Shown in pieces: positions 1 to 64,000 of a DNA stretch of 64,000 nt (position 1 is the stretch's first letter; every line of letters starts with the position of its first letter). The position numbers and the translations under genes are program-made. The notes beneath the pieces are model-generated. The model was not told where the DNA came from. It saw nothing but the letters and a program-made list of their open reading frames with translations, and did no database searches. Origin of the DNA: Selenomonas sp. TAMA-11512 (GTDB lineage Bacteria; Bacillota; Negativicutes; Selenomonadales; Selenomonadaceae); NCBI RefSeq assembly GCF_037076525.1, contig NZ_AP029018.1:372001-436000 (forward strand), read 5' to 3'.

Positions 1-3000
1 GGTGCGGATGAGAGTGCCTCGGGCAAGTATAAGGCCGCCTACGACGGTACAGACGCAGGCGATCACAATGTCACCTACAGCGGTGTAGCGCTTACGGGCG
101 CGGATGCGGGCAACTATACGCTTGGATCCTTTGCGCAGGCCGGCGCCGGAGGAGCATCGGGCACACTGACAGCGGATGCGGCGGGACTCTACAGCTTCTC
201 TGTCAAGGGGCACATCAAGTCATTGCCGCTCGATACGAATCGTCTCAAGATCAATCTCAAGGATATTACGAAGACGTATGACGGCACGAATACACTGAAG
301 GACGGCGCTCTGACAGGAGCGGACGCGTGGAAGAGCTACATTCAGGACATTTATCTTGAGGTCTCGCCGACGGGCTTGCCGAGCTCGAGGGTCTACCTGA
401 GCACGGATGACATTACACTGAACTCTGTTTCCTACACGGATGTCAATGCCGGCACGGGCAAGTCGATTGCCTATAATTTCACACTCAAGAATAATTCGAA
501 CTACTCGGTTACGAGTTCTTCGGGTACAGGTACGAACAGCTTCTCGGGCACGATTGCGGCGAACCATAACGGAATGGCTGCCGGTGCCGCGAGCGGCATC
601 ACGACGAAGAACATCGATATCACAAAGCGCAATGTCGATGTGACGATCGGCGATGCCGTCAAGACGTATGACGGAACGACGGCCGTCACAGGCAACAGCG
701 GCGCATCGCCTGCGATTACGACAGCAGCAGGTCTTGTCCGCTTTGAGACGCAAAACAATACGACGAATACAGGCTGGGTCAGAACCGATACGACACCCGG
801 CTCTATTAGTGGTGCCTATGTAGATAAGAATGCGGGCACGGGCAAGAACGCGACCTATACAATCACCTATGGCGCAAACGATCTCACGAACTACAATATC
901 ACGTATAAGGATGCGGCAAATAATGTGCTCACCGCGACGACTGCCGGGACAACGGACAGCCTGACGACGATGAACAATACGATCAACAAGCGTGAAGTCG
1001 GTCTCAATACGAAGCGGGGCATTACGAAGGTCTACGACAGAAATACGAGTGTCACCGACGCGAACGCCGTACTCGAACTGGAGGATGCCGCGGGTACGAC
1101 GGGTGTTATAGCCGCGGATAAGAGCAATCTGACGGTCAACATCGGCAGCAAGGCGTACGACTCGAAGGATGTCAAGGGTATCGAGGGCAGCACGATTCAT
1201 TACACGAATGTCTCGCTGACCGGATCGGAAACCGGCAACTACAGGCTTATCAACGGCACGGCGGCAGGCAATTCCAACTTCAGGGATCATGGCTCCGGCA
1301 CGTACTCCATCGACGGCACGGGTACGATTACACCGAAAGACCTGACGATTACGACGGGTACAGGTGCAACGAAGGTCTACGACGGAACGACTGCCGTCGA
1401 CGGCACGACGGCAGCCGCCAATGCCGTGCTTGGCCTGTCGGGCGTCATCGCCGGCGATACGGTCCATATCAAGAATGGCTACAATCGCGTCTATGCGTCG
1501 AAGAACGTCATGGGCACCGAGGGCAGCACGATCAACTACTCGAATATCCACTTGGATACGGCCGGAGATGCGGCGAACTATCGCCTCACGGCGACGACAG
1601 CGACAGGCACGGGCACGATTACGAAGCGCAAGGTCGATGTAACGATCGGTTCTGTCACGAAGGAATATGACGGTCAGATCACGATGAACAATCCGTCATC
1701 CTATGTCTCATTTGCACGGCGTGATGATAATGCCGGCACGGGATGGATAGAGACGTCTGACGCGACCGTTACAGGTGCATACCGGTCGAAGGATGTCAGC
1801 GTGGACGGAAGCGGCAATGTACAGTCGGATAAGGCGGTCGATTGGACGTTTGCTCACACTGAACTTGCCAACTACGACGTCACCTATAAGGAGTCGTCCG
1901 GCACATCTGTCGGGACAAGCAATACGACGGCGACGACGAATAACAATACAATCACGCAGAAGGTCCTCGATGTCACCTTCGGTCGTGCGGATAAGACGTA
2001 CGACGGCACGGATGATGTCCTGAACAACACGTTTACACCGGTGAACCCGGCCTTTACGGGGATGGTCAGCGGTGAGAACTACGTCATGAACAGCTCGGCG
2101 CTCTCGAAGATATCGGGCAAGTATGGAAGCAGCAGCTACGGTGAGCCTTCCTATGATGTCGCGCGTGACGGCGCGAATAACGTCGTCGATAAGCCTGTCA
2201 CGTACACCGGCATCAAGAATGCGCTGCGCGAGCTTGGTGACAACGGCGGCTTTAAGAACTCGAACTACACCGTTGCGGATACAAAATCCAACCAGGCAGG
2301 GCGCATCAATCCGCGCAACATTACGATCGACGATGTCCAGGCCGACTATGACGCCGTATCCCGTGTGTATCAAAAGGGCACGGGCGGCTATACGACGGAG
2401 ATTAATGACGCCGACGCGGCAAACTCCCTCCATCTGTGGACAATGGTACCGCCGGCAGGCGGGGGAGCATCGGTCAAGACGCTCGTCACAAAGAGCGGCG
2501 TCAAGGCATGGTTCGGCGCGGGCGATCAGGATACGACGAACAGCACGACAGATGGAGATGCGGGCACCGGCAAGACGGTCACGTATACCATCGGAAGCAT
2601 CAACAACTTCACGATTGTCGACGGCTCGGGCAACGATGCACTCGCCGGCAAGACGGACGCGGAGAAATTCACCTACCTCAACAAGAACGGCGCGGGGAAT
2701 TACCGCTGGACGAACAGTGTGGGGCAGACGTATGTGGCGGGAAGCATTGCCGGCGATACGCCGCCGACTGGGACTCCGACACCTGCGCTAGGGACGCCAA
2801 ATTCAATTATACCGCGTGTCATTACGGTCACAGCGACGGGTAAACATCGGAAGGTCTATGACGGGACAAAGGATCTCACAGGGTATACGCTGAGTGATCT
2901 TGTCTTTGCGCCCACTACGACTGCAGACAGACGCGGTGTAGTGAACGGGCAGGGCATCTTTGCGCTCGACGCGGAAGCAGGTACGGCGTTTACAGCCGGT

Positions 3001-5211
3001 ACGGCGGAGTATGGCGGCAAGGATGCGGGTACGCAGGACGTCAAGTACACGCTAAATCTCGCGAACGGCAATGGCAACTACAGCGTCAAGTACATCGATG
3101 CGGCTGGAAATACGGTAACCGACACCACGACGACAGGTACGCCGCTTTCCGTCACCATCCTCGGCAGGGGACTCGGGACGATTGATAAGCGCAAGGTCAA
3201 GGTCAGCCTTGGCACGACGACGGGGCTGGATAAGACGTACGATGGCAGTGATGCTGTCACGGCAGGCAATACGATCGTCGTCGAGCGCAATGCGGACGCG
3301 ACAGATGACAATGCCAAGGATACGGGCATCCTCTCGACGGAGAGCGCGGATCTCTCGGATAACGCTATAGCGCTCAATCTCGCCGGAAAGGGCAAGTATC
3401 AGGCGGTTGGCAGCGAGGGCGCGGACGGCGTCTATCGCGAGCGCGACGTGAACTCGGGCTACTATGACGAGACATATAAGGATATTACCTACGATGTTTC
3501 GGGTCTGACACTGACAGAGGGCTCCGGCGCTCCACCGACGACGCTTGCGTCGAATTATGAACTTGTCACGGACAATACGGTGGACTATGATGCCGTCCGC
3601 ACGTCCGGCGCCTCGGCGGCTGCGGATAACGCCGCGAAGCAGCTTCGTGCGACGGGGACGATCAATCCGAAGAGAATAAAGCTGCAGACGAAGGCGGATC
3701 CGACGAAGACGTACGACGGCACGACGGACGTCAGCAGTGCGTACGGCACCCTTGCGAACATCACGGCGGGCGCGCGCACGGATGCGGATATCTTGACGGA
3801 TGCGGATGATACGGCTGCGACGGCGGGGATTTCCCTTGTCGGCACGCCGCAGTACAACTCGAAGAATGTCTCCGAGGCGAATCAGGCTGCGTATGTGCTC
3901 AACCAGACGAACGGCAACTACGACATCTACGATGTCACGGGGGCGAATAAGCTCTCGAAGTGGACGAGTGCGACGACGGCGACGGCAGAGCTCTCTACAG
4001 CGGCAACCATCACGCCAAAGGCGCTCACATGGGCTCCCGCCGCTAACTTCGGCTATGCCAACAAGACATACGACGGCACGGATGAGGTCAAAAACGCGGT
4101 GGACAATATTCTGTCCCTGTCCGGCATGACGGGTACGAACAGCGGCAGTGCTGTCAGCGGCATTGTCGACGACGCGGATCGCGCGAAGATACGCGCCGGA
4201 CTCAAAGTCATCGGCAAGTACCAGGAGACAGCTCCCGGAGCCGGGAACGCCGCGGACGCGGCGGTGGCTAATGCCACATCGGCGACGATCGGCGTCGACG
4301 CGGACGGCAACTCAATCACGAGTGAGGACGCGCTCATCAACCATAATGTGACATATCAGATTTCCGTCGATCCGTCGAAGATGGACGCCACGACAGCGGC
4401 GAACTATGATTTCACAGGGATAGCAGCCGGTAGGGGGAAAGGATCGATCAGTCGCGCCGAGCTCACCGTAGAGACGGACAGTCTCACCATCCCGATGGAT
4501 ACGGCGGTGCCCGGCATCACGGGCAGAGTGCGAGGGGCGGTTGCCGGCGGAGAAGCTGTCAACCAGGGAGACTTCGCCTACGGCATCGACGACGCTTCCT
4601 ATCAGGGGACGGGGCCGGACAGCGTGACGCTGAAGGGCTCCACCAGACTGCGTCCCGCCTATCGTCTCGCCGGCAAGTACGGAGGAAAGACGGAGGGCAA
4701 CTACGGTAAGAACTACAGATTCAGGAATCAATACGGATCACTCGATGTGAAGATGTCGGCTCCCGGCAGCGAGGACATAGGCGCGAAGAATGCACTTACG
4801 GACGCGCGCCGCTTTACGCCGGATGACTTTGTGTGGTACGACGCATCGCTTACGGACAAGAAGGGGAAGACGTACTACCGCGAGCCGAAAGCTCTCGTGG
4901 AGCGCATAGAACCGTCGGTCAAGATCGACGGCGCGCTCACCGCGGAGGAAGCGCTGCTCTCGACGATACCGAGCGGCTTCGGCAACTATGCGGGACTGGT
5001 GATCCCGGTCTCCGCAGGGAAGCAGGACGCGTCGCGCACGGAGCGCAGGGGCGGAACGCCGGAAGACGGCGTGAAGCTTACGCTTCTCCTGAATACGGAT
5101 GCGCCCGATGATGAGGATGCGCTGGAAGAGGAAAGCGAGGAGGCGAAGATCCTCGCCCGCCGCAGAGCGATGATTGCGATTCGGACAGAGGGCTTGGGTG
5201 TAGCCATGTAA
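1..5211 (+). CDS. YDG-repeat filamentous surface adhesin, 5' truncated by window edge
   Basis: The frame is open from base 1, so this is the C-terminal part (about 1736 codons) of a larger protein; the first ATG/TTG-type codon near 223 is not a real start because coding pattern continues upstream. The protein is a tandem array of YDG domains, each opening with a KTYDGT-like motif. I see these near bases 274, 661, 1021, 1369, 1654, 1990, 2335 (degenerate), 2848, 3226, 3700 and 4060, spaced about 290-510 bp. Composition is rich in T, N, G, D and A with almost no Cys, typical of extracellular beta-rich repeat stalks of haemagglutinin-type adhesins, often secreted by a two-partner route. The last 250 residues lack YDG motifs and contain a charged tail (DDEDALEEESEEAK). 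No membrane anchor or autotransporter barrel is visible. Role in cell-surface adhesion is inferred from the family. Confidence 0.85.
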   Translation, partial: GADESASGKYKAAYDGTDAGDHNVTYSGVALTGADAGNYTLGSFAQAGAGGASGTLTADAAGLYSFSVKGHIKSLPLDTNRLKINLKDITKTYDGTNTLKDGALTGADAWKSYIQDIYLEVSPTGLPSSRVYLSTDDITLNSVSYTDVNAGTGKSIAYNFTLKNNSNYSVTSSSGTGTNSFSGTIAANHNGMAAGAASGITTKNIDITKRNVDVTIGDAVKTYDGTTAVTGNSGASPAITTAAGLVRFETQNNTTNTGWVRTDTTPGSISGAYVDKNAGTGKNATYTITYGANDLTNYNITYKDAANNVLTATTAGTTDSLTTMNNTINKREVGLNTKRGITKVYDRNTSVTDANAVLELEDAAGTTGVIAADKSNLTVNIGSKAYDSKDVKGIEGSTIHYTNVSLTGSETGNYRLINGTAAGNSNFRDHGSGTYSIDGTGTITPKDLTITTGTGATKVYDGTTAVDGTTAAANAVLGLSGVIAGDTVHIKNGYNRVYASKNVMGTEGSTINYSNIHLDTAGDAANYRLTATTATGTGTITKRKVDVTIGSVTKEYDGQITMNNPSSYVSFARRDDNAGTGWIETSDATVTGAYRSKDVSVDGSGNVQSDKAVDWTFAHTELANYDVTYKESSGTSVGTSNTTATTNNNTITQKVLDVTFGRADKTYDGTDDVLNNTFTPVNPAFTGMVSGENYVMNSSALSKISGKYGSSSYGEPSYDVARDGANNVVDKPVTYTGIKNALRELGDNGGFKNSNYTVADTKSNQAGRINPRNITIDDVQADYDAVSRVYQKGTGGYTTEINDADAANSLHLWTMVPPAGGGASVKTLVTKSGVKAWFGAGDQDTTNSTTDGDAGTGKTVTYTIGSINNFTIVDGSGNDALAGKTDAEKFTYLNKNGAGNYRWTNSVGQTYVAGSIAGDTPPTGTPTPALGTPNSIIPRVITVTATGKHRKVYDGTKDLTGYTLSDLVFAPTTTADRRGVVNGQGIFALDAEAGTAFTAGTAEYGGKDAGTQDVKYTLNLANGNGNYSVKYIDAAGNTVTDTTTTGTPLSVTILGRGLGTIDKRKVKVSLGTTTGLDKTYDGSDAVTAGNTIVVERNADATDDNAKDTGILSTESADLSDNAIALNLAGKGKYQAVGSEGADGVYRERDVNSGYYDETYKDITYDVSGLTLTEGSGAPPTTLASNYELVTDNTVDYDAVRTSGASAAADNAAKQLRATGTINPKRIKLQTKADPTKTYDGTTDVSSAYGTLANITAGARTDADILTDADDTAATAGISLVGTPQYNSKNVSEANQAAYVLNQTNGNYDIYDVTGANKLSKWTSATTATAELSTAATITPKALTWAPAANFGYANKTYDGTDEVKNAVDNILSLSGMTGTNSGSAVSGIVDDADRAKIRAGLKVIGKYQETAPGAGNAADAAVANATSATIGVDADGNSITSEDALINHNVTYQISVDPSKMDATTAANYDFTGIAAGRGKGSISRAELTVETDSLTIPMDTAVPGITGRVRGAVAGGEAVNQGDFAYGIDDASYQGTGPDSVTLKGSTRLRPAYRLAGKYGGKTEGNYGKNYRFRNQYGSLDVKMSAPGSEDIGAKNALTDARRFTPDDFVWYDASLTDKKGKTYYREPKALVERIEPSVKIDGALTAEEALLSTIPSGFGNYAGLVIPVSAGKQDASRTERRGGTPEDGVKLTLLLNTDAPDDEDALEEESEEAKILARRRAMIAIRTEGLGVAM

Positions 5212-5247
5212 CGGCAGTCAAACGGCATCCTTGACGGTACAATTTTG

Positions 5248-5281
5248 CACGAAAGAGGCGGCTTCGGTCGTCTCTTTCGTG
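5248..5281. terminator. stem-loop after the adhesin gene
   Basis: Fifteen paired bases (5248-5262 with 5267-5281, two G-U) close on a TTCG tetraloop 37 bp after the adhesin stop. There is no T-tract after it on either strand, so it may end transcription weakly or protect the mRNA 3' end. Confidence 0.6.
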
Positions 5282-5430
5282 TGTCCAAAATCGTAAGAAA
5301 ACGCGTAGCGTGGGCTGGGAGATTGCCTGTGTAAAAGGACGGAACGATTATTGTGTTTTATTGTTTTCACGTATATATAAACAATTCATGACATCAAGTA
5401 TATTGTTTTAAAAAAATTCAAAAATAAGTA

Positions 5431-5459
5431 TTGCATTTTGAAGGAGGATATGATATATT
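5431..5459 (+). promoter_or_regulatory. promoter of the candidate large RNA
   Basis: TTGCAT (5431-5436), 17 bp spacer, TATATT (5454-5459), with a TGA extended -10 directly before it. Transcription should begin near 5466. No start codon with a ribosome binding site follows. Confidence 0.65.
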
Positions 5460-5465
5460 GAAGCT

Positions 5466-6467
5466 ACAAAGAGGAAGAAAGGATATCGGAAAGCTCCGGT
5501 GGGAGCGACGATATCTGCCGAAACAGGCTCTTCCTGCATGAGCGGAACAGAATATGGGAAGGGGCGATGTGCTTGCAGCAGATACCGGACACGGAGCAAT
5601 GCTCTAAGACGTTCGAACCCGACGAAGTTCGAGATGCGGTTACTCGGTGCACAGTTGAAGAGACGGCTGTCATTCGTTGACTGTCGAAAGGTATGATAGG
5701 TCATGGGGTCGGTATATCCGACCGGAGGACGTGCCGTACCTAGTTGGATGGAAGATGATGGAGCGGCAAAAAAGGCACGATTACCGGCACTCGGAGGACG
5801 AGGGTAAGACGTGAAGCGCGAGGGATTTCCAAAGCCGGGTCGGTTTTGGAATCATTGTAGGCATACGTGATTTCGGATGGTATAACTGCGGCGGATGAGC
5901 CGGTCGTGATGTATGTGCAGACTTGCGGCGGGGGTGCACACCTGACGGGATGGATACACATGGCGTACCTGACGAGAAAGGGTACAGAGCATCGCAATCG
6001 GATTGGATTGTTAAGACACGGTTCAAAGTGCGAGGCATGGCGCTTTACTATAGAGGTAGGCGTTGTGGTGAACAGCGACGTTCTCGATGTAAGGCGAGAG
6101 ACGAAACGATGACCGCAAAAAAGTAATGCCGGATGTACAGCGATACGGAAGCGGCATACGAGAGCGGGTCGATGGAGTCAAATCCGGGTGATTTCGGTAA
6201 ATGTCAACGTGATACGGATACAGACAGAGACGATTTCAGTAGGTGTCGCGACCGCAGGTGAAAATCGAGGTTAGCATGTCAGGCCTGACATATCGATAAC
6301 ATCCATAGAAAACCAAGAAGTGTATTGTATCGAAAGATTTGCACGCAGAGCGGAACCTCAGGGGCTCAGACGGTGGGCTCCGCATGTGAGTGAAAAAGCT
6401 GAAAACTTCATACAGATCCAAAATGTAAGAGGGCAGGTACACCGGTGAGTGTACCTGCCCTTAACCG
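5466..6467 (+). ncRNA. candidate large structured non-coding RNA, about 1 kb, family not recognised
   Basis: This kilobase has no reading frame with a credible ribosome binding site or protein-like composition, yet it is bounded by a near-ideal promoter and by a 12-bp GC-rich hairpin. It is purine-rich and packed with local helices: 5481-5488 with 5509-5516, enclosing 5493-5497/5502-5506; 5594-5604; 5613-5618/5627-5632; 5707-5712/5718-5723; 5824-5837/5841-5853 (13 bp with one bulge); 5914-5919/5935-5940; 6276-6281/6286-6291; 6350-6357/6375-6383. Length and density recall the very large bacterial RNAs GOLLD, ROOL and OLE, but I cannot match it to any of them by sequence. It does not show the conserved cores of RNase P RNA, tmRNA, SRP RNA or 6S RNA, and no intron-encoded protein is present. 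A decayed coding region remains a possible alternative, though decay would not be expected to leave a promoter, helices and terminator. Confidence 0.55.
6431..6466 (+). terminator. terminator-like hairpin ending the large RNA
   Basis: Perfect 12-bp stem GGGCAGGTACAC (6431-6442) with its complement at 6449-6460 and a six-base loop, followed by TTAACCGTTTT. The T-tract is interrupted. Confidence 0.65.
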
Positions 6468-6514
6468 TTTTCGATTGATATTGCAATGTAATTTTAAATC
6501 AATAAAAATATAAT

Positions 6515-6543
6515 TTGACAAAATATAAAAAGGCGATTATAAT
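6515..6543 (+). promoter_or_regulatory. promoter of the glutathione peroxidase gene
   Basis: Consensus TTGACA (6515-6520), 17 bp spacer, TATAAT (6538-6543). The leader is only about 45 nt. Confidence 0.85.
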
Positions 6544-6594
6544 ATGTGTATGGAAATCAGATGCGATGAAGATCATATACAAGGAGGAATTACC

Positions 6595-7146
6595 ATGAGC
6601 ATTTTCGAGTACAAACTGCAGGATAAGAAGGGCGGAGAGGTTTCCCTGAAGGATTTCGAGGGACAGGTGCTCCTCATCGCCAACACGGCGTCCAAGTGCG
6701 GATTTACGCCGCAGTATGAAGGACTGGAGAAGCTCTACAAGAAGTATAAGGAGCAGGGGTTCACGATACTTGCCGTGCCTTCCAATCAGTTCGGCGAGCA
6801 GGAGCCGGGGTCGAATGACGAGGTGCAGCAGTTCTGCCGCGTCAACTACGGCGTTTCGTTCCCTGTCATGGGCAAGGCGGATGTGCGCGGAGAGACGGCG
6901 ATCCCTCTCTTCAAGTATCTGACGAAGGAGAAGGGCTTCCATGGATTCCCTCCCTCGGAGATGACGGATGTCCTGCTCGGGCACATCAAGAAAAATCTGC
7001 CGGCGGATTATCTCGATGATGATCAGATCAAGTGGAACTTCACAAAGTTCCTCATCAATAAAAAAGGCGAGGTTGTCGAGCGCTTCGAACCTGCCGTCAC
7101 ACCGGCGGAAATGGAAGCTGCCGTTGAGAAGCTCCTGGCGGAATGA
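6595..7146 (+). CDS. glutathione peroxidase family thiol peroxidase
   Basis: A 183-residue cytoplasmic peroxidase of the GPx fold that reduces hydrogen peroxide and organic hydroperoxides. The peroxidatic Cys35 sits in NTASKCGFTPQY, the catalytic Gln in SNQFGEQEPG near residue 65, and the Trp-Asn pair in KWNFTKFL near residue 137. It is a Cys, not selenocysteine, enzyme; bacterial members of this type generally use thioredoxin as reductant, which is family knowledge and not shown here. The ATG at 6595 was chosen because AAGGAGGA lies seven bases upstream; an in-frame ATG at 6544 has no site and lies within the promoter region. It is monocistronic, between its own consensus promoter and a bidirectional terminator. 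Confidence 0.93.
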   Translation: MSIFEYKLQDKKGGEVSLKDFEGQVLLIANTASKCGFTPQYEGLEKLYKKYKEQGFTILAVPSNQFGEQEPGSNDEVQQFCRVNYGVSFPVMGKADVRGETAIPLFKYLTKEKGFHGFPPSEMTDVLLGHIKKNLPADYLDDDQIKWNFTKFLINKKGEVVERFEPAVTPAEMEAAVEKLLAE

Positions 7147-7213
7147 TAATGACGGGGCATTTCGCCCGCATTTTGCGTCCATCGCAGCGAAACGCTTGAA
7201 GGAGAAATGCAAA

Positions 7214-7250
7214 ACGACCGCTATCCGAGGCGATAGCGGTCGTTTGTTTT
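7214..7250. terminator. bidirectional terminator
   Basis: Twelve-bp stem ACGACCGCTATC (7214-7225) with 7232-7243, followed by TTGTTTT on the plus strand and preceded by AAAA, so it can serve both the peroxidase gene and the convergent gene ending at 7255. Confidence 0.85.
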
Positions 7251-7254
7251 GTCA

Positions 7255-7782
7255 TCAAAAGAGATCCATATGGGCGACTTTCTTCGTCACGGTCTTCCGG
7301 GCGGCAGCGCCGATGCCTCCATCTTCCGGCGCCACATAGATCGGATTTGCGACGGTGATTTCGTCGGGCGCGATCTTCTGTGTGGCGATGACCCGATTGC
7401 CTCGTGTCGTCACGATGAGTGTCGTACCGTCGCCGAGGACGCGGGAGATGGTCTCCGTATCATCGGAGGAAACGCTGTCTCCGTTCCTGTCCGAGGTGCC
7501 GGTAGCAGACGATTTATCATCGTCGTCTTTTTCTTTGTCCGGCTGCAGCAGAGGGCTGTGTGCGAGATCCAGACGGGCCCACTCTTCATCGGAGATGCCG
7601 AGCGCCTGCTGCTGAATGGAGCGGCCTCCGCGGATGGCCTCTTCCGCTATTGCCCTGCGCTCCGTGATTCGCTCTTTTAGGAGAGCGAGGAAGTCTTCCT
7701 TTTTTTCCGCCGCGGCTGCCGTCGATTTGCCTGTCTTGGCAGACAGTTGGCCGCGCAGCCCTGAGATGTTGATATCTGTCAT
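7255..7782 (-). CDS. hypothetical protein, no family recognised
   Basis: A 175-residue hydrophilic protein. The N-terminus MTDINISGLRGQ is followed by an Ala/Lys/Glu-rich helical stretch (about residues 15-60), an acidic low-complexity linker with KEKDDDDKSS and DRNGDSVSSDD (about 80-110), and a C-terminal part with hydrophobic beta-like strands (TTLIVTTRGNRVIATQKI). No signal peptide or membrane helix is present. The start at 7782 has AAAGGCGG upstream; a longer frame to 7836 lacks a site. It is convergent with the peroxidase gene and shares its terminator. The layout resembles small Selenomonadales-specific proteins with a disordered centre; no function can be assigned. Confidence 0.7.
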   Translation of the reverse strand: MTDINISGLRGQLSAKTGKSTAAAAEKKEDFLALLKERITERRAIAEEAIRGGRSIQQQALGISDEEWARLDLAHSPLLQPDKEKDDDDKSSATGTSDRNGDSVSSDDTETISRVLGDGTTLIVTTRGNRVIATQKIAPDEITVANPIYVAPEDGGIGAAARKTVTKKVAHMDLF

Positions 7783-7974
7783 ATTATCCGCCTTTCGCAA
7801 TGCTTTGCAGTTCGCTGTCCGTGCGCTGCGAAACATCCGTGTCTATACTATCCTTATCGGGGAAAGGAAGGATGAGCTTAAGGAAATGCAGATGCTGTAT
7901 GACGAAGTTTAACTGAGCCTAAGAGACGATTAAACTTGCAATTTGCCCGATATGCAAAGGACGAGAAATTTTTC

Positions 7975-8003
7975 TTGCCCTTGATAGTTCGTTATGCTAT
8001 ACT
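7975..8003 (+). promoter_or_regulatory. promoter of tRNA-Ser
   Basis: TTGCCC (7975-7980), 17 bp, TATACT (7998-8003) with a TGC extended -10, about 40 bp before the tRNA. Confidence 0.6.
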
Positions 8004-8043
8004 ATCTCTTGTCCTTGCCTTGCAGCGTGTAAGGTGATGCCAT

Positions 8044-8132
<89 letters not shown>

Positions 8133-8139
8133 TAAATTC

Positions 8140-8177
8140 AAGGCTTCTAAGCATTTTGCTTGGAAGCCTTTTTTGTT
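8140..8177 (+). terminator. terminator of tRNA-Ser
   Basis: AAGGCTTCTAAGC pairs with GCTTGGAAGCCTT (one mismatch) around ATTTT, followed by TTTTTTG. Confidence 0.9.
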
Positions 8178-8262
8178 TTATTTTTGACAGCCTTGCAAAT
8201 CTTAATACATCCTGCCTTATGCCGCTCATCGTGTTGTCGCATGGTGAGTGGTTTTATTGTTT

Positions 8263-8964
8263 TTACGTTGATGCGTCATCAAAAGAAGGATGTTTATTCT
8301 CTGGCCATTTAGGATTAAATCGCGAATCGCAGGTTCGTAACCCATCTATATGCTCGAACAAGTCGGGTTTGATTGGATTGTATAGAGGATCAAGAATGAA
8401 GTCGATGCCTTCTCGTCGTGCGAGTTTTGCTGCGGGAACAAAATCACTGTCGCCGGAAATCAAAATAATTTGATCTACTTGATGCTTGTACGCGAGCGAA
8501 GCTATATCCAGACCGATTTTCATATCTACGCCTTTTTGGTTTACATCCAGCATAAAATGTTGCTCTTTCAGTTGATTGAGTAGGAGTGTTCTCCGACATA
8601 GCTTTCGGGTCACATCTTCGCGTAACAGGAATTGTGCTTGTTCATCTGCGAGTTTCCCCAAGCGTACGGCAAATTTTCTTTTTTTCTTCAGCTGTTCAAT
8701 GAAGGCGTGCATCCAAGTACGCAGTTCCGATTGTGAAAAGTCGATTTGCTGTTGCAGGAGAGGGTGATATACCTTTTTATCCATAGGAAGGCAATCGTAA
8801 TAAAAGATTCGGTATAGGCTGCTCACTATCTCACCATGGTGGTATAGATGCCGCAGGCAATATTTGTTGAGTTCTTGAGCACGTTCCTCGGCGGTCTTTT
8901 CACCGAGTCGACTTTGTGCACGCCGACGATAGAAACTGCCGTCTACTAATATGGCTGTTTTCAT
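8263..8964 (-). CDS. NYN domain (LabA/DUF88-like) protein, putative ribonuclease
   Basis: A 233-residue soluble protein with the PIN-like NYN fold. The first catalytic Asp is in AILVDGSFY (Asp8), a second acidic cluster is KGVDMKIGLDIASLAY near residues 148-163, and the third is LISGDSDFVPAAKLAR near 171-186. These three motifs are the metal-binding acidic positions of NYN/LabA proteins, many of which are thought to be RNases. Between the first two motifs lies a charged helical insert of about 130 residues. The ATG at 8964 was chosen because ACGGAGA precedes it and the domain starts immediately; upstream in-frame codons lack a site. It is monocistronic, downstream of and convergent with tRNA-Ser; whether tRNA is a substrate cannot be judged. 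Confidence 0.85.
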   Translation of the reverse strand: MKTAILVDGSFYRRRAQSRLGEKTAEERAQELNKYCLRHLYHHGEIVSSLYRIFYYDCLPMDKKVYHPLLQQQIDFSQSELRTWMHAFIEQLKKKRKFAVRLGKLADEQAQFLLREDVTRKLCRRTLLLNQLKEQHFMLDVNQKGVDMKIGLDIASLAYKHQVDQIILISGDSDFVPAAKLARREGIDFILDPLYNPIKPDLFEHIDGLRTCDSRFNPKWPENKHPSFDDAST

Positions 8965-9282
8965 AGAATCTCTCCGTAAAAAAATGTCTCTGGATTCGGC
9001 GATGCTCAGATAAGAGAGCGGCTTACTACCAGAGACGCTATTAGCTATTTCTTGTTTATAAAAAATATACACTTTTAGTAGTAATATGTCAAGCCCAAAA
9101 TATATATTACGCCATTTCATTCTATGATGAGCAAAATCAAACTAAATCATATCGTGGGTGTACACAGAATGCAGTTGTAAAGTTGCTTCAACAACTGGGG
9201 AAGAATGGCAGATTTTCATACTTGGTTTCCGTCATAGGAAAGAATTGCAAATTCTCCCGGAAGTGCGGGACGTCTATGGAGT

Positions 9283-9504
9283 TTACGGTTTGCAGACTCC
9301 GCAGGGTACATATCCGTCGGCTATTGCGGCATCGCGTGAACTGTAGTGTACGAAGTGCGGTGCGTCGGGATGCTTGATCGTGCGGCAGGAGGCGTAATGG
9401 AACTTCCCTGAGTTCGTGTTTGCGAGGTAGTCCGAAGCGAGGGCAGGGGTGGCAATGGACAGAGCCATAGCCGCGAGAGCAGTAAGTGCGAGTTTTTTGA
9501 GCAT
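9283..9504 (-). CDS. small secreted protein with Ada-type Cys/metal-binding motif
   Basis: A 73-residue precursor. Residues 1-23 are a classical signal peptide (MLKKLALTALAAMALSIATP) with ALA-type cleavage before SDYLA. The mature part carries NTNSGKFHYASC, AAIADGYVPCGVCKP, that is Cys plus a C-terminal CxxC, the arrangement seen in Ada-like zinc-binding modules attached to secreted proteins. It is probably an envelope protein binding a metal ion or forming disulphides; its role is not known. AAAGGAGGAT lies eight bases before the ATG at 9504, while the longer frame to 9543 reads through that site. Confidence 0.8.
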   Translation of the reverse strand: MLKKLALTALAAMALSIATPALASDYLANTNSGKFHYASCRTIKHPDAPHFVHYSSRDAAIADGYVPCGVCKP

Positions 9505-9580
9505 GGGGCATCCTCCTTTGTGTATAAAAAGACGGTTTATCATAAGATGTATTTGTGTGCAAATGTGACGTATTTCGTTT

Positions 9581-9630
9581 TTAAGGAAGCGCTGATAAAA
9601 TGAAGTCTGCCAGAATCAGTGCTTCCTTAA
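9581..9630. repeat. dispersed inverted-repeat element, 50-bp copy
   Basis: TTAAGGAAGC-G-CTGAT at the left is the inverse of ATCAG-T-GCTTCCTTAA at the right, around the core TGAAGTCTGCCAG. Related copies lie at 24318-24483, 27301-27349 and, as a half element, 63053-63078. The palindromic ends and lack of coding suggest a MITE-like or REP-like element. Confidence 0.75.
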
Positions 9631-9655
9631 ACATATATTTACGGAAACAAGGCGG

Positions 9656-9753
9656 TCAAACAACGGGCACAGAATTGTCATAGAGCTCATGAGGGGAGAT
9701 GTCCTGCCCGTCTGCCCATGCTTTTTAAGGTATCACGAGGAATAACGTTTCAT
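9656..9753 (-). pseudogene. possible broken small gene or leader ORF
   Basis: On the minus strand a good promoter (TTTACG 9802-9797, 17 bp, TATAGT 9779-9774) and a strong ribosome binding site (GGGAGG at 9764-9759) lead to an ATG at 9753 that is stopped by TGA after six codons (MKRYSS). Continuing in the other frame gives the protein-like run AWADGQDISPHELYDNSVPV before a stop at 9656. This looks like a gene with a stop and frameshift, or a short leader peptide. The left ISLre2 copy sits just upstream of the promoter. Confidence 0.3.
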
Positions 9754-9818
9754 ATTTTCCTCCCTTTAAACATACTATAACACATATAAAAATATGCGTA
9801 AACAAATAGCATCCTATG

Positions 9819-11386
9819 GTATGTGTCAAGATTTTCTCGGTGGTGAGTTTTCACCCTTGATGTGTCTGCCTTCGTGGCATAGTCTTTTTTTGCCTCTAAG
9901 CAAAGCATTTGGACAAATGTCCAATCCCACTGCTCATCGGCGCACTTACTGTAATCCTCCCATGTCGGACCCCGTCATACGTCGTCCTCTTGCTTCTTTT
10001 CAATGCCTCTCGCACGGCTCCGCGGAAGTCTCTTCCTGCCTTCGCATTGAACCACTCCGCCTTCGCCGCCATGGCCTCTCGCAGATCACCGTTCTTCAAT
10101 CCAGTGATGATCTTTACCATCGCTTCGCCACCGGCTCGACTCCATCGTCTGCCTTGCTTCTTCATCCGGTAGCTGTAGAGCCTATGGTTGCTTTCACACG
10201 TCCCCAAAAGCTTCCTGTATTCCCCGATCCCTCGTTCTTCCAAGCCGGCAAGGTATATCCAGTTTCTTTCTATGTACTTTCGAAGAAGCTCCACTTGTTC
10301 CGTTTGTCGCTCATCTTGGGACATAGATTCCACGGTATCCAATACAAGGCTCACTTCCTCACGCTCATGTATATACAGCGCTTTGTGTAGTTTCTTACAC
10401 AGGGTCGAATTCGCCCATAAAAGGCGTTCTCTGCATTTCCTTTGTACGTGGTACCAATCCAGAAAGTGCTCATGCTGGCCGACGCTTCCAAGGATTTCTT
10501 CAAAGACGCCGCAGGTGTAACCGGCACCTCCATCACTGTTGCTCAGAACCAGGGTATGGGTTAGATCATAGTGGCTCCCCAGATAGTGCAGCAGACTCTC
10601 TTTGGCTTTCTCGTGATCGAGATTCGCTACATAGTGGGTGCCAATAAGGGTACGACGGTTGCCGTTTTCTTGTACGCCTTCGGCGATTTGGAATCGATGG
10701 AGCTCGAGCTGTTTCTTATTCTGCCCGTGCAGCATGAGTCCATCCCCTTCGATGTAGAGAACTTCCGGTCGGCGCAGTTCTGTCTCTTCCATGGGATCGG
10801 TGCTTTCCTGCAATTTCTCCCAAGCACCATAGGTTTCTCCTACTCGTCTCACGACATGTGCAACTTGTTGGTGGCTTATCGTGACGGGACTCAGCAGGTT
10901 GACGACAGCGGCTGTATCACGGTAGACGCTCTTGGCTGCAATACAGGCAATAACGTATTCCAAATAGGCGGTGTATCTCCGGTAAGGGCGAATACCCACT
11001 TCTTTGTCCAAGGGGTATATACTGGCTTCTCCTTCTTTTTTCATGCGCCTGCGACGGATTTGAATCGTTCCGTAGCTTGCTTGCACGCACCGTGCATCAA
11101 GCCGTTCCACGTGCCAGCCTTTGGCTGCGTATCGCTTTGCCAGTTCTTTGTCAATTCGTTCGAATGCCTCACTAACTGCACGGCATATCAGGGTTTCAAA
11201 GTAACTGCGCAGTTGTTCTTCTTGGGAGATATTGTCTTTTGTACCCTTTATTATTTCCAGGATTTCTGTTACAATAGTTTCCATAAGAGACCTTCCTTCT
11301 TGTGTATTCGCCTCGTTAGCATACACTTTAGGGTACTGGTCTCTTTCTCTTTTTGCAACCCCCTCCGAGAACTATTTTACACTTAC
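9819..11386 (-). mobile_element. ISLre2-family insertion sequence, copy A
   Basis: A 1568-bp element whose coding-strand left end (GTAAGTGTAAAATAG) is at 11386 and right end (CTTGACACATAC) at 9819. Both ends match copy B at 13564-15131. It is flanked by a perfect 9-bp direct repeat CATCCTATG at 9810-9818 and 11387-11395, the target duplication size expected of the family. The intact duplication shows it inserted as a single unit. Confidence 0.9.
9896..11284 (-). CDS. ISLre2-family (UPF0236) transposase, copy A
   Basis: A 462-residue transposase of the UPF0236/ISLre2 family. Residues 1-100 are helical and charged; the recognisable stretches YIEGDGLMLHGQNKK, SNSDGGAGYTCGVFEEILG and HFLDWYHVQRKCRERL carry the acidic and aromatic residues typical of the catalytic part. 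The ATG at 11284 follows AAGGAAGG; an upstream in-frame codon gives a longer but unsupported start. It differs from copy B at one visible residue (KKQLELH here, KKQIELH in B), so the two copies diverged very recently. The frame is full length and appears intact. Confidence 0.92.
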   Translation of the reverse strand: METIVTEILEIIKGTKDNISQEEQLRSYFETLICRAVSEAFERIDKELAKRYAAKGWHVERLDARCVQASYGTIQIRRRRMKKEGEASIYPLDKEVGIRPYRRYTAYLEYVIACIAAKSVYRDTAAVVNLLSPVTISHQQVAHVVRRVGETYGAWEKLQESTDPMEETELRRPEVLYIEGDGLMLHGQNKKQLELHRFQIAEGVQENGNRRTLIGTHYVANLDHEKAKESLLHYLGSHYDLTHTLVLSNSDGGAGYTCGVFEEILGSVGQHEHFLDWYHVQRKCRERLLWANSTLCKKLHKALYIHEREEVSLVLDTVESMSQDERQTEQVELLRKYIERNWIYLAGLEERGIGEYRKLLGTCESNHRLYSYRMKKQGRRWSRAGGEAMVKIITGLKNGDLREAMAAKAEWFNAKAGRDFRGAVREALKRSKRTTYDGVRHGRITVSAPMSSGIGHLSKCFA

Positions 11387-11550
11387 CATCCTATGGACGG
11401 ATTTTTGACATCATGGATGCTCAGCATGCACTAGTCAACAAAAACTGGACACAAAAACCTAAAAATTAGTCATTAGAATTGAGATACTGTACATATTCAT
11501 CGAAGATGTGATACACAGAATATCCATGACCTCCATTCAAAGGACACGTA

Positions 11551-12420
11551 TCAAGGAGCCGCACCTTCGTGCTTTGGCGCGAACTGCTCCCGATACTGCT
11601 TCGGCGTAAGGTATCCAAGGGCATATGCAGGGCGCTCCTCGTTGAAGAAGCGGATGTAGTCGGATACCTGAGCGGGGACATTCTCCGGCGAAGTAATATG
11701 GAAATCTGTAAAGAGTTCGGCCTTGATCCAACCATTAATCGCCTCCATCGCGGCATTGTCTGTCGGTGTGCCGGCTCTGGACATTGACCTGACAATGTTG
11801 TACATGGGCAGGAGTTCGTTGTAGCTCTTGGATGCGTAAACAGAGCCTTGATCGCTGTGCAGGATGAGCTTCTGATTCGGATACTGCTTCTTGAACGCAA
11901 GCACGTCCTGCAAGCCGTCGAGGTAGGTCATACGATCGCCGCGCTTGGATGAGAGCGCGTGGGCAATGAGCTCGTCATTCCACAAATCCATATATAGTGT
12001 GAGCTCGTAGTATGTGCGCTCCACATAAAAGGCGGTCATATCACTCACCACACATTCCATGGGGCCGGTGATGTTGATTCCTGCAAGCAACAAGTTCGGA
12101 TAGGTTCTGGACGGATCGCCCTCCTTCTTGTAGCTGTAATGTTTGCAAAGGCTCTTGATCCCTGCGATCTTACAGCATTTATGGGCATAGGGATCGGAAA
12201 ATACGATTCCTTTGTCCAATCGGATTTTGGCATTCAGCCAGCGGTAGCCATGGGAGGGAAAGCGCCCATGGTATTCCTGAAACAATCCGATGCTCTGCAC
12301 AAGCCGTTTCTTCTGTTCGGGTGGATGTTCCACGCTCTTCTTCCAGTTGTAGAAGCTGCTGCGTGGGATTCCGGTCTTTGTACAGAGCAGCCGGATGGGG
12401 AACTGTCCGGAAAGCTCCAT
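11551..12420 (-). CDS. IS3-family transposase OrfB (DDE integrase core)
   Basis: A 289-residue OrfB. The N-terminal third (GIPRSSFYNWKK) is the HTH_21-type region. The rve/DDE core has its first Asp in MECVVSDMTAFYVER, the second in LILHSDQGSVYASK, and the Glu in DNAAMEAINGWIKAELF, so the catalytic triad is complete. The C-terminus has the usual RFFNEERPAYALGYLTPKQYR ending. The ATG at 12420 lies two bases after the orfA stop in another frame, so OrfB could be made by re-initiation or as an OrfAB frameshift product; no classic A6G slippery sequence is present, only GAAAAG. Confidence 0.9.
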   Translation of the reverse strand: MELSGQFPIRLLCTKTGIPRSSFYNWKKSVEHPPEQKKRLVQSIGLFQEYHGRFPSHGYRWLNAKIRLDKGIVFSDPYAHKCCKIAGIKSLCKHYSYKKEGDPSRTYPNLLLAGINITGPMECVVSDMTAFYVERTYYELTLYMDLWNDELIAHALSSKRGDRMTYLDGLQDVLAFKKQYPNQKLILHSDQGSVYASKSYNELLPMYNIVRSMSRAGTPTDNAAMEAINGWIKAELFTDFHITSPENVPAQVSDYIRFFNEERPAYALGYLTPKQYREQFAPKHEGAAP

Positions 12421-12422
12421 GA

Positions 12423-12791
12423 CTACTTGGTATTCTTCCTGCCGATAGGAATGAACGTCTTTTCCGCACCAACTCCTTCCACCAGATAACCTTTTTTTAA
12501 GCGTGCCTCTGTGATCCTTGCCATAACGAGGGCATCGATTAGTTCTTTTTTCGTCATGGACTGGAGATCTTCCAGGCCGGTGGGAACTGGTATGGATTTG
12601 GTCTTGGCAAGACCCAAGCAGCTGCGCACCCCCCTTTTCGGCGGGAGCTGGTTGGCATCCCGGTAGTGGCGCATGTAATCCCGTGCGGTCTGCTCGCTGA
12701 TCCCGTATTCTTCTGCTGCTTCATATCTCGTGAGCTCGCCGTCGTAGATCCGACGGCCTATGTCCAAACGTTGCTCCTTGGTGTACTTCAC
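12423..12791 (-). CDS. IS3-family transposase OrfA (helix-turn-helix)
   Basis: A 122-residue OrfA that binds the IS ends. An HTH_29-like motif covers RRIYDGELTRYEAAEEYGISEQTARDYMRHYRD (given as two parts: RRIYDGELTRYEAAEEYG then ISEQTARDYMRHY), residues about 10-45, followed by a helical region probably used for dimerisation. The GTG at 12791 is preferred because AGGAGG lies seven bases upstream; the in-frame ATG at 12812 would place the ribosome binding site inside the gene. Confidence 0.85.
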   Translation of the reverse strand: MKYTKEQRLDIGRRIYDGELTRYEAAEEYGISEQTARDYMRHYRDANQLPPKRGVRSCLGLAKTKSIPVPTGLEDLQSMTKKELIDALVMARITEARLKKGYLVEGVGAEKTFIPIGRKNTK

Positions 12792-13010
12792 GTGGCAACC
12801 TCCTGTCTGCATCGGGAGATAGGCTGTCCGCTGCCTGTCATCCTGTGTACAGGATACTGCAAACAGTGTCCATTTTCTACCCCCTCTGTGTCCAGTTTTA
12901 GTTTACCACTTCAGCAGGCGTGTTTTTTCACACTTGGCGCTTTTTCGACCATAAGTAATGCGCGTTTCATACGCTGCGTGAGAGCGTATAAAAATCTTGC
13001 TCTCAAAAAA

Positions 13011-13028
13011 TGTACGCTATAATGTACA
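13011..13028 (+). promoter_or_regulatory. YefM-type operator overlapping the toxin-antitoxin promoter
   Basis: Two half sites, TGTACG (13011-13016) and TGTACA (13023-13028), surround the -10 TATAAT (13018-13023). YefM antitoxins are known to recognise TGTACA palindromes, so autorepression is expected. A weak -35 TCTTGC lies 17 bp upstream. Confidence 0.65.
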
Positions 13029-13045
13029 TGGAAGGAGGGCTTATC

Positions 13046-13294
13046 ATGCAGGTAATAAACGCAACGACGTTTCGGCAGAATCTGTTTCAAACGCTTGAGC
13101 AGACCGTGCGCTACAATGAGCCGATTCATATCACGGGCAAGGAGGGGACGGCAGTGCTCATGAGTGAGTCGGACTATAACGACCTGATGGCGACGATTGA
13201 GCTTTGCGCCGTTCCCGGTATACAGAAGAAAATCGTTGACGGGCTGAACACGTCAACGGAAGATTGCCTGTCGGCGGATGAGGTGGAGTGGTGA
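13046..13294 (+). CDS. yefM: YefM/Phd-family antitoxin
   Basis: An 82-residue antitoxin. Residues 1-55 form the YefM/Phd DNA-binding dimer domain (MQVINATTFRQNLFQTLEQ, then EPIHITGKEGTAVLMSESDYNDLMAT), and the acidic C-terminal tail (CLSADEVEW) is the toxin-binding part. AAGGAGG lies seven bases before the ATG at 13046. The stop overlaps the toxin start, the usual translational coupling. Its promoter holds TGTACA operator sites. Because the partner toxin is broken, the antitoxin may now be kept only as an orphan repressor. Confidence 0.9.
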   Translation: MQVINATTFRQNLFQTLEQTVRYNEPIHITGKEGTAVLMSESDYNDLMATIELCAVPGIQKKIVDGLNTSTEDCLSADEVEW

Positions 13295-13557
13295 GCTATC
13301 GGATCGTCTACACGAAGGCGGCGGCAGCCGATGTGCCGAAACTGAAGGCTGCGCGTTTGGCGAAGAAAGCGCGAGCGCTCCTTGGGATTCTTGAGGAGAA
13401 TCCATTTCAAAACCCGCCGCCTTACGAAAAGCTTCGCGGCAGCTTGCAGGGCGCATACGCGAGGCGGATCAATATCTGGCATCGGTTGGTGTACGAGGTC
13501 TTGGAAGAAAAAAAGACGGTCAAGATCATCAGCATGTAGACGCATTACGAGTTCTAG
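13288..13557 (+). pseudogene. yoeB: Txe/YoeB-family toxin, C-terminus lost to a nonsense codon
   Basis: YoeB toxins cut mRNA on the ribosome. The frame (GTG at 13288 or 13291, overlapping the antitoxin stop) encodes the full family core: YEKLRG (catalytic Glu), RRINIWHRLVYEV (catalytic Arg) and KKTVKIISM. In this family the next residues are usually WTHYE. Here ATG is followed by TAG (13537-13539) and then ACG-CAT-TAC-GAG, that is THYE, so TGG has become TAG. The active-site His-Tyr pair at the C-terminus (His83-Tyr84 in E. coli YoeB) is not translated. The second ISLre2 element inserted seven bases after the old end of the gene. Inactivation is an inference from the missing catalytic residues. 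Confidence 0.8.
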
Positions 13558-13563
13558 GGAAGC

Positions 13564-15131
13564 GTAAGTGTAAAATAGTTCTCGGAGGGGGTTGCAAAAA
13601 GAGAAAGAGACCAGTACCCTAAAGTGCATGCTAACGAGGCGAATACACAAGAAGGAAGGTCTCTTATGGAAACTATTGTAACAGAAATCCTGGAAATAAT
13701 AAAGGGTACAAAAGACAATATCTCACAAGAAGAACAACTGCGCAGTTACTTTGAAACCCTGATATGCCGTGCAGTTAGTGAGGCATTCGAACGAATTGAC
13801 AAAGAACTGGCAAAGCGATACGCAGCCAAAGGCTGGCACGTGGAACGGCTTGATGCACGGTGCGTGCAAGCAAGCTACGGAACGATTCAAATCCGTCGCA
13901 GGCGCATGAAAAAAGAAGGAGAAGCCAGTATATACCCCTTGGACAAAGAAGTGGGTATTCGCCCTTACCGGAGATACACCGCCTATTTGGAATACGTTAT
14001 TGCCTGTATTGCAGCCAAGAGCGTCTACCGTGATACAGCCGCTGTCGTCAACCTGCTGAGTCCCGTCACGATAAGCCACCAACAAGTTGCACATGTCGTG
14101 AGACGAGTAGGAGAAACCTATGGTGCTTGGGAGAAATTGCAGGAAAGCACCGATCCCATGGAAGAGACAGAACTGCGCCGACCGGAAGTTCTCTACATCG
14201 AAGGGGATGGACTCATGCTGCACGGGCAGAATAAGAAACAGATCGAGCTCCATCGATTCCAAATCGCCGAAGGCGTACAAGAAAACGGCAACCGTCGTAC
14301 CCTTATTGGCACCCACTATGTAGCGAATCTCGATCACGAGAAAGCCAAAGAGAGTCTGCTGCACTATCTGGGGAGCCACTATGATCTAACCCATACCCTG
14401 GTTCTGAGCAACAGTGATGGAGGTGCCGGTTACACCTGCGGCGTCTTTGAAGAAATCCTTGGAAGCGTCGGCCAGCATGAGCACTTTCTGGATTGGTACC
14501 ACGTACAAAGGAAATGCAGAGAACGCCTTTTATGGGCGAATTCGACCCTGTGTAAGAAACTACACAAAGCGCTGTATATACATGAGCGTGAGGAAGTGAG
14601 CCTTGTATTGGATACCGTGGAATCTATGTCCCAAGATGAGCGACAAACGGAACAAGTGGAGCTTCTTCGAAAGTACATAGAAAGAAACTGGATATACCTT
14701 GCCGGCTTGGAAGAACGAGGGATCGGGGAATACAGGAAGCTTTTGGGGACGTGTGAAAGCAACCATAGGCTCTACAGCTACCGGATGAAGAAGCAAGGCA
14801 GACGATGGAGTCGAGCCGGTGGCGAAGCGATGGTAAAGATCATCACGGGATTGAAGAATGGTGATCTGCGAGAGGCCATGGCGGCGAAGGCGGAGTGGTT
14901 CAATGCGAAGGCAGGAAGAGACTTCCGCGGAGCCGTGCGAGAGGCATTGAAAAGAAGCAAGAGGACGACGTATGACGGGGTCCGACACGGGAGGATTACA
15001 GTAAGTGCGCCGATGAGCAGTGGGATTGGACATTTGTCCAAATGCTTTGCTTAGAGGCAAAAAAAGACTATGCCACGAAGGCAGACACATCAAGGGTGAA
15101 AACTCACCACCGAGAAAATCTTGACACATAC
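13564..15131 (+). mobile_element. ISLre2-family insertion sequence, copy B
   Basis: The same 1568-bp element as copy A in opposite orientation, from GTAAGTGTAAAATAG to CTTGACACATAC. It is flanked by its own 8-bp direct repeat AGGGAAGC (13556-13563 and 15132-15139), different from that of copy A. It lies between the toxin remnant and the promoter of the TPP riboswitch gene. Confidence 0.9.
13666..15054 (+). CDS. ISLre2-family (UPF0236) transposase, copy B
   Basis: A 462-residue transposase, identical to copy A at every residue I compared except Ile for Leu in KKQIELH. It has the same start (ATG at 13666 after AAGGAAGG), the same catalytic-region motifs (YIEGDGLMLHG, SNSDGGAGYTCG, FLDWYHVQRKC) and no frameshift. 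Two almost identical copies 2.2 kb apart in opposite orientation indicate recent transposition and make the interval between them liable to inversion by recombination. Confidence 0.92.
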   Translation: METIVTEILEIIKGTKDNISQEEQLRSYFETLICRAVSEAFERIDKELAKRYAAKGWHVERLDARCVQASYGTIQIRRRRMKKEGEASIYPLDKEVGIRPYRRYTAYLEYVIACIAAKSVYRDTAAVVNLLSPVTISHQQVAHVVRRVGETYGAWEKLQESTDPMEETELRRPEVLYIEGDGLMLHGQNKKQIELHRFQIAEGVQENGNRRTLIGTHYVANLDHEKAKESLLHYLGSHYDLTHTLVLSNSDGGAGYTCGVFEEILGSVGQHEHFLDWYHVQRKCRERLLWANSTLCKKLHKALYIHEREEVSLVLDTVESMSQDERQTEQVELLRKYIERNWIYLAGLEERGIGEYRKLLGTCESNHRLYSYRMKKQGRRWSRAGGEAMVKIITGLKNGDLREAMAAKAEWFNAKAGRDFRGAVREALKRSKRTTYDGVRHGRITVSAPMSSGIGHLSKCFA

Positions 15132-15147
15132 AGGGAAGCATCACTCC

Positions 15148-15176
15148 TTGTCAAAACAATAACCATATGATATACT
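15148..15176 (+). promoter_or_regulatory. promoter of the TPP riboswitch-cytX unit
   Basis: TTGTCA (15148-15153), 17 bp, TATACT (15171-15176). The ISLre2 target duplication ends only nine bases upstream, so the promoter survived the insertion intact. Confidence 0.75.
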
Positions 15177-15177
15177 C

Positions 15178-15275
15178 ACGACAAACAGGGGAGTCTCAAT
15201 AGAGGCTGAGAGGAAGCTGATGTGCTTCGACCCTTGACCTGATGCGGATCATGCCGCCGTAGGAAGTTTTGTCTG
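15178..15275 (+). ncRNA. TPP (THI element) riboswitch
   Basis: The leader contains the conserved thi-box segments: GGGGAGTC, then GGCTGAGAGGAAG, ACCCTTGACCTGATGCGGAT and CATGCCGCCGTAGGAAG, in the correct order and spacing. P1 can form between GACAAAC (about 15179-15185) and GTTTTGTC (about 15266-15273). It binds thiamine pyrophosphate and lowers expression of the downstream transporter. Downstream, an 11-bp hairpin is available as the terminator. Confidence 0.95.
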
Positions 15276-15311
15276 CAAAACCCTTTTTGTGCATTTGACA
15301 TGCCTACAGCG

Positions 15312-15346
15312 AGAGCTGCCCGCATCGGGCAGTTCTTTATTGTTTA
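15312..15346 (+). terminator. riboswitch-controlled terminator
   Basis: AGAGCTGCCCG (15312-15322) pairs with CGGGCAGTTCT (15326-15336), followed by TTATTGTTTAT, between the TPP aptamer and cytX. A second weaker hairpin GTTTTG/CAAAAC with CCTTTTT lies at about 15266-15288. Confidence 0.65.
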
Positions 15347-15368
15347 TATGCGGAAAGAAGGGATTTCT

Positions 15369-16628
15369 ATGACGACGGACGCGGGAATGGCGTGCGCACA
15401 TGAGACGAAAAGCCGTCTCATCCAATCGGAAGGCAGGCACAACGGCAGCAATTCGGAAAGCACATCGCTTCTCACGAACGCGCTGCTGTGGTTCGGCGCA
15501 GGTGTATCGCTCGCCGAAATATTGACGGGTACATATCTCGCCGGGATGGAGCTGTCCTCGGCGGTGCTTGCCATTGTGTTGGGGCATATCATCGGCGGGG
15601 TTCTGCTCTTTTTCTCCGGCCTTATAGGGGCACGGGAGAAATTGGCCGCGATGGACACGGTAAAGGGGAGCTTCGGCTCGATCGGCGGCCGTCTCTTCGC
15701 GGTTCTGAACGTCGTACAGCTTGTCGGCTGGACGGGGATCATGCTCTATGACGGCGCTCTCGCCACGGAGGGCATCTATCCCCTCGGGGGAGCGACGTAT
15801 GCCGTAATATTGGGCCTGCTGCTGCTCTTTTGGCTGCATCGCGGTCTTGCGCACGCAAGCCGTGTCAATGTTTTTGCCGTCGCGGGCCTCTTCCTTCTGA
15901 CGCTCGTGCTCTCCTATGTCCTTGCCTCGGGCGGCAGCAGCATGGGGGTCATCGAGGCATCGTCCGCCGAGGTCATGACCTTTGGCGCCGCTCTGGAGCT
16001 CAGTATTGTCATGCCGCTTTCCTGGCTGCCGCTCATCAGTGACTACACGAGCAAGGCGGCCTCTCCGATACGCGCCACGGCAGTCAGCGCCGTGAGCTAC
16101 ACGGTGGTCAGCATTTGGATGTACGGCATCGGTATGACAGCCGCGAAATACTTCGGTGAATCCGACATATCGGCCATTCTCCTGAAGGCGGGGCTCGGTA
16201 CGGCGGCTCTTTTCATCGTCCTTTTCTCCACGGTTACGACGGCCTTTCTCGATGCCTACTCGGCGGGCGTCTCGGCGCGCTCCATATCGAGCCGTATCGA
16301 CGAGACGAAAGCCGCTGTCTCTGTCGTCATTCTCGGTACGCTCGGCGCGATGTTCCTGCCCATGGATGACATTACGGAATTTCTCTACTTCATCGGTTCG
16401 GTCTTTGCGCCGATGATCGCTATTCTGCTGACGGATTATTTTCTGCTCGGACACAAGGAGACGGTCGGGGCGTTCCACATCAAAAATCTTCGGCTGTGGC
16501 TCGTCGGATTCATCCTCTACCGCTATGTGATGAGCATTGAGCTTTCCTACGGCTATACGATTCCCACGATGCTCGCCGTCGCCGCGCTGAAGTACGGCTG
16601 GGAGAAAATCAGCCCCGCTCGGGCTTGA
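15369..16628 (+). CDS. cytX: putative hydroxymethylpyrimidine transporter CytX (NCS1 family)
   Basis: A 419-residue inner membrane protein with about twelve hydrophobic helices (for example WFGAGVSLAEILTGTYLAG, VILGLLLLFW, FLLTLVLSYVLA, IPTMLAVAALKYG). It belongs to the NCS1 nucleobase permeases, and the CytX subgroup is associated with uptake of the thiamine precursor HMP. The TPP riboswitch directly upstream supports this role. The ATG at 15369 follows AAGAAGGG; a possible upstream ATG at 15348 has a poorer site. The gene stands alone, with thiE 15 kb away in its own unit. Confidence 0.88.
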   Translation: MTTDAGMACAHETKSRLIQSEGRHNGSNSESTSLLTNALLWFGAGVSLAEILTGTYLAGMELSSAVLAIVLGHIIGGVLLFFSGLIGAREKLAAMDTVKGSFGSIGGRLFAVLNVVQLVGWTGIMLYDGALATEGIYPLGGATYAVILGLLLLFWLHRGLAHASRVNVFAVAGLFLLTLVLSYVLASGGSSMGVIEASSAEVMTFGAALELSIVMPLSWLPLISDYTSKAASPIRATAVSAVSYTVVSIWMYGIGMTAAKYFGESDISAILLKAGLGTAALFIVLFSTVTTAFLDAYSAGVSARSISSRIDETKAAVSVVILGTLGAMFLPMDDITEFLYFIGSVFAPMIAILLTDYFLLGHKETVGAFHIKNLRLWLVGFILYRYVMSIELSYGYTIPTMLAVAALKYGWEKISPARA

Positions 16629-16864
16629 CGCAAAGGATTTCCCTCGGCGATTCCCCGGAAATAAAATGTCCGAACTTGTTAAAATAAAAAGAGGAATGTC
16701 ATACACTTTGGGAGAAATAACATAGGACAGTAAAAATAAATGACCTTTAACCTATGCACGTAGAGATGATTTGGAAACGGATTATCTCTTACAAATTGCT
16801 CTACAGGTTGAAGGAAGCGGGTGTTTATATTCCGGGCAGTGCGGACAGGGAAGCGGGTGGATGC

Positions 16865-18259
16865 ATGGAAATCCTGGGAGCTTTGCTCATCTTGAGTCTC
16901 ATAGGGAATGCGGGGCTTTACACGGCAAGGCGTCGTATGCAGAAGAGATGCGGTATCGTCGAGGAGGAGCTGAGCCGGCTCCGCAACACCGATACGAATA
17001 CGGGGCTGCCGAATCGAAGATGGATGGAGTACGAAATCGACAAGCGGCTCATGGAGCTGTCGGAAGAGGAGCTTCGTAATCTATACGCGGTTGTCTTTCA
17101 GATTGCCGCCTACGGCGAGATTGACAGCATGCACGGCCGTGAGCTCAAGCACAAGCTCCTTCAAAGCATCTGGGAGAACGTGTCGGAAAATGTGGAAAGT
17201 ACAATCGCTGCCTGCACGCGTTCCGGCGCGGGGCAGGTCGTCGCGCTCATGAAAAAGGATGAGAAGGAGGAGCTCATTCACGATGTGCGTCGCATCGTCA
17301 AGCATGAGGAGTACCTTAAACTCGATGGTTCGCCCATCCGAGTCTCGATGAAAATCGGCATTCGCCGGATCGGAGAGAAGGGGCTTACCGCCAGTGAGGT
17401 GCTTGCCGATGCCGGACTGGCGGCGGAAGAAGCGCACACGGTTCGCGTCTTTGACGATGAACTCAAGGCGACGCGCGTGTTCCAGACACGCGTTGAGTCT
17501 CTGCTGGGTGACGGACTGCGACGGCAGGAGTTTCAGGTCTGGTACCAGCCGAAGTACGATATCCGCACGAAGAAGTGTGTCGGGGCGGAAGCGCTCGTGC
17601 GATGGGCCAGCGGATCTCTCGGATTTCTGTTCCCCGGTCAGTTCATCCGTGTATTCGAGCGCACGGGCTTCATCATGCAGCTTGACTACTATATGCTCGG
17701 CAATGTCATTCGGTTTCAGAAGAAGCGAAAAGAAGAGGGAAAGGAGATCGTTCCGATCTCGGTCAATCAGAGCCGCATCCACATGCAGGAGACGAAATAT
17801 CTGGAGCACATGAAAAGGCTTGCGAAATATTTCGGTGACGTGAGCTGCATCGAGCTTGAGCTCACGGAGACGGCGATTGACTTTTCCGGCCGCAAACAGC
17901 GCGATCATGCGATCGAGGTCGTACGCGATCTCCAGGATATCGGGTTTTCCATCTCGATGGATGATTTCGGCACGGGCTATTCCGATATCTCGCTGCTCAA
18001 TGAGCTGCCGCTGGATGTCGTCAAGCTGGACCGCACGATGCTCACGGCATCCGAGGACTCGGAGCGCATGCAGCTTGTCCTCAGGAAGGTCATCGAGCTC
18101 AGTGAGGGGCTCGGCATGAAGGTCCTCTGCGAGGGCATCGAGACGGTGGCGCAGGAGGAGCTTCTCCTGCGATGCGGATGCCGCTACGGGCAGGGGTTCC
18201 TCTATGGAAAGCCGATGCCGGCGGAGGAGTTTGAAGCGTTCCTCGATGCACATATATAA
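16865..18259 (+). CDS. c-di-GMP phosphodiesterase, degenerate GGDEF plus EAL
   Basis: A 464-residue protein: one N-terminal membrane helix (ILGALLILSLIGNAGLY), a short coiled segment, a GGDEF-like domain (about 35-205) and an EAL domain (about 215-460). The GGDEF signature is replaced by SGAGQ in CTRSGAGQVVAL, so cyclase activity is unlikely. The EAL domain keeps GAEALVRW, SVNQS, LELTETAI, DDFGTGYS, DVVKLDR, LCEGIETVAQ and QGFLYGKP, so it should hydrolyse c-di-GMP. The ATG at 16865 has only GGGTGG upstream, and a longer frame from 16754 has no site, so the start is uncertain. The 236 bp before the start show no clear element. It stands alone and fits a motile bacterium. Confidence 0.85.
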   Translation: MEILGALLILSLIGNAGLYTARRRMQKRCGIVEEELSRLRNTDTNTGLPNRRWMEYEIDKRLMELSEEELRNLYAVVFQIAAYGEIDSMHGRELKHKLLQSIWENVSENVESTIAACTRSGAGQVVALMKKDEKEELIHDVRRIVKHEEYLKLDGSPIRVSMKIGIRRIGEKGLTASEVLADAGLAAEEAHTVRVFDDELKATRVFQTRVESLLGDGLRRQEFQVWYQPKYDIRTKKCVGAEALVRWASGSLGFLFPGQFIRVFERTGFIMQLDYYMLGNVIRFQKKRKEEGKEIVPISVNQSRIHMQETKYLEHMKRLAKYFGDVSCIELELTETAIDFSGRKQRDHAIEVVRDLQDIGFSISMDDFGTGYSDISLLNELPLDVVKLDRTMLTASEDSERMQLVLRKVIELSEGLGMKVLCEGIETVAQEELLLRCGCRYGQGFLYGKPMPAEEFEAFLDAHI

Positions 18260-18268
18260 GGAATATGA

Positions 18269-18316
18269 AAAAGGGCAATGACAACATGTGAAATCATGCT
18301 GTCACTGCCCTTTTGG
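18269..18316. terminator. terminator between convergent genes
   Basis: AAAAGGGCA-A-TGACA (18269-18283) pairs with TGTCA-C-TGCCCTTTT (18300-18314), and can act on both strands. Confidence 0.8.
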
Positions 18317-18351
18317 GCTCGTTGTCAAATATTGGCTCGTTGTCAAATGTT
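18316..18351. repeat. 18-bp tandem duplication
   Basis: GGCTCGTTGTCAAATATT (18316-18333) is repeated directly with one change (18334-18351) in the intergenic space after the terminator. Confidence 0.8.
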
Positions 18352-18442
18352 GCGGCAGCCACCTGCTTGGATATGTCCGATCGGGGGCTTTTCTATGCTG
18401 CGGTATGGTAGTTTCTCTTCGTTCGGCAAAGACGGCCGGCAA

Positions 18443-19321
18443 TTACTTTCTTGCCAGTATGGTGACGGCGGCGAGAATAAAGGCTGCCCCGAGCAGCTCG
18501 ATGATGCCGAAGCTCATGCCGAGGAGGAACACGGAGAGGACGACGGCGGCGAGCGGCTCGAGAGCGGCGAGTGTGCCTGTCATCGTCGCGGAGATGTACT
18601 TGATGCTTTCGAGGTATGACCAGAAGGCGACGACCGTGCCGAAGATGATGACGTAGAGGAAGGCGAGAAGGGCCGAGGCGTCGAGCGTGCCGCGAAAATG
18701 CAGGGGATCGGCGATCGGTATGAGAAAGAGTCCGCCGAGGAACATCGACCAGCCGATGATGAGAGGAGAGCGGTATTTCAGGAGCAGGCCTTTGGGAGAG
18801 ATGACGTAAAACGCGGCCGCGAACGCCGAGGCGATGCCCCAGAGAACGGCGGGGAGAGGAATGGCAAGCGCGTCCGTGCGGCCGTGTGTGACGAGGAGGA
18901 ACGTGCCGATGAGGGCAAGAGCGACGCAGAAGAGCTCCTTGAAGCGGGGAAGACGCTGCGAGGCAAGAGCGGTCCAGAAGACGATCAGGATCGGCATCGT
19001 GAACTGGAGTATGCTTGCCGCCGCCGCGTTTCCGTAGTAGATGGATAGGAAATACGTATACTGCGCCCCCATCATGCCGAAGATGCCGAAGGTGACGAGA
19101 AGGGCGGCATCCCTTTTATCGCGCCAGACGGAAAACGTGCCGCCGCGGCTTTTGAGGGCGTCGATGGTCAGGAGGATGAAACCGGCGGTGAGCATACGCA
19201 TGCAGACGAGCCAGTCGGGAGAAAAACTCTTGTCATGGAGAATATATTGCCCCGCGACGCCCGATCCGCCCCAGAAGAGCGCGCCGATCGAGACGAGGAG
19301 GAGGCCTTTTTTCTGATTGTC
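18443..19321 (-). CDS. EamA/DMT-family transporter
   Basis: A 292-residue inner membrane protein with ten predicted helices in two EamA repeats; the first begins GLLLVSIGALFWGGSGVAGQ and the second AIPLPAVLWGIASAFAAAFYV. Family members export metabolites or amino acids; the substrate is not predictable. The TTG at 19321 (MDNQKKGLLLV) puts the start right before helix 1 with AAAAGGA 12 bases upstream. An in-frame GTG at 19399 is an alternative, and a possible promoter (TATAAT at about 19475) would allow it. The gene converges with the EAL gene. A second DMT protein, RarD, lies at 24.6 kb. Confidence 0.85.
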   Translation of the reverse strand, partial: DNQKKGLLLVSIGALFWGGSGVAGQYILHDKSFSPDWLVCMRMLTAGFILLTIDALKSRGGTFSVWRDKRDAALLVTFGIFGMMGAQYTYFLSIYYGNAAAASILQFTMPILIVFWTALASQRLPRFKELFCVALALIGTFLLVTHGRTDALAIPLPAVLWGIASAFAAAFYVISPKGLLLKYRSPLIIGWSMFLGGLFLIPIADPLHFRGTLDASALLAFLYVIIFGTVVAFWSYLESIKYISATMTGTLAALEPLAAVVLSVFLLGMSFGIIELLGAAFILAAVTILARK

Positions 19322-19663
19322 CAAGATGAATCTACGTCCTTTTCCGGGGAGCTGCCGTGCGGCTCCGCCGCTTCGCGCAGGCAAGGATTTCCTCGGCACC
19401 GAGGATCCCGTGCGCCGTGCGTATGGCGAAGGCCGCCGCTCTTGCGTTCCCGCGACATTTGTATTATCATGAGATTATAACCCAATTGTGCAAGTTTTGC
19501 CATAGGCAAAATATTTCAAAAGCGCGTTGTCCTATTTGCAGGATGCTTGCCTTGCGGCAGGTGGAGCATGGCAAACGGGCCGAGCTCGCGCCGGCAGGAG
19601 CGCACGTCATGCAGCCGAGGGTATGCACCTGCCGTCGAGGTTGTGCAGCCGACAGCTGCCGTA

Positions 19664-19692
19664 TTGCAATCCGCCGGCCGTTGCGCTATCAT
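19664..19692 (+). promoter_or_regulatory. promoter of trpB
   Basis: TTGCAA (19664-19669), 17 bp, TATCAT (19687-19692), with a leader of about 30 nt and AGGAGG before the ATG. The 400 bp between the divergent EamA gene and trpB otherwise hold nothing I recognise. Confidence 0.6.
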
Positions 19693-19730
19693 AGGGAAAA
19701 GACGATTCATCGACGACATAGGAGGCTTTT

Positions 19731-20954
19731 ATGGACTTTCAACGCTATCTCAAGGAATACCCGAACGCGGAGGGTCGGTTCGGCAGCTATGGCGGGGTGT
19801 ATCTGCCGCCGGAGCTCGAGCCGGCGTTTCGTGATATCACGGAGGCGTATCGGACGATTTGCCACTCTTCCCAGTTTGTGAGCGAGCTGCGCCGCATCCG
19901 CAGGGAGTTTCAGGGGCGTCCGACGCCGGTCTATCACTGCGAGCGGCTCTCGCGCAAGATCGGCAAGTGCCAGATCTATCTGAAGCGCGAGGATCTCAAC
20001 CACTCGGGCGCGCACAAGCTCAATCACTGCATGGGTGAGGGGCTGCTCGCGAAGTTTCTCGGCAAGAAGCGCATCATCGCCGAGACGGGCGCGGGACAGC
20101 ACGGCGTCGCGCTCGCGACGGCGGCGGCGTTTTTCGGCCTGGACTGCACGATTTACATGGGTGCGGTCGACATCAAAAAGCAGGCGCCGAACGTCGCACG
20201 CATGAAGATCCTCGGCGCGAACGTCGTCCCTGTCGAGCATGGCGCGCAGACGCTCAAAGAGGCGGTCGACGCGGCGTTTGAAGACTATCTCGCGAACTAC
20301 GAGGATACGATCTACTGCATCGGCTCGGTCGTAGGCCCGCATCCGTTCCCGATGATGGTGCGTGACTTCCAGATGGTCGTCGGCGTGGAGGCGCGCGAGC
20401 AGTTCCAGGATATGATGGGCTTCCTTCCGGATGTCGTCACGGCGTGTGTCGGCGGCGGCAGCAACGCAATCGGCATGTTCACTGCGTTCCTTGCCGATCC
20501 CGTCGAGATCGTCGGCGTCGAGCCGCTCGGACGCGGCGGCAAGCTCGGCGATCACGCGGCATCGATCACGTACGGCGAGAAGGGCATGATGCACGGGTTT
20601 GACAGCATCGTACTCAAGGACGCGGCGGGCGAGCCCGCGCCTGTCTACTCGATCGCAAGCGGTCTCGACTATCCGTCGGTCGGTCCGGAGCACGCCTTCC
20701 TCCATGAGGTCGGCCGCGTGAACTACGAGGCTGTCACCGATGAGGAAGCGGTTGACGCGTTCTTCAAGCTCTCGCGCTATGAGGGCATCATCCCCGCTCT
20801 GGAAAGCTCCCACGCTGTCGCCTACGCGATGCGCCGCGCGAAGGAGATGCAGACGGGCTCCATCCTCGTCAACCTCTCCGGACGCGGGGACAAGGATCTC
20901 GACTACGTGATCGAGAACTACGGATACGGGGAGAAGTATAAGGACTTCGTATAA
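19731..20954 (+). CDS. trpB: tryptophan synthase beta chain
   Basis: A 407-residue PLP enzyme joining indole and serine to give tryptophan. The PLP lysine is in [15 protein letters not shown] (Lys about 92), the catalytic Glu in AETGAGQHG, and the phosphate-binding loop in [12 protein letters not shown]. Length and motifs fit the classical TrpB1 type. AGGAGG lies five bases before the ATG. Remarkably it is alone: no trpA or other trp gene is in the window, and it has its own promoter and terminator. It may pair with a TrpA encoded elsewhere or salvage indole. Confidence 0.96.
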
Positions 20955-20975
20955 TCCTGCGGCAAAGGAAATGTA

Positions 20976-21018
20976 AAGGAATCTCCCGCGTCCCATGCGG
21001 ATGCGGGAGATTCCTTTT
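20976..21018 (+). terminator. terminator of trpB
   Basis: AAGGAATCTCCCGC (20976-20989) pairs perfectly with GCGGGAGATTCCTT (21003-21016), followed by TTTTG. Confidence 0.93.
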
Positions 21019-21251
21019 GTGCGGATCATGCCTATTATACTTGTATTTTTTTGTATTTCAAGGTATATTCTATTAGGTCGGAAAATTTTATATTTTATAA
21101 GGAATCGCTGTATATCGGAACGGCGGCAGGTTCATCCGTCTTACCGAATATGCCCTTATGATGTGTTTTTACAGTTTGTGCTTCGAAATCATGGGCGAAA
21201 TACCCGTGATATAAGCAGGCGTATTTTTTTTCACGAAAGGATGAAAACTGC
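21019..21251 (+). other. AT-rich leader of the nhaC-pdxK unit
   Basis: This 230-bp stretch has no gene. It holds an AT-rich segment, a partial likeness to the dispersed element (AAGGAATCGCTG at about 21098), and a hairpin ATCATGGG/CCCGTGAT (about 21187-21211) followed downstream by a run of eight T at about 21224, which could act as an attenuator. I cannot match it to a known riboswitch. Confidence 0.4.
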
Positions 21252-22766
21252 ATGGCAGAGACCGCATGGTCGGTTTTACCTCCGCTCATTACGATTGTGT
21301 TGGCATTGGCCACGAAAGAAGTCTATATGTCGCTGCTGATCGGTATTTTTTCAGGCGCTTTGCTCTATACGGAGTTTAACTTCCTGGGCGCGATTTTGGC
21401 GATGTTTGCCGTCATGGAGGCAAAGGTCGGAGCGAACGTCAATATCCTCGTATTTCTTGTCATTCTCGGCATCCTCGTTGCCGCCATCACGCGCTCGGGG
21501 GCTACGAAGGCGTATGGCGCATGGGCGGCGAAGGTCATTGTCGGACCAAAGAGCGCGCTTCTCGTCACGGCGTTTCTCGGCATCGTGATATTCATTGACG
21601 ACTACTTCAACTGTCTCACGGTCGGCACGGTCATGCGGCCGATCACGGACAAATTCAAAATCGCGCGCACGAAGCTCGCGTATGTGATTGACGCGACGGC
21701 GGCGCCGATCTGCATTCTCGCGCCGGTCTCTTCGTGGGCGGCTGCGGTCGGCTCATCGCTCCCGGAAGGGAGCAACATCGACGGGTTTGCTCTCTTTTTG
21801 CAGACGATACCGTTTAATTTCTATGCGATTTTGACTATTCTCTTCATGTTCTTCATCGTTTGGTCGGGCAGGGACTTCTCCGAGATGGCGAAGTCTGTCG
21901 GCAAGAACAGGGAGCATTTCTACATCCCGCCGGAGTACGCCGAGGTGAGCGAGGAGAAGATCAAGGGGCACGGCACGATCTATGACCTTCTGCTGCCGCT
22001 TTTCGTGCTCATCGCCGCCTGCATCTACGCCATGCTCTACACGGGCGGCATCCATGAGGGAAAGTCGATCGCGGAGGCGTTTGCCGACTGCAATTCATCG
22101 AAGTCGCTCGTCCTCGGGTCCTTTATCGCGTTCCTCTTTACGGCTGTTTCCTATCTTACACGCCGTGTAGTGAAGTTCGATGATTTTTGTCAGAGCTTCA
22201 TCCTCGGCTTCAAGGCGATGACGCCGGCACTCTTCATCCTATGTCTGGCGTGGACGCTCTCGGGTATCTGCAGCGAGGAGTACTTGAACCTCGGCGGCTA
22301 TGTCGGCACAGTCGTCAGTGAGCACGCGGAGGTCATCGCATTTCTGCCGCCGATCTTCTTCCTCGTGGCCTCGGGGCTTGCCTTCGCGACGGGGACTTCG
22401 TGGGGCACGTTCGGCATCCTCATACCGATTGCGGTTGCGATCGTCGGCGCGGAGGGCTCGGCGCTTGTCATCTGCGTGGCGGCGACGCTTGCCGGCGCGG
22501 TTGCCGGTGATCATGCGTCTCCGATTTCGGATACGACCATACTGGCCTCCGCCGGCGCGCAGTGCCATCACATCGATCATGTCCAGACGCAGATTCCCTA
22601 TGTCCTTACGGTCGGTCTCGCGAGCTTTGCCGGCTATCTGACAAGCGGGATAACGGGGAACGGATGGATGGGGCTGGCCGTCTCTTTGGGATGTCTCGCC
22701 GTCATCATGGCGGTGGTTTACAGCAAGGTGCGGGACGCCGACGCTCTTGAAAGGAGCGATACATGA
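21252..22766 (+). CDS. NhaC-family Na+/H+ antiporter or sodium-coupled carrier
   Basis: A 504-residue inner membrane protein with 11-12 helices. Family features include FLGIVIFIDDYFNCLTVG near residues 112-130 and SGLAFATGTSWGTFGILIPIA with AGDHASPISDTTILAS near 375-440. NhaC relatives exchange Na+ or H+ for protons or organic acids (the malate-lactate and tyrosine carriers belong here), so the substrate is open. GAAAGGATG lies upstream of the ATG. Its stop overlaps the pyridoxamine kinase start (ATGATGA arrangement), so the two are translationally coupled. Confidence 0.88.
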   Translation: MAETAWSVLPPLITIVLALATKEVYMSLLIGIFSGALLYTEFNFLGAILAMFAVMEAKVGANVNILVFLVILGILVAAITRSGATKAYGAWAAKVIVGPKSALLVTAFLGIVIFIDDYFNCLTVGTVMRPITDKFKIARTKLAYVIDATAAPICILAPVSSWAAAVGSSLPEGSNIDGFALFLQTIPFNFYAILTILFMFFIVWSGRDFSEMAKSVGKNREHFYIPPEYAEVSEEKIKGHGTIYDLLLPLFVLIAACIYAMLYTGGIHEGKSIAEAFADCNSSKSLVLGSFIAFLFTAVSYLTRRVVKFDDFCQSFILGFKAMTPALFILCLAWTLSGICSEEYLNLGGYVGTVVSEHAEVIAFLPPIFFLVASGLAFATGTSWGTFGILIPIAVAIVGAEGSALVICVAATLAGAVAGDHASPISDTTILASAGAQCHHIDHVQTQIPYVLTVGLASFAGYLTSGITGNGWMGLAVSLGCLAVIMAVVYSKVRDADALERSDT

Positions 22767-23590
22767 TGAAAAGGCAAAAGCGGCTTGCCGTCATCAACGA
22801 TCTGTCGGGCTTCGGACGCTGCTCGCTGACCGTCGAGCTGCCGCTCATCTCGGCGCTCAAGGTCGTGGCGTGCCCGTTTCCCACAGCGATACTGTCGGTG
22901 CATACCGCGTGGCCGGATTTTTATCTCGACGATTACACGGAGCGCATGCGCCCGTATATGGAGAACTGGAAGCGGAACGGCATCACATTTGACGGCGTCT
23001 TGACGGGCTTCTTCGGCTCGACGGAGCAGATTCAAATCGTCGTCGACTTTCTGAAGGACTTCAAAAAGGACGATACGATGTTCTTTTTTGACCCTGTGAT
23101 GGGAGACAACGGGCGCATTTACCCTTCCTATACGAAGGAGATGTGCCGCGCGATGCGTGAGCTCCTGCATCATGCGGATATCGTCCTGCCGAATCTCACT
23201 GAGGCGTGTGAACTCTTGGATCGCGGCTATCCGGCGGGCGTCATCTCCGACGCGGAACTGTTGGACATGGCGGCGGAACTCACCGCAAGGGGGGCAAAGG
23301 CGGCGGTCGTGACAGGCGTGCCCGATGAAGAGGGCGATTTGCGCATCGTCATTCATGAGGCGGGACGGGGCAGTATCCTCCGCACGGAACAGCTCGGCAA
23401 CGAGATCACGGGAACGGGCGACGCGTTTGCCGCCATCGTCTCGGCGAGCGTACTTCAAGGGGAGGACCTGACACATGCCGTACAGAAGGCGATGAACTTC
23501 ATCTCCAAAACCATGCGCTATGCGGAAGAAATCGGGATCACTCGCCCGTACGGGCTTCCGTTTGAAGAGTATCTGACGGAACTGAAATAA
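22763..23590 (+). CDS. pdxK: pyridoxamine/pyridoxal kinase
   Basis: A 275-residue ribokinase-fold enzyme that phosphorylates B6 vitamers to give PLP precursors. N-terminal INDLSGFGRCSLT, the substrate region FPTAILSVHTAWP, DPVMGDNGRIYP, and the C-terminal anion-hole motif ITGTGDAFAA are all present; the Asp of GTGD is the catalytic base. It overlaps the nhaC-like gene by four bases, after GAAAGGAG. The coupling to a transporter suggests B6 or an amine/amino acid substrate, but that is inference. trpB just upstream needs PLP, although it is separately transcribed. Confidence 0.93.
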   Translation: MMKRQKRLAVINDLSGFGRCSLTVELPLISALKVVACPFPTAILSVHTAWPDFYLDDYTERMRPYMENWKRNGITFDGVLTGFFGSTEQIQIVVDFLKDFKKDDTMFFFDPVMGDNGRIYPSYTKEMCRAMRELLHHADIVLPNLTEACELLDRGYPAGVISDAELLDMAAELTARGAKAAVVTGVPDEEGDLRIVIHEAGRGSILRTEQLGNEITGTGDAFAAIVSASVLQGEDLTHAVQKAMNFISKTMRYAEEIGITRPYGLPFEEYLTELK

Positions 23591-23655
23591 GCCGCACGGT
23601 ATGCGTCTTGTCTTTTTCGCCGGAGTATATGCGGATGAGGAGAGGGGATGAACGC

Positions 23656-24321
23656 ATGATTATCTATGGCACTGCCGAGGGCGGAAAATATATCCCCATC
23701 GACAAATATCTGAAGACGTTTCCCGAGGGGAAGCACAATCTCTATGTGAACATCACGAATCAATGCAACTGCGCATGCACCTTCTGTCTGCGCAGCATGA
23801 AGGAGATGCGGGAGGATGCCTCGCTCTGGCTCCGCGGGAAGGAGCCGAGCGTCGGCGAGGTCAAGTCTCTTCTTGACACGGTTGCGTGGGGCCGGATCAA
23901 GGAGGTCGTCTTTGTCGGCTTCGGAGAGCCGACGATGCGTCTCGCCGATCTCGTCGAGCTCATCACCTATGTGAAGCGGCATCATCCGGAGGTAAAAACC
24001 CGTCTCAACACGAACGGCCTTTCCGATCTCGCCTATGGACGTGACACCTCGAAGGACTTTGCGGGTCATATTCTCGATACGGTCTCTATCAGCCTCAACG
24101 CGTCCAATGCGGAGAGATACCTCGAACTGACCCGATCCGTGTACGGAATCCGGTCTTTCACCGCGATGCTCGACTTTGCCGAGCATATGAAAGCCTATGT
24201 GCCGAACGTCGTCTTAACGATCGTCGATGAGGTCGAAGGGCCGGAGGAGATCGAGCGATGCAGGAAAATCTGCGCCGACCGAGGGCTCACCCTGCGCGTA
24301 CGGCCGTATGAGGCGAATTAA
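23656..24321 (+). CDS. radical SAM protein, TatD-associated type
   Basis: A 221-residue radical SAM protein. The iron-sulphur motif CxxxCxxC is in QCNCACTFCLRSM near residue 40, GFGEPTMR is the SAM-binding GGE-like motif, and RLNTNGL and TVSISLNASNAE follow. It matches the short radical SAM family often encoded beside tatD; here no tatD gene is adjacent. The reaction is unknown. The ATG at 23656 follows GAGGAGAGGGG. Its stop codon TAA is supplied by the first bases (TTAAGG) of the dispersed repeat element, so the insertion may have altered the original C-terminus. Confidence 0.85.
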   Translation: MIIYGTAEGGKYIPIDKYLKTFPEGKHNLYVNITNQCNCACTFCLRSMKEMREDASLWLRGKEPSVGEVKSLLDTVAWGRIKEVVFVGFGEPTMRLADLVELITYVKRHHPEVKTRLNTNGLSDLAYGRDTSKDFAGHILDTVSISLNASNAERYLELTRSVYGIRSFTAMLDFAEHMKAYVPNVVLTIVDEVEGPEEIERCRKICADRGLTLRVRPYEAN

Positions 24322-24483
24322 GGAAACACTGATAAATTCAGCCCGATCATCTTGGTGCATCTTTTCCGCCCGCACTTCGGCGTCAAATCCTCCACAGAGC
24401 ACCACTCTGCGTCCGGTTTGCCACCTTGTTCGGACGAAAAATCTACACCAATCTGACAGACTTCATTTTATCAGCGTTTCCTT
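24318..24483. repeat. dispersed inverted-repeat element, 166-bp long form
   Basis: Ends TTAAGGAAACACTGATAAA (24318-24336) and TTTATCAGCGTTTCCTT (about 24466-24482) are inverted. The last 30 bases (TCTGACAGACTTCATTTTATC then AGCGTTTCC) are the complement of the short copies at 9581 and 27301, so the short copies look like internal deletions of this form. No complete gene lies inside. Confidence 0.75.
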
Positions 24484-24584
24484 CAGACCGCGCTTTGAGC
24501 GCCGGCGGCTTGTGTGACGGCTGTGACGGCGCGGATCGGTCGCGTCGGAAACGCGCTTGTATATGCGGCTGAGAAAGGGAAGCT

Positions 24585-25469
24585 ATGACTGCATTTCAAA
24601 AGGGAACGATCGCGATCTTCGCGACGTATGTGATGTGGGGATTCTTCCCGCTCTATTGGCGTCTGATGGAGAGCGTGGACTCGATGGAGATCCTCGCGCA
24701 GCGCATGGTCTGGTGCTTTATCTTCATGCTCTTTGTCATTACGGCAAAGCGGAGCCGGCACGGACTTGCCGATGCGTGCCGCGGCCTTCTGCGGCAGCGT
24801 ACGAGAATGCTGGCGCTCTTTTCGGCGGCAATTTTTATCAGTCTCAACTGGCTGACGTTCATTTGGGCGGTCAATCACGACCACGTGGTGGACTGCGGCA
24901 TAGGCTACTACATCAATCCGCTCGTGACGATCGCCTTCGGCGTCATCTTCTTCCGCGAGCGTCTGACGCCGACGAAGAAGCTCTGCATCGTGCTCGCCGC
25001 AATCGGGATTTTCATCATGACGGTGCAGACGGGGACGCTGCCGTACATCGCGCCTGTACTGGCGTTTACGTTCGGCGCCTACGGCGCGGTAAAGAAGAAG
25101 CTGCAGATGAACCCGATTCACAGCATCATGCTGGAGACGGCGATTCTCGCGCCGATCGCGCTCCTTTACAGCGTGTATCTCATCAAAGGGCAGGTCAGCA
25201 CGATTGACTTTGACGATGTGCCGCTGCTCTTTGTCATCGCGGGCATGGGGGCGGTCACGACGGTGCCGCTCATGCTGTTCTCCTACGGGGCGAATCTCCT
25301 GCCTCTGAACGTCATCGGATTTTTGCAGTACATCAGTCCGACACTGCAGCTCCTCCTGGGAATATTTTTCTTTCAGGAGCCGTTCACGGTGCCGCAGTTT
25401 GCCGCCATGTCGTTCATCTGGGCGGCGCTCTTGCTGTTTACGCTGTCGGAGAGTCTGCGGCACCGATGA
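24585..25469 (+). CDS. rarD: RarD family EamA transporter
   Basis: A 294-residue inner membrane protein with ten helices in two EamA repeats. The N-terminus GTIAIFATYVMWGFFPLYWRLM and the central NWLTFIWAVNHDHVVDCGIGYYINPL are characteristic of RarD, the DMT subfamily named from a chloramphenicol-sensitivity phenotype. The substrate is unknown. GAAAGGGAAG precedes the ATG. It is preceded by the 166-bp repeat and followed by the promoter of the dha operon. Confidence 0.9.
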   Translation: MTAFQKGTIAIFATYVMWGFFPLYWRLMESVDSMEILAQRMVWCFIFMLFVITAKRSRHGLADACRGLLRQRTRMLALFSAAIFISLNWLTFIWAVNHDHVVDCGIGYYINPLVTIAFGVIFFRERLTPTKKLCIVLAAIGIFIMTVQTGTLPYIAPVLAFTFGAYGAVKKKLQMNPIHSIMLETAILAPIALLYSVYLIKGQVSTIDFDDVPLLFVIAGMGAVTTVPLMLFSYGANLLPLNVIGFLQYISPTLQLLLGIFFFQEPFTVPQFAAMSFIWAALLLFTLSESLRHR

Positions 25470-25534
25470 CGGACTTGCGGAAACAGCGCGGCGGCAATCG
25501 CTCATTCGCGAGCGGTGCGTCCGAAGATTTCGTG

Positions 25535-25563
25535 TTGTTTTTCCAGGCGCACCTTGCTATACT
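25535..25563 (+). promoter_or_regulatory. promoter of dhaKLM
   Basis: TTGTTT (25535-25540), 17 bp, TATACT (25558-25563) with TGC extended -10, about 95 bp before dhaK. Confidence 0.65.
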
Positions 25564-25659
25564 ACAAGAATGGAAGATGGCGAAGCGCATATATATGCGT
25601 ACTCGCGGGAGACGGTGCGGGAGCCGAAGGCGCCTGCACAGCGGATAAGGAGGGGCATT

Positions 25660-26649
25660 ATGAAAAAGTTCATCAACCGTCCGGAATCGGTCGAGCGGGA
25701 AATGACGGAAGGGCTCGTAAAGGCGTATCCTCAAAAGCTGGAAAAGCTGCCCGAGGGCAACATTGTCGTCCGTAAGCACAGGAAGAAGGGAAAGGTCGCG
25801 CTTGTCTCGGGCGGCGGCAGCGGTCACGAGCCGGCGCACGCGGGCTACGTCGGTGAGGGCATGCTCGATGCCGCGGTCGCGGGTCCTGTCTTCACGTCGC
25901 CGACACCGGACATGATCCTGGCGGGGATAGAAGCCGTCGCGGACAGCGCGGGCGTGCTCTGCATCGTCAAGAACTACACGGGAGACGTCATGAATTTTGA
26001 AATGGCGATCGACATGGCGGCGGACGAGGATATCAAGGCGGATCACGTCGTGGTCAACGACGATGTCGCCGTGAAGGACAGCCTCTACACGACGGGACGG
26101 CGCGGCGTCGCCGGTACGGTCCTCGTGCACAAGGTGACAGGCGCCAAGGCGGAAGAGGGCGCGGAGCTGGCGGAGGTCAAGCGCGTCGCGCAGAAGGCGA
26201 TTGAGAATGTCCGCTCGATGGGCGTCGCCATCTCGCCGTGTACCGTCCCGGCTGCGGGAAAGCCGGGCTTCACACTCGCGGACGACGAGATGGAAATCGG
26301 CATCGGCATCCACGGCGAGCCGGGGACGAAGCGCGAAAAGCGCAGGAGCGCGAACGAGATCGCGCAGGAGCTTCTGGATGCGATTCTCGCCGATCTGGAC
26401 TACAAGGGCAGTGAGGCCGTTCTCCTCGTGAACGGCATGGGAGCGACGCCTCTCATGGAGCTGTACATCGTCAACAATTTTGTGCAGGACTATCTGGCGG
26501 AAAAGGGCGTCAAGGTCTACGATACGATGATCGGCAGCTACATGACCTCCATCGAGATGGCGGGCTTCTCGCTGACGCTCCTGCGTCTCGATGACGAGCT
26601 GAAGAGACTGTATGACGCGCCGGCGGATACCGCGGCCATCGAAAGGTAA
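25660..26649 (+). CDS. dhaK: dihydroxyacetone kinase, DhaK subunit
   Basis: A 329-residue substrate-binding subunit of the PTS-dependent dihydroxyacetone kinase. GGGSGHEPAHAGYVG holds substrate-binding Gly/His residues near 50-65 and GIGIHGEPGTKRE holds the His that covalently binds dihydroxyacetone as hemiaminal. The start at 25660 follows AAGGAGGGG; a longer in-frame extension to 25399 runs back through the promoter and rarD and is not coding. First gene of dhaKLM; the product dihydroxyacetone phosphate enters glycolysis. Confidence 0.96.
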   Translation: MKKFINRPESVEREMTEGLVKAYPQKLEKLPEGNIVVRKHRKKGKVALVSGGGSGHEPAHAGYVGEGMLDAAVAGPVFTSPTPDMILAGIEAVADSAGVLCIVKNYTGDVMNFEMAIDMAADEDIKADHVVVNDDVAVKDSLYTTGRRGVAGTVLVHKVTGAKAEEGAELAEVKRVAQKAIENVRSMGVAISPCTVPAAGKPGFTLADDEMEIGIGIHGEPGTKREKRRSANEIAQELLDAILADLDYKGSEAVLLVNGMGATPLMELYIVNNFVQDYLAEKGVKVYDTMIGSYMTSIEMAGFSLTLLRLDDELKRLYDAPADTAAIER

Positions 26650-26663
26650 CGGGAGAAGCTGTG

Positions 26664-27284
26664 ATGAACGCGGAGCAGAACATAGATATCATCAAGGCGA
26701 TGATCGCGAAAGTCGAAGAGACAAAGGACGAGCTGACGGAGCTCGACAACGCCATCGGCGACGGCGACCACGGCATCAACCTCGCGCGCGGATTTCAGGC
26801 GGTCGGCGAGAAGATAGACGCGCTCGCGGCGATGGATGTGGGTGCGCAGATGAAGGCGGTCGGCATGACGCTTGTCTCGACCGTCGGCGGCGCGTCAGGG
26901 CCTCTGTACGGGACGGGCTTCATGAAGCTCGGCGCGGCGCTCAAGGGGCAGACGGAGGTCTCGGACGAAGACTTCATCCGCGCCTTCGGCTCGATGATCG
27001 AGGGCATCAAGATGCGCGGCAAGTCGACCGCCGGCGAAAAGACGATGCTCGACGCCCTGTGCCCCGCCTACGACGCGCTTTCAGAGGCGCACGGCGAGGG
27101 CAGGGAGCTCAAGGAATGCCTCGCGCATGCCGTCGAGGCTGCGAAAAAAGGCGTGGAATACACAAAGACGATTCCCGCGACGAAGGGGCGCGCGAGCTAT
27201 CTCGGCGAGCGAAGCATCGGACATCAGGATCCCGGCGCGACCTCCGCGCTCTACCTGATGGAAGCCATTGCGTCGGCGCTGTAA
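26664..27284 (+). CDS. dhaL: dihydroxyacetone kinase, DhaL (ADP-binding) subunit
   Basis: A 206-residue helical-barrel subunit that carries a tightly bound ADP as phosphate relay. DNAIGDGDHGINLARGF supplies the magnesium-binding Asp residues, and GRASYLGERSIGHQDPGA is the C-terminal nucleotide-binding motif. The ATG at 26664, just after an in-frame GTG, follows GGGAGA. It lies 14 bp after dhaK. Confidence 0.96.
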   Translation: MNAEQNIDIIKAMIAKVEETKDELTELDNAIGDGDHGINLARGFQAVGEKIDALAAMDVGAQMKAVGMTLVSTVGGASGPLYGTGFMKLGAALKGQTEVSDEDFIRAFGSMIEGIKMRGKSTAGEKTMLDALCPAYDALSEAHGEGRELKECLAHAVEAAKKGVEYTKTIPATKGRASYLGERSIGHQDPGATSALYLMEAIASAL

Positions 27285-27300
27285 GGGCGGGATAAGATGT

Positions 27301-27349
27301 AGGAAGCACTGATAAAATGAAGTCTGTCAGTTTATCAGCGTTTCCGTAA
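27301..27349. repeat. dispersed inverted-repeat element inside the dha operon
   Basis: AGGAAGCACTGATAAA (27301-27316) and TTTATCAGCGTTTCC (27331-27345) are inverted around TGAAGTCTGTCAG. It occupies most of the 80-bp gap between dhaL and dhaM and would form a stem-loop in the operon mRNA. Confidence 0.8.
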
Positions 27350-27364
27350 GTGAGGTGAGTCGGA

Positions 27365-27751
27365 TTGGTAGGCATTGTAATCGTTTCGCACAGCAGGCAG
27401 GTCGCGGAAGGCGTGGTCGAGCTCATGCACATGGTCGCGCGTGATGTATGCGCGCGTGCGGCGGGCGGCCTTGCGGACGGCACGCTCGGCACGAGCTTTG
27501 ACCGCATCATGGAGGCCGTCGAAGCGGTGGACACGGGGGACGGCTGCGCGATTCTCATGGATCTCGGCAGCGCCGTCATGACGAGTGAGATGGTGGCTGA
27601 AGCCATGGAGGATCATCAGATCCGCCTCATCGACGCACCGCTTGTCGAGGGCGCCGTCCTCGCCGCGGCACAGGCTGTACAGGGCAAGACGCTTGCGGAG
27701 ATTGAGGCATCCATGGAGGAGGCGCGCAGGATGCGGAAGATTCCCGACTGA
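27365..27751 (+). CDS. dhaM: dihydroxyacetone kinase phosphotransfer subunit DhaM (EIIA-Man-like)
   Basis: A 128-residue protein consisting only of the EIIA-mannose-like domain; the phosphorylated His is in GIVIVSHSRQVAEG (His9). LMDLGSAVMTSEM and IDAPLVEGAV follow. It passes phosphate from HPr to the DhaL-bound ADP. The short single-domain form is the one usual in Firmicutes. The start codon is TTG at 27365, after GAGGTGA. Confidence 0.93.
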   Translation: MVGIVIVSHSRQVAEGVVELMHMVARDVCARAAGGLADGTLGTSFDRIMEAVEAVDTGDGCAILMDLGSAVMTSEMVAEAMEDHQIRLIDAPLVEGAVLAAAQAVQGKTLAEIEASMEEARRMRKIPD

Positions 27752-27815
27752 TGCGCGTGCACTGCCGTATACGGCGCCGCACAGAGGCATTCCCGCGGAC
27801 TCGCGTCATAATATC

Positions 27816-27843
27816 TTGCGGCGTGCGGAATCTATGCTATAAT
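27816..27843 (+). promoter_or_regulatory. promoter of the amino acid ABC operon
   Basis: TTGCGG (27816-27821), 16 bp, TATAAT (27838-27843) with TGC extended -10, about 30 bp before the start codon. Confidence 0.75.
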
Positions 27844-27878
27844 AGGTAGTTGATGAATACATATTGGGAGGCAGGATC

Positions 27879-28670
27879 ATGAAAATGAAAAAAACATTTC
27901 TTATGGGAGCGATCGCTCTGATGACGGCCGCTTCTTTTGTTGTCACGGGCTGCGGCGGATCGGCAGGCAAGGACGATGCAAAGAAGGCGTCCGAGCCGCT
28001 GAAGGTCGCTACCAACGCGGACTTTGCACCGTTCGAGTTCCAGGAGGCGGACGGCAGAGAGTACCAGGGCTTCGACATGGATCTCATCCGCGCCGTTGCA
28101 AAGGAAATGGGGCGTGAGGCGGACATCCAGAACATGAATTTTGACGCTCTGATTCCCGCGCTCGCGACGAAGAACATCGACCTGACCATCTCGGGTATGA
28201 CGATCAATGAGGAGCGCAAGAAGAATGTCCTCTTCTCCGATCCGTACTATCAGTCCGGGCTGACGATTGTCGTCAAGAAGGGAAATGAGGACATCAAGAG
28301 CTTTGCGGATCTCGCGGGCAAGAACGTCGCCGTCCAAATCGGCACGACGAGCGCGAATGAGGTCAAGAAAAATCCGGCTATTCATGTAAAGGAGTTCAAC
28401 AGCTCGGCGGACACGTTCCTGGAGCTGAAGGCCGGCGGTGTGGACGCCGTTGTCAACGATCGTCCGGTCAACGACTACTACATCCAGAAGAGCGGCGAGA
28501 CGGATGTCAAGACGCTCGATGAGATCCTGACGGCGGAGGAATACGGCATCGCTATGGCGAAGGACAACGAGGCGCTGCAGAAGGAAGTCAACGCGGCATT
28601 GAAGAAGCTCCGTGAGAACGGCGAATACGATAAGATCTACGAGAAGTGGTTCGGCAAGGCGTCGAAATAA
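27879..28670 (+). CDS. amino acid ABC transporter substrate-binding lipoprotein
   Basis: A 263-residue SBP_bac_3 lipoprotein. The signal peptide ends in the lipobox VVTGC, giving a lipidated Cys near residue 24. The mature part begins LKVATNADFAPFEFQE, and GFDMDLIRAVAKEMGR, TISGMTINEERKK, and YGIAMAKDN are typical of the polar amino acid (GlnH-like) family. The exact ligand is not predictable. The ATG at 27879 follows GGGAGG. First gene of a three-gene operon with permease and ATPase. Confidence 0.92.
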   Translation: MKMKKTFLMGAIALMTAASFVVTGCGGSAGKDDAKKASEPLKVATNADFAPFEFQEADGREYQGFDMDLIRAVAKEMGREADIQNMNFDALIPALATKNIDLTISGMTINEERKKNVLFSDPYYQSGLTIVVKKGNEDIKSFADLAGKNVAVQIGTTSANEVKKNPAIHVKEFNSSADTFLELKAGGVDAVVNDRPVNDYYIQKSGETDVKTLDEILTAEEYGIAMAKDNEALQKEVNAALKKLRENGEYDKIYEKWFGKASK

Positions 28671-28688
28671 GAAGGGATATAGGGCAGG

Positions 28689-29345
28689 ATGAATCTAAAT
28701 TTCGATCTGATAGCAGATTCGATTCCGTTGCTGCTGCTGGGCGCCGGCATTACGATTGAGATCACGGCGATTTCCGTCGCCATCGGCGTCGTTATCGGCC
28801 TTATCGTCGGCGTAGCGCGCATCTCCGAGTTTCGCCCGTTTCGGCTTTTGGCGATTTGCTATATTGATTTTCTGCGGGGCACACCGCTCCTGGTACAGAT
28901 CTTTTTGATCTACTTCGCGCTCCCCGTGCTGTCGGGGCAGCGCATCGATCCGTTCATCGCCGCCATCACGGCGTGCGGCATCAACAGCGGCGCCTACATT
29001 GCGGAGATCTTCCGATCGGGCATACAGTCGATTGACAAGGGGCAGATGGAGGCCGGCCGCTCACTGGGCATGACGTGGATGCAGACGATGCGCTACATCG
29101 TCCTGCCGCAGGCGGTGAAAAGGGTCATTCCGCAGGTGGGCAATGAGTTCATCGCACTGCTGAAGGACTCCTCTCTCGTCTCGGTCATCGGGTTTGAGGA
29201 GCTCACGCGCAGCGGTCAGCTCATCATTGCCCGCACGTACGCGTCGCTTGAAATCTGGACGTGCGTCGCGATCATCTACCTCGTCATGACGCTGTCCATC
29301 TCCCGACTTGTCGCGTACCTTGAGAGGAGGGGGAAGACGGCATGA
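28689..29345 (+). CDS. amino acid ABC transporter permease
   Basis: A 218-residue HisM/GlnP-type inner membrane permease with about five helices, starting [21 protein letters not shown]. The EAA loop ([37 protein letters not shown]) that contacts the ATPase is intact. It lies 18 bp after the binding protein and overlaps the ATPase gene by four bases. Confidence 0.95.
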
Positions 29346-30061
29346 TTCGCATAGAGGGTCTAAAGAAAGCCTTCGGCGCAAACGAGGTGCTGAAGGGCAT
29401 CGATCTGCAGATCAAAGAGGGCGAAGTCGTCGTCATCATCGGTCCCTCAGGCTCCGGCAAGTCGACGATTCTGCGCTGCATGAACTATCTCGAGGAGCCG
29501 ACGGCGGGCATCATTGCCGTCGACGGCATCACGCTGACGAGCGAGGCGAACATCAACAAGGTGCGCGAGGAAGTCGGCATGGTGTTCCAGCGGTTCAACC
29601 TCTTTCCGCACAAGACCGTGCTGGAAAACATCACGCTCGCGCCGCAGAAGGTCAAGGGCATGACGAAAGAGGATGCCGAGCGTGACGCGCGGAAACTGCT
29701 CGCGCGCGTCGGTCTGTCGGACAAGGAAGCCGCCTATCCGGATGAGCTTTCTGGCGGACAGCAGCAGCGTGTGGCGATTGCGCGCGCGCTTGCCATGAAG
29801 CCGAAGCTGATGCTCTTTGACGAGCCGACCTCCGCGCTCGATCCGGAAATGGTCAAGGAAGTCCTGGACGTCATGAAGAGCCTCGCAGAGGACGGCATGA
29901 CGATGGTCGTCGTCACGCACGAGATGGGGTTTGCCCGTGAGGTCGGCGACCGGCTGCTCTTCGTGGACGAGGGCAGGGTCCTGGAAGAGGGCGCGCCGGA
30001 GGAGGTATTCCTGCACCCGAAGGAGGAGCGCACGAAAGAGTTTTTATCGAAGGTGCTTTGA
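29342..30061 (+). CDS. amino acid ABC transporter ATP-binding protein
   Basis: A 239-residue ATPase. Walker [11 protein letters not shown]-loop [10 protein letters not shown], signature LSGGQQQR, Walker [13 protein letters not shown] and the H-loop VVTHEMGF are all present. The ATG overlaps the permease stop (ATGA), indicating translational coupling. It powers uptake of a polar amino acid. Confidence 0.97.
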
Positions 30062-30086
30062 TATCCTTCGGTGCATCTATGAACAG

Positions 30087-30157
30087 AACAGGTCGATGTT
30101 AGGTCATCTTCGGCGGATAGCAGCCGTCGGAGGCTTGCATGTCGGCCTGTTTTTTTG
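30087..30157 (+). terminator. terminator of the ABC operon
   Basis: AACAGG (30087-30092) pairs with CCTGTT (30146-30151) at the base of a branched structure containing CGGC-rich inner helices; seven T residues end it at 30157. Confidence 0.7.
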
Positions 30158-30231
30158 TGCGTGTTGTCGAAAAACACAGGACGAAACAAGCCGATTACAG
30201 ATGAATTAAAAGAGTGTTGAAAAGAAAAAAA

Positions 30232-30261
30232 TTGACAGATTTCCTCTATAGGGGATATAAT
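30232..30261 (+). promoter_or_regulatory. promoter of the cold-shock gene
   Basis: TTGACA (30232-30237), 18 bp, TATAAT (30256-30261). The 5' leader is about 55 nt. Confidence 0.85.
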
Positions 30262-30320
30262 ATAGGTGCGTGCAAGTCTGGCGCATTGTTTTGCACATTT
30301 TAGAAGCAGGAGGAAGTATC

Positions 30321-30521
30321 ATGGTTGGTAAGGTTAAATGGTTCAGCGCCGAGAAAGGATATGGCTTCATCGAAAGAGATAACGGCGATGATGTATTCGT
30401 GCATTTCTCTGCAATTCAGGGAGATGGATTCAAGACGCTGAGCGAAGGACAGGACGTCGAATTCGAGATCGTTGAAGGCGCACGCGGCCCACAGGCAAGT
30501 AATGTTGTGAAGACCGCATAA
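30321..30521 (+). CDS. CspA-family cold-shock protein
   Basis: A 66-residue five-stranded nucleic-acid-binding protein. RNP1 is KGYGFIER and RNP2 is VFVHFSAI; length and ending ([12 protein letters not shown]) are those of Csp proteins, RNA chaperones that melt structured mRNA. AGGAGGAAG lies five to ten bases before the ATG. It is monocistronic with a strong promoter and terminator. Confidence 0.97.
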
Positions 30522-30537
30522 AGGTTTGACAGAAAAG

Positions 30538-30567
30538 GGCTCCTCGTCAGAGAAGGCCCTTTTTTGG
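30538..30567 (+). terminator. terminator of the cold-shock gene
   Basis: AAGGGC and GCCCTT bracket a hairpin followed by six T residues, starting 17 bp after the stop codon. Confidence 0.85.
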
Positions 30568-30665
30568 TGCATAAATTTTCAAAAAACTTTGAGAATTGGG
30601 CAGGGATTTTTCTATCCGTGACGAAATAACAAGGTACAGAAAGATAAAGAAAGGAGACATGCATT

Positions 30666-31211
30666 ATGGCTACATTCAACATCCGAGGGAAGAGCATCGA
30701 GATTACACCTTCTCTCAAGGAGTATGTCGAAAAGCGTGTCGGAAAGCTCACGAAGTATTTTGACAACGTAGGCGAGATATCCGTTCTGCTGACGGTATCG
30801 AAGGGGCGTCACATCGTCGAAGTCACGATGCCGATTCCGGGCGGCGTGTTTCTCCGCGGAGAAGAGGCGACGATGGACATGTACACATCGATCGATCTCG
30901 TCATAGAAAAGCTGGAGCGCCAAATCCGCAAGCAGAAAACGAGACTCGCGAAGCGTTTCCGCGAAGGCGGTTTCCGTGCGGATGCAGTGGTGACGGAGGG
31001 AAGAATTCCTGTCGTCGAGGAAGACGACGACTTCGAGATTGTTAAGACGAAGAGATTTGTCGTGAAGCCGATGGATGTGCAGGAGGCCATCATGCAGATG
31101 AATCTCTTGAATCATAATTTCTTTGTCTATCGCGACGGCGAGACAGAGGAGGTCAATGTCGTATATAAGCGTACCGACGGTAAGTACGGGCTCATCGAGT
31201 CGGGACATTAA
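30666..31211 (+). CDS. hpf: long-form ribosome hibernation promoting factor
   Basis: A 181-residue protein. Residues 1-100 form the HPF/YfiA domain (FNIRGKSIEITPSLKEYVEK start) that blocks the ribosomal A and P sites; residues about 120-181 form the dimerisation tail (VKTKRFVVKPMDVQEAI, then FFVYRDGETEEVNVVYKR) that joins two 70S into 100S particles. The long form is typical of Firmicutes. AAAGGAGA precedes the ATG. It is transcribed alone, directly after the cold-shock gene. Confidence 0.96.
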   Translation: MATFNIRGKSIEITPSLKEYVEKRVGKLTKYFDNVGEISVLLTVSKGRHIVEVTMPIPGGVFLRGEEATMDMYTSIDLVIEKLERQIRKQKTRLAKRFREGGFRADAVVTEGRIPVVEEDDDFEIVKTKRFVVKPMDVQEAIMQMNLLNHNFFVYRDGETEEVNVVYKRTDGKYGLIESGH

Positions 31212-31229
31212 ATCTTGTTTTGCATGAAA

Positions 31230-31264
31230 AGAGGAGCTGCTGCCTTGTGGCGGCGGCTCCTTTG
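31230..31264 (+). terminator. terminator of hpf
   Basis: GAGGAGCTGCTGCC pairs with GGCGGCGGCTCCTTT around TTGT; the T-tract is short. Confidence 0.7.
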
Positions 31265-31300
31265 CTGTGAAAGCGCACGCCGCGCTGTTTAAAGGGGTGC

Positions 31301-31373
31301 AAAGTGATGCATCGACAGAATGACGGTCGGCTGTGGTCTTACGCCGGAAAGAGATGTAAAGCGATGCATCGAC
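31301..31373. repeat. pair of 16-bp direct repeats
   Basis: AAAGTGATGCATCGAC (31301-31316) and AAAGCGATGCATCGAC (31358-31373), 57 bp apart, upstream of the Nudix gene; each contains the palindrome GATGCATC. Possible protein-binding sites. The 210-bp gap has nothing else I recognise. Confidence 0.5.
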
Positions 31374-31422
31374 GTATACCCATCAGCAGGGGAACGATGA
31401 CGCTGGAAGGAGATGACTTGAT

Positions 31423-31911
31423 ATGCGACCGATGAACGCCGCGCTCTCGACGCTCTGCTACGTGGAGCGTGACGGAAAATATCTGATGCTCCATCGTACG
31501 AAGAAGGAGGGCGATGTCAACGCCGGCAAGTGGATCGGCGTCGGAGGTCACTTCGAGCCGAATGAGTCGCCCGAGGAGTGCCTGCTGCGCGAGGTGCACG
31601 AGGAGACGGGTTACACGCTGACGAGCTGGCGGATGCGTGGACTGGTTACGTTTGTCATCGAGGGCGGAACGACGGAGTACATGCATCTCTTTACAGCCGA
31701 CGGCTTTACGGGGAGCTTCCATGAGACGGACGAGGGGGAGCTCGCCTGGATTTCGAAGGGGGAGCTCTTTACACTCAACCTGTGGGAGGGAGATCGCATT
31801 TTTTTACGGCTTTTGGCGGAAGGCGCACCTTTCTTTTTGCTGAAATTGTGCTATGATAGAGAAGGAACACGGATGACGGCAATGCTCAACGGACGGCAAA
31901 TGGAGGTATAG
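31423..31911 (+). CDS. Nudix hydrolase, MutT-like 8-oxo-dGTP diphosphatase
   Basis: A 162-residue enzyme with a complete Nudix box, GGHFEPNESPEECLLREV then HEETGY, near residues 41-64. The opening MNAALSTLCYVERDGKYLMLHR and the C-terminal part resemble bacterial 8-oxo-dGTP diphosphatases (MutX type) that clean the nucleotide pool; the substrate is inferred. It ends two bases before thiE, with which it is probably cotranscribed. Confidence 0.88.
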   Translation: MRPMNAALSTLCYVERDGKYLMLHRTKKEGDVNAGKWIGVGGHFEPNESPEECLLREVHEETGYTLTSWRMRGLVTFVIEGGTTEYMHLFTADGFTGSFHETDEGELAWISKGELFTLNLWEGDRIFLRLLAEGAPFFLLKLCYDREGTRMTAMLNGRQMEV

Positions 31912-31913
31912 CG

Positions 31914-32627
31914 ATGATGCGAGATCGGCGGGTGACGAGGGAGAGAGCGGACTTCTCCGCCTATCTCGTCGTGCGGCCCGAGGATATCGGTACACGCACG
32001 CTGGGTGAGCTGGTCGTGCCTGCCGTCAAAGCCGGCTTCACGACTGTCGAGGTGCGTGCCGAAGGCATGGAGGCACGCTACGTTCTCGAGATGCTCTCCA
32101 TCGTCTCGCGTGAGATTCACGCCTACGGAAAAGCGCGCGAAATCGCTCTCGTCGTCCACGACCGCATCGATGTCGCGCTCGCGGCGCAGGATTACAAGAT
32201 CAAAGTCGACGGGGTACACGTCGGGCAGGGCGACCTCCCGGCAAAGGTCTGCCGAAAGCTTCTCGGCGAGGAGGCGATCGTCGGCATCTCCGCGCCTGTG
32301 ACGGCATTGACGACGTATCTCTCGGGGGCGGATCTGCGCGGCGTGGACTATATCATCGCATCTCCGCTCCATCGGTCGGCAAAAAATCCGGATGCGCACT
32401 ATGCGACAAGCGCTCGGGCGACGAAGATCCTCAACATGTTTGATCTAAAATCGGCGACCGAGGCTGTGGACATTCCGATTCTTGTGGGCGGCGGCGTACA
32501 GCTGCGGGATATCGCGTCCCTTCGCGTCGCCGGAGCAAAGGGCATCGTCCTGGGTTCTTCGGCGCTGGAGAGTGAAGCTCTTGAAGAGAGTCTTGAGAGA
32601 TACGTGACAAGCTGGCAAAACAGTTGA
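31914..32627 (+). CDS. thiE: thiamine phosphate synthase family protein
   Basis: A 237-residue TIM-barrel protein of the ThiE/TenI family, which couples HMP-PP and thiazole phosphate. Recognisable are VVHDRIDVALA, KVDGVHVGQGDLP, DYIIASPLHRSAKNPDAH and the phosphate loop PILVGGGVQLRDI followed by GAKGIVLGSSAL. The substrate region reads SPLHRSAKNP rather than the common PTxTK motif, so TenI-like or changed specificity is possible. ATG at 31914 follows GGAGG by seven bases. No TPP riboswitch precedes it, unlike cytX. Confidence 0.8.
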   Translation: MMRDRRVTRERADFSAYLVVRPEDIGTRTLGELVVPAVKAGFTTVEVRAEGMEARYVLEMLSIVSREIHAYGKAREIALVVHDRIDVALAAQDYKIKVDGVHVGQGDLPAKVCRKLLGEEAIVGISAPVTALTTYLSGADLRGVDYIIASPLHRSAKNPDAHYATSARATKILNMFDLKSATEAVDIPILVGGGVQLRDIASLRVAGAKGIVLGSSALESEALEESLERYVTSWQNS

Positions 32628-32690
32628 CATAAAGCGGCCTCCAAGTGATATAATGACATGTGTGTAATTATATTCGGGAGGTCGATTTTC

Positions 32691-33812
32691 ATGGAAACAG
32701 CAAAGGTGTACTATACGGATTTTCGCGTTGATGTGGGTACAAGTCTGCTGACGAAGCTGAAGCGGCTGTGTGTGCGGGCGGGATTTCAGGATATCGAGCT
32801 CGACGGGCGATTTGTCGCCATCAAGATGCATTTCGGCGAGCTCGGCAATATGGCGTTTATCCGTCCGCAGTACGTGCGTGTGCTTGCGGATCTCGTCAAG
32901 GAAAAGGGCGGCATCCCCTTTCTGACCGACTGCAACACGCTCTATCCCGGCTCTCGCCGTCATGCGCCCGAGCATCTTGACTGCGCGAATCTCAACGGCT
33001 TCAACCCCACGACGACAGGCTGTCAGATCATCATCGGCGACGGGCTCAAGGGCACGGATGAAGTCGAGGTGCCAATCAAGAACGCGCGGGTCTTGAAGAC
33101 GGCGAAGATCGGCCGCGCCGTTATGGATGCGGACGTGTTCGTCAGCTTCGCGCACTTCAAGGGGCATGAGTCGACAGGCTTCGGCGGCGCGGTGAAGAAC
33201 ATCGGGATGGGCTGCGGTTCGCGCGCGGGCAAGATGGAGCAGCATTCCTCGGGCAAGGTCGCTGTGCATGAGGAACTGTGCAAGGCATGTCATCGATGTG
33301 CCAAAGAGTGCGGATCGAACGCCATTTCCTACGGCGAAGACCGCAAGGCACGCATCGATGAAGAACTCTGCAAGGGCTGCGGTCGCTGCATCGGCTCCTG
33401 TTCCTTTAACGCGCTCTACAACGAGCAGTGGGATGCGAACGACATCCTCGACCGCAAGATGGCGGAGTACGCGCAGGCGGTCGTGCAGGATCGTCCGTGC
33501 TTTCATATCAATATGGTCATGGATGTATCGCCTTGGTGCGACTGTCATGGGGAGAACGATGCCCCGGTCCTGCCGAATATCGGCATGTTCGCCTCGCTCG
33601 ATCCCATCGCGCTCGATCAGGCGTGTGTCGACGCCTGCATGAAGGCGACGCCGCTGCCCGACAGCCAGCTGACGGATCACCGTGCGAAAGCGGAGAAGCA
33701 CGGACACGTATTTGACGATCTCAATCCCGATTCGATGTGGGAAGAGACGCTTATCCACGCGGAGAAGATCGGCATGGGGACGCGGCAGTACGAGCTCATC
33801 AAGGTGAAATGA
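32691..33812 (+). CDS. DUF362 protein with a two-[4Fe-4S] ferredoxin domain
   Basis: A 373-residue soluble protein: DUF362 core, with an 8Fe-8S type ferredoxin domain near residues 190-250 (CKACHRCAKEC and CKGCGRCIGSC), followed by more DUF362 sequence. These proteins are thought to take part in electron transfer or Fe-S dependent steps; the reaction is unknown. GGGAGG precedes the ATG at 32691. A promoter TTGACA (about 32624) and TATAAT (about 32649) with a long 19-bp spacer lies over the thiE end. Confidence 0.88.
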   Translation: METAKVYYTDFRVDVGTSLLTKLKRLCVRAGFQDIELDGRFVAIKMHFGELGNMAFIRPQYVRVLADLVKEKGGIPFLTDCNTLYPGSRRHAPEHLDCANLNGFNPTTTGCQIIIGDGLKGTDEVEVPIKNARVLKTAKIGRAVMDADVFVSFAHFKGHESTGFGGAVKNIGMGCGSRAGKMEQHSSGKVAVHEELCKACHRCAKECGSNAISYGEDRKARIDEELCKGCGRCIGSCSFNALYNEQWDANDILDRKMAEYAQAVVQDRPCFHINMVMDVSPWCDCHGENDAPVLPNIGMFASLDPIALDQACVDACMKATPLPDSQLTDHRAKAEKHGHVFDDLNPDSMWEETLIHAEKIGMGTRQYELIKVK

Positions 33813-33839
33813 GCCGATGAAATAAGTCGAAAAGCCTAT

Positions 33840-33868
33840 TTGAAAAGCTCTATCATTCGTGCTATACT
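33840..33868 (+). promoter_or_regulatory. promoter of the T-box/pheA-aroF operon
   Basis: TTGAAA (33840-33845), 17 bp, TATACT (33863-33868) with TGC extended -10. Confidence 0.8.
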
Positions 33869-33874
33869 ACGTCT

Positions 33875-34167
33875 AATTTCATAAAAAAGACGATGAGCAG
33901 GAAAAGTAACGCGTCGGAAAGCCTAAAGAGAGCCGTGCCAGCTGAGAATCGGTGACCGGAAGATGCGTGAAGTTCCCCTGGGAGTTGCTCCGCTGAAGGT
34001 ATATGGTGTAGGCGGAGACGGAGCCCTTACCGTTAGAAGAGGGAGCATATCGGTGATGCCCCGCGTGTCACCCGCATGCGCAGAGAGCTTCTCCCCCGCG
34101 GAGAAGAAGTAAGGTGGTACCGCGAGATGATTCCCGTCCTTTACATATTGTAAAGAACGGGTTTTTG
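33875..34167 (+). ncRNA. T-box leader, probably phenylalanine-specific
   Basis: The T-box sequence AAGGTGGTACCGCGAGA is at 34111-34127. In Stem I, ACGCGTC pairs with GATGCGT and the loop-E halves AGTA and GAA flank the specifier loop, where GAAG-TTC-CCC gives TTC (Phe). TGG (Trp) also occurs a few bases later, so the specifier is probable and not certain. Uncharged tRNA binding would form the antiterminator and switch off the terminator that follows, allowing pheA and aroF expression. Confidence 0.9.
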
Positions 34168-34168
34168 T
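34133..34168 (+). terminator. T-box regulated terminator
   Basis: CCCGTCCTTTAC (34133-34144) pairs with GTAAAGAACGGG (one mismatch), followed by TTTTTG. It overlaps the antiterminator region of the T-box leader. Confidence 0.88.
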
Positions 34169-34283
34169 ATGTGACGGAGAGTCATAAACGCCCGGGACGG
34201 GCGTCCTTGACGGCGATTCGCGCAAGAGACGCGGGGCGCAAAAATGTGTGTGATTCTCAAGGTGAGTAAATGAGGTGTGAAAC

Positions 34284-35150
34284 ATGGCGAAACTGGCATT
34301 CTTAGGCCCTGTCGGCACGCACAGCGAAGCGGCCGCCATGCATCTGGCAAAGCTTCGCGGGCTCGACGATGCGCTGTGTCCCTATCCGGACATCTTTCAG
34401 GTGCTCGAGGCAGTTGATCGGGGGGACGTTGACCGAGCACTCGTGCCCGTTGAGAATTCCATGGAGGGTGCCGTCAACATTACGCTCGATGCGCTCATCA
34501 AGGAGCAGAATCTCACGGTGACGGCAGAGCTGATCTGGGGGGTGCACAATCAGCTCATGGCGAAGCCGGGACACGGCGAGATCCGGAAGGTATTGTCGCA
34601 CGTCCAGCCTCTTTCACAGTGCCGCGAATACCTCTCCAAGCACTATCCGAAAGCCGCTCTTGTTGCTACGGCGAGTACATCCGAGGCGGCGAGAGAGGTG
34701 GGGCATTCGGATGTCGCCGAAGGGCTTGCAGCCATCTGCACGAGGCGCGCGGGCGAGCTCAACGATCTCGTTATCGTCGATGAAGAGATACAGGACAGTG
34801 CGGCGAACTGTACGCGCTTCTTTGAAGTCCGTCAGAAGGGCGTGATCTTTGAACCGCTTCCGAAGAATGCCCCGGAGAAGATCCTTCTCATCTGTCTGAT
34901 TGACGGTAAGCGCGCGGGTTCTCTCTGCGATGTGCTCATGGAGTTCTCAAAGCGCGATATCAATATGACGCATATCGAGTCGAGACCCACGAGGATGGAG
35001 CTGGGGACATATATCTTCTTCTTCGACATTGAGCCGGGGGATGATGAGCGCCTTTTACAGGAGACGATTGACTCGGTTGAAAAGAAGAGCATTTGGCTCC
35101 GCGTCATCGGTCGGTTCCCCGTCATCTCAGAGGACAGCGGCAAGGGATGA
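34284..35150 (+). CDS. pheA: prephenate dehydratase with ACT domain
   Basis: A 288-residue monofunctional enzyme that turns prephenate into phenylpyruvate. AFLGPVGTHSEAA opens the periplasmic-binding-like catalytic domain; ALVPVENSMEGAVN and the catalytic NCTRFFEV (the Thr in TRF) follow. The ACT domain near residues 195-275 contains NMTHIESRPTR, the ESRP motif that binds phenylalanine for feedback inhibition. No chorismate mutase domain is fused. GAGGTG precedes the ATG. First gene after the T-box leader. Confidence 0.96.
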   Translation: MAKLAFLGPVGTHSEAAAMHLAKLRGLDDALCPYPDIFQVLEAVDRGDVDRALVPVENSMEGAVNITLDALIKEQNLTVTAELIWGVHNQLMAKPGHGEIRKVLSHVQPLSQCREYLSKHYPKAALVATASTSEAAREVGHSDVAEGLAAICTRRAGELNDLVIVDEEIQDSAANCTRFFEVRQKGVIFEPLPKNAPEKILLICLIDGKRAGSLCDVLMEFSKRDINMTHIESRPTRMELGTYIFFFDIEPGDDERLLQETIDSVEKKSIWLRVIGRFPVISEDSGKG

Positions 35151-35154
35151 AAAG

Positions 35155-35193
35155 CTATATCTCGCAGGCGATTTGCTCGCCTGCGAGATATAG
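35155..35193. terminator. perfect 17-bp hairpin between pheA and aroF
   Basis: CTATATCTCGCAGGCGA (35155-35171) pairs completely with 35177-35193 around TTTGC, five bases after the pheA stop. There is no T-tract, so it may be an mRNA-stability or partial-termination element that tunes pheA against aroF. Confidence 0.6.
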
Positions 35194-35239
35194 ACTGCAT
35201 GTATAGGGCTGATAAGCTGGATAGAAAGGAAGTATACAC

Positions 35240-36271
35240 ATGGTCATTATCATGAATCCGGATGCGACGGCGGAAAATATCAAAGCCGTTATCGAAGCGG
35301 TGCAGAGTGTAGGGCTGGCAGCGAAAGTCATGGAGGGGACGCAGCAGAAAATCGTCGGCGTCCTCGGCGACAAGACAAAGCTCGGTTCCATGGCGATCGA
35401 CGCAATGGAGGGCGTGGAGCAGAGCGTCGCCATCTCGAAGAGCTACAAGCTTGTCAGCCGTGAATTCCATCCGATGTCGTCGGTCATCGATGTTTCGGGC
35501 GTCAAGATTGGCGGAGACGAGCCCGTTATCATGGCAGGGCCCTGCGCTGTCGAGTCGCGCAATCAGCTCCTGGAGGCGGCGGAAATTGCCGCAAAGGGCG
35601 GTGCGCAGTTCCTTCGCGGCGGCGCATACAAGCCCCGCACCTCGCCGTATTCCTTCCAGGGACTCGAAGAGGAAGGGCTCAAGTACCTCGATGAAGCCCG
35701 CTCCAAGTACGGTTTGAAGATCGTCACCGAAGTCACGGAAGTCGAGGCGGTCAAGCCGGTCTCCGACTTTGCCGACCTTCTTCAGATCGGTGCACGCAAC
35801 ATGCAGAACTTTCGACTGCTCAAAGAAGTCGGCCGCTCCAACCGCCCCGTCATGCTCAAGCGTGGGCTTGCGGCGACGCTCGATGAATGGCTCAACGCCG
35901 CCGAGTACATCATGGCGGAGGGCAACCAGAAGGTCATCTTCTGCGAGCGCGGCATCCGCACGTACGAGACCTACACGAGAAATACGCTCGACATGAGCGC
36001 TGTCCCCGCGATCAAGCACCTCTCGCACCTTCCCATCATCGTCGATCCCAGCCACGGTACCGGCAAGTGGCGCATGATCAAGCCGATGTCGCTTGCCGCC
36101 ATCGCCGCCGGAGCCGACGGCCTCATCATCGAGATGCATCCGAATCCGGCGAAGGCACTCTCCGACGGGCCGCAGTCCATCACGCCGGAGCACTACTACG
36201 AAACGATGACGGCGATCAGCAAGCTCGCGAAATTCTTGAAGGACGAGGGAATCAATCCTCTGAATGACTGA
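35240..36271 (+). CDS. aroF: 3-deoxy-7-phosphoheptulonate synthase (DAHP synthase)
   Basis: A 343-residue enzyme of the AroAI-beta type, first step of the shikimate pathway. Residues 1-75 are the ferredoxin-like regulatory domain; the TIM barrel has [42 protein letters not shown] and [10 protein letters not shown]. These are the PEP/E4P and metal-binding motifs. GAAAGGAAG precedes the ATG. It is downstream of pheA under the same T-box, so phenylalanine starvation would raise both the committed and the branch step. Confidence 0.96.
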
Positions 36272-36297
36272 TTGAATACGCTTTGATATGAAATTTG

Positions 36298-36345
36298 AAA
36301 AAGAAGTGAAAGATTGTATGAGCGGTCTTTCGCTTCTTTTTTCGA
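36298..36345 (+). terminator. terminator of pheA-aroF
   Basis: AAAAAGAAG-T-GAAAGA pairs with TCTTTC-G-CTTCTTTTTT, ending in a T-tract. Confidence 0.9.
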
Positions 36346-36393
36346 CAAACCGTAGGCTGCTCGCATCTGAGCATATATTTCGAGGTGAGGATG

Positions 36394-36439
36394 TTAATTT
36401 TCTGACCGTTATGGTATCATAAAATATATGGAGTAAAAT
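36394..36439 (+). promoter_or_regulatory. conserved regulatory block, copy 1, with palindrome TTATG-N4-CATAA
   Basis: The palindrome TTATGGTATCATAA is at 36409-36422, preceded by TTAATTTTCTG and followed by TATATGGAGTAAAAT. Nearly the same block, with the same order of parts, occurs at 43883-43931 upstream of the LysR gene. Likely a promoter with an operator. Confidence 0.6.
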
Positions 36440-36568
36440 CCAAATATGCCCGCACTTGCAGAAATGAAAAATCTATCTGCAGCGGTGCGGCAGCAATCTT
36501 TTTTGCGTGCGTATCATGAGAATGATGCGACACGGTATTCGAATGATATGAACAGAGGAGGAAGTAAA

Positions 36569-36934
36569 ATGGCAACGGCAAAAGTGACCTTCATCGGCTA
36601 TCCGAAGTGCTCGACCTGCCAAAAGGCGGAGAAGTTCCTGCGCGATCACGGATGCGACGCACCGATGCGCGACATCAAGGAGAAGAAGCCGACGGTGAAG
36701 GAGCTGCGCACATGGCATGCGAAGAGCGGTCTGCCGCTGAAGCGCTTCTTCAACACGAGCGGCATGATCTACCGCGACATGGGGCTGAAGGACAAGCTGC
36801 CCGGCATGACGGAGGAGGAGCAGTATGACGTCTTGGCGTCGGACGGGATGCTGGTGAAGCGTCCGCTGCTCATCACGAAGGATCGTGTGCTTACGGGCTT
36901 CCGTGAGAAGGAATGGGCAGGGCTTTTTAACTGA
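36569..36934 (+). CDS. ArsC/Spx-family thioredoxin-fold protein
   Basis: A 121-residue protein of the ArsC/Spx/YffB family with the redox motif YPKCSTCQKAEKFL (Cys12 and Cys15 region, CxxC). The C-terminal half contains the usual PLLITKDRVLTGFREKEW. Members act as arsenate reductases, glutathione-linked reductases or the stress regulator Spx; the CxxC form and the basic PRRLL-like end here fit the YffB/Spx-like group and not true ArsC with CX5R. The ATG at 36569 follows GAGGAGGAAG; an in-frame ATG at 36446 has none. It is preceded by the conserved palindrome block. Confidence 0.88.
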   Translation: MATAKVTFIGYPKCSTCQKAEKFLRDHGCDAPMRDIKEKKPTVKELRTWHAKSGLPLKRFFNTSGMIYRDMGLKDKLPGMTEEEQYDVLASDGMLVKRPLLITKDRVLTGFREKEWAGLFN

Positions 36935-36986
36935 GGCTGTGAAGAAAGCGATGAAAAACACCGAGAAGGCACATGGAGGATAGGAG

Positions 36987-38447
36987 ATGGCAAGTATTCG
37001 GAAAACACTGACGGCACTCTTCGATTTGCGGCAAGACCTTGCTCCCATGGAGGAGATTGAAGAGCGCATTCGCTCGGGAGGCACACTTCAAGGGACGAAT
37101 CTGTGTATTCTCATCTTGGCGATATTTATCGCCTCGGTCGGATTGAATATGAACAGCACCGCCGTCATCATCGGCGCGATGCTGATCTCACCCCTTATGG
37201 GTGTGATTCTGTCGATTGGGTACGGCATGGCATCCTATGATGTGTCGTATGTAAAGGAAAGCCTGCTGAAACTATCGGTGCAGGTCGGGCTGTCTGTTCT
37301 TGCGTCGGCTATTTACTTTTTGCTGACGCCGATTGATACGCCATCATCCGAACTGCTGGCGCGGACGACGCCGACGATCTGGGATGTGCTCATTGCAATC
37401 TTTGGCGGACTCGCAGGCATCATCGGCATAACGCGCGTTGAAAAGAGCAATGTCATTCCCGGTGTGGCCATCGCAACGGCGCTGATGCCGCCGCTGTGTA
37501 CGGCGGGCTACGGGATAGCCGTACACTCGATGCCGTATGCGCTCGGGGCACTGTACCTGTTCTTTATCAACAGCTTCTTTATCTGCCTGACCGCGTTCTT
37601 TGTATTGAAGGTGATCGGTGTTCGGCACTGTGCGAATGTGACGGAGGAGGTGCTGTATCGTCAGCGCATATTCCTGATTGCGTGCAGCGTGCTCATCGTC
37701 ATACCGAGCCTTTTCCTGGCATACAGGAGCGTATGCGAAAATCTTGAAAATGAGCAGGCAAAGCATTTTGTGGAGCAGGGGCTCGGCAAACACGGCCCGC
37801 AGGTGATCAGCTATCATCTTTATCCCGAGCAGCGACTGCTGGAAATCCTGATGTTCGGCGTGCCGATTCCCGATGAGGAAGCGGATAATCTCTCTGCGGC
37901 GATGCGCCATTACTCCATGTTGTCTGACTTCGAGCTGCGCATTTTACAGAATGAGTCGGGACTGGCGGCAGAGGACCTCGAGGAGTTGATCGAGCGCCGC
38001 CTGCAGGAAAACAGGGAGGCGGGCACGCACGCCGCGAAGGAGAGTGAGCTGCAGCTTTATCGGCAGCGCAGCCGCGCCTACTATCCCGCCTATCAGGATG
38101 CCAAGCGCGTCGAGGAGGTGCGGAAAGCGCTCGCGAGGAAGGCGCATGTGCTCTTTCCGCAGATTGCCGATGTCGAGGTCGGGCGTCTGATCTCCGGCGG
38201 CAATCAAGCGGTTCCTGCGGAAGGTGAAGCCGCCTCTCCCGCGGAGCCGCCCTCCGCCGACGAAGCGGCAGCCGAGGAGAGGTTCATGGTAATCGTGTAC
38301 GTCCGGGAGCCGATCCCGGCAGAGGAAGCGGGACGGCTCCAACGTTGGCTTGCGAGCGAGGTGAATGCGGCCGTCGTGCTGAACATTCAGCAAGTCGTTC
38401 GTGCAGGGGCAGATCCCGTCTCCGGAAACGGCATACAATGGGAGTGA
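36987..38447 (+). CDS. DUF389 (TIGR00341-like) inner membrane protein
   Basis: A 486-residue protein. After a short cytoplasmic N-terminus there are about six to seven helices (LCILILAIFIASVGLN, STAVIIGAMLISPLMGVILS, VIPGVAIATALMPPLCTAGY, ALYLFFINSFFICLTAFFVL), the region that defines DUF389. The C-terminal 230 residues are soluble and Glu/Ala-rich, with a Pro/Ala/Glu linker near residue 410. Function is unknown. It lies 52 bp after the ArsC/Spx-like gene and may share its transcript. The 200 bp after it hold no feature I recognise. Confidence 0.88.
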   Translation: MASIRKTLTALFDLRQDLAPMEEIEERIRSGGTLQGTNLCILILAIFIASVGLNMNSTAVIIGAMLISPLMGVILSIGYGMASYDVSYVKESLLKLSVQVGLSVLASAIYFLLTPIDTPSSELLARTTPTIWDVLIAIFGGLAGIIGITRVEKSNVIPGVAIATALMPPLCTAGYGIAVHSMPYALGALYLFFINSFFICLTAFFVLKVIGVRHCANVTEEVLYRQRIFLIACSVLIVIPSLFLAYRSVCENLENEQAKHFVEQGLGKHGPQVISYHLYPEQRLLEILMFGVPIPDEEADNLSAAMRHYSMLSDFELRILQNESGLAAEDLEELIERRLQENREAGTHAAKESELQLYRQRSRAYYPAYQDAKRVEEVRKALARKAHVLFPQIADVEVGRLISGGNQAVPAEGEAASPAEPPSADEAAAEERFMVIVYVREPIPAEEAGRLQRWLASEVNAAVVLNIQQVVRAGADPVSGNGIQWE

Positions 38448-38646
38448 GTGCTCTTTGCGAAATCCTGTCTCCTCACCAGATCAAAAGCGCAGCAACGCGA
38501 TTTGACGGGACGATATGACCCGCGGCGAAGGGACTATAAGAGGCTTTGCAAATGGGAGAAGTTTTCATGGACAAGCAGAGGGACGAGTTGTAAAATAGAT
38601 TAAAGCATTATTAATTTGAAAGCTATAAGAGGGGGATGGGGATAAA

Positions 38647-40617
38647 ATGAATTTACGCGCAAAGATCATGATGTTTGTCGGCGTTCCGCTGCTTGTCATT
38701 TTCCTTATATTGTTGGGGACGATTTATTGGAAGGCGTCGGACAGCATCAAGGATGTCGCGTCGCGTGAGATGATGCAGATGGCGCAGGTGTATGCCGCCA
38801 ATATCAACACGGCGCTCCGGACGAAATCCCGCGAGCTTGAGACCGTTACACGGCTGTGGGGGACGGAGGGCGCATCTTACGACGAGATGGCGATCGGCGC
38901 GCGTGAATTGGCAACGAAGACATCCGATTTCTTTGTCGGCTTTCCCGATCAGCCGTTTATTGACGGAGCGGGATTCGATATACCGAGTGATTTTGACGCG
39001 ACCTCACGCGGCTGGTATAAGGAAGCGGTAGGATCGACGGCGGTTTGCCAGTCCACCGTCTACAAGGCCGCAAACGGTGCGCCGGTCGTCAGCTTCAGCT
39101 CCGCCATTCGCAGCGGAGGGAAGGTTGTCGGCGTCGCGGGCTGTGATCTGAACTTGGACATAGCTGAGGAGATGCTGTCGAAGGCAAAGATCTATGAGAC
39201 GGGGAAAGCGTTCCTCATCACGAAGGAAGGCAATTTTATCTACCATGACAAGTATTCCCTGGATGACAGCATCTCTTCGGTGAGTGATTCGGAGCTTCAG
39301 GCACTGGCTGCAACCTTCCTCTCAGGAAAGGCGGTCTTTACGTCGAGTCCGAACAGCGAGGACAACTTCTATGCCTCGATGCCGGTCGGGGATTCCGGAT
39401 GGGTGCTCGTCCTTTGCGTGCCGCAGGCGGAAGTATTCGCTTCCGCGACAGAGCTTCTCGGCATCATGGCAGGCATTGCGGTCGCGGCGTTCCTCCTGCT
39501 CGCCGCAGTTCTCTTCTATATTGCCCGCCTTATCTCTGTTCCTGTCGAAGAGCTCGCAGCATTTGCTTCGAACGTTGCGCAGGGGGATCTTCGCAGTATG
39601 CCGCAGCCGCTCGATCGTGCGGATGAGATCGGCACGCTCCACAATGCGTTTTGCAATATGACGGAGAATCTTCGCGAACTCATACGCCAGGTCAGCGAGA
39701 TGGCGGGACGAGTCGTCTCATCGTCTTCCGATCTGACGGAGAATACAAAGGAAGCGGCGCAGGCCTCCGAGTATGCGGCAAAATCAGTCGGGCAGATTGC
39801 AGAGACCTCAAAGGAGCAGAGTGAGACGATCGTTTCCGCGGCAGCTCTGATGAAGGAGGCGTCCTCCAGGATCGGCGAGGTGGCGGAGGTCATCCGTACG
39901 ATTGTTTCTTCGGCGAAATCGACGGAAGCCGAAACGCGTGACGGACAGGATATTCTAAACAATACGATCAACAAGATGGGCACGCTGAAGGATGAAGCGG
40001 ACGTCGTTACGGAAACGATGCGAGGTCTGCAGAACAGTGCGCATGAAGTCTCGACGATTGTCGAGATGATTACGGATATCTCCGAGCAGACGAATCTCCT
40101 TGCGCTCAATGCCGCAATCGAGGCGGCGCGTGCCGGTGAACACGGCAAGGGCTTTTCTGTCGTTGCGGATGAGGTGAGGAAGCTCGCCGAGCAGTCGAAG
40201 GAAGCGACCACGAATATCTCTGTGCTGCTAAACGAGAATGCGGCTCAGATGGATAAGACCTTCCGCGCCATGGAAGAGCAGGCGGTCAACGTCGAGGAGA
40301 GCGTGGAAGAGATTCATCGTTCCGGAGAGAAATTCAAGGCAATTGCTTTGCTCATCAAAGAACTTTCGGAGAGCATCGACCACATTGCGCAGATCACGCA
40401 GTCGGTAGAGCAGACCAATCAGCGTGCCGTCCACTCCATTGAAGAGCTGAGCAGCGGATCGAATGATGCGGACACGAAGATGCAGGCGGAAGTGGCGAAT
40501 ATCACGACTGTTGCAGAGGAACAGGCCGCCTCGATGTCGGAGATTGCGGCTGCAACCCGTACGCTGTCCGAGATCGCACAGGAGCTGCAGCAGTCGACGA
40601 AGCAGTTCCGGACGTAA
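38647..40617 (+). CDS. methyl-accepting chemotaxis protein with dCache domain
   Basis: A 656-residue chemoreceptor: TM1 (about 8-28), a periplasmic dCache_1 domain (about 35-270), TM2 (about 275-300), HAMP (about 300-352) and the signalling domain (about 380-640) with the conserved tip [20 protein letters not shown]. The sensor has [11 protein letters not shown], then a Tyr in STVYKAANG and an Asp in [11 protein letters not shown], matching the RxWY..Y..D pattern of amino-acid-binding dCache sensors. AGGGGGATGGGG precedes the ATG. No che genes are nearby. Confidence 0.95.
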
Positions 40618-40645
40618 TTCGGATAAGTATAAGGATACGAAAGAT

Positions 40646-40834
40646 ATGGCATCGCACTTACAGGAGCCGCCGAACAGGTCGGTAAAGTGCGGTGCCTGTC
40701 TGTATTGCAGGCAGATGATTCAAAAGGGATGTATCAGGAAGCGAAATTGCACGGATGTCATCGGATGCATGCTCTTTGCCATGCCGCCGTACGTTCCGGG
40801 ATTGCTGCAGGGGAGACGATGTTATGACGGATGA
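40646..40834 (+). CDS. possible small Cys-rich protein
   Basis: A 62-residue frame starting MASHLQEPPNRSVKCGAC and containing seven Cys residues, with KCGACLYCRQMIQKGCIRKR then NCTDVIGC resembling a zinc or Fe-S knuckle. It begins 28 bp after the chemoreceptor stop with only a weak GGATACGAAAG site and overlaps the downstream gene by 11 bases. It could be a real metal-binding small protein or a chance frame. Confidence 0.4.
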   Translation: MASHLQEPPNRSVKCGACLYCRQMIQKGCIRKRNCTDVIGCMLFAMPPYVPGLLQGRRCYDG

Positions 40835-41438
40835 ACACGATATAGAGCTGCGGCCGTTTCCGCCGTTTCTGCCGCCGAACGCGACGGTGATGATGATGGG
40901 GACATTCCCGCCGGCGGCGGAAAAGCGGACGATGGAGTTCCACTATCCGAACTTCCAAAACGATATGTGGCGCGTCTACGGACTCGTCTTCTTCGGCGAG
41001 GCGATGCACTTTCAGCGTGCGGGAGAAAAGGCGTTTGACGCCGAGCGCATCAAAGCGTTCCTCACGGAGCGGGGGATAGCCTCCTGCCCGACCGTGCGCC
41101 GTGCGATCCGCGGGCACGGCAACGCCTCGGATGCGTTTTTGGAGGTCGTGGAGACCGTCGATCTGCCCGCCGTGCTGGAAGAGATACCGCACTGCCGGCG
41201 CATCTGCACGACGGGCGGCAAGGCGTCGGAGATCCTGCTCAGCCTCGTTGAGACCGATGTAAAGGCAAAGGACTTCAAGACGGGCATGACGATTGAGGCG
41301 CGCTGCGACGCACGCGGCCTCCTTATCACGCGCATGCCGTCCACCTCGCGCGCCTACCCGATGAAGCTCGAGAAGAAAGCCGAGGCGTATCGAAAGTTCT
41401 TTGTGGAGGCAGGGATTTTGACAGCGAATAGAATATAG
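40824..41438 (+). CDS. uracil-DNA glycosylase superfamily protein
   Basis: A 204-residue protein. The N-terminal MMMGTFPPAAEKRTMEFHYPN carries the GxxP-type motif of the UDG superfamily, FWRV-like MWRVYGLVFFG follows, and ITRMPSTSRAYPMKLEKK near the C-terminus contains the PSTSRA region with the expected catalytic-loop position. It probably removes damaged or mispaired uracil-type bases; the exact subfamily is unsure. ATG at 40824 follows GGGGAGA. It ends at the first of two identical hairpins. Confidence 0.8.
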   Translation: MTDEHDIELRPFPPFLPPNATVMMMGTFPPAAEKRTMEFHYPNFQNDMWRVYGLVFFGEAMHFQRAGEKAFDAERIKAFLTERGIASCPTVRRAIRGHGNASDAFLEVVETVDLPAVLEEIPHCRRICTTGGKASEILLSLVETDVKAKDFKTGMTIEARCDARGLLITRMPSTSRAYPMKLEKKAEAYRKFFVEAGILTANRI

Positions 41439-41479
41439 AAAAACGGCACGATATGACATTTCAATCATATTGTGCCGTT
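41438..41479. repeat. 42-bp hairpin/terminator, copy 1
   Basis: AACGGCACGATATGA pairs with TCATATTGTGCCGTT around CATTTCAA. It is identical over 42 bp to 44881-44922. It lies between convergent genes and can terminate both. Confidence 0.85.
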
Positions 41480-41496
41480 CCTCTATGTATCGGTTG

Positions 41497-42423
41497 TTAT
41501 TTATCGTGAATGAGGAGCTCCAGAACGTCGGGGCGCGCGTAGTGCCCGCACGGATCGAACTCCATCTTCGCCGCGGCCGCCTTTCCGAGGTCCAAGTCGG
41601 CAACGATGAGCTCCTCCTTATCCCAAACGGGCTCTGTAAGGAACTCGCCGAATGGGTCGATGATGCAGCTGCCGCCGCGGCAGGCGATATTGGGCAGGCG
41701 GTCGATTTCTTCCTTGCAGTGCAGCTGATCGCGGGGATAGTCATCGCGCGTGAAATACATGTCCGCATTGATGAAGTAGCAGCGCCCTTCAAGGCCGATG
41801 TGCCGCACCGTATTGATCCACGATTCCACATCGTTCGTGTTCGGCGCAATGAAGATGTTCACGCCGCGCTGGTAGAGCGCCGCACGTGCGAGCGGCATGT
41901 AATTCTCCCAGCAGATGAGGCTGCCGAGAGGCCCCCAGGGGCTGTCAATCGTCGGGAAGTAGCCGCGGTTTGCGTCGCCCCAGACAAAGCGCTCCGCGCC
42001 TGTGGGCTTGAGCTTGCGATGGATGGAGGCAAGCTCGCCGTCCGGCGTGAACATGATGTTCGTGTTATAGAGCGTACCGGTCGTATCGTCGCGTTCGGAG
42101 ATGCCGATGCTGAGGTAGATGTGATGCTTCTTTGCCGCTGCACCGAGCGCCGCTGTTTCTGCTTCCGGGCAGACAACGGAGTTGTCATAATAGAGATTCC
42201 AATCCTTGCGGCCGTCTTCATCGCGGCTGCCGACCTTGAAGCCGAACGTCATGCCGAGCGGATAGCCGGGAATGAAGAGCTCGGGAAATACGACGAGCTC
42301 GGCACCCATCGCCGCGGATTTTTCAATCCAGACCAGTGCTTTTTCGAGGGATGCCGCCTTGTCAAACATGACGGGAGACGCCTGGACAAGAGCAAGTCGG
42401 CAGGTTTCTTTCAGATCTTTCAT
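41497..42423 (-). CDS. nitrilase / carbon-nitrogen hydrolase
   Basis: A 308-residue member of the nitrilase superfamily. The Glu-Lys-Cys triad is visible: FPELFIPGYP (Glu48), HRKLKPTGAER (Lys), and LICWENYMPLAR (Cys). The CWEN context is that of true nitrilases, not amidases such as omega-amidase (CYD) or carbamoyl hydrolases. It would convert an organic nitrile to acid and ammonia. AAGGAGA precedes the ATG. It follows the alsT-like symporter gene by 22 bp and is probably its operon partner. Confidence 0.88.
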   Translation of the reverse strand: MKDLKETCRLALVQASPVMFDKAASLEKALVWIEKSAAMGAELVVFPELFIPGYPLGMTFGFKVGSRDEDGRKDWNLYYDNSVVCPEAETAALGAAAKKHHIYLSIGISERDDTTGTLYNTNIMFTPDGELASIHRKLKPTGAERFVWGDANRGYFPTIDSPWGPLGSLICWENYMPLARAALYQRGVNIFIAPNTNDVESWINTVRHIGLEGRCYFINADMYFTRDDYPRDQLHCKEEIDRLPNIACRGGSCIIDPFGEFLTEPVWDKEELIVADLDLGKAAAAKMEFDPCGHYARPDVLELLIHDK

Positions 42424-42445
42424 GAGAATGTCTCCTTATTATACG

Positions 42446-43837
42446 TTACGAATTTCGGCTGCGATAAAGCTCGACAACGTCGGCGTCATAGTCCCACATA
42501 GGGGTATCGGACACCTTCTTTTGCTCCTGATAATCCTTCAGAGCGAAGGCGACGTATTTTGACAGACGGAAGAGTGCGATGACGTTGAAGAGAACCATGA
42601 GCGCACCGAAGAGATCCGCGAACTCCCACATAGACACGACGGGGACGATGGAGCCGAAGAGAATCAGGCATAGGGCAAAGATGCGGTAGCCTGTCACTGC
42701 ATGTTTTTTGTTCGGGAAGAGATAGCGCGTATTGACTTCCCCATAGTACATATTGGCGAGGAGTGTCGTGTAACCGAAGAGGAACATGGCGGCAGCTACG
42801 AGCCAGTAGCCGAGGTCGCCGAATGAGGCGGAGAATGCGGCCTGCGTCAGCTGTATACCGGTAATCTGACCGTTCAGAGCACCGGAGAGCAGGATGCAGA
42901 ACGCTGTGCAGCTGCATACGATGATGGTCGTTACGAAGACGCCGAGCATACCCGAGAGCCCCTGATTGACCGGATGCTTGACATTGGCGGCGGCGTGCAT
43001 GGAGGGGGTCGTACCTGCGCCCGCATCATTGCTGAATAGACCGCGTGCCACACCGTAGCGGAACGCCTCCTGTACCGTGTAGCCGAGTACACCGCCGGCC
43101 GCCTGCTGAACGCCGAAAGCAGAATTGATGATGAGGCGGAGCATATCCATGATCCATTCCGCATGCGTCACGAGGACAATCAGTGCGAGGATGATATAGG
43201 CAAACGCCATAAAGGGAACGACGTAGGAAGCGACTGTCGAGAGGCGCTTGATGCCGCCGAAGATGACGAGAGCCACGAGGACAACGAGAATGGCGCCGAT
43301 AGCGAGCGGAGGCATCGCCGCCTGACCGCTGAAGGAGCCGGCGATAGAGTTGCTCTGCACCATGCAGTAGACGACTCCGTTGCCGAGAATGACGGAGATC
43401 GAGAAAAGGATGGGCAGCACCTTTGCGTTCAGTCCGCGACGCATGTAGTAGGCGGGACCGCCGCGAAACGTCGTGCCGTCCTCATTTTTCACGCGGAAGA
43501 TCTGCGCAAGTACAGCTTCGCCGAACATGATGGGCATGCCGAGAATCGCCGTCACCCACATCCAGAAGATGGCGCCGGGGCCGCCGGAGGCGAGCGCCGT
43601 GGCAACGCCGACGAGACTGCCGGCACCGACCTCACTGCCGATGGCGGAGCAGAGCGCGCCGAACGCGCTGACGCCGGAAGTATCGCGGCTGGCCTTCCAC
43701 AGATTCGGCACGAGCCGGGTGAAGTAGCGCACTTGCGGGAATCCGAGGCGCAGCGTGTAAAAAATACCGCACGACAGCAGGATGCCGGCGATCAGCCAGC
43801 CCCAAAAGACACCGTTGATGGCCTTGATGATTTCCAC
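42446..43837 (-). CDS. AGCS-family sodium/amino acid symporter
   Basis: A 463-residue inner membrane carrier of the alanine/glycine:cation symporter family with about 11 helices. Family motifs include GSEVGAGSLVGVATALASGGPGAIFWMW (split: GSEVGAGSLVGVATALAS, GGPGAIFWMW) and FRGGPAYYMRRGL. It takes up alanine, glycine or a related compound with Na+. The GTG at 43837 is preferred, since AAAGGAGAG lies eight bases upstream; the in-frame ATG at 43855 contains that site. It heads the minus-strand nitrilase unit and diverges from a LysR gene. Confidence 0.9.
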   Translation of the reverse strand: MEIIKAINGVFWGWLIAGILLSCGIFYTLRLGFPQVRYFTRLVPNLWKASRDTSGVSAFGALCSAIGSEVGAGSLVGVATALASGGPGAIFWMWVTAILGMPIMFGEAVLAQIFRVKNEDGTTFRGGPAYYMRRGLNAKVLPILFSISVILGNGVVYCMVQSNSIAGSFSGQAAMPPLAIGAILVVLVALVIFGGIKRLSTVASYVVPFMAFAYIILALIVLVTHAEWIMDMLRLIINSAFGVQQAAGGVLGYTVQEAFRYGVARGLFSNDAGAGTTPSMHAAANVKHPVNQGLSGMLGVFVTTIIVCSCTAFCILLSGALNGQITGIQLTQAAFSASFGDLGYWLVAAAMFLFGYTTLLANMYYGEVNTRYLFPNKKHAVTGYRIFALCLILFGSIVPVVSMWEFADLFGALMVLFNVIALFRLSKYVAFALKDYQEQKKVSDTPMWDYDADVVELYRSRNS

Positions 43838-43882
43838 GAAAAACTCTCCTTTCAAAATTAGTTAATTGAGATACGGAAGCAT

Positions 43883-43931
43883 TTAAATTTTCTGTAAGTT
43901 ATGTTACCATAAGCATTATATGGAGTAAAAT
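43883..43931 (+). promoter_or_regulatory. conserved regulatory block, copy 2, with palindrome TTATG-N4-CATAA
   Basis: TTATGTTACCATAA at 43899-43912, preceded by TTAAATTTTCTG and followed by TATATGGAGTAAAAT, matching 36394-36439. A second dyad, ATTTTCTAAATCGAAAAT at about 43944-43961, has the T-N11-A form of a LysR site. It lies in the divergent intergenic region. Confidence 0.6.
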
Positions 43932-43982
43932 TGAAAATGGCGATTTTCTAAATCGAAAAATGCAATAAGGGAGAGTGAAACT

Positions 43983-44867
43983 ATGGAACTGGGGAACATC
44001 AAGACGTTCATCCGTGCCGCCGAGACGGGAAGCTTTACTGCAGCGGCGCTGCAGGAAAACTATGCACAGTCCACAGTGACGCAGAAGATTCGGGCCATTG
44101 AGCGCGAGCTCGGCGCTGAGCTCTTTGTTCGCTCCGGACGGCGTGTATCGCTGTCAAGCGCGGGACGGGAGTTTTTGAGCTATGCCCGCCGTATGGTCGC
44201 GCTTGAGCAGGAGACGCTCTCCAACTTCCACGGTACGGCGGAGCCTGCGGGGGAATTCTTCGTAGGAATGATTGAGACGATCGCCACCTCGCGCTATATG
44301 GAGCATATCGGCAGCTTCCTTCGGCAGTATCCGAAGGTTCGCCTGCATGTGACCGTTGATACGGCACCGCGTTTGCGTCAGGACCTGATCCACGGAAATA
44401 TGGATCTCGTCATCCTGCTTGATCAAATGTGTGAAAATGCACGTCTTCGAGTGCTGCACCACATGCGCTCGGAGATACAATTCATTGCGCCTGCCGATTC
44501 CATGTACGCGCATCGTCCTGTTCGGCTGGAGGAGCTGATCGAGGCGTCGTGGATTCTGACGGAGCGAGGAACGAACTATCGGAAGAAGCTGGAGGACGAT
44601 CTCGCTGAGCGGCAGCTCTATCTGCACGATCGCGTGGAGATCGGCACGAGCAAGACGATCATCGACTTTGTCGCGGCGGGACTCGGGCTGTCCCTTCTGC
44701 CCGCCGAAAGAGTCGCCGATGCCGTGCGTGACGGGCGCGTTGCGGTCATTGATGTCACGGATTACCGGATCGATATGCAGCTGCAGATTCTCGCAGCGGA
44801 TGAGCGTTGGCTGCCGCCTCCGCTTGCGCTTCTCGCCGACAGTTTCGTGCGGGGCATGTCGGGATAA
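43983..44867 (+). CDS. LysR-family transcriptional regulator
   Basis: A 294-residue regulator: N-terminal winged helix (MELGNIKTFIRAAETGSFTA then NYAQSTVTQKIRAIERELG, residues 1-60) and a C-terminal periplasmic-binding-like effector domain (about 90-290). GGGAGAG precedes the ATG. Divergent placement from the symporter-nitrilase pair, with LysR-type dyads between, suggests it controls that pair and itself; the effector is unknown. Confidence 0.93.
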   Translation: MELGNIKTFIRAAETGSFTAAALQENYAQSTVTQKIRAIERELGAELFVRSGRRVSLSSAGREFLSYARRMVALEQETLSNFHGTAEPAGEFFVGMIETIATSRYMEHIGSFLRQYPKVRLHVTVDTAPRLRQDLIHGNMDLVILLDQMCENARLRVLHHMRSEIQFIAPADSMYAHRPVRLEELIEASWILTERGTNYRKKLEDDLAERQLYLHDRVEIGTSKTIIDFVAAGLGLSLLPAERVADAVRDGRVAVIDVTDYRIDMQLQILAADERWLPPPLALLADSFVRGMSG

Positions 44868-44880
44868 AAATTGCAAAAAC

Positions 44881-44922
44881 GAAAAACGGCACGATATGAC
44901 ATTTCAATCATATTGTGCCGTT
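44881..44922. repeat. 42-bp hairpin/terminator, copy 2
   Basis: Identical to 41438-41479 and followed by TTTTGC. It lies between the convergent LysR and purA genes and can act as terminator for both. Confidence 0.85.
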
Positions 44923-44938
44923 TTGCTATACGATTTTC

Positions 44939-46222
44939 TCAGAAGAGATCGCTTGCGATGATGATGGTCTCATCGCGGTTCGGTCCGACGCTGACGATGC
45001 CGACGGGGACGCCGACGACTTCCGCCATGCGCTCGAGGTATTTCTTGGCATTGGCAGGGAGGTCTTCGTAGCTGCGAATGCCGGAGATATCGGTCTTCCA
45101 TCCCTCGAATGTCTCATAGACGGGCTCTACTTCCGCCAGCACTTTGAGGGAAGCGGGGATCTCCTTGAGGATCTCGCCCTTGTACTTATAGTCAACGCAC
45201 ATCTTGATCTCGTCGAAGCCGTCGAGGATGTCGAGACGTGTAATCGCCATGTAGTCCAGGCCCGAGAGTTCGCCGGCGTAGCGGACGACGGGCGCATCGA
45301 GCCATCCTGTGCGGCGCGGACGTCCCGTGACGGTGCCGAATTCATGTCCCGCCTCACGGAGTTTATCTCCAATTTCGTTGAGCTGCTCGGTGGGGAAGGG
45401 GCCTTCGCCGACGCGCGTGCAGTAAGCCTTGACGATACCGATGACCTTATCAATTTTTCTCGGCGCCACGCCTGCGCCGACGGGGACACCGCCGGAGACG
45501 GGGTGAGATGCCGTGACATAGGGATAGGTGCCGTAGTCAATATCGAGCATTGTCGCCTGTGCACCCTCGAACAGGATTTTCTTATTCGCGGCAATCTCTC
45601 TGTTTAGAAGAGCAATGGTATCAACGACGTGCGGGCGGAGGCGCTCGGCATAGGCTTCGTACTCGGCAAGGACTTTTTCATAGTCCAGAGGCTCCGCACC
45701 GTAGAGGGAGAGCTCCTTATTTTTGAGTTCCAGATTTTCCTTGAGGCGCTTGCGGAACTCATCCGTATCGATGAGGTCGCAGACGCGAATGCCGATGCGG
45801 CGCGCCTTGTCCATGTAGCAGGGACCGATGCCGCGCTTCGTGGTGCCGATTTTGCCGCTGCCGCGCGCCTCGTCGGAGAGTCCGTCGAGCATGCGATGAT
45901 AGGGAAGGACGACGTGCGCTCGATTGGACAGGCGGATGCCGGAGACATCAATGCCTCGCGCGATGAGAGCGTCCATCTCCTGAATCATGACCTCAGGGTC
46001 GACGACGACGCCGTTGGCGATGACGTTGACGGTATTCTTGTGAATGACGCCGGAAGGCAGAAGACGGAGCTTGTATTCCTCCCCGGCGACCACGACGGTA
46101 TGACCCGCGTTGCTGCCGCCCTGATAGCGGACGACGGTATCGGCTTTCTGAGCGAGGTAATCGACGACTTTTCCTTTTCCTTCGTCACCCCATTGGGTGC
46201 CCGTTACTACAATTGTTGGCAT
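44939..46222 (-). CDS. purA: adenylosuccinate synthetase
   Basis: A 427-residue GTP-dependent enzyme that joins IMP and aspartate in AMP synthesis. Motifs: GTQWGDEGKGKVVD (P-loop), QGGSNAGHTV, GIGPCYMDKARR, LFEGAQATMLDIDYGTYPYV, GEGPFPTE and the C-terminal VGPNRDETI. All are intact. It lies 11 bp after purB, so the last two steps to AMP are cotranscribed. Confidence 0.98.
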   Translation of the reverse strand: MPTIVVTGTQWGDEGKGKVVDYLAQKADTVVRYQGGSNAGHTVVVAGEEYKLRLLPSGVIHKNTVNVIANGVVVDPEVMIQEMDALIARGIDVSGIRLSNRAHVVLPYHRMLDGLSDEARGSGKIGTTKRGIGPCYMDKARRIGIRVCDLIDTDEFRKRLKENLELKNKELSLYGAEPLDYEKVLAEYEAYAERLRPHVVDTIALLNREIAANKKILFEGAQATMLDIDYGTYPYVTASHPVSGGVPVGAGVAPRKIDKVIGIVKAYCTRVGEGPFPTEQLNEIGDKLREAGHEFGTVTGRPRRTGWLDAPVVRYAGELSGLDYMAITRLDILDGFDEIKMCVDYKYKGEILKEIPASLKVLAEVEPVYETFEGWKTDISGIRSYEDLPANAKKYLERMAEVVGVPVGIVSVGPNRDETIIIASDLF

Positions 46223-46233
46223 TTTCTCTCTCC

Positions 46234-47526
46234 TTATAACCCAAAACGTTCCATGATCATATCCACATGTCGCAGGAAGTACTTATAGTCAAAGCACTCT
46301 GCGATCTCTTCCTTGGTCAGGTACTTCGTGATGTCTTCGTCTTTCTCGATGTTGGTGCGGAAGTCTTCCTTCTCGAGCCAGCGCTTCATGGCGTTCCTTT
46401 GCACCCACTTGTAGGCATCCTCGCGAAGCACACCCTTATTGACGATGGCGAGCATGAGCCGCTGGCTGTAGATGAGGCCGCCGGTGCGGTTCATGTTCTC
46501 GAGCATGGCATCCGGATAGACGAGGAGCTTGTCGATGATGTTCGTGAACTTGCGGACGCAGTAGTCGACATTGATCGTGCTGTCCGGCAGGATGACGCGT
46601 TCCACGGAGGAGTGCGAGATGTCGCGTTCGTGCCAGAGTGCGATGTCTTCCAGCGACGCAATCGCATTTCCGCGGACGAGGCGAGCCATGCCGGCGACGC
46701 GTTCGCAGGTGATGGGATTGCGCTTGTGCGGCATCGCGGACGAGCCCTTCTGTCCCGGGGAGAAGTATTCCTCCGCTTCGCGGATATCGGTACGCTGGAA
46801 GTTGCGAATCTCCGTCGCAAAGCGCTCAAAGGAGGAGGCGACAATCGCGAGCGTCGTCATGTACTCGGCATGGCGGTCGCGCTGGATGACCTGCGTGGCG
46901 AGCTTGACGGGGGTGAGACCGAGTTTTTTGCAGACGATTTCCTCAATCTTCGGATTGATGTTGGAGTAGGTGCCGACGGCGCCGGAGAGCTTGCCGACAG
47001 AGACGATTTCCTTCGCGCGCTTGACACGCTCGATATTGCGCATGACTTCGTCGCTCCAGAGAGCAAACTTCAAGCCGAAGGTCATCGGCTCGGCGTGAAT
47101 GCCGTGGGTGCGGCCGATGCATGGGGTATACTTGAATTCTTTCGCACGGCGGAGGAGCACCTTGTGGAACTCTTCCAGGTCTTTGATGATGAGCTCGGCG
47201 GACTTTTTCATCATGATGCCGAGCGCGGTGTCCTTGACGTCGGAGGAGGTGAGGCCCTTGTGCACGTACTTGGAGTCTTCCCCAACGTATTCGGCGACGT
47301 TCGTCGTAAAGGCGATGATATCGTGGTTTGTGACCTTTTCAATCTCCTTGATGCGGTCGAGGTCAAAACTTGCCTTCTCGCGGATGTTTTTCGCAGCCTC
47401 CGCCGGAATTTCGCCGAGCTCCGCCATTGCTTCGCAGGCGGCGATTTCGACGTCCAGGATGGTCTGGAACTCGTTTTGGAGTGTCCAAATATTACCCATC
47501 TCGGGATTGGTATAGCGTTCGATCAT
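46234..47526 (-). CDS. purB: adenylosuccinate lyase
   Basis: A 430-residue fumarase/aspartase-superfamily enzyme that acts twice in purine synthesis. TSSDVKDTALG, GRTHGIHAEPMTFG and the mobile loop signature KGSSAMPHKRNP are present. The ATG at 47526 follows GAGGAGGAAA; a longer frame to 47655 runs through the promoter and into the insertion sequence and is not coding. First gene of purB-purA. Confidence 0.97.
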   Translation of the reverse strand: MIERYTNPEMGNIWTLQNEFQTILDVEIAACEAMAELGEIPAEAAKNIREKASFDLDRIKEIEKVTNHDIIAFTTNVAEYVGEDSKYVHKGLTSSDVKDTALGIMMKKSAELIIKDLEEFHKVLLRRAKEFKYTPCIGRTHGIHAEPMTFGLKFALWSDEVMRNIERVKRAKEIVSVGKLSGAVGTYSNINPKIEEIVCKKLGLTPVKLATQVIQRDRHAEYMTTLAIVASSFERFATEIRNFQRTDIREAEEYFSPGQKGSSAMPHKRNPITCERVAGMARLVRGNAIASLEDIALWHERDISHSSVERVILPDSTINVDYCVRKFTNIIDKLLVYPDAMLENMNRTGGLIYSQRLMLAIVNKGVLREDAYKWVQRNAMKRWLEKEDFRTNIEKDEDITKYLTKEEIAECFDYKYFLRHVDMIMERFGL

Positions 47527-47571
47527 AGTCGCGTTTCCTCCTCGTGCAACTGTGCATAAAAATACATCTTC

Positions 47572-47600
47572 ATCATAGCGAAAACGGGATGTTTTGTCAA
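47572..47600 (-). promoter_or_regulatory. promoter of purB-purA
   Basis: On the minus strand TTGACA (47600-47595), 17 bp, TATGAT (47577-47572). The -35 box lies within the target duplication of the IS1202-like element and is therefore present again at 48783-48778. Confidence 0.8.
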
Positions 47601-47613
47601 TTCGTTTACGTGC
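47589..47613. repeat. 25-bp target duplication, left copy
   Basis: Starts ATGTTTTGTCAA and ends ACGTGC, and is identical to 48772-48796; the match extends to 27 bp if the TG at the element's left end is counted. Confidence 0.92.
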
Positions 47614-48771
47614 TGTAGGATTACAATAGATGTGAGACTGGAACAGGATATACAAAAGCGATGAAATCCTTTAGAATGTGTTTAGCACCAACAACATGAC
47701 CAAAGGAGGTTTCATCGCCATGTCCAGTATAACACAAATCAAACGCTATCTGCCACATGAACTTAAGACACGCATCTATGCCGTCCAGCTTTATCGCCAT
47801 GAAGAGGATATATCCTTTGTCTGCCGTCGTTACAAAATCTCCAAAGCCTCACTTATGCGTTGGAACAAAAAATATGACGGCACGCCGGAATCCTTGATGG
47901 ACAAATCCCATCGACCACACACACAACACCCGAAAGCACATACCGAAGAGGAACAAACTTGGATTTGCAACCTCCATAGGCGCAACCCGCATATTTCCGT
48001 CGGAGAAATGTATGGTAAACTCAAAATGCACAAAGGCTATCAACGCCACCCGGGCTCGCTCTACCGCGTACTTATCCGTCTTGGCTTGCGTCCGTCACGC
48101 ACCGACACCAAAACAGCATCCAGGAAACCGCAACCCTATCATACCCCGCAACAACCCGGCGTAAAATGGCAGATGGATGTCAAATATGTTCCCTCTGCCT
48201 GTTATGTCGGAAGTACGCCACAAGCATTTTTTCAGTACACCGTTATAGACGAGGCCTCCCGCGAGCGTTACATCCATCCCTATGAAGAGGTTAGCAGTGC
48301 CTCCACTTGCGATTTCCTGCTCCGTGCAATCACCTTTTTCGGCTACCAGCCGCAGACCCTCCAGACTGACAATGGTCCGGAGTTTGCCCACACGTGCAAG
48401 ACAGAACGAGTCCACCCGCTTGATGCTCTCTGCGAGAAACTCGGTATCCGGCACAAACGCATCCGACCTCGAACACCACGGCATAATGGGAAGGTGGAAC
48501 GCAGCCACAGGAACGATCAGGAGCGATTTTACAACAAACTGAAATTCTTCTCCCTCGATGATTTGAAAGAGCAAATGCGCCGTTATCTCCATCGATCTAA
48601 TCGCATTCCCACCAAGGTTCTCGGATGGAAGTCTCCTTTCGAGAAACGCAAGGAACTGCTGCAAGAATATCCGGTAGTCAAAGCTAAGAGAATTACAGTG
48701 GATGCTATGACATTTATTTATGGGTCTCCCGCTTCTTAAATTTTCGGTCTCACATCATTGACATTCCTACA
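47614..48771 (+). mobile_element. IS1202-family-like insertion sequence
   Basis: A 1158-bp element with inverted ends TGTAGGA-TTACAATAGATGTGAGAC and the complement of TGTAGGA-ATGTCAATGATGTGAGAC, one transposase gene and a 25-27 bp direct target repeat. Such long duplications and TGT-starting ends are the hallmark of the IS1202 family. It inserted just upstream of the purB promoter. Confidence 0.88.
47720..48739 (+). CDS. IS1202-like DDE transposase
   Basis: A 339-residue transposase with an N-terminal helix-turn-helix (EEDISFVCRRYKISKASLMR, residues about 30-55) and an rve-type catalytic core. The DDE residues are in KWQMDVKYVPSA, LQTDNGPEFAHTC and HNGKVERSHRND. The ATG at 47720 follows AAAGGAGG. 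The gene is intact and the long duplication is perfect, so the insertion is recent. Confidence 0.9.
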   Translation: MSSITQIKRYLPHELKTRIYAVQLYRHEEDISFVCRRYKISKASLMRWNKKYDGTPESLMDKSHRPHTQHPKAHTEEEQTWICNLHRRNPHISVGEMYGKLKMHKGYQRHPGSLYRVLIRLGLRPSRTDTKTASRKPQPYHTPQQPGVKWQMDVKYVPSACYVGSTPQAFFQYTVIDEASRERYIHPYEEVSSASTCDFLLRAITFFGYQPQTLQTDNGPEFAHTCKTERVHPLDALCEKLGIRHKRIRPRTPRHNGKVERSHRNDQERFYNKLKFFSLDDLKEQMRRYLHRSNRIPTKVLGWKSPFEKRKELLQEYPVVKAKRITVDAMTFIYGSPAS

Positions 48772-48796
48772 ATGTTTTGTCAATTCGTTTACGTGC
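48772..48796. repeat. 25-bp target duplication, right copy
   Basis: Identical to 47589-47613. It carries an orphan copy of the purB -35 box pointing toward the element. Confidence 0.92.
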
Positions 48797-48917
48797 TGAG
48801 AGGTGTCGCTGCGCAGGTGAATGAATTGCCAGTACGTTGAGGGGTTCCCTTTTTCTCTATCCGCACAGTAAAAATACGGCAAAATATCCTATTTACTCCT
48901 GCGACAGCGGCTTGAAA

Positions 48918-49047
48918 GTTGTGGACAAAATCTGTGGATAACGCTGTGAATTTGTGGATATGTGTGGAAAAAAGGAGAGTATTTCCCTCCATTTCGGGAA
49001 AATACGCTCCTTTTTCTGTGGATAATGTGCATAACTCGGTGGATAAC
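48918..49047. promoter_or_regulatory. cluster of DnaA-box-like sites
   Basis: Six sites in one orientation: TGTGGACAA (48920), TGTGGATAA (48933), TGTGGATAT (48953), TGTGGAAAA (48963), TGTGGATAA (49017) and GGTGGATAA (49039). Two match the perfect DnaA box complement (TTATCCACA). They flank a large hairpin and are followed by an AT-rich stretch at about 49075-49120. No dnaA or dnaN gene is in the window. Confidence 0.7.
48969..49015. terminator. long symmetrical hairpin inside the DnaA-box cluster
   Basis: AAAAAGGAG-A-GTATTTCCC pairs with GGGAAAATAC-G-CTCCTTTTT. The A and T tracts at its ends make it look like a bidirectional terminator, although no gene ends here. Confidence 0.7.
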
Positions 49048-49245
49048 CCCATATTTCGTGCTTGACATTGACAGGCAACTATATATTGGGAAATGATAAA
49101 AGTGTAATATAATTTCATGCAGAGTATCCTTCAAGGGTGAACTTTTCAGATGCGGTGTTTATTATAAACCTGTAAGAAATAAAAGGATAGAGACAAGCCG
49201 TCAAAACGCTTCAAAAGTCTCATAAAGATCGACACAGCTATGCAG

Positions 49246-49725
49246 TCAAATGTTTGCGCGTGCCGTCTGCCATTTTGTGAACGGATGCTTTGCAAGATTG
49301 GAATTATAGTAATGAGAATCCGCGGATACTTCTTTTCCAATCCAATCGGGGCGCGTGAACGGCTCATCTGGGGAAGAGAGTTCGACCTCTGCGAGGACGA
49401 GGCCTTCATTGGCGCCGTGAAAGACGTCGACCTCGAATGTGTGTCCGTCCAAGGGAATGCGATGACGTATCTTTTCGACGGGCGGTTCGGGGCAGAGGCG
49501 CAGCATTTCCTCGGCATCCCGGAGCGGGATCTCGTATTCGTATTCGCTGCGGGAGATGCCCTCCGTTTTTCCCTTGACGGTCAGATAGCCCTTATCCCCA
49601 TAAATGCGCACGCGCACGACGGGGGAATCGGCTGTTGACAGGTAGCCCTGTACGATGCGAAGACCTTCTGTCTCCGGCCGCCAGTGCGATTTCACGAGGA
49701 ATTTTCGCTCGATTTCCTTTGCCAT
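49246..49725 (-). CDS. CYTH domain protein
   Basis: A 159-residue CYTH (triphosphate tunnel) protein. The signature EIERKFLV is at residues 4-11; alternating charged strands (VRVRIYGDKGYLTVKGK, EYEYEIPL, FEVDVFHGANEGLVLAEVEL) build the tunnel. Bacterial members hydrolyse tripolyphosphate or nucleotide triphosphates; the substrate is not fixed by sequence. AAAGGAGGCG precedes the ATG. It stands alone. Confidence 0.92.
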   Translation of the reverse strand: MAKEIERKFLVKSHWRPETEGLRIVQGYLSTADSPVVRVRIYGDKGYLTVKGKTEGISRSEYEYEIPLRDAEEMLRLCPEPPVEKIRHRIPLDGHTFEVDVFHGANEGLVLAEVELSSPDEPFTRPDWIGKEVSADSHYYNSNLAKHPFTKWQTARANI

Positions 49726-49803
49726 GGGATCGCCTCCTTTTCGACGTGGAAGATGTCATAAGTATATTGTAGAGCTTTCCGTTTCTTTGTCAATGGCATG
49801 AAA

Positions 49804-49843
49804 AAAGGAACCGCTTCAACCGAAGTAAAAGCGGTTCCTTGTT
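49804..49843 (-). terminator. terminator of hsp20
   Basis: AAGGAACCGCTT (49804-49815) pairs with AAGCGGTTCCTT (49830-49841), with A residues on the low side that read as a T-tract on the minus strand. Confidence 0.88.
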
Positions 49844-49883
49844 CGGGAGATCCGGTAAAGGGCTGCAGCGAAGATGCGATGAT

Positions 49884-50345
49884 TCAGCGGATGGTAATCT
49901 GCTGCGCGGGAGGCGTCGCCTCGGCGAGCTTCGGCAGCGTGATGGTCAGGACACCATCGGCAAAGGCAGCGTCAATCTTCTCCTTATCGATATCGTTGAT
50001 GTAGAAAGAACGGGAGGCGTTGCCATAGCTGCGCTCGCGACGGATGTAACGACCCTCGTCGTCCTTTTCGTCCTTCTCTGTCTGCGTCTTGGTGGCGATG
50101 GTCAGATAGCTGTCCTCATAGGAGAGGGAGATATCCTCCTTTTTCGTCCCTGGCAGATCGGCATGCAGCGTGTAGCGGTCACCTTCGTCCTTGACATCGA
50201 CCTTGAAGGACGATGCGCCGAGGTCGCGAAGGGCATTTAAGCCGCTCTGGAAGAAGGGCTCGTTGAACACGTCGAAGAGGCTCTTGAGACTTGACTCCGG
50301 ACGCGCAAGAGAATTGTTGTTGCGGAAAGGTACTAAACCGAACAT
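49884..50345 (-). CDS. Hsp20/alpha-crystallin small heat shock protein
   Basis: A 153-residue chaperone. An N-terminal arm (MFGLVPFRNNNSLARP) is followed by the alpha-crystallin domain (about 45-145) with YTLHADLPGTKKEDISL and the family motif ADGVLTITLPK near the end, then QQITIR as the C-terminal IxI-type tail. It holds unfolded proteins under stress. AAAGGAGA precedes the ATG, and its promoter overlaps a triple 8-bp repeat. Confidence 0.95.
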   Translation of the reverse strand: MFGLVPFRNNNSLARPESSLKSLFDVFNEPFFQSGLNALRDLGASSFKVDVKDEGDRYTLHADLPGTKKEDISLSYEDSYLTIATKTQTEKDEKDDEGRYIRRERSYGNASRSFYINDIDKEKIDAAFADGVLTITLPKLAEATPPAQQITIR

Positions 50346-50420
50346 GATGAAAATCTCCTTTCATAAATATGAAATAGTTTGCTTTGTTTATTTTGTAAGC
50401 ATTTCCTGCTTGCAATTCTT

Positions 50421-50459
50421 ATTATAACATAAAAAGTCAAAAAGTCAATATGTCAAAAT
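50421..50459 (-). promoter_or_regulatory. hsp20 promoter with triple 8-bp repeat
   Basis: On the minus strand TATAAT (50426-50421) and TTGACT (50448-50443) with a 16-bp spacer. Read on the plus strand, GTCAAAAA-GTCAATAT-GTCAAAAT (50436-50459) are three tandem 8-bp units across the -35. The half site recalls CtsR (GTCAAA) but the 8-bp spacing does not fit its usual 10. Confidence 0.6.
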
Positions 50460-50652
50460 ATTAAAATATAATAAAAAGTGTTTTGTGAAACGGATCCCGC
50501 ATACTTCGCTTTTATGGATTTACATTCATTTCACAATGATTTATATGGAAACTGCTGCTCTATCTGTTGACAATAATTTTCCGCTATATTAGTATATGAT
50601 TATAAATTTTTTGCATCTGCATGTATGTTTAATGTGTTGGAGGGATCACACG

Positions 50653-52383
50653 ATGGCTATGAATCAACGGGAAGTGAAAAGTGCAATGAAGCAGTCAACG
50701 GTCAACTTGCTTTTAGGGATTGGAAACATCGCCATCGTTGTTACTATGATTCTCTGCACGATTGCGCTCAGCAATTCTTATCAAAATGTGCTCACTGCGG
50801 AGACGAGAAAAACGGAGTTCAAGTCGCTCGGCATTGAGCTTGCCGATGCTTCCTCCTATCTTACGAATGAGGCACGCAGCTATGTGCAGTTCGGGGAAAA
50901 GGCACATTTCGACAACTATTGGAGAGCCGTCAATGAGACGAAGACGCGAGATCATGTCGTTGCCCGTCTGAAGGAATTGAATGCCCCGCAGAATGAGCTG
51001 GATCTGCTGGAGGAGGCAAAGCGCAATTCGGACGATCTGGTTATCATCGAAAAGCAGGCTATGGACGCAGCGGCGGCAGGCGACTTCGACACGGCGCGCG
51101 CGCTGATGTTCAGCAGTGAATACGAAAGCAATTCCGCAAAGATCATGGAGCCGATTCATCGCTTCCAGGAGATGATGAACACGCGTGCGGCGGCGGAGCT
51201 GCATGCGGAAGAGGAGTCCACATCACATCTGATCATCGCTTTGATCGTTCTCATCGTCGGTTCGGCAATTCTGAGCGGATTGAATATCTTCTATTCGAGC
51301 ACGCACATTATCCGTCCGCTTGTGCGTCTCAAGGATCACATGACGGTCATGGCAAACGGGGATTTGACGGAGAAGAACAGCGTGGACAGCGATTCTTCGG
51401 AAATCGGTCAGCTTGCCGAAGCGATTGCGCGAACGCGTGATAACCTCAACCACCTGATCGGCGAGGTGAAGCGCGAGGCGGGCTCCATCGAAACGGTCGT
51501 CCATCGCGTGGACGGCAATGTCGGCGAGCTCAACTCGTCCTCGCAGGAGGTTTCCGCGACAACGGAGGAGCTTGCGGCAAGCATGCAGGAGACCTCCACT
51601 TCGGCAAAGAATATGGAAGAGACCTCGCACGCGATGGAGGAGTCCATACGCGCGATTGCGGCACAGGCGGAGGAAGGCGTGGAGAAGGCCGCCACGATTC
51701 GCGAGCAGGCGAAGACGGTCATGATGCAGTCCGAGCGCAATCAGCAGGAAACGGAGCGCGTCATTCGCGACACGGGGGCAAGCTTGAAGGAGTCCATCGC
51801 CAAGGCAAAGGCAGTCGAGGAGATCAACCTGCTCGCCGACTCCATCAAGCAGATCACCGACCAGACGAATCTGCTTGCGCTCAATGCCGCTATTGAAGCG
51901 GCGCGCGCAGGTGAAGCGGGGAAGGGCTTCAGCGTCGTCGCCGATGAGATTCGCCACCTTGCGGAGCAGTCCAACGAGGCGATCAATAAAATTCAGGAGA
52001 CAACGGGCATCATTGTTTCCTCGGTCGAAGAGCTTTCCTCGAAAGCCGGCGGTGTGCTGGAATTCATGGAGGCACAGATCATTCCCGACTATCAGACGCT
52101 GGTGCAGACCGGGCGCGACTACAATCGGGACGCGACCTACTACAACGATTTCTCCATGGAGCTGCGGAAGGTGTCGGCAAATCTTCTCACGGGCGTGGAA
52201 GGGCTCATGGAGACCATTCAGAATGTCTCTTCGGCATCCTACGAGGGCGCGCAGGCAACGACGAGCATTGCCGAACGCATTGTCGGGGTCGCTGAAAAGG
52301 CGGATGAGGTTCGGATGCTCACGGGTGAGGCGAATAATGTCTCGGAAAAGCTGAAGAACGACGCAGCCAAGTTCAAAGTATAA
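50653..52383 (+). CDS. methyl-accepting chemotaxis protein, 4-helix-bundle sensor
   Basis: A 576-residue chemoreceptor: TM1 (about 15-37), a periplasmic helical domain of the 4HB_MCP type (about 40-195), TM2 ([20 protein letters not shown], about 197-220), HAMP (about 220-272) and the signalling domain with [21 protein letters not shown] and [19 protein letters not shown]. The ligand is unknown. The ATG at 50653 follows GGAGGG. The frame 5' extension to 50596 has no site. It stands alone between two terminators. Confidence 0.93.
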
Positions 52384-52436
52384 AAACTTCCATAAAAGAG
52401 ACTGTGCAGTACAGGGTATTTCGCTCTGCAATGAAA

Positions 52437-52484
52437 ACCGCCCCCGAGCCGGACAAGAAAGTCCGGTTCGGGGGCGGTTCTGTC
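52437..52484. terminator. terminator after the chemoreceptor gene
   Basis: AACCGCCCCCGAGCCGGAC pairs with GTCCGGTTCGGGGGCGGTT around AAGAAA; very stable, with little T-tract. Confidence 0.75.
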
Positions 52485-52551
52485 ATGGGAGAGGGATTTT
52501 AAAGCCTCACGTGTATGTGCGAGGCGGCGCCAAGAATAGCCGTGCGGATTA

Positions 52552-53061
52552 TTACAGGCCCTCGACGAGTTCCCAATGCAGGTCGTCGTGCGGCGCGATG
52601 TCCTGCGCGGGATGCCCGAGGACGAGGACGGCCTCGGGTGTGAAGCCCGCGGGAATATCCAAGGCTTTTCTGACGATATCGACGGACGGTGTGCCGTCGG
52701 CGGCTTCGCGGAGGTTGATCTGCACCCAGCAGCTTCCGAGATCGAGGTCGGTCGCGGCAAGCTGCATATTGCCGAGGACGAGGCTCGTATCCTCAATCCA
52801 CGTGTCGCTCTTTTCCGTATTGCCGAGGACGACGATGCCGACAGGCGCCTTGAGGAGCATTTTTGCCGAGTTGCGGCAGGCGGCGACAGCGTCGAGCTTT
52901 TCCCGATCGGTGACGACGAGGATACGATAGGCGTAGTAGCCATGGCCCGTAGGGGCACGAAGACCTGCCTCGACGATCGTCTTCAGATCGTCCTTGGAGA
53001 CGGATTCTTCCGTAAAGATGCGAATCGAGCGGCGTTTTTTGATGGTTTCAAGCAGTTCCAT
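52552..53061 (-). CDS. nitroreductase family protein
   Basis: A 169-residue FMN-dependent oxidoreductase of the nitroreductase superfamily. KKRRSIRIFTEESV (FMN phosphate contacts), EAGLRAPTGHGYYAY and the C-terminal VLVLGHPAQ pattern are typical. It probably reduces nitro or quinone compounds with NAD(P)H, or a related flavin reaction. AAAGGAT precedes the ATG. It follows deoD on the same strand by 57 bp and may be cotranscribed with it. Confidence 0.9.
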   Translation of the reverse strand: MELLETIKKRRSIRIFTEESVSKDDLKTIVEAGLRAPTGHGYYAYRILVVTDREKLDAVAACRNSAKMLLKAPVGIVVLGNTEKSDTWIEDTSLVLGNMQLAATDLDLGSCWVQINLREAADGTPSVDIVRKALDIPAGFTPEAVLVLGHPAQDIAPHDDLHWELVEGL

Positions 53062-53118
53062 GATGGTGATCCTTTCTGACAGCCGATGCGCGTGCGTGAC
53101 GGCGGCCGGGCAAAATAA

Positions 53119-53829
53119 TTATTCGATGACGGTCTCGAGAGCGATCCTGATCATGCTCTCAAAGGAGGTCTGACGCTCCTCGACCGTTGACGGCGCCTCA
53201 TCCATCGTGATGTGGTCGCTGACGGTAAAGAGGGCGAGTGCCTGCACATGGTACTTCTGCGCGATGAGATAGAGGGCGGCGGCTTCCATTTCCGCGGCGA
53301 GAACACCGTAATTCATGAGCTTTGTAAAGTTGATTTCATCATCGTAGAAGCGGTCCTGGCTGAGGACGTTGCCAACGCGTACGGGGATGCCGAGCGCTTT
53401 CGTCTTTTCATACGCGGTGCGCAGGAGATCGAAGTCGGCAATCGGCGCGAAGTTGATCGACGTGCCGAAGATATTTGTCGGCATAGAGGAGTCGGTCGTC
53501 GCCGCCTGCGCGATGACGACATCGCGGATGTGCAGATCCTTGGCGAGCGCGCCGCAGGTGCCGACGCGGATGAGCTTCCTGCAGCCGTACTCGCTGATGA
53601 GCTCGCTGACATAGATGGAGATGGACGGCATACCCATGCCCGTGCCCTGGACGGAGACGGGAACTCCCTTGTAGGAGCCGGTATAGCCTAAGACGTTGCG
53701 GACGCTCGTGTAGAGCTCGGCATGGTCGAGGAAATTCTCGGCGATGAACTTCGCGCGAAGGGGATCTCCGGGGAGGAGTATGCGCTCGGCGATCTGCCCT
53801 TTTTCGGCGTGGTTGTGAGGGGTGGACAT
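53119..53829 (-). CDS. deoD: purine nucleoside phosphorylase, DeoD type
   Basis: A 236-residue trimeric-subunit enzyme cleaving purine (deoxy)nucleosides with phosphate. MSTPHNHAEKGQIAERILLP starts directly into the family sequence; GDPLRAKFIAE, VQGTGMGMPSISIYVSEL, RVGTCGA, AAEMEAAALY (purine/ribose site) and VSDHITM (catalytic Asp) are present. The ATG at 53829 is preceded at a distance by GAGAGG, a weak spacing; the longer frame to 53967 is not family sequence. Confidence 0.95.
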   Translation of the reverse strand: MSTPHNHAEKGQIAERILLPGDPLRAKFIAENFLDHAELYTSVRNVLGYTGSYKGVPVSVQGTGMGMPSISIYVSELISEYGCRKLIRVGTCGALAKDLHIRDVVIAQAATTDSSMPTNIFGTSINFAPIADFDLLRTAYEKTKALGIPVRVGNVLSQDRFYDDEINFTKLMNYGVLAAEMEAAALYLIAQKYHVQALALFTVSDHITMDEAPSTVEERQTSFESMIRIALETVIE

Positions 53830-54079
53830 AATGTGATAGATACCTCTCTTCCTTAACGGCCGGCGATCATGGTATGGCACGCTGCGTTTTACAGGGCGGG
53901 CGCCTCGGCGTATACTGCGTTCGGATGCGCTGCCGGCGCCTTTTGCAGGATGCAGCCTGCGGAGCATACAGATCAGCCGTCCTCGTGTCGTTTACTGTAT
54001 AAACATTTCCTATGCATACTGCAAAATCCTGCCTGGAAACGCGCGGAAAAATTAATTTTTCCCTTTTTGAAAAAAACAC

Positions 54080-54108
54080 TTGCATTCACATATCGGTATG
54101 TGTATAAT
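54080..54108 (+). promoter_or_regulatory. promoter of tRNA-Val
   Basis: TTGCAT (54080-54085), 17 bp, TATAAT (54103-54108) with TG upstream, 27 bp before the tRNA. Confidence 0.85.
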
Positions 54109-54134
54109 AGCTATTGTTCGTTGACGAACGATAT

Positions 54135-54211
54135 GCTCGGTTAGCTCAGTTGGTTAGAGTATCACATTGACATTGTGGGGGTCGCTGGTTCGAACCCAGC
54201 ACCGAGCACCA
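54135..54211 (+). tRNA. tRNA-Val(GAC)
   Basis: Acceptor GCTCGGT (54135-54141) pairs with ACCGAGC (54201-54207), followed by A and encoded CCA. Anticodon stem TCACA/TGTGG encloses TTGACAT, giving anticodon GAC (reads GUC and GUU). The T arm GGTTCGAACC is canonical. It is a single tRNA gene with its own promoter. Confidence 0.97.
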
Positions 54212-54224
54212 TACGAATTTTAAT

Positions 54225-54257
54225 GGCCGCCTAATTATCGGGCGGTCGTTTTTTGTT
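54225..54257 (+). terminator. terminator of tRNA-Val
   Basis: GGCCGCC (54225-54231) pairs with GGCGGTC (54241-54247), followed by GTTTTTTG. Confidence 0.88.
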
Positions 54258-54391
54258 ATGATATTCACGGATGAAGACGATGCGGGCAAGCATCCGCGGA
54301 ATGTCCTGCGCGCCGCTTTCATCGGGAAGAGTCGACCGGCTGGTGCCGTTCGGCTCGGCTTTGCGGGTTTCATGAGAAAGAGACAAAGGCT

Positions 54392-56212
54392 ATGAGAAAA
54401 ACACGACAGATATTATCCATACTCCTCCTTGCCGTCGCGGTTTTACTCCCGCGTCCCTTACACGCGGCATCGGTCGATCCCATTTATGCCGCCGTGCAGG
54501 TCCTGGGAGGCATCGTCGGCTACCACGGAGCAAAGGCCGCTGTCCTCGAGATGGGGAACAGCGTGCGGGCACAGCTCAGCGGGATGCGCGCCGACATCGA
54601 AGAGCACGGCGAGATCAAGTCAAAGGAGAACGAAAAGATCGTAGACGGCATCATGGAGCAGCTGATAGAGCGCGGCGATTACGCGCTCCGAGCGAATTCG
54701 CTCCCCTTTCTGTGGAAGGTCAACGGCAGTGATGTGTTCAACGCCGCCTGCTATCCGACGAATTACATCACGGTCAATGAGGCGCTCGTCAAAGGCTTTC
54801 GAGGCAATCGGGACGAGCTCGCCGCCGTGCTCGCGCATGAGATGACGCACGGGCTGCTGCAGCACAGCGCGGACAACTACGCCAAGGCGATCGCGCAGTC
54901 TTACGGCATTCAGCTCGCGGCGGCAATGGCGGATCGCATTGACTGGCGCACGCTCAACGGCCTCGTCGGCTACTCCATCGCCAAGAATGTCACGCTTCCG
55001 ACCGAATACGAAGCGGATCGAGGCGGCTTCTTTATCGCGTCGACGGCAGGCTTCAATCCGGGCGGCGGCGCGGCGGCGATGGCGCGCATGGCGTACTATC
55101 TGACGTATGAAACGCAGAATCTCTACGAGTATCAGGATCTCACGATCGATAAAGAGGCGCCGAACTTCAACGATCATCCGGACATGGACAAGCGCGAGGC
55201 GCGTCTCGCCGAGCTCATGACGGAGTGGAGCGCCGGCCATGTGACCGTCGACGGACGCGATGTGTACATCGACGGAAAGCTGCTGCTCGCCGCGACATGG
55301 GACGCCTCGGATTACGATAATTCGAGCGAGAACGCTTACCTGATCGCGGGCGGACTCGCGAAGGCATTTCATGAGCAGGAGAGCGCGGAGGGCTGGAAGT
55401 TCCGCGCGGAGGGCAACGGACGTATCCGCTACCTCGACGGCGATCCCGTCTATGAGAAGCTCAAAAAGTTCATTGCCCGCGGCAAGCTGGAGGCCAAGCT
55501 GGAAGAGCTTGTCACCGCCGCCTATGCGAGCGATGTGGAAGCGAAGGGGCGCAAGGCGCTGCAGAAACGTCTCAAGAGCGAGCGGGAAAAATGGGAAAAG
55601 ACGAGAAAGGATGCGCTCAATGCGAAAAAAGAGCTCGTCCGGGAGATGCGTTTCAACGCGGACGCCTACAGCGATGAGGGCATGGGTGAAAAAGCGCTCT
55701 TCATGATGGAGCGCGCCTTTGCTGCGAAAAATCAGGACAATGAGGCGGAAAACTACGCCATCCGCGGCAGAGCCAAAGCCGTTGCCGGCGTCGAAGGGGC
55801 GCTGGAGGATTCCGATAAGGCAGTCGAGCTCGATCCGGAGAATATCTACAACTTCCTCAACCGAGCCGATGTCTATCGGATGCGGGGAGAGCGGGAGCTC
55901 GCCTTAGCCGATCTGGAGCACGGCAAGGAAATGGATCCGAAAAATCCCTACGCTTACAAGCTGGAGGCGGAAATCTACCATGAGGCGGGCGATACGGAGA
56001 AAGCGACGGAAGAGTATCGCAAGCTGCACGAGCTCAAATCGGCGGCGGAGATTCCCGACGAATACCTGAAGGTCATCGATCCGGAAGCCTTCAAGAAGCT
56101 TGAAGAGGAGCGGAAGAAAGCGGAGGAGAAGAAAAAAGAAGAGGAAGCGAAGAAGCAGGCCGGTAAAGCCGATAAGGCGGATAGCGCCGATAAAACGGGT
56201 AAAGCCGAATAA
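54392..56212 (+). CDS. secreted M48 metalloprotease with C-terminal TPR-like repeats
   Basis: A 606-residue protein with a signal peptide (ILSILLLAVAVLLPRPLHAA, cleavage near residue 26). The M48 catalytic domain (about 70-260) has AHEMTHGLLQH (HExxH zinc site) and EYEADRGG (third zinc ligand). A helical spacer (about 375-430) precedes TPR-like repeats (about 435-555: AENYAIRGRAKAVAG, NFLNRADVYRMRGERELALADLEHG, KLEAEIYHEAGDTEKATEEYR). The tail is a Lys/Glu/Ala coiled coil. It is similar in plan to the BepA/LoiP-like outer-membrane quality-control proteases, so envelope proteostasis is likely; an exact orthology is not claimed. Confidence 0.9.
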   Translation: MRKTRQILSILLLAVAVLLPRPLHAASVDPIYAAVQVLGGIVGYHGAKAAVLEMGNSVRAQLSGMRADIEEHGEIKSKENEKIVDGIMEQLIERGDYALRANSLPFLWKVNGSDVFNAACYPTNYITVNEALVKGFRGNRDELAAVLAHEMTHGLLQHSADNYAKAIAQSYGIQLAAAMADRIDWRTLNGLVGYSIAKNVTLPTEYEADRGGFFIASTAGFNPGGGAAAMARMAYYLTYETQNLYEYQDLTIDKEAPNFNDHPDMDKREARLAELMTEWSAGHVTVDGRDVYIDGKLLLAATWDASDYDNSSENAYLIAGGLAKAFHEQESAEGWKFRAEGNGRIRYLDGDPVYEKLKKFIARGKLEAKLEELVTAAYASDVEAKGRKALQKRLKSEREKWEKTRKDALNAKKELVREMRFNADAYSDEGMGEKALFMMERAFAAKNQDNEAENYAIRGRAKAVAGVEGALEDSDKAVELDPENIYNFLNRADVYRMRGERELALADLEHGKEMDPKNPYAYKLEAEIYHEAGDTEKATEEYRKLHELKSAAEIPDEYLKVIDPEAFKKLEEERKKAEEKKKEEEAKKQAGKADKADSADKTGKAE

Positions 56213-56323
56213 TGACACAGTGCTGAAGACGTCGAGCGCGATTTCGGCTGTTCTGTTCAAGGAGAGACGTCTGCCGGGCGGAGGGCGGCAGACGAATTAT
56301 CATACATACGCGTTTTGACACGA

Positions 56324-56375
56324 ACATGGGGCCGTTGTACGAACATCACATTCGTACAACGGCCCCATGTTTTTA
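56324..56375 (+). terminator. strong terminator after the M48 gene
   Basis: A perfect 20-bp stem (56324-56343 with 56351-56370) around CATCACA, followed by TTTTAT. A smaller hairpin GTCTGCC/GGCAGAC at about 56270-56292 precedes it. Confidence 0.92.
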
Positions 56376-56450
56376 TCTGCAGACTGCAATACCGGTATGC
56401 CGCTTGACGGCTGTTCGGCGCATAGTGTATCAGCGCAGGCAGTCATGATA

Positions 56451-57836
56451 TCATCTGTGTCTCTCGACGGTGAAGCGCCAGAGACGGATCTCCTCATCGG
56501 GTGCGATGCCTCCCTTTTGACGGGCGATCCTGACCTGCTCCTCGGCATCGGCAATGCCCTCAAGATCAGGCAGGAGAAGACCGCGGCGGTTGCGAGCCTC
56601 GACGATGACGCCGTAGATCTTCGGATCGAGATCATCGATGCCGGAAGCCATCTCGGGCTCGGAGAGGACATCGACGGAGTATAGGAGGTCGTCCAGCTCG
56701 CTTTTCTTGACGGGCGGGAAGCGCGGATCTTCGATGGCTGCCGCGACCGCGTTTGCAATGATCTCACCGCCGATATTGTCCTGCGTCGGATGGAATGTGC
56801 CGATGCAGCCGCGCAGGTCGCCCTCTTTCTTGATGGAGACAAAGACGCCGGCTCTGTTTGCCCTTATCTCATCGGGGAGGCCTTCGCCGGGGAGGATGTA
56901 CTCGCCTGTGGAGAGGTAGTTCTCAATCGCCATGCGGGCGAGGTGCACATAGGGATCTTCGGCGGCTCTTGCCGCGTCTATGGAGGCTTTTCTCTTGGCG
57001 ATGAGCTTTTCGGCGAAGTTGCGGCGCTCGTTTTCACGAGGTGACTTGAAGGAGACGATGCCGTAGCCGACGCCCGTCACGCCCTGATAGGAGCATTTCT
57101 TCGCCTTGACGGCCGTGCGGTCAAGAGCGCCGGCAAGGATTTGGAAGGACTTGAGCCCGCACTCGGCGGCCCTTTTGGCGAGGCCGGGGTCAAATTCGAG
57201 CAGCTTATCAAATTTCGCTTCTTCCAACAGCTCCATGATGACTTTATCAAAGCGGGGGCCGTCAGGATCAAAGCCGTAGGGCCCGTCGGGGGTGAGCTTG
57301 TGGGAGAGGTCGCCGCTGGCGATGAAGACGGCGTTGCGGTTGAGGTGATCGACGGCATCCTTGATGTACATGCCCAGCCGGTAGTGCTCCAGGGGCGAGA
57401 GCGCGGAAAGGCCGATGCGGACAATGGGGATGTCCTTCGTGTAGCGCTGGAGATAGTAGAGGGGCACCATCGTGCCGTGATCGAGCGTCTGGCCCTCGCC
57501 GCCGAGGACGCCTGCGGGGAAGTCGGCTTCGCGGCAGATGCGCGTGAGAGTTTTGATAAAGTGGACGTCGTAGTCCGCGCCGACCTCGACTTCAGGCGCA
57601 CCGAACTTGTCAAAGGTCGCCTTGCCCCATTCGCCGCCGGAAATCTGGAAGTAGTCGGCATAGGCGGGGGCATGAGGACTCGTGAGAATGATGACGTCGG
57701 GCTTGAGATCGGCGACTTCCTTCATCGCTTTGTCGTAGGCGTTGACGGTGAGCTGAACGGAGGATTCGGCGCCCTTTCCGACTTCGGGGATGATGAGGGG
57801 AGGATGGGGAACGATGTATGAAGCTATGATAGGCAT
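56451..57836 (-). CDS. Memo-like extradiol dioxygenase fold fused to AMMECR1 domain
   Basis: A 461-residue fusion. Residues 1-270 are a LigB/Memo-like domain (YIVPHPPLIIPEVG, LTSPHAPAYADYF, DHGTMVPLYYL, FIASGDLSHKLTPDGPYG, with the His and Asp residues of the family metal site). Residues about 285-461 are AMMECR1 (RAGVFVSIKKEGDLRGCIGT with the LRGCIG signature). These are the A and B parts of the AmmeMemoRadiSam system, here in one protein. The system's biochemical role is unknown. AAGGAAG precedes the ATG. It is the last gene of a four-gene minus-strand cluster. Confidence 0.92.
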   Translation of the reverse strand: MPIIASYIVPHPPLIIPEVGKGAESSVQLTVNAYDKAMKEVADLKPDVIILTSPHAPAYADYFQISGGEWGKATFDKFGAPEVEVGADYDVHFIKTLTRICREADFPAGVLGGEGQTLDHGTMVPLYYLQRYTKDIPIVRIGLSALSPLEHYRLGMYIKDAVDHLNRNAVFIASGDLSHKLTPDGPYGFDPDGPRFDKVIMELLEEAKFDKLLEFDPGLAKRAAECGLKSFQILAGALDRTAVKAKKCSYQGVTGVGYGIVSFKSPRENERRNFAEKLIAKRKASIDAARAAEDPYVHLARMAIENYLSTGEYILPGEGLPDEIRANRAGVFVSIKKEGDLRGCIGTFHPTQDNIGGEIIANAVAAAIEDPRFPPVKKSELDDLLYSVDVLSEPEMASGIDDLDPKIYGVIVEARNRRGLLLPDLEGIADAEEQVRIARQKGGIAPDEEIRLWRFTVERHR

Positions 57837-57886
57837 GATATATCTTCCTTTTATTTATATGATAATCTCAAATAACGCATGTTATA

Positions 57887-58852
57887 CTATTCTCTTTCGC
57901 GTTCCCGATTCCTCTTTTTGACGCCCTGTCCGTCAAATATCGGTACGAAGGAGTCGGAGACGGTGCCGCCTTCCTGGACGTAGCACCGTGTGATGCCGAG
58001 GCCGCGGGCATGGTCGAGAACGCTCTCGTATTCAAATGTCGTCAGGGGGCGGTTGATCTCCCTGTGAGAGGAGGCGCGATAAAGCGGCGTGTACTGGTTC
58101 ATCAGCGACAGGTAGACACGATCGCCGAAGCGTTCGTGCAGTGTGTCCAGGATCGCCATGCTTTCATGACGACGGCCGGGCAGGATGAGATGGCGTACGA
58201 GGACGCCCTTTTTCATCCGCCCGTCGGAAGAAAACTGCGGGTCGCCGACAAGCGCAAGCATCGCTTCGAGGACGGGGAGGATATGCGACGGGTAGTCTTC
58301 CGCGGAGGAATATCGCTTTGCCGACACGGGATCGAGGTATTTCACGTCGGGGAGAAAGATATCGACGAGCCCCCGCAGGCGGCCGAGCGCCGCCGGAGCG
58401 TCATAGCCCGAGGAGTTCCACACGACAGGGAGTGAGAGACCATGTGCCTTGGCGATGCGCAGCGCGTCGACGATCTGCGGCAGGTAGTGGGTCGGAGACA
58501 CGAGATCAAGGGTTGCGGCGCCTCGTGCCTCTTGCTCCAGGAAGATTTCGGCAAGCCGCCCGATCGAGACTTCGCAGCCCTTGGCAGCCGGTCCTCGGCT
58601 GTGGCTGATCGCGTGGTTCTGACAGAAGACGCAGCGCAGCGAGCAGTGCGAAAAGAAGACGGTGCCCGCCCCCTTATCTCCCGCGAGACAGGGCTCCTCC
58701 CACGGGTGGAGGCAGACGAGCGCGACACGGGGGCGTACGCCGGCACCGCAAAAGCCGAGCTCGCCGGCGAGGCGATTGACACGGCAGTTTCTCGGGCAGA
58801 GCGTGCAGTCGGACAGGAGCGCCTTCGATGCGGGGGAGAGCCCGGTCGTCAT
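57887..58852 (-). CDS. radical SAM protein, PflX-like (COG1313 type)
   Basis: A 321-residue radical SAM protein. CTLCPRNCRVNRLAGELGFC (residues 16-35) is an N-terminal Cys cluster, HPWEEPCLAG follows, and CSLRCVFCQN gives the CxxxCxxC [4Fe-4S] site. SPTHYLPQ and GYDAPAALGRLRGLVDIFLP complete the COG1313 pattern. This is closer to PflX than to the COG1180 type usually paired with AMMECR1-Memo, but it occupies the place of the radical SAM partner. The ATG overlaps the sulfatase stop (ATGA). Substrate unknown. Confidence 0.88.
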   Translation of the reverse strand: MTTGLSPASKALLSDCTLCPRNCRVNRLAGELGFCGAGVRPRVALVCLHPWEEPCLAGDKGAGTVFFSHCSLRCVFCQNHAISHSRGPAAKGCEVSIGRLAEIFLEQEARGAATLDLVSPTHYLPQIVDALRIAKAHGLSLPVVWNSSGYDAPAALGRLRGLVDIFLPDVKYLDPVSAKRYSSAEDYPSHILPVLEAMLALVGDPQFSSDGRMKKGVLVRHLILPGRRHESMAILDTLHERFGDRVYLSLMNQYTPLYRASSHREINRPLTTFEYESVLDHARGLGITRCYVQEGGTVSDSFVPIFDGQGVKKRNRERERE

Positions 58853-60984
58853 TCGGATGCTTCCTGCGCGCGTACGCGCAGCCGGTCGTCAAGCGTCACG
58901 CCGAAGCTCGGCAGCCACCAGCTGCTGCCGCGTATCGCGTCGATTTCCATGCGGAGCGCGTCTTCATCGACAGCGCCTGTCTGCCCGTTGACGGGCTGCG
59001 CCGTGAGGGGCGTCTTGTCCGCTTCGCCGATCGCGTTGTATTGGATAAAGTAGCCGTAGTTGACGCCGACTTTATTCTGCTGCAGCGGGCGGCCGACGGC
59101 GTAATAGGCATAGCCCTGCGGAGCGATGAGCTCCAGGAGGGTCGGCATGATATCGATATGGCTGCCCGCGGCATCCGCGGGCAGGAGCCCCTTGCGGATG
59201 CCGTGTCCCGTCAGGATGAGCGGCACGGCAAATCGCTCATACATCGCCGGCGTCTTCTCGAGATTGTAGCGGTCGGCGTGGTCGCCGACGATGGCGATGA
59301 GCGCGTCGGGATAGCGTGCCTTTACCTCCTTGACGAAGGCGACGAGAGCCTTTGTTGCGTACCAGTAGTGGCCGAGCTCGGAGAGCAGCCATTCATCGTC
59401 ACGGTCCTTTTCGGGGAGAGCCTGACGAAGCGCCTCCTTGTCGAGGGTGTCGAAGACGGGGACGGTATAGGGCGAGTGGTTCGATGTGTTGAGGAGGACG
59501 CAGAAGCTCTTTGCTGCCGGGTTCCCCGCCGCGTCTGCGTCCGCGTCGTCAGAAGCGCGGGCTTTTTCCAGCACGCCTTCATAAAAAGGCACGTCGTCGA
59601 TACCCCAGACATTGCCCGCGCCGTCTTCCGCCGCAAAATCGCCGCGGCTGTAAACGCGGTCAAAGCCCTGCGCTTCGGTAAAGGAGGTGATGTTCTCCCA
59701 TGTAGCGGGGCCCGCGTAGAAAAACGTCGTCTCGTAGCCGAGCTTTGCGAGCTGCGGCGCGGCAGCCGTCAGATATGGCGCGGCAAAGCTGGCGGGGCGC
59801 GTCGTCAGATAGAGGTTCGCGTCGGCAAGTCCCGTAACGATGCCCGTGAGCGCGGAGACCGTCGCCGATCCGTTAGGGAGGAGCGTGTAGGCGGCAATGC
59901 TGTCCTCTTCGTCAATGAGCGCGCGCATATCGGCTGCAATCGGAAGGTCCTTGTAAGCTTCAGAGAGAGGCCATGCGGCGTAGCTTTCGCTGATGATGAG
60001 AAAGACATGGCTTGGCGGCGTGTCTGTGCCCGTCTGCACAGTGCGTTGGAGATAGGCGGAGAGATCAGTGCTGTCGGGCGGCATCCCGGCGCGGGCGGCG
60101 GCGAGGAGGCGCACGTCATCCGCCGTAAAGGAGAGACCGTTGCCCGCCTCGAAGCGCGTCTGCAGGCGATAAGCGCGGTAGAGCGCCTGATAGGGATCGA
60201 GCATCGCCTCGTTGAGAAACGAGTCCTTCGTAATGCCCACGTTTTCCCAGTCGATGGCCGTCTGCCACGAGAGGGCTCCGCCGAACGTCGTCCAGAGACA
60301 GACGAGCGCAAAGGCGGCTGTCAGCAGGATAAAACGTATCGCCGCCGGCAGGAGCGTGCCGATCAGCTGAATGACGATGGAGGAGAAAATCGTCAGGTAC
60401 GCGGCCTGGAACGAGAGATAGGTCAGAATGCAGACGCCGATCAGGCGAAGCGGCAGGTCAAAGCCGTCCCAGAGTGTGATGAGGAGCGCCCATGTATCGC
60501 CGTTGGCTCCGCCCTGAAAGAGCGTCTGATGAAACATCGAGTGGAACTGTTCGTAGTATGGCAAGCTGGCCATGAAGAGGAACATCGTGACAAAGAGCGT
60601 GCAGGCGACGAAGGCTCTTTCCAGGATACGGGCAGGATAGGCGGAAAGCAGGATATCAAGCCCCGCAGGCACATCTCTCTTCGTCCACAGCTCGACAACG
60701 GTAAAGACAAGGCGGCCCGCGACGCGGACGACGACAAAAGGCGCCATGGAGAAAAGCGTCATGAAGCCAGCCGTCTGCATGGAGAGACGTGTCCCCTGCA
60801 CGAGCGACGTCCAAATATCACCGCTCGTCGAGTCGGCGGCAAGATACCCTCCATAGACGCCGAGGTATAAGATAAAGAAAAGGTGCATGCAGAAGAGGAG
60901 GAGAACATAGTAGACGTACAGCGGAAGTCCCCGCTCCAGGATAAAGCACCATTCTGCAAGAACCCGGTAAAGCATGTGCAGCAT
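58849..60984 (-). CDS. LTA-synthase-like sulfatase-family membrane protein
   Basis: A 711-residue protein with about five N-terminal helices (residues 20-240) and an extracytoplasmic alkaline-phosphatase-fold domain (about 330-690). FLIISESYAAWPL holds the metal-binding Glu, NGSATVSALTG the likely Thr/Ser nucleophile region, LLNTSNHSPY and IVGDHADRYN metal ligands, and SHIDIMPTLLELIAP the sulfatase end. Members transfer glycerol phosphate or phosphoethanolamine from lipids to envelope glycans. The substrate here is not predictable. GGAGGATT precedes the ATG at a long spacing. It follows the DeoR gene by eight bases. Confidence 0.87.
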   Translation of the reverse strand: MLHMLYRVLAEWCFILERGLPLYVYYVLLLFCMHLFFILYLGVYGGYLAADSTSGDIWTSLVQGTRLSMQTAGFMTLFSMAPFVVVRVAGRLVFTVVELWTKRDVPAGLDILLSAYPARILERAFVACTLFVTMFLFMASLPYYEQFHSMFHQTLFQGGANGDTWALLITLWDGFDLPLRLIGVCILTYLSFQAAYLTIFSSIVIQLIGTLLPAAIRFILLTAAFALVCLWTTFGGALSWQTAIDWENVGITKDSFLNEAMLDPYQALYRAYRLQTRFEAGNGLSFTADDVRLLAAARAGMPPDSTDLSAYLQRTVQTGTDTPPSHVFLIISESYAAWPLSEAYKDLPIAADMRALIDEEDSIAAYTLLPNGSATVSALTGIVTGLADANLYLTTRPASFAAPYLTAAAPQLAKLGYETTFFYAGPATWENITSFTEAQGFDRVYSRGDFAAEDGAGNVWGIDDVPFYEGVLEKARASDDADADAAGNPAAKSFCVLLNTSNHSPYTVPVFDTLDKEALRQALPEKDRDDEWLLSELGHYWYATKALVAFVKEVKARYPDALIAIVGDHADRYNLEKTPAMYERFAVPLILTGHGIRKGLLPADAAGSHIDIMPTLLELIAPQGYAYYAVGRPLQQNKVGVNYGYFIQYNAIGEADKTPLTAQPVNGQTGAVDEDALRMEIDAIRGSSWWLPSFGVTLDDRLRVRAQEASE

Positions 60985-60992
60985 CGCGCGAT

Positions 60993-61766
60993 TTAATCCT
61001 CCGAAATAACGAGGTCGATGCCCATGGAGTCCGCCGCGCGGACGATGTCAGCCGGAGGAACTGCATCCGTAATGAGTCCCGAGAGCGTGTCGAGCGTTGT
61101 GTAGTTGTAGTTTCCGTCCGAGGACAGCTTGCGGCTTTCGGCGACGACGTAAGCGCGCTTCGAAACGCGGACGATCGCCGCCTTGTTGATGCCGTCATCA
61201 ATGTCGAAGGTCGAGACGGAATTCTCCTTGACATCGACACCGACGGCGCCGACGAAGGCGATATCCGGCTTGAGCTTCGAGATGAAGTCAAGGGTCATGC
61301 CGCCCCAAAAGCCGTCACGGCTCTTGCTCAGCTTGCCGCCCGCAAAGACGACATGAATCTTCGAAGAATGCGCGAGAATCACGAGGATGTCGATCATGTT
61401 CGTCACGACCGTTACATCCATGTCCTTCTGAGCAAGCAGCTCCGCGATGGCGATGTTGCTCGTCGAGATGTCGAGAAAGATCATGTCGCGCTCGCTGATG
61501 AGCTCGACCGCGGCTCTTGCGATCTTGCGCTTTGCGTCGACATCCATCTCCTTGTGCTTGGCGACCTCGAGAATGTGGATATTTTCACGTCTGCGCACAG
61601 CGCCGCCGTATGTCCTCTTCAGGCGTCCCTGCTTTTCCAGAGAGCCGAGATCCTTGCGGATGCAATCCTCCGTTACGTCGAATTCCTTGGCGAGATCCTT
61701 GACGCGTACCTTGCCGTCGAGCACCAGACGACGCATGATGGCGTCGTGTCTTTCTTCTAAGAACAT
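60993..61766 (-). CDS. DeoR-family transcriptional regulator
   Basis: A 257-residue regulator with an N-terminal winged helix (MRRLVLDGKVRVKDLAKEFD then VTEDCIRKDLGSLEKQG, residues 10-50) and a DeoRC sugar-phosphate sensor domain (about 75-235; IFLDISTSNIAIAELL and FVGAVGVDVKENSVSTFD). The usual ligand is a phosphorylated sugar. AGAGAGGAT precedes the ATG. It heads the operon with the sulfatase, radical SAM and Memo-AMMECR1 genes and has a candidate operator just upstream. Confidence 0.92.
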   Translation of the reverse strand: MFLEERHDAIMRRLVLDGKVRVKDLAKEFDVTEDCIRKDLGSLEKQGRLKRTYGGAVRRRENIHILEVAKHKEMDVDAKRKIARAAVELISERDMIFLDISTSNIAIAELLAQKDMDVTVVTNMIDILVILAHSSKIHVVFAGGKLSKSRDGFWGGMTLDFISKLKPDIAFVGAVGVDVKENSVSTFDIDDGINKAAIVRVSKRAYVVAESRKLSSDGNYNYTTLDTLSGLITDAVPPADIVRAADSMGIDLVISED

Positions 61767-61786
61767 AGCAATCGATCCTCTCTTTA

Positions 61787-61812
61787 TATCATGATATCAT
61801 GTGAAATCATGA
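61787..61812 (-). promoter_or_regulatory. candidate operator of the DeoR operon
   Basis: TATCATGATATCATGTGA-AATCATGA (61787-61812) holds repeated and palindromic ATGAT/ATCAT half sites just upstream of the DeoR start, consistent with autoregulation. The remaining 270 bp up to metA hold only the metA promoter and no gene. Confidence 0.5.
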
Positions 61813-62024
61813 ACAAGTAATAATTGCTCTTATTGTATAATGAAGGCGGAACAAAAATCAAGAAAAAATTCTCTTTCTTCTTGTTTCATATTGTTTGAGT
61901 GAAGGATGTGGTGTACAGCGCCTTTAAAATACGCGCTTGACGATATCTTCACCATGTCCCTTCCTCCGTACGGAGAGTACAACCCGGGGCAGCGGGACAG
62001 TCGGCGGCGCTGCAGGTCTCCGCA

Positions 62025-62053
62025 TTGACCCTGTGCACTTCTTATGATAAAAT
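62025..62053 (+). promoter_or_regulatory. promoter of metA
   Basis: TTGACC (62025-62030), 17 bp, TAAAAT (62048-62053), 37 bp before the start. No SAM riboswitch or T-box sequence is visible in this short leader. Confidence 0.65.
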
Positions 62054-62089
62054 ACTGCTCATATTTCAGAAAGAAAACGAGGAGACATC

Positions 62090-63046
62090 ATGCCGATTAA
62101 ATTACCGAGCAACTTGCCGGCAGCGAAGATTTTGGAGCAGGAAAACATCTTCGTCATGGATGCGGATCGAGCCTACGCACAGGATATTCGCCCCCTGCGG
62201 CTGCTCATTTTGAATCTGATGCCGAACAAATCGGTAACGGAGACACAGCTTATGCGCCTTTTGGGGAATACGCCGCTGCAGATCGAAGTGGACTTCATCT
62301 ATACGGAATCCTATATCCCGTCGCACACTTCGTCCGAGTATCTTGCCGAGTTCTACGGCACCTTCGCCGAGGTGCGCCACAAAAAGTACGACGGCTTCCT
62401 GATCACGGGAGCGCCTGTCGAGCAGATGGCGTTTGAAGAGGTGGCGTACTGGGACGAGGTCGCCGAGATCATGGAGTGGTCAAAGACGCATGCCTATTCG
62501 TCCTTCCACATATGCTGGGGCGCGCAGGCGGGGCTCTACTATCACTACGGCATCAACAAGCGCGATACGGGCTCGAAGATCTTCGGCGTCTATCGGCACC
62601 ATCTCTGCGTTGAGCACGAGAAGCTCTTCCGCGGCTTCGATGACGTCTTCTATGTGCCGCACTCCCGTCACACCGAGTTCACGAAGGAAGATGTGGAAAA
62701 GGTCAAGGACCTCACGATTCTCTCCGAGGCCGAGGGCAGGGCGGGCATGTACGCGATTGCCGACCTCAAGCGCCGCCAGTTCTTCATCACGGGACATGCG
62801 GAGTACGATCCGCTGTCGCTAAAGGCGGAATACGACCGCGACGTGGCTGCGGGACTTTCCATTGAGATACCGCAGAACTACTATCCGGACGACGACCCAA
62901 CGAAGATGCCCGTCGTGCGCTGGCGTTCCGTCGCGAATCTTCTTTTCGCGAACTGGCTCAACTACTACGTCTATCAGGAGACGCCATACGAACTGGATTC
63001 TCTCTATAACGACCCGGATCGCTTCACGGACGGCAGCGGGATTTAG
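62090..63046 (+). CDS. metAA: homoserine O-acetyltransferase (MetA family)
   Basis: A 318-residue enzyme that acylates homoserine in methionine synthesis. The MetA core [20 protein letters not shown], the nucleophile in [16 protein letters not shown] (Cys about 142), and the catalytic His/Glu in [10 protein letters not shown] are intact. Residue 111, in TGAPVEQ, is Glu; in this family Glu111 goes with acetyl-CoA use and Gly with succinyl-CoA. ACGAGGAGACATC precedes the ATG. It is alone on its transcript. Confidence 0.95.
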
Positions 63047-63052
63047 CACACC

Positions 63053-63078
63053 GACTTCATTTATCAGCGATTCCTTAA
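63053..63078. repeat. half copy of the dispersed inverted-repeat element
   Basis: GACTTCATTTATCAGCGATTCCTTAA matches one end of the copies at 9581, 24318 and 27301 (in two parts: GACTTCATTTATCAGCG, ATTCCTTAA). It starts seven bases after the metA stop. The left half is missing. Confidence 0.7.
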
Positions 63079-63188
63079 TGGATATGTAATGCACACACGG
63101 CAGGAAAATCGGGAAAGAGAAAAAACATATAAATACAGGGATAGAATCGAAAGCAAATCGGAATAAGAGCGTGAGAAAGGACAGAAAT

Positions 63189-63860
63189 ATGAAGCGATTA
63201 CTGGCGGCAGCGCTTGCCGCCGCAGCCTTTTGGAGTATGGGGACAGCAAGTGAAGCGGCGCCTGTGGTGCCCGAGCATATATTTGAGTGGGTGCAGTCCT
63301 CCGCCCGCACGGGATATTTTTTCAACCGGCAGGAGATCGCCTACGGTGTCGATGAGGAAGGCTTTGTCAACTTCGACGAGCTCATCGTTCCGACACTGGA
63401 GGTCTACGACGCCGTACAGATTCAGGACGTCGTGCAGAAGCGCCGCTGGCGCGGAGAATCCCTGCAAGGGTACAACAACCTCGTCGGCGCGGCGACGTAT
63501 CTCTCCTTTGACATGGTAAAGGGCACAGTCACGGTCCATGAGGAGGATGACCTGGATCACACATGGTCGCCGCTGACACGCACGTATCCGAAGACGGAGA
63601 TCGTCATCGCGGCGCTTCCGGAGAAGAGCTTTAACCGTCGATTCTACGAAGCCATTCTGGCCTATGAGAAGGAAAACAGAGAGTTGATTCTCTCGCATAC
63701 GACGGGCGTCGTCCGTGAAGCCGACAAGAAGAGACTCACGAAGGAGGAAGTGCCGGAGGAGAACCCGAAGGAGCGTAAGAAGAAAGAGAAGAAGGAAGTC
63801 GAGCAAAAGCCGCGGCATATCGTGAAGCTCTTAGGCTCTGCCGGAAACGAGACAAAGTGA
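63189..63860 (+). CDS. secreted hypothetical protein
   Basis: A 223-residue exported protein. The signal peptide MKRLLAAALAAAAFWSMGTA ends near ASEAAP. The mature part (about 25-165) has no family I recognise; it contains VQSSARTGYFFNRQEIAYG and EVYDAVQIQDVVQKRRWRGE. The C-terminal 60 residues are highly charged (KKRLTKEEVPEENPKERKKK). Related secreted proteins in this group often begin with similar VPE-x-I-FxWVQSS sequences, but this is an impression. The ATG at 63189 follows GAAAGGA. Confidence 0.8.
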   Translation: MKRLLAAALAAAAFWSMGTASEAAPVVPEHIFEWVQSSARTGYFFNRQEIAYGVDEEGFVNFDELIVPTLEVYDAVQIQDVVQKRRWRGESLQGYNNLVGAATYLSFDMVKGTVTVHEEDDLDHTWSPLTRTYPKTEIVIAALPEKSFNRRFYEAILAYEKENRELILSHTTGVVREADKKRLTKEEVPEENPKERKKKEKKEVEQKPRHIVKLLGSAGNETK

Positions 63861-63866
63861 TGTCGC

Positions 63867-64000
63867 ATGAAAAAGCCGCAAAGCCATAGCGTCCCGCCTC
63901 GGCTTGTCACACTTGCCAGGACTGCGAAAAACACACATAGGCTATCTCGAGAGGAGCTCACCGAGCTGCTCTCTTCGCCTTGTGCGGAGGAGCTTTTGGC
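63867..64000 (+). CDS. N-terminus of a probable radical SAM protein (HydE/BioB-like), cut by window end
   Basis: The frame ATG at 63867 is open to the end and reads MKKPQSHSVPPRLVTLARTA followed by THRLSREELTELLSS and AEELL. LSREELTxLL....AEELL is the common start of HydE and BioB-type radical SAM enzymes, before the CxxxCxxC motif, which lies beyond the window. The ribosome binding site is weak. It starts seven bases after the preceding gene. Confidence 0.5.
   Translation, partial: MKKPQSHSVPPRLVTLARTAKNTHRLSREELTELLSSPCAEELL

Follow-up and report, generated by a model that had tools for sequence, protein, structure and literature searches.

To our knowledge, few classes of bacterial RNA longer than 300 nt are known besides rRNA, tmRNA, RNase P RNA and introns. 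According to excerpts of PMC12286853, ROOL measures 659 nt and many GOLLD RNAs exceed 800 nt, both are encoded by prophages or phages, often near tRNA islands, and OLE, GOLLD and ROOL all proved unusual once their structures had been solved; OLE is about 600 nt long (excerpt of PMC9723947). An RNA of about 1 kb, with its own promoter and belonging to no known family, had been predicted from the sequence at positions 5431-6467 of the stretch of DNA analysed here (64,000 nt, hereafter the window). We found that, judged from sequence comparison, about 5430-5661 (+ strand) is a structured-RNA gene and not a protein gene, and that its family is absent from Rfam. The original prediction was thus upheld for the 5' part, by relatives, a -10-like box and covariation, but not for the extent of about 1 kb, since relatives are mostly 320-600 nt long and the last 800 nt or so have no detectable relative.

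The region contains no credible protein gene, as had been stated: stops interrupt all six frames, the longest stop-to-stop runs (145-147 aa) lie on the reverse strand and the GC contents of the three codon positions (53/53/49%) give no signal. None of its 10 ORFs matched Pfam, and a comparison of the same ORFs with PHROGs returned two chance-level matches (E 0.19 and 0.32). The region is purine-rich (61% versus a mean of 53%; 11 of 1260 windows compared were equally high). Its separateness from known families was confirmed, as none of 4227 Rfam models scored above threshold. No Rfam match in the region reached the gathering score, GOLLD, ROOL, OLE and raiA gave none at E ≤10, and the best sub-threshold match was MicC, on the reverse strand, with 29 bits versus the 90 required. 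RNase P RNA was excluded, the genome's own being found at C1:633710-634061 (297 bits), and so was any other Rfam RNA at the thresholds used. A scan of 17 homologous loci at E ≤0.5 also gave no GOLLD, ROOL, OLE or raiA, the matches consisting of flanking tRNAs and sub-threshold noise. Searches of the openly accessible literature, covering main texts, yielded no description of the RNA; it could be an unnamed entry in a published candidate list.

BLASTN with the whole region found no significant homologue in 189 genomes of the window's family, 380 genomes of its class, phages or plasmids. The closest glutathione peroxidases among the listed relatives are 63% identical to the one encoded in the window, indicating that its lineage is isolated among the genomes examined. 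In view of this isolation and of the lack of BLASTN or Rfam matches, we therefore built a covariance model (R1) from the window's 5' domain alone (first 85 nt). Applied to the 189 family genomes at E ≤1, R1 gave 15 matches besides that in its own genome and exposed a near-invariant hairpin, CWGCCGAAACAGGCUCU (the P3 motif); 10 of the 15 fell on motif-bearing places, and those in G132, G140, G186, G176 and G084, which did not, were set aside. An exact search with the motif CWGCCGAAACAGGCTCTYYY found 22 places in 21 of the 189 genomes (own genome included), and a backward-pattern control found none in the same 189. Some BLASTN matches of 17-20 nt at query positions 82-103 (E 0.2-0.6; for example in G121, G141 and G150) turned out to be the P3 motif of true members.

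Among 84,980 species genomes, the P3 pattern occurred in 50 stretches. Nineteen of these are members of the RNA family, with at least 27.3 bits in R2, a model with 26 pairs made from 11 close members; the other 31 scored at most 18.6 bits or did not match. The 19 members, which overlap with the motif-bearing genomes of the 189-genome set, are titled Selenomonas, Mitsuokella, Selenomonadaceae or Veillonellaceae and include Selenomonas ruminantium. The P3 motif had no match in IMG/VR viral contigs, and the window region had none in phage records. A cluster of matches at 5843-5883, first read as a conserved block, was rejected, the three loci checked being coding DNA (by eye, for Lon, a glycosyltransferase and a PAS/HD protein).

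R2 also found members outside its training set, the divergent ones with about 23-108 bits. At E ≤0.05 it matched 59 of the 380 class genomes, all from the window's family; two matches are doubtful, those in G109 (locus L203, without R3 match) and G045 (L201, 18.4 bits). These 59 genomes, one of which holds two copies, yield together with the window copy 61 candidates, 49 of which served for a model made without the window (R3). Omitted from R3 were the window copy, L201, L203, the divergent L192, L193, L195 and L196, and the near-duplicates L147, L151, L157, L167 and L171; L201 and L203 were kept in the counts on 61 candidates (ORF, -10 box, length) and in the larger covariation alignment described below.

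Close to one third of the related genomes that were analysed carry the RNA family. In the R2 scan, all genomes of genera g23 (6/6) and g24 (7/7) had the RNA, and none of g3 and g6 did. The window copy was missing from the results of the R2 and R3 genome scans, and the distribution counts are lower bounds because the strict-filter scan missed the window genome. Among 398 phylum-wide genomes, R3 matched five of the window's family and one other, G453 (L205); this sole match outside the family was rejected as coding DNA by eye. The genome G163 holds two copies, on contigs C1 and C21, with different P2 arms, and may be a mixed assembly. In the divergent loci L190, L193, L194 and L197, P3 or its surroundings differ and the later blocks are kept; these loci should be useful for a wider structure model.

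Comparison of the members showed a conserved predicted 5' domain in which a helix, P1, surrounds the near-invariant P3 and an arm, P2/P2b, that varies. In the window, on the + strand, the domain (5472..5535) is closed by P1, pairing 5472-5478 with 5529-5535 (predicted p 0.98). P2 (5481-5488/5509-5516) is capped by P2b (5493-5497/5502-5506) in the predicted fold, spanning 5481..5516, and the hairpin P3 (5517-5519/5526-5528) lies in the near-invariant motif CUGCCGAAACAGGCUCUUCC (5515..5534, from the motif search). Most copies combine a -10-like box, the P1-P2-P3 domain, a Shine-Dalgarno-like element and a terminator-like hairpin. By the loose criteria of a script, 50 of 61 copies have a TANNNT box 10-12 nt upstream of P1, and 60 have a hairpin with T's after it. 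In relatives, this hairpin mostly lies about 320-600 nt from the start of the domain; in the window the distance is about 1 kb.

Covariation was indeed present in the homologues. In the R2 alignment, 8 of the 26 pairs show changes on both sides, amounting to 21 cells versus 7.8 after shuffling, and 0 of 500 shuffles were as high. A larger alignment was fitted to the model and comprises 64 rows (60 distinct), among them the doubtful rows, the window row, repeated rows from two genomes and, in L202, a second match that is spurious. There, 21 of the 26 modelled pairs change on both sides (179 cells versus 50.9 shuffled), and 91.7% of cells are paired versus 43-55% when the alignment is slid. For P1, 99.2% of cells are paired in relatives and 6 of 7 pairs show both-side changes in this model-fitted alignment; model helices 2-4, which bear on P2/P2b, covary as well. 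RNAalifold, run without shuffle control on the 3' half of 12 relatives, predicted 70 pairs, 17 of them with both-side changes, including pairs of the terminator stem. Homologues and covariation together show that the putative RNA of about 5430-5661 is more than a chance feature, which does not apply to 5665-6428.

The membership of the window copy (about 5430-5661) in this family is, in our judgement, secure. R3, from which it had been excluded, matches 5469-5627 across the whole model (24.0 bits, E 3.2e-4 in 64 kb). R2 gave the copy just 16.5 bits (E 0.012), the best score in the 64 kb, which counts against membership. P1 directly flanks P2 and P3 with a -10 box about 11 nt upstream (12 nt before P1 by eye), and the positions of P1 and promoter are those found in relatives. 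The P3 motif, in the form CWGCCGAAANAGGCUCU, has one exact occurrence in the window; a further match, with 3 mismatches, is unrelated. The family block GUGCANNGKUGAAG is found, exact, collinear and at the expected place, at 5647..5660 (+ strand); as GTGCANNGKTGAAG, it is the single match in 64 kb at ≤1 mismatch (0.48 expected). The family order of a GAAAGGA element followed by this block is kept, GAAGGGG at 5558-5564 being a near match only. The conserved 3' half was not found in the window copy, and several other divergent members also align partly; a sequence profile built on the relatives in full length matches the window at the P3 motif only (5.3 bits, E 0.024).

The predicted extended -10 promoter (5431..5459, + strand) has the exact pattern TTGCAT, 17 nt, TGA TATATT; with ≤2 mismatches, TTGCAT-N14-TGA-TATATT occurs twice in 64 kb versus 0.25 expected. 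It had been called near-ideal, which is correct for the extended -10 but not for the -35 hexamer TTGCAT, with 3/6 consensus positions; because of this weak hexamer, a consensus promoter scan did not list 5431-5459. The proposed end hairpin is real and counts 14 pairs including G-U (6429-6462, + strand; predicted p 0.99); it is the probable 3' end. It is followed by AACCGTTTT, and since this is not a clean U-run its terminator activity is uncertain; a terminator scan made a call on the - strand only.

In many relatives, both neighbour genes are on the strand opposite to the RNA, which argues for a stand-alone gene; we take the window RNA to be, likewise, an independent gene and not a leader. 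Several lineages have the same neighbours by eye, namely yqeB-like and comFC-like genes upstream and a radical-SAM gene downstream, all on the opposite strand; in a few relatives, for instance L103 and L105, the first ORF downstream shares the strand of the RNA. In the window, a repetitive, adhesin-like ORF of 1662 aa with YDG domains (223-5211, + strand) lies directly upstream of the RNA gene. Two near-identical 476-aa ORFs stand in opposite orientation at 9896-11326 (- strand; matching Pfam UPF0236) and 13624-15054 (+ strand), and the interval between them holds an ORF for an IS3-like rve transposase as well as a small toxin-antitoxin locus (13010-13539, + strand), in which Phd/YefM antitoxin and YoeB-like toxin genes overlap by a few bases. 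A TPP riboswitch directly precedes a cytosine/purine/thiamine-type permease gene (15177-16628, + strand), and a T-box leader scores above the Rfam gathering score at 33884-34144 (+ strand).

The GAAAGGA element downstream of P3 is nearly complementary to the usual 16S rRNA tail; a search with two patterns did not find this tail (anti-Shine-Dalgarno) in the present genome. At its place, by alignment to R3, the window has the Shine-Dalgarno-like GGGAAGGGG (5556..5564, + strand), followed by the AUG of a possible short ORF of 37 codons (5567..5680, + strand; from the ORF listing). We examined 49 distinct regions of relatives, obtained from the 61 copies after removal of 7 unfit for the pattern (the window's included) and 5 duplicates. 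In 37 of them an NTG (ATG, GTG or TTG) stands 2-6 nt after AAGG and shares its frame with an ATT codon further on, and because the frame is kept through several spacings this supports ribosome binding. The start was absent in the other 12, including 5 of the 6 g23 genomes, which have GCG there.

The conserved ATT-GAA codons could also be explained by base pairing alone. A conserved UUGAAGA at the start region is complementary to the 3' strand of P1, and pairing of the two would form a helix, P4, that competes with P1. In the window this possible helix (5534-5538 with 5574-5578, hence 5534..5578, + strand; by eye) shares 2 nt with P1. In 11 relatives, 97.4% of P4 cells are paired, one pair changes on both sides and 54 of 500 shuffles were as high; its covariation is weak.

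Taking these observations together, we incline slightly towards a stand-alone structured-RNA gene whose product would act in trans and engage ribosomes, with a possible shift between P1 and P4. The RNA family is the part of this joint reading that the comparisons have demonstrated; the mechanism is one that we infer and rate low. The RNA would be a trans-acting one, regulatory or part of a ribonucleoprotein. Its GAAAGGA element would probably be bound by ribosomes (or by the 30S subunit), and either this event or the short ORF being translated could switch it between its P1 and P4 states, the larger and variable 3' part supplying a target- or protein-binding surface. Its most specific version, a rather unlikely one, would be a ribosome-coupled RNA switch of about 320-1000 nt acting in trans, in which the Shine-Dalgarno-like element would load ribosomes at a start site enclosed by a branch-migrating P1/P4 junction and the translation state would set the fold of a large 3' domain; the lineage of the window would have expanded this domain to about 1 kb.

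We considered the possibility that the RNA resembles OLE, ROOL and GOLLD in being a scaffold or in self-assembling. Its fold, together with proteins or in an RNA multimer, would then itself do the work, and the likeness of a conserved loop sequence to a Shine-Dalgarno element would be coincidental. This main rival, doubtful but with a real chance, agrees with the large size, the strong structure and the conserved segments, with a start codon that is not universal, and with the single R2 match in 57 of the 59 matching genomes. It accounts less well for the NTG that stays in frame across several spacings; moreover, inspection by eye of the listed neighbours of 12 loci brought up no associated protein gene, and the neighbouring genes vary from lineage to lineage.

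It is possible, though in our view unlikely, that only the first 200 nt or so are the family RNA and that the other 800 nt are unrelated, a second RNA or decayed DNA. For the window-specific middle part (5665..6428, + strand), the predicted fold has local helices at 5689-5702/5728-5741 and 5828-5837/5841-5850 and a multi-helix part at 6186-6304. It had no relative in BLASTN searches of the 189 family and 380 class genomes or with the full-length sequence profile, and the relatives are, as mentioned, mostly 320-600 nt long. The local fold z-score, strong at 5461-5580 (-2.8; reverse strand -4.0), 5641-5760 (-3.6) and the end, is near zero at 6121-6420, which also favours the shorter RNA. Three of the four helices listed in the original prediction were recovered (5481-5488/5509-5516 with its inner hairpin, 5707-5712/5718-5723 and 5828-5837/5841-5850, p 0.96-1.0), but 6276-6281/6286-6291 was not favoured, its bases pairing elsewhere in the prediction, and only the first of the four, P2/P2b, lies inside the conserved domain. 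Against a shorter RNA speak the lack of long reading frames, the stable end hairpin, and the fold of the whole body, which without this hairpin (965 nt) reaches z -4.55 on the + strand and only -1.1 on the reverse strand, versus dinucleotide shuffles. Folding stability alone proves little, since one of two coding controls reached z -3.4 (the other -0.37). A consensus scan of the + strand at 5460-6514 revealed no second promoter, which also speaks for one RNA, but the same scan missed that at 5431.

The RNA might instead be the mRNA of a very short peptide, which would be the actual product and serve as a leader peptide or small effector; the structured portion would be an untranslated region. 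The Shine-Dalgarno-like element with its NTG in 37 of 49 regions and the related peptide starts (MFIED, MVIED, MSIDD) would fit this idea. Yet the predicted peptides range from 4 to 40+ residues, in many members a stop comes within a few codons, the start is lost in most g23 genomes, and conservation extends far past the ORF. A universal translated peptide was therefore not upheld; protein-level conservation, which would have spoken against an RNA gene, was assessed by inspection of the short ORF. We consider a peptide product improbable. Least credible by far is a long 5' leader controlling the glutathione peroxidase gene, the next downstream (6595-7146, + strand; Pfam GSHPx 3.5e-37), which starts about 130 nt past the end hairpin on the same strand but has its own consensus promoter (6515..6543, + strand; 12/12 consensus matches), is present in 110 of 189 family genomes and was not seen beside the RNA either in the 12 relatives' listed loci (by eye) or, with nhmmer, at 29 relatives' glutathione peroxidase copies.

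The RNA is rated as a new family, so far seen in Selenomonadaceae only (a name taken from the titles of named relatives), and as of a kind already known. It is present in cultured species such as Selenomonas ruminantium, its covariation suffices for drawing a first structure, and its conserved ribosome-binding-like element makes direct tests of its action possible. A comparison can be drawn, for the way of working and with no homology claimed, with RNAIII of Staphylococcus aureus, a strongly folded RNA of about 500 nt with a short ORF inside. The smtA motif ('Soda Lake RNA') is likewise large (>350 nt), covarying, limited to one bacterial group and of unknown function; the description excerpted from PMC11109978 sets it apart, as it occurs in Thioalkalivibrio only, upstream of smtA. 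The gltD motif of Selenomonadales/Veillonellales and the ldh2 motif of Negativicutes are structured RNA candidates too, but according to the excerpted description (PMC8632094) they are riboswitch candidates directly upstream of gltD and ldh2. The raiA motif, or ModT RNA, is also a conserved structured RNA of Bacillota and others (excerpt of PMC11706538), from which the new RNA differs in having no Rfam match to it. Like the new RNA, GOLLD, ROOL and OLE are large and structured, come from bacteria, fall in a similar size range and have functions that are for the most part unknown; the likeness originally proposed holds for size and kind but not for sequence, the new RNA having no Rfam match to any of the three. 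Unlike ROOL and GOLLD, the new RNA has the loci inspected here, by eye, among ordinary-looking chromosomal genes.
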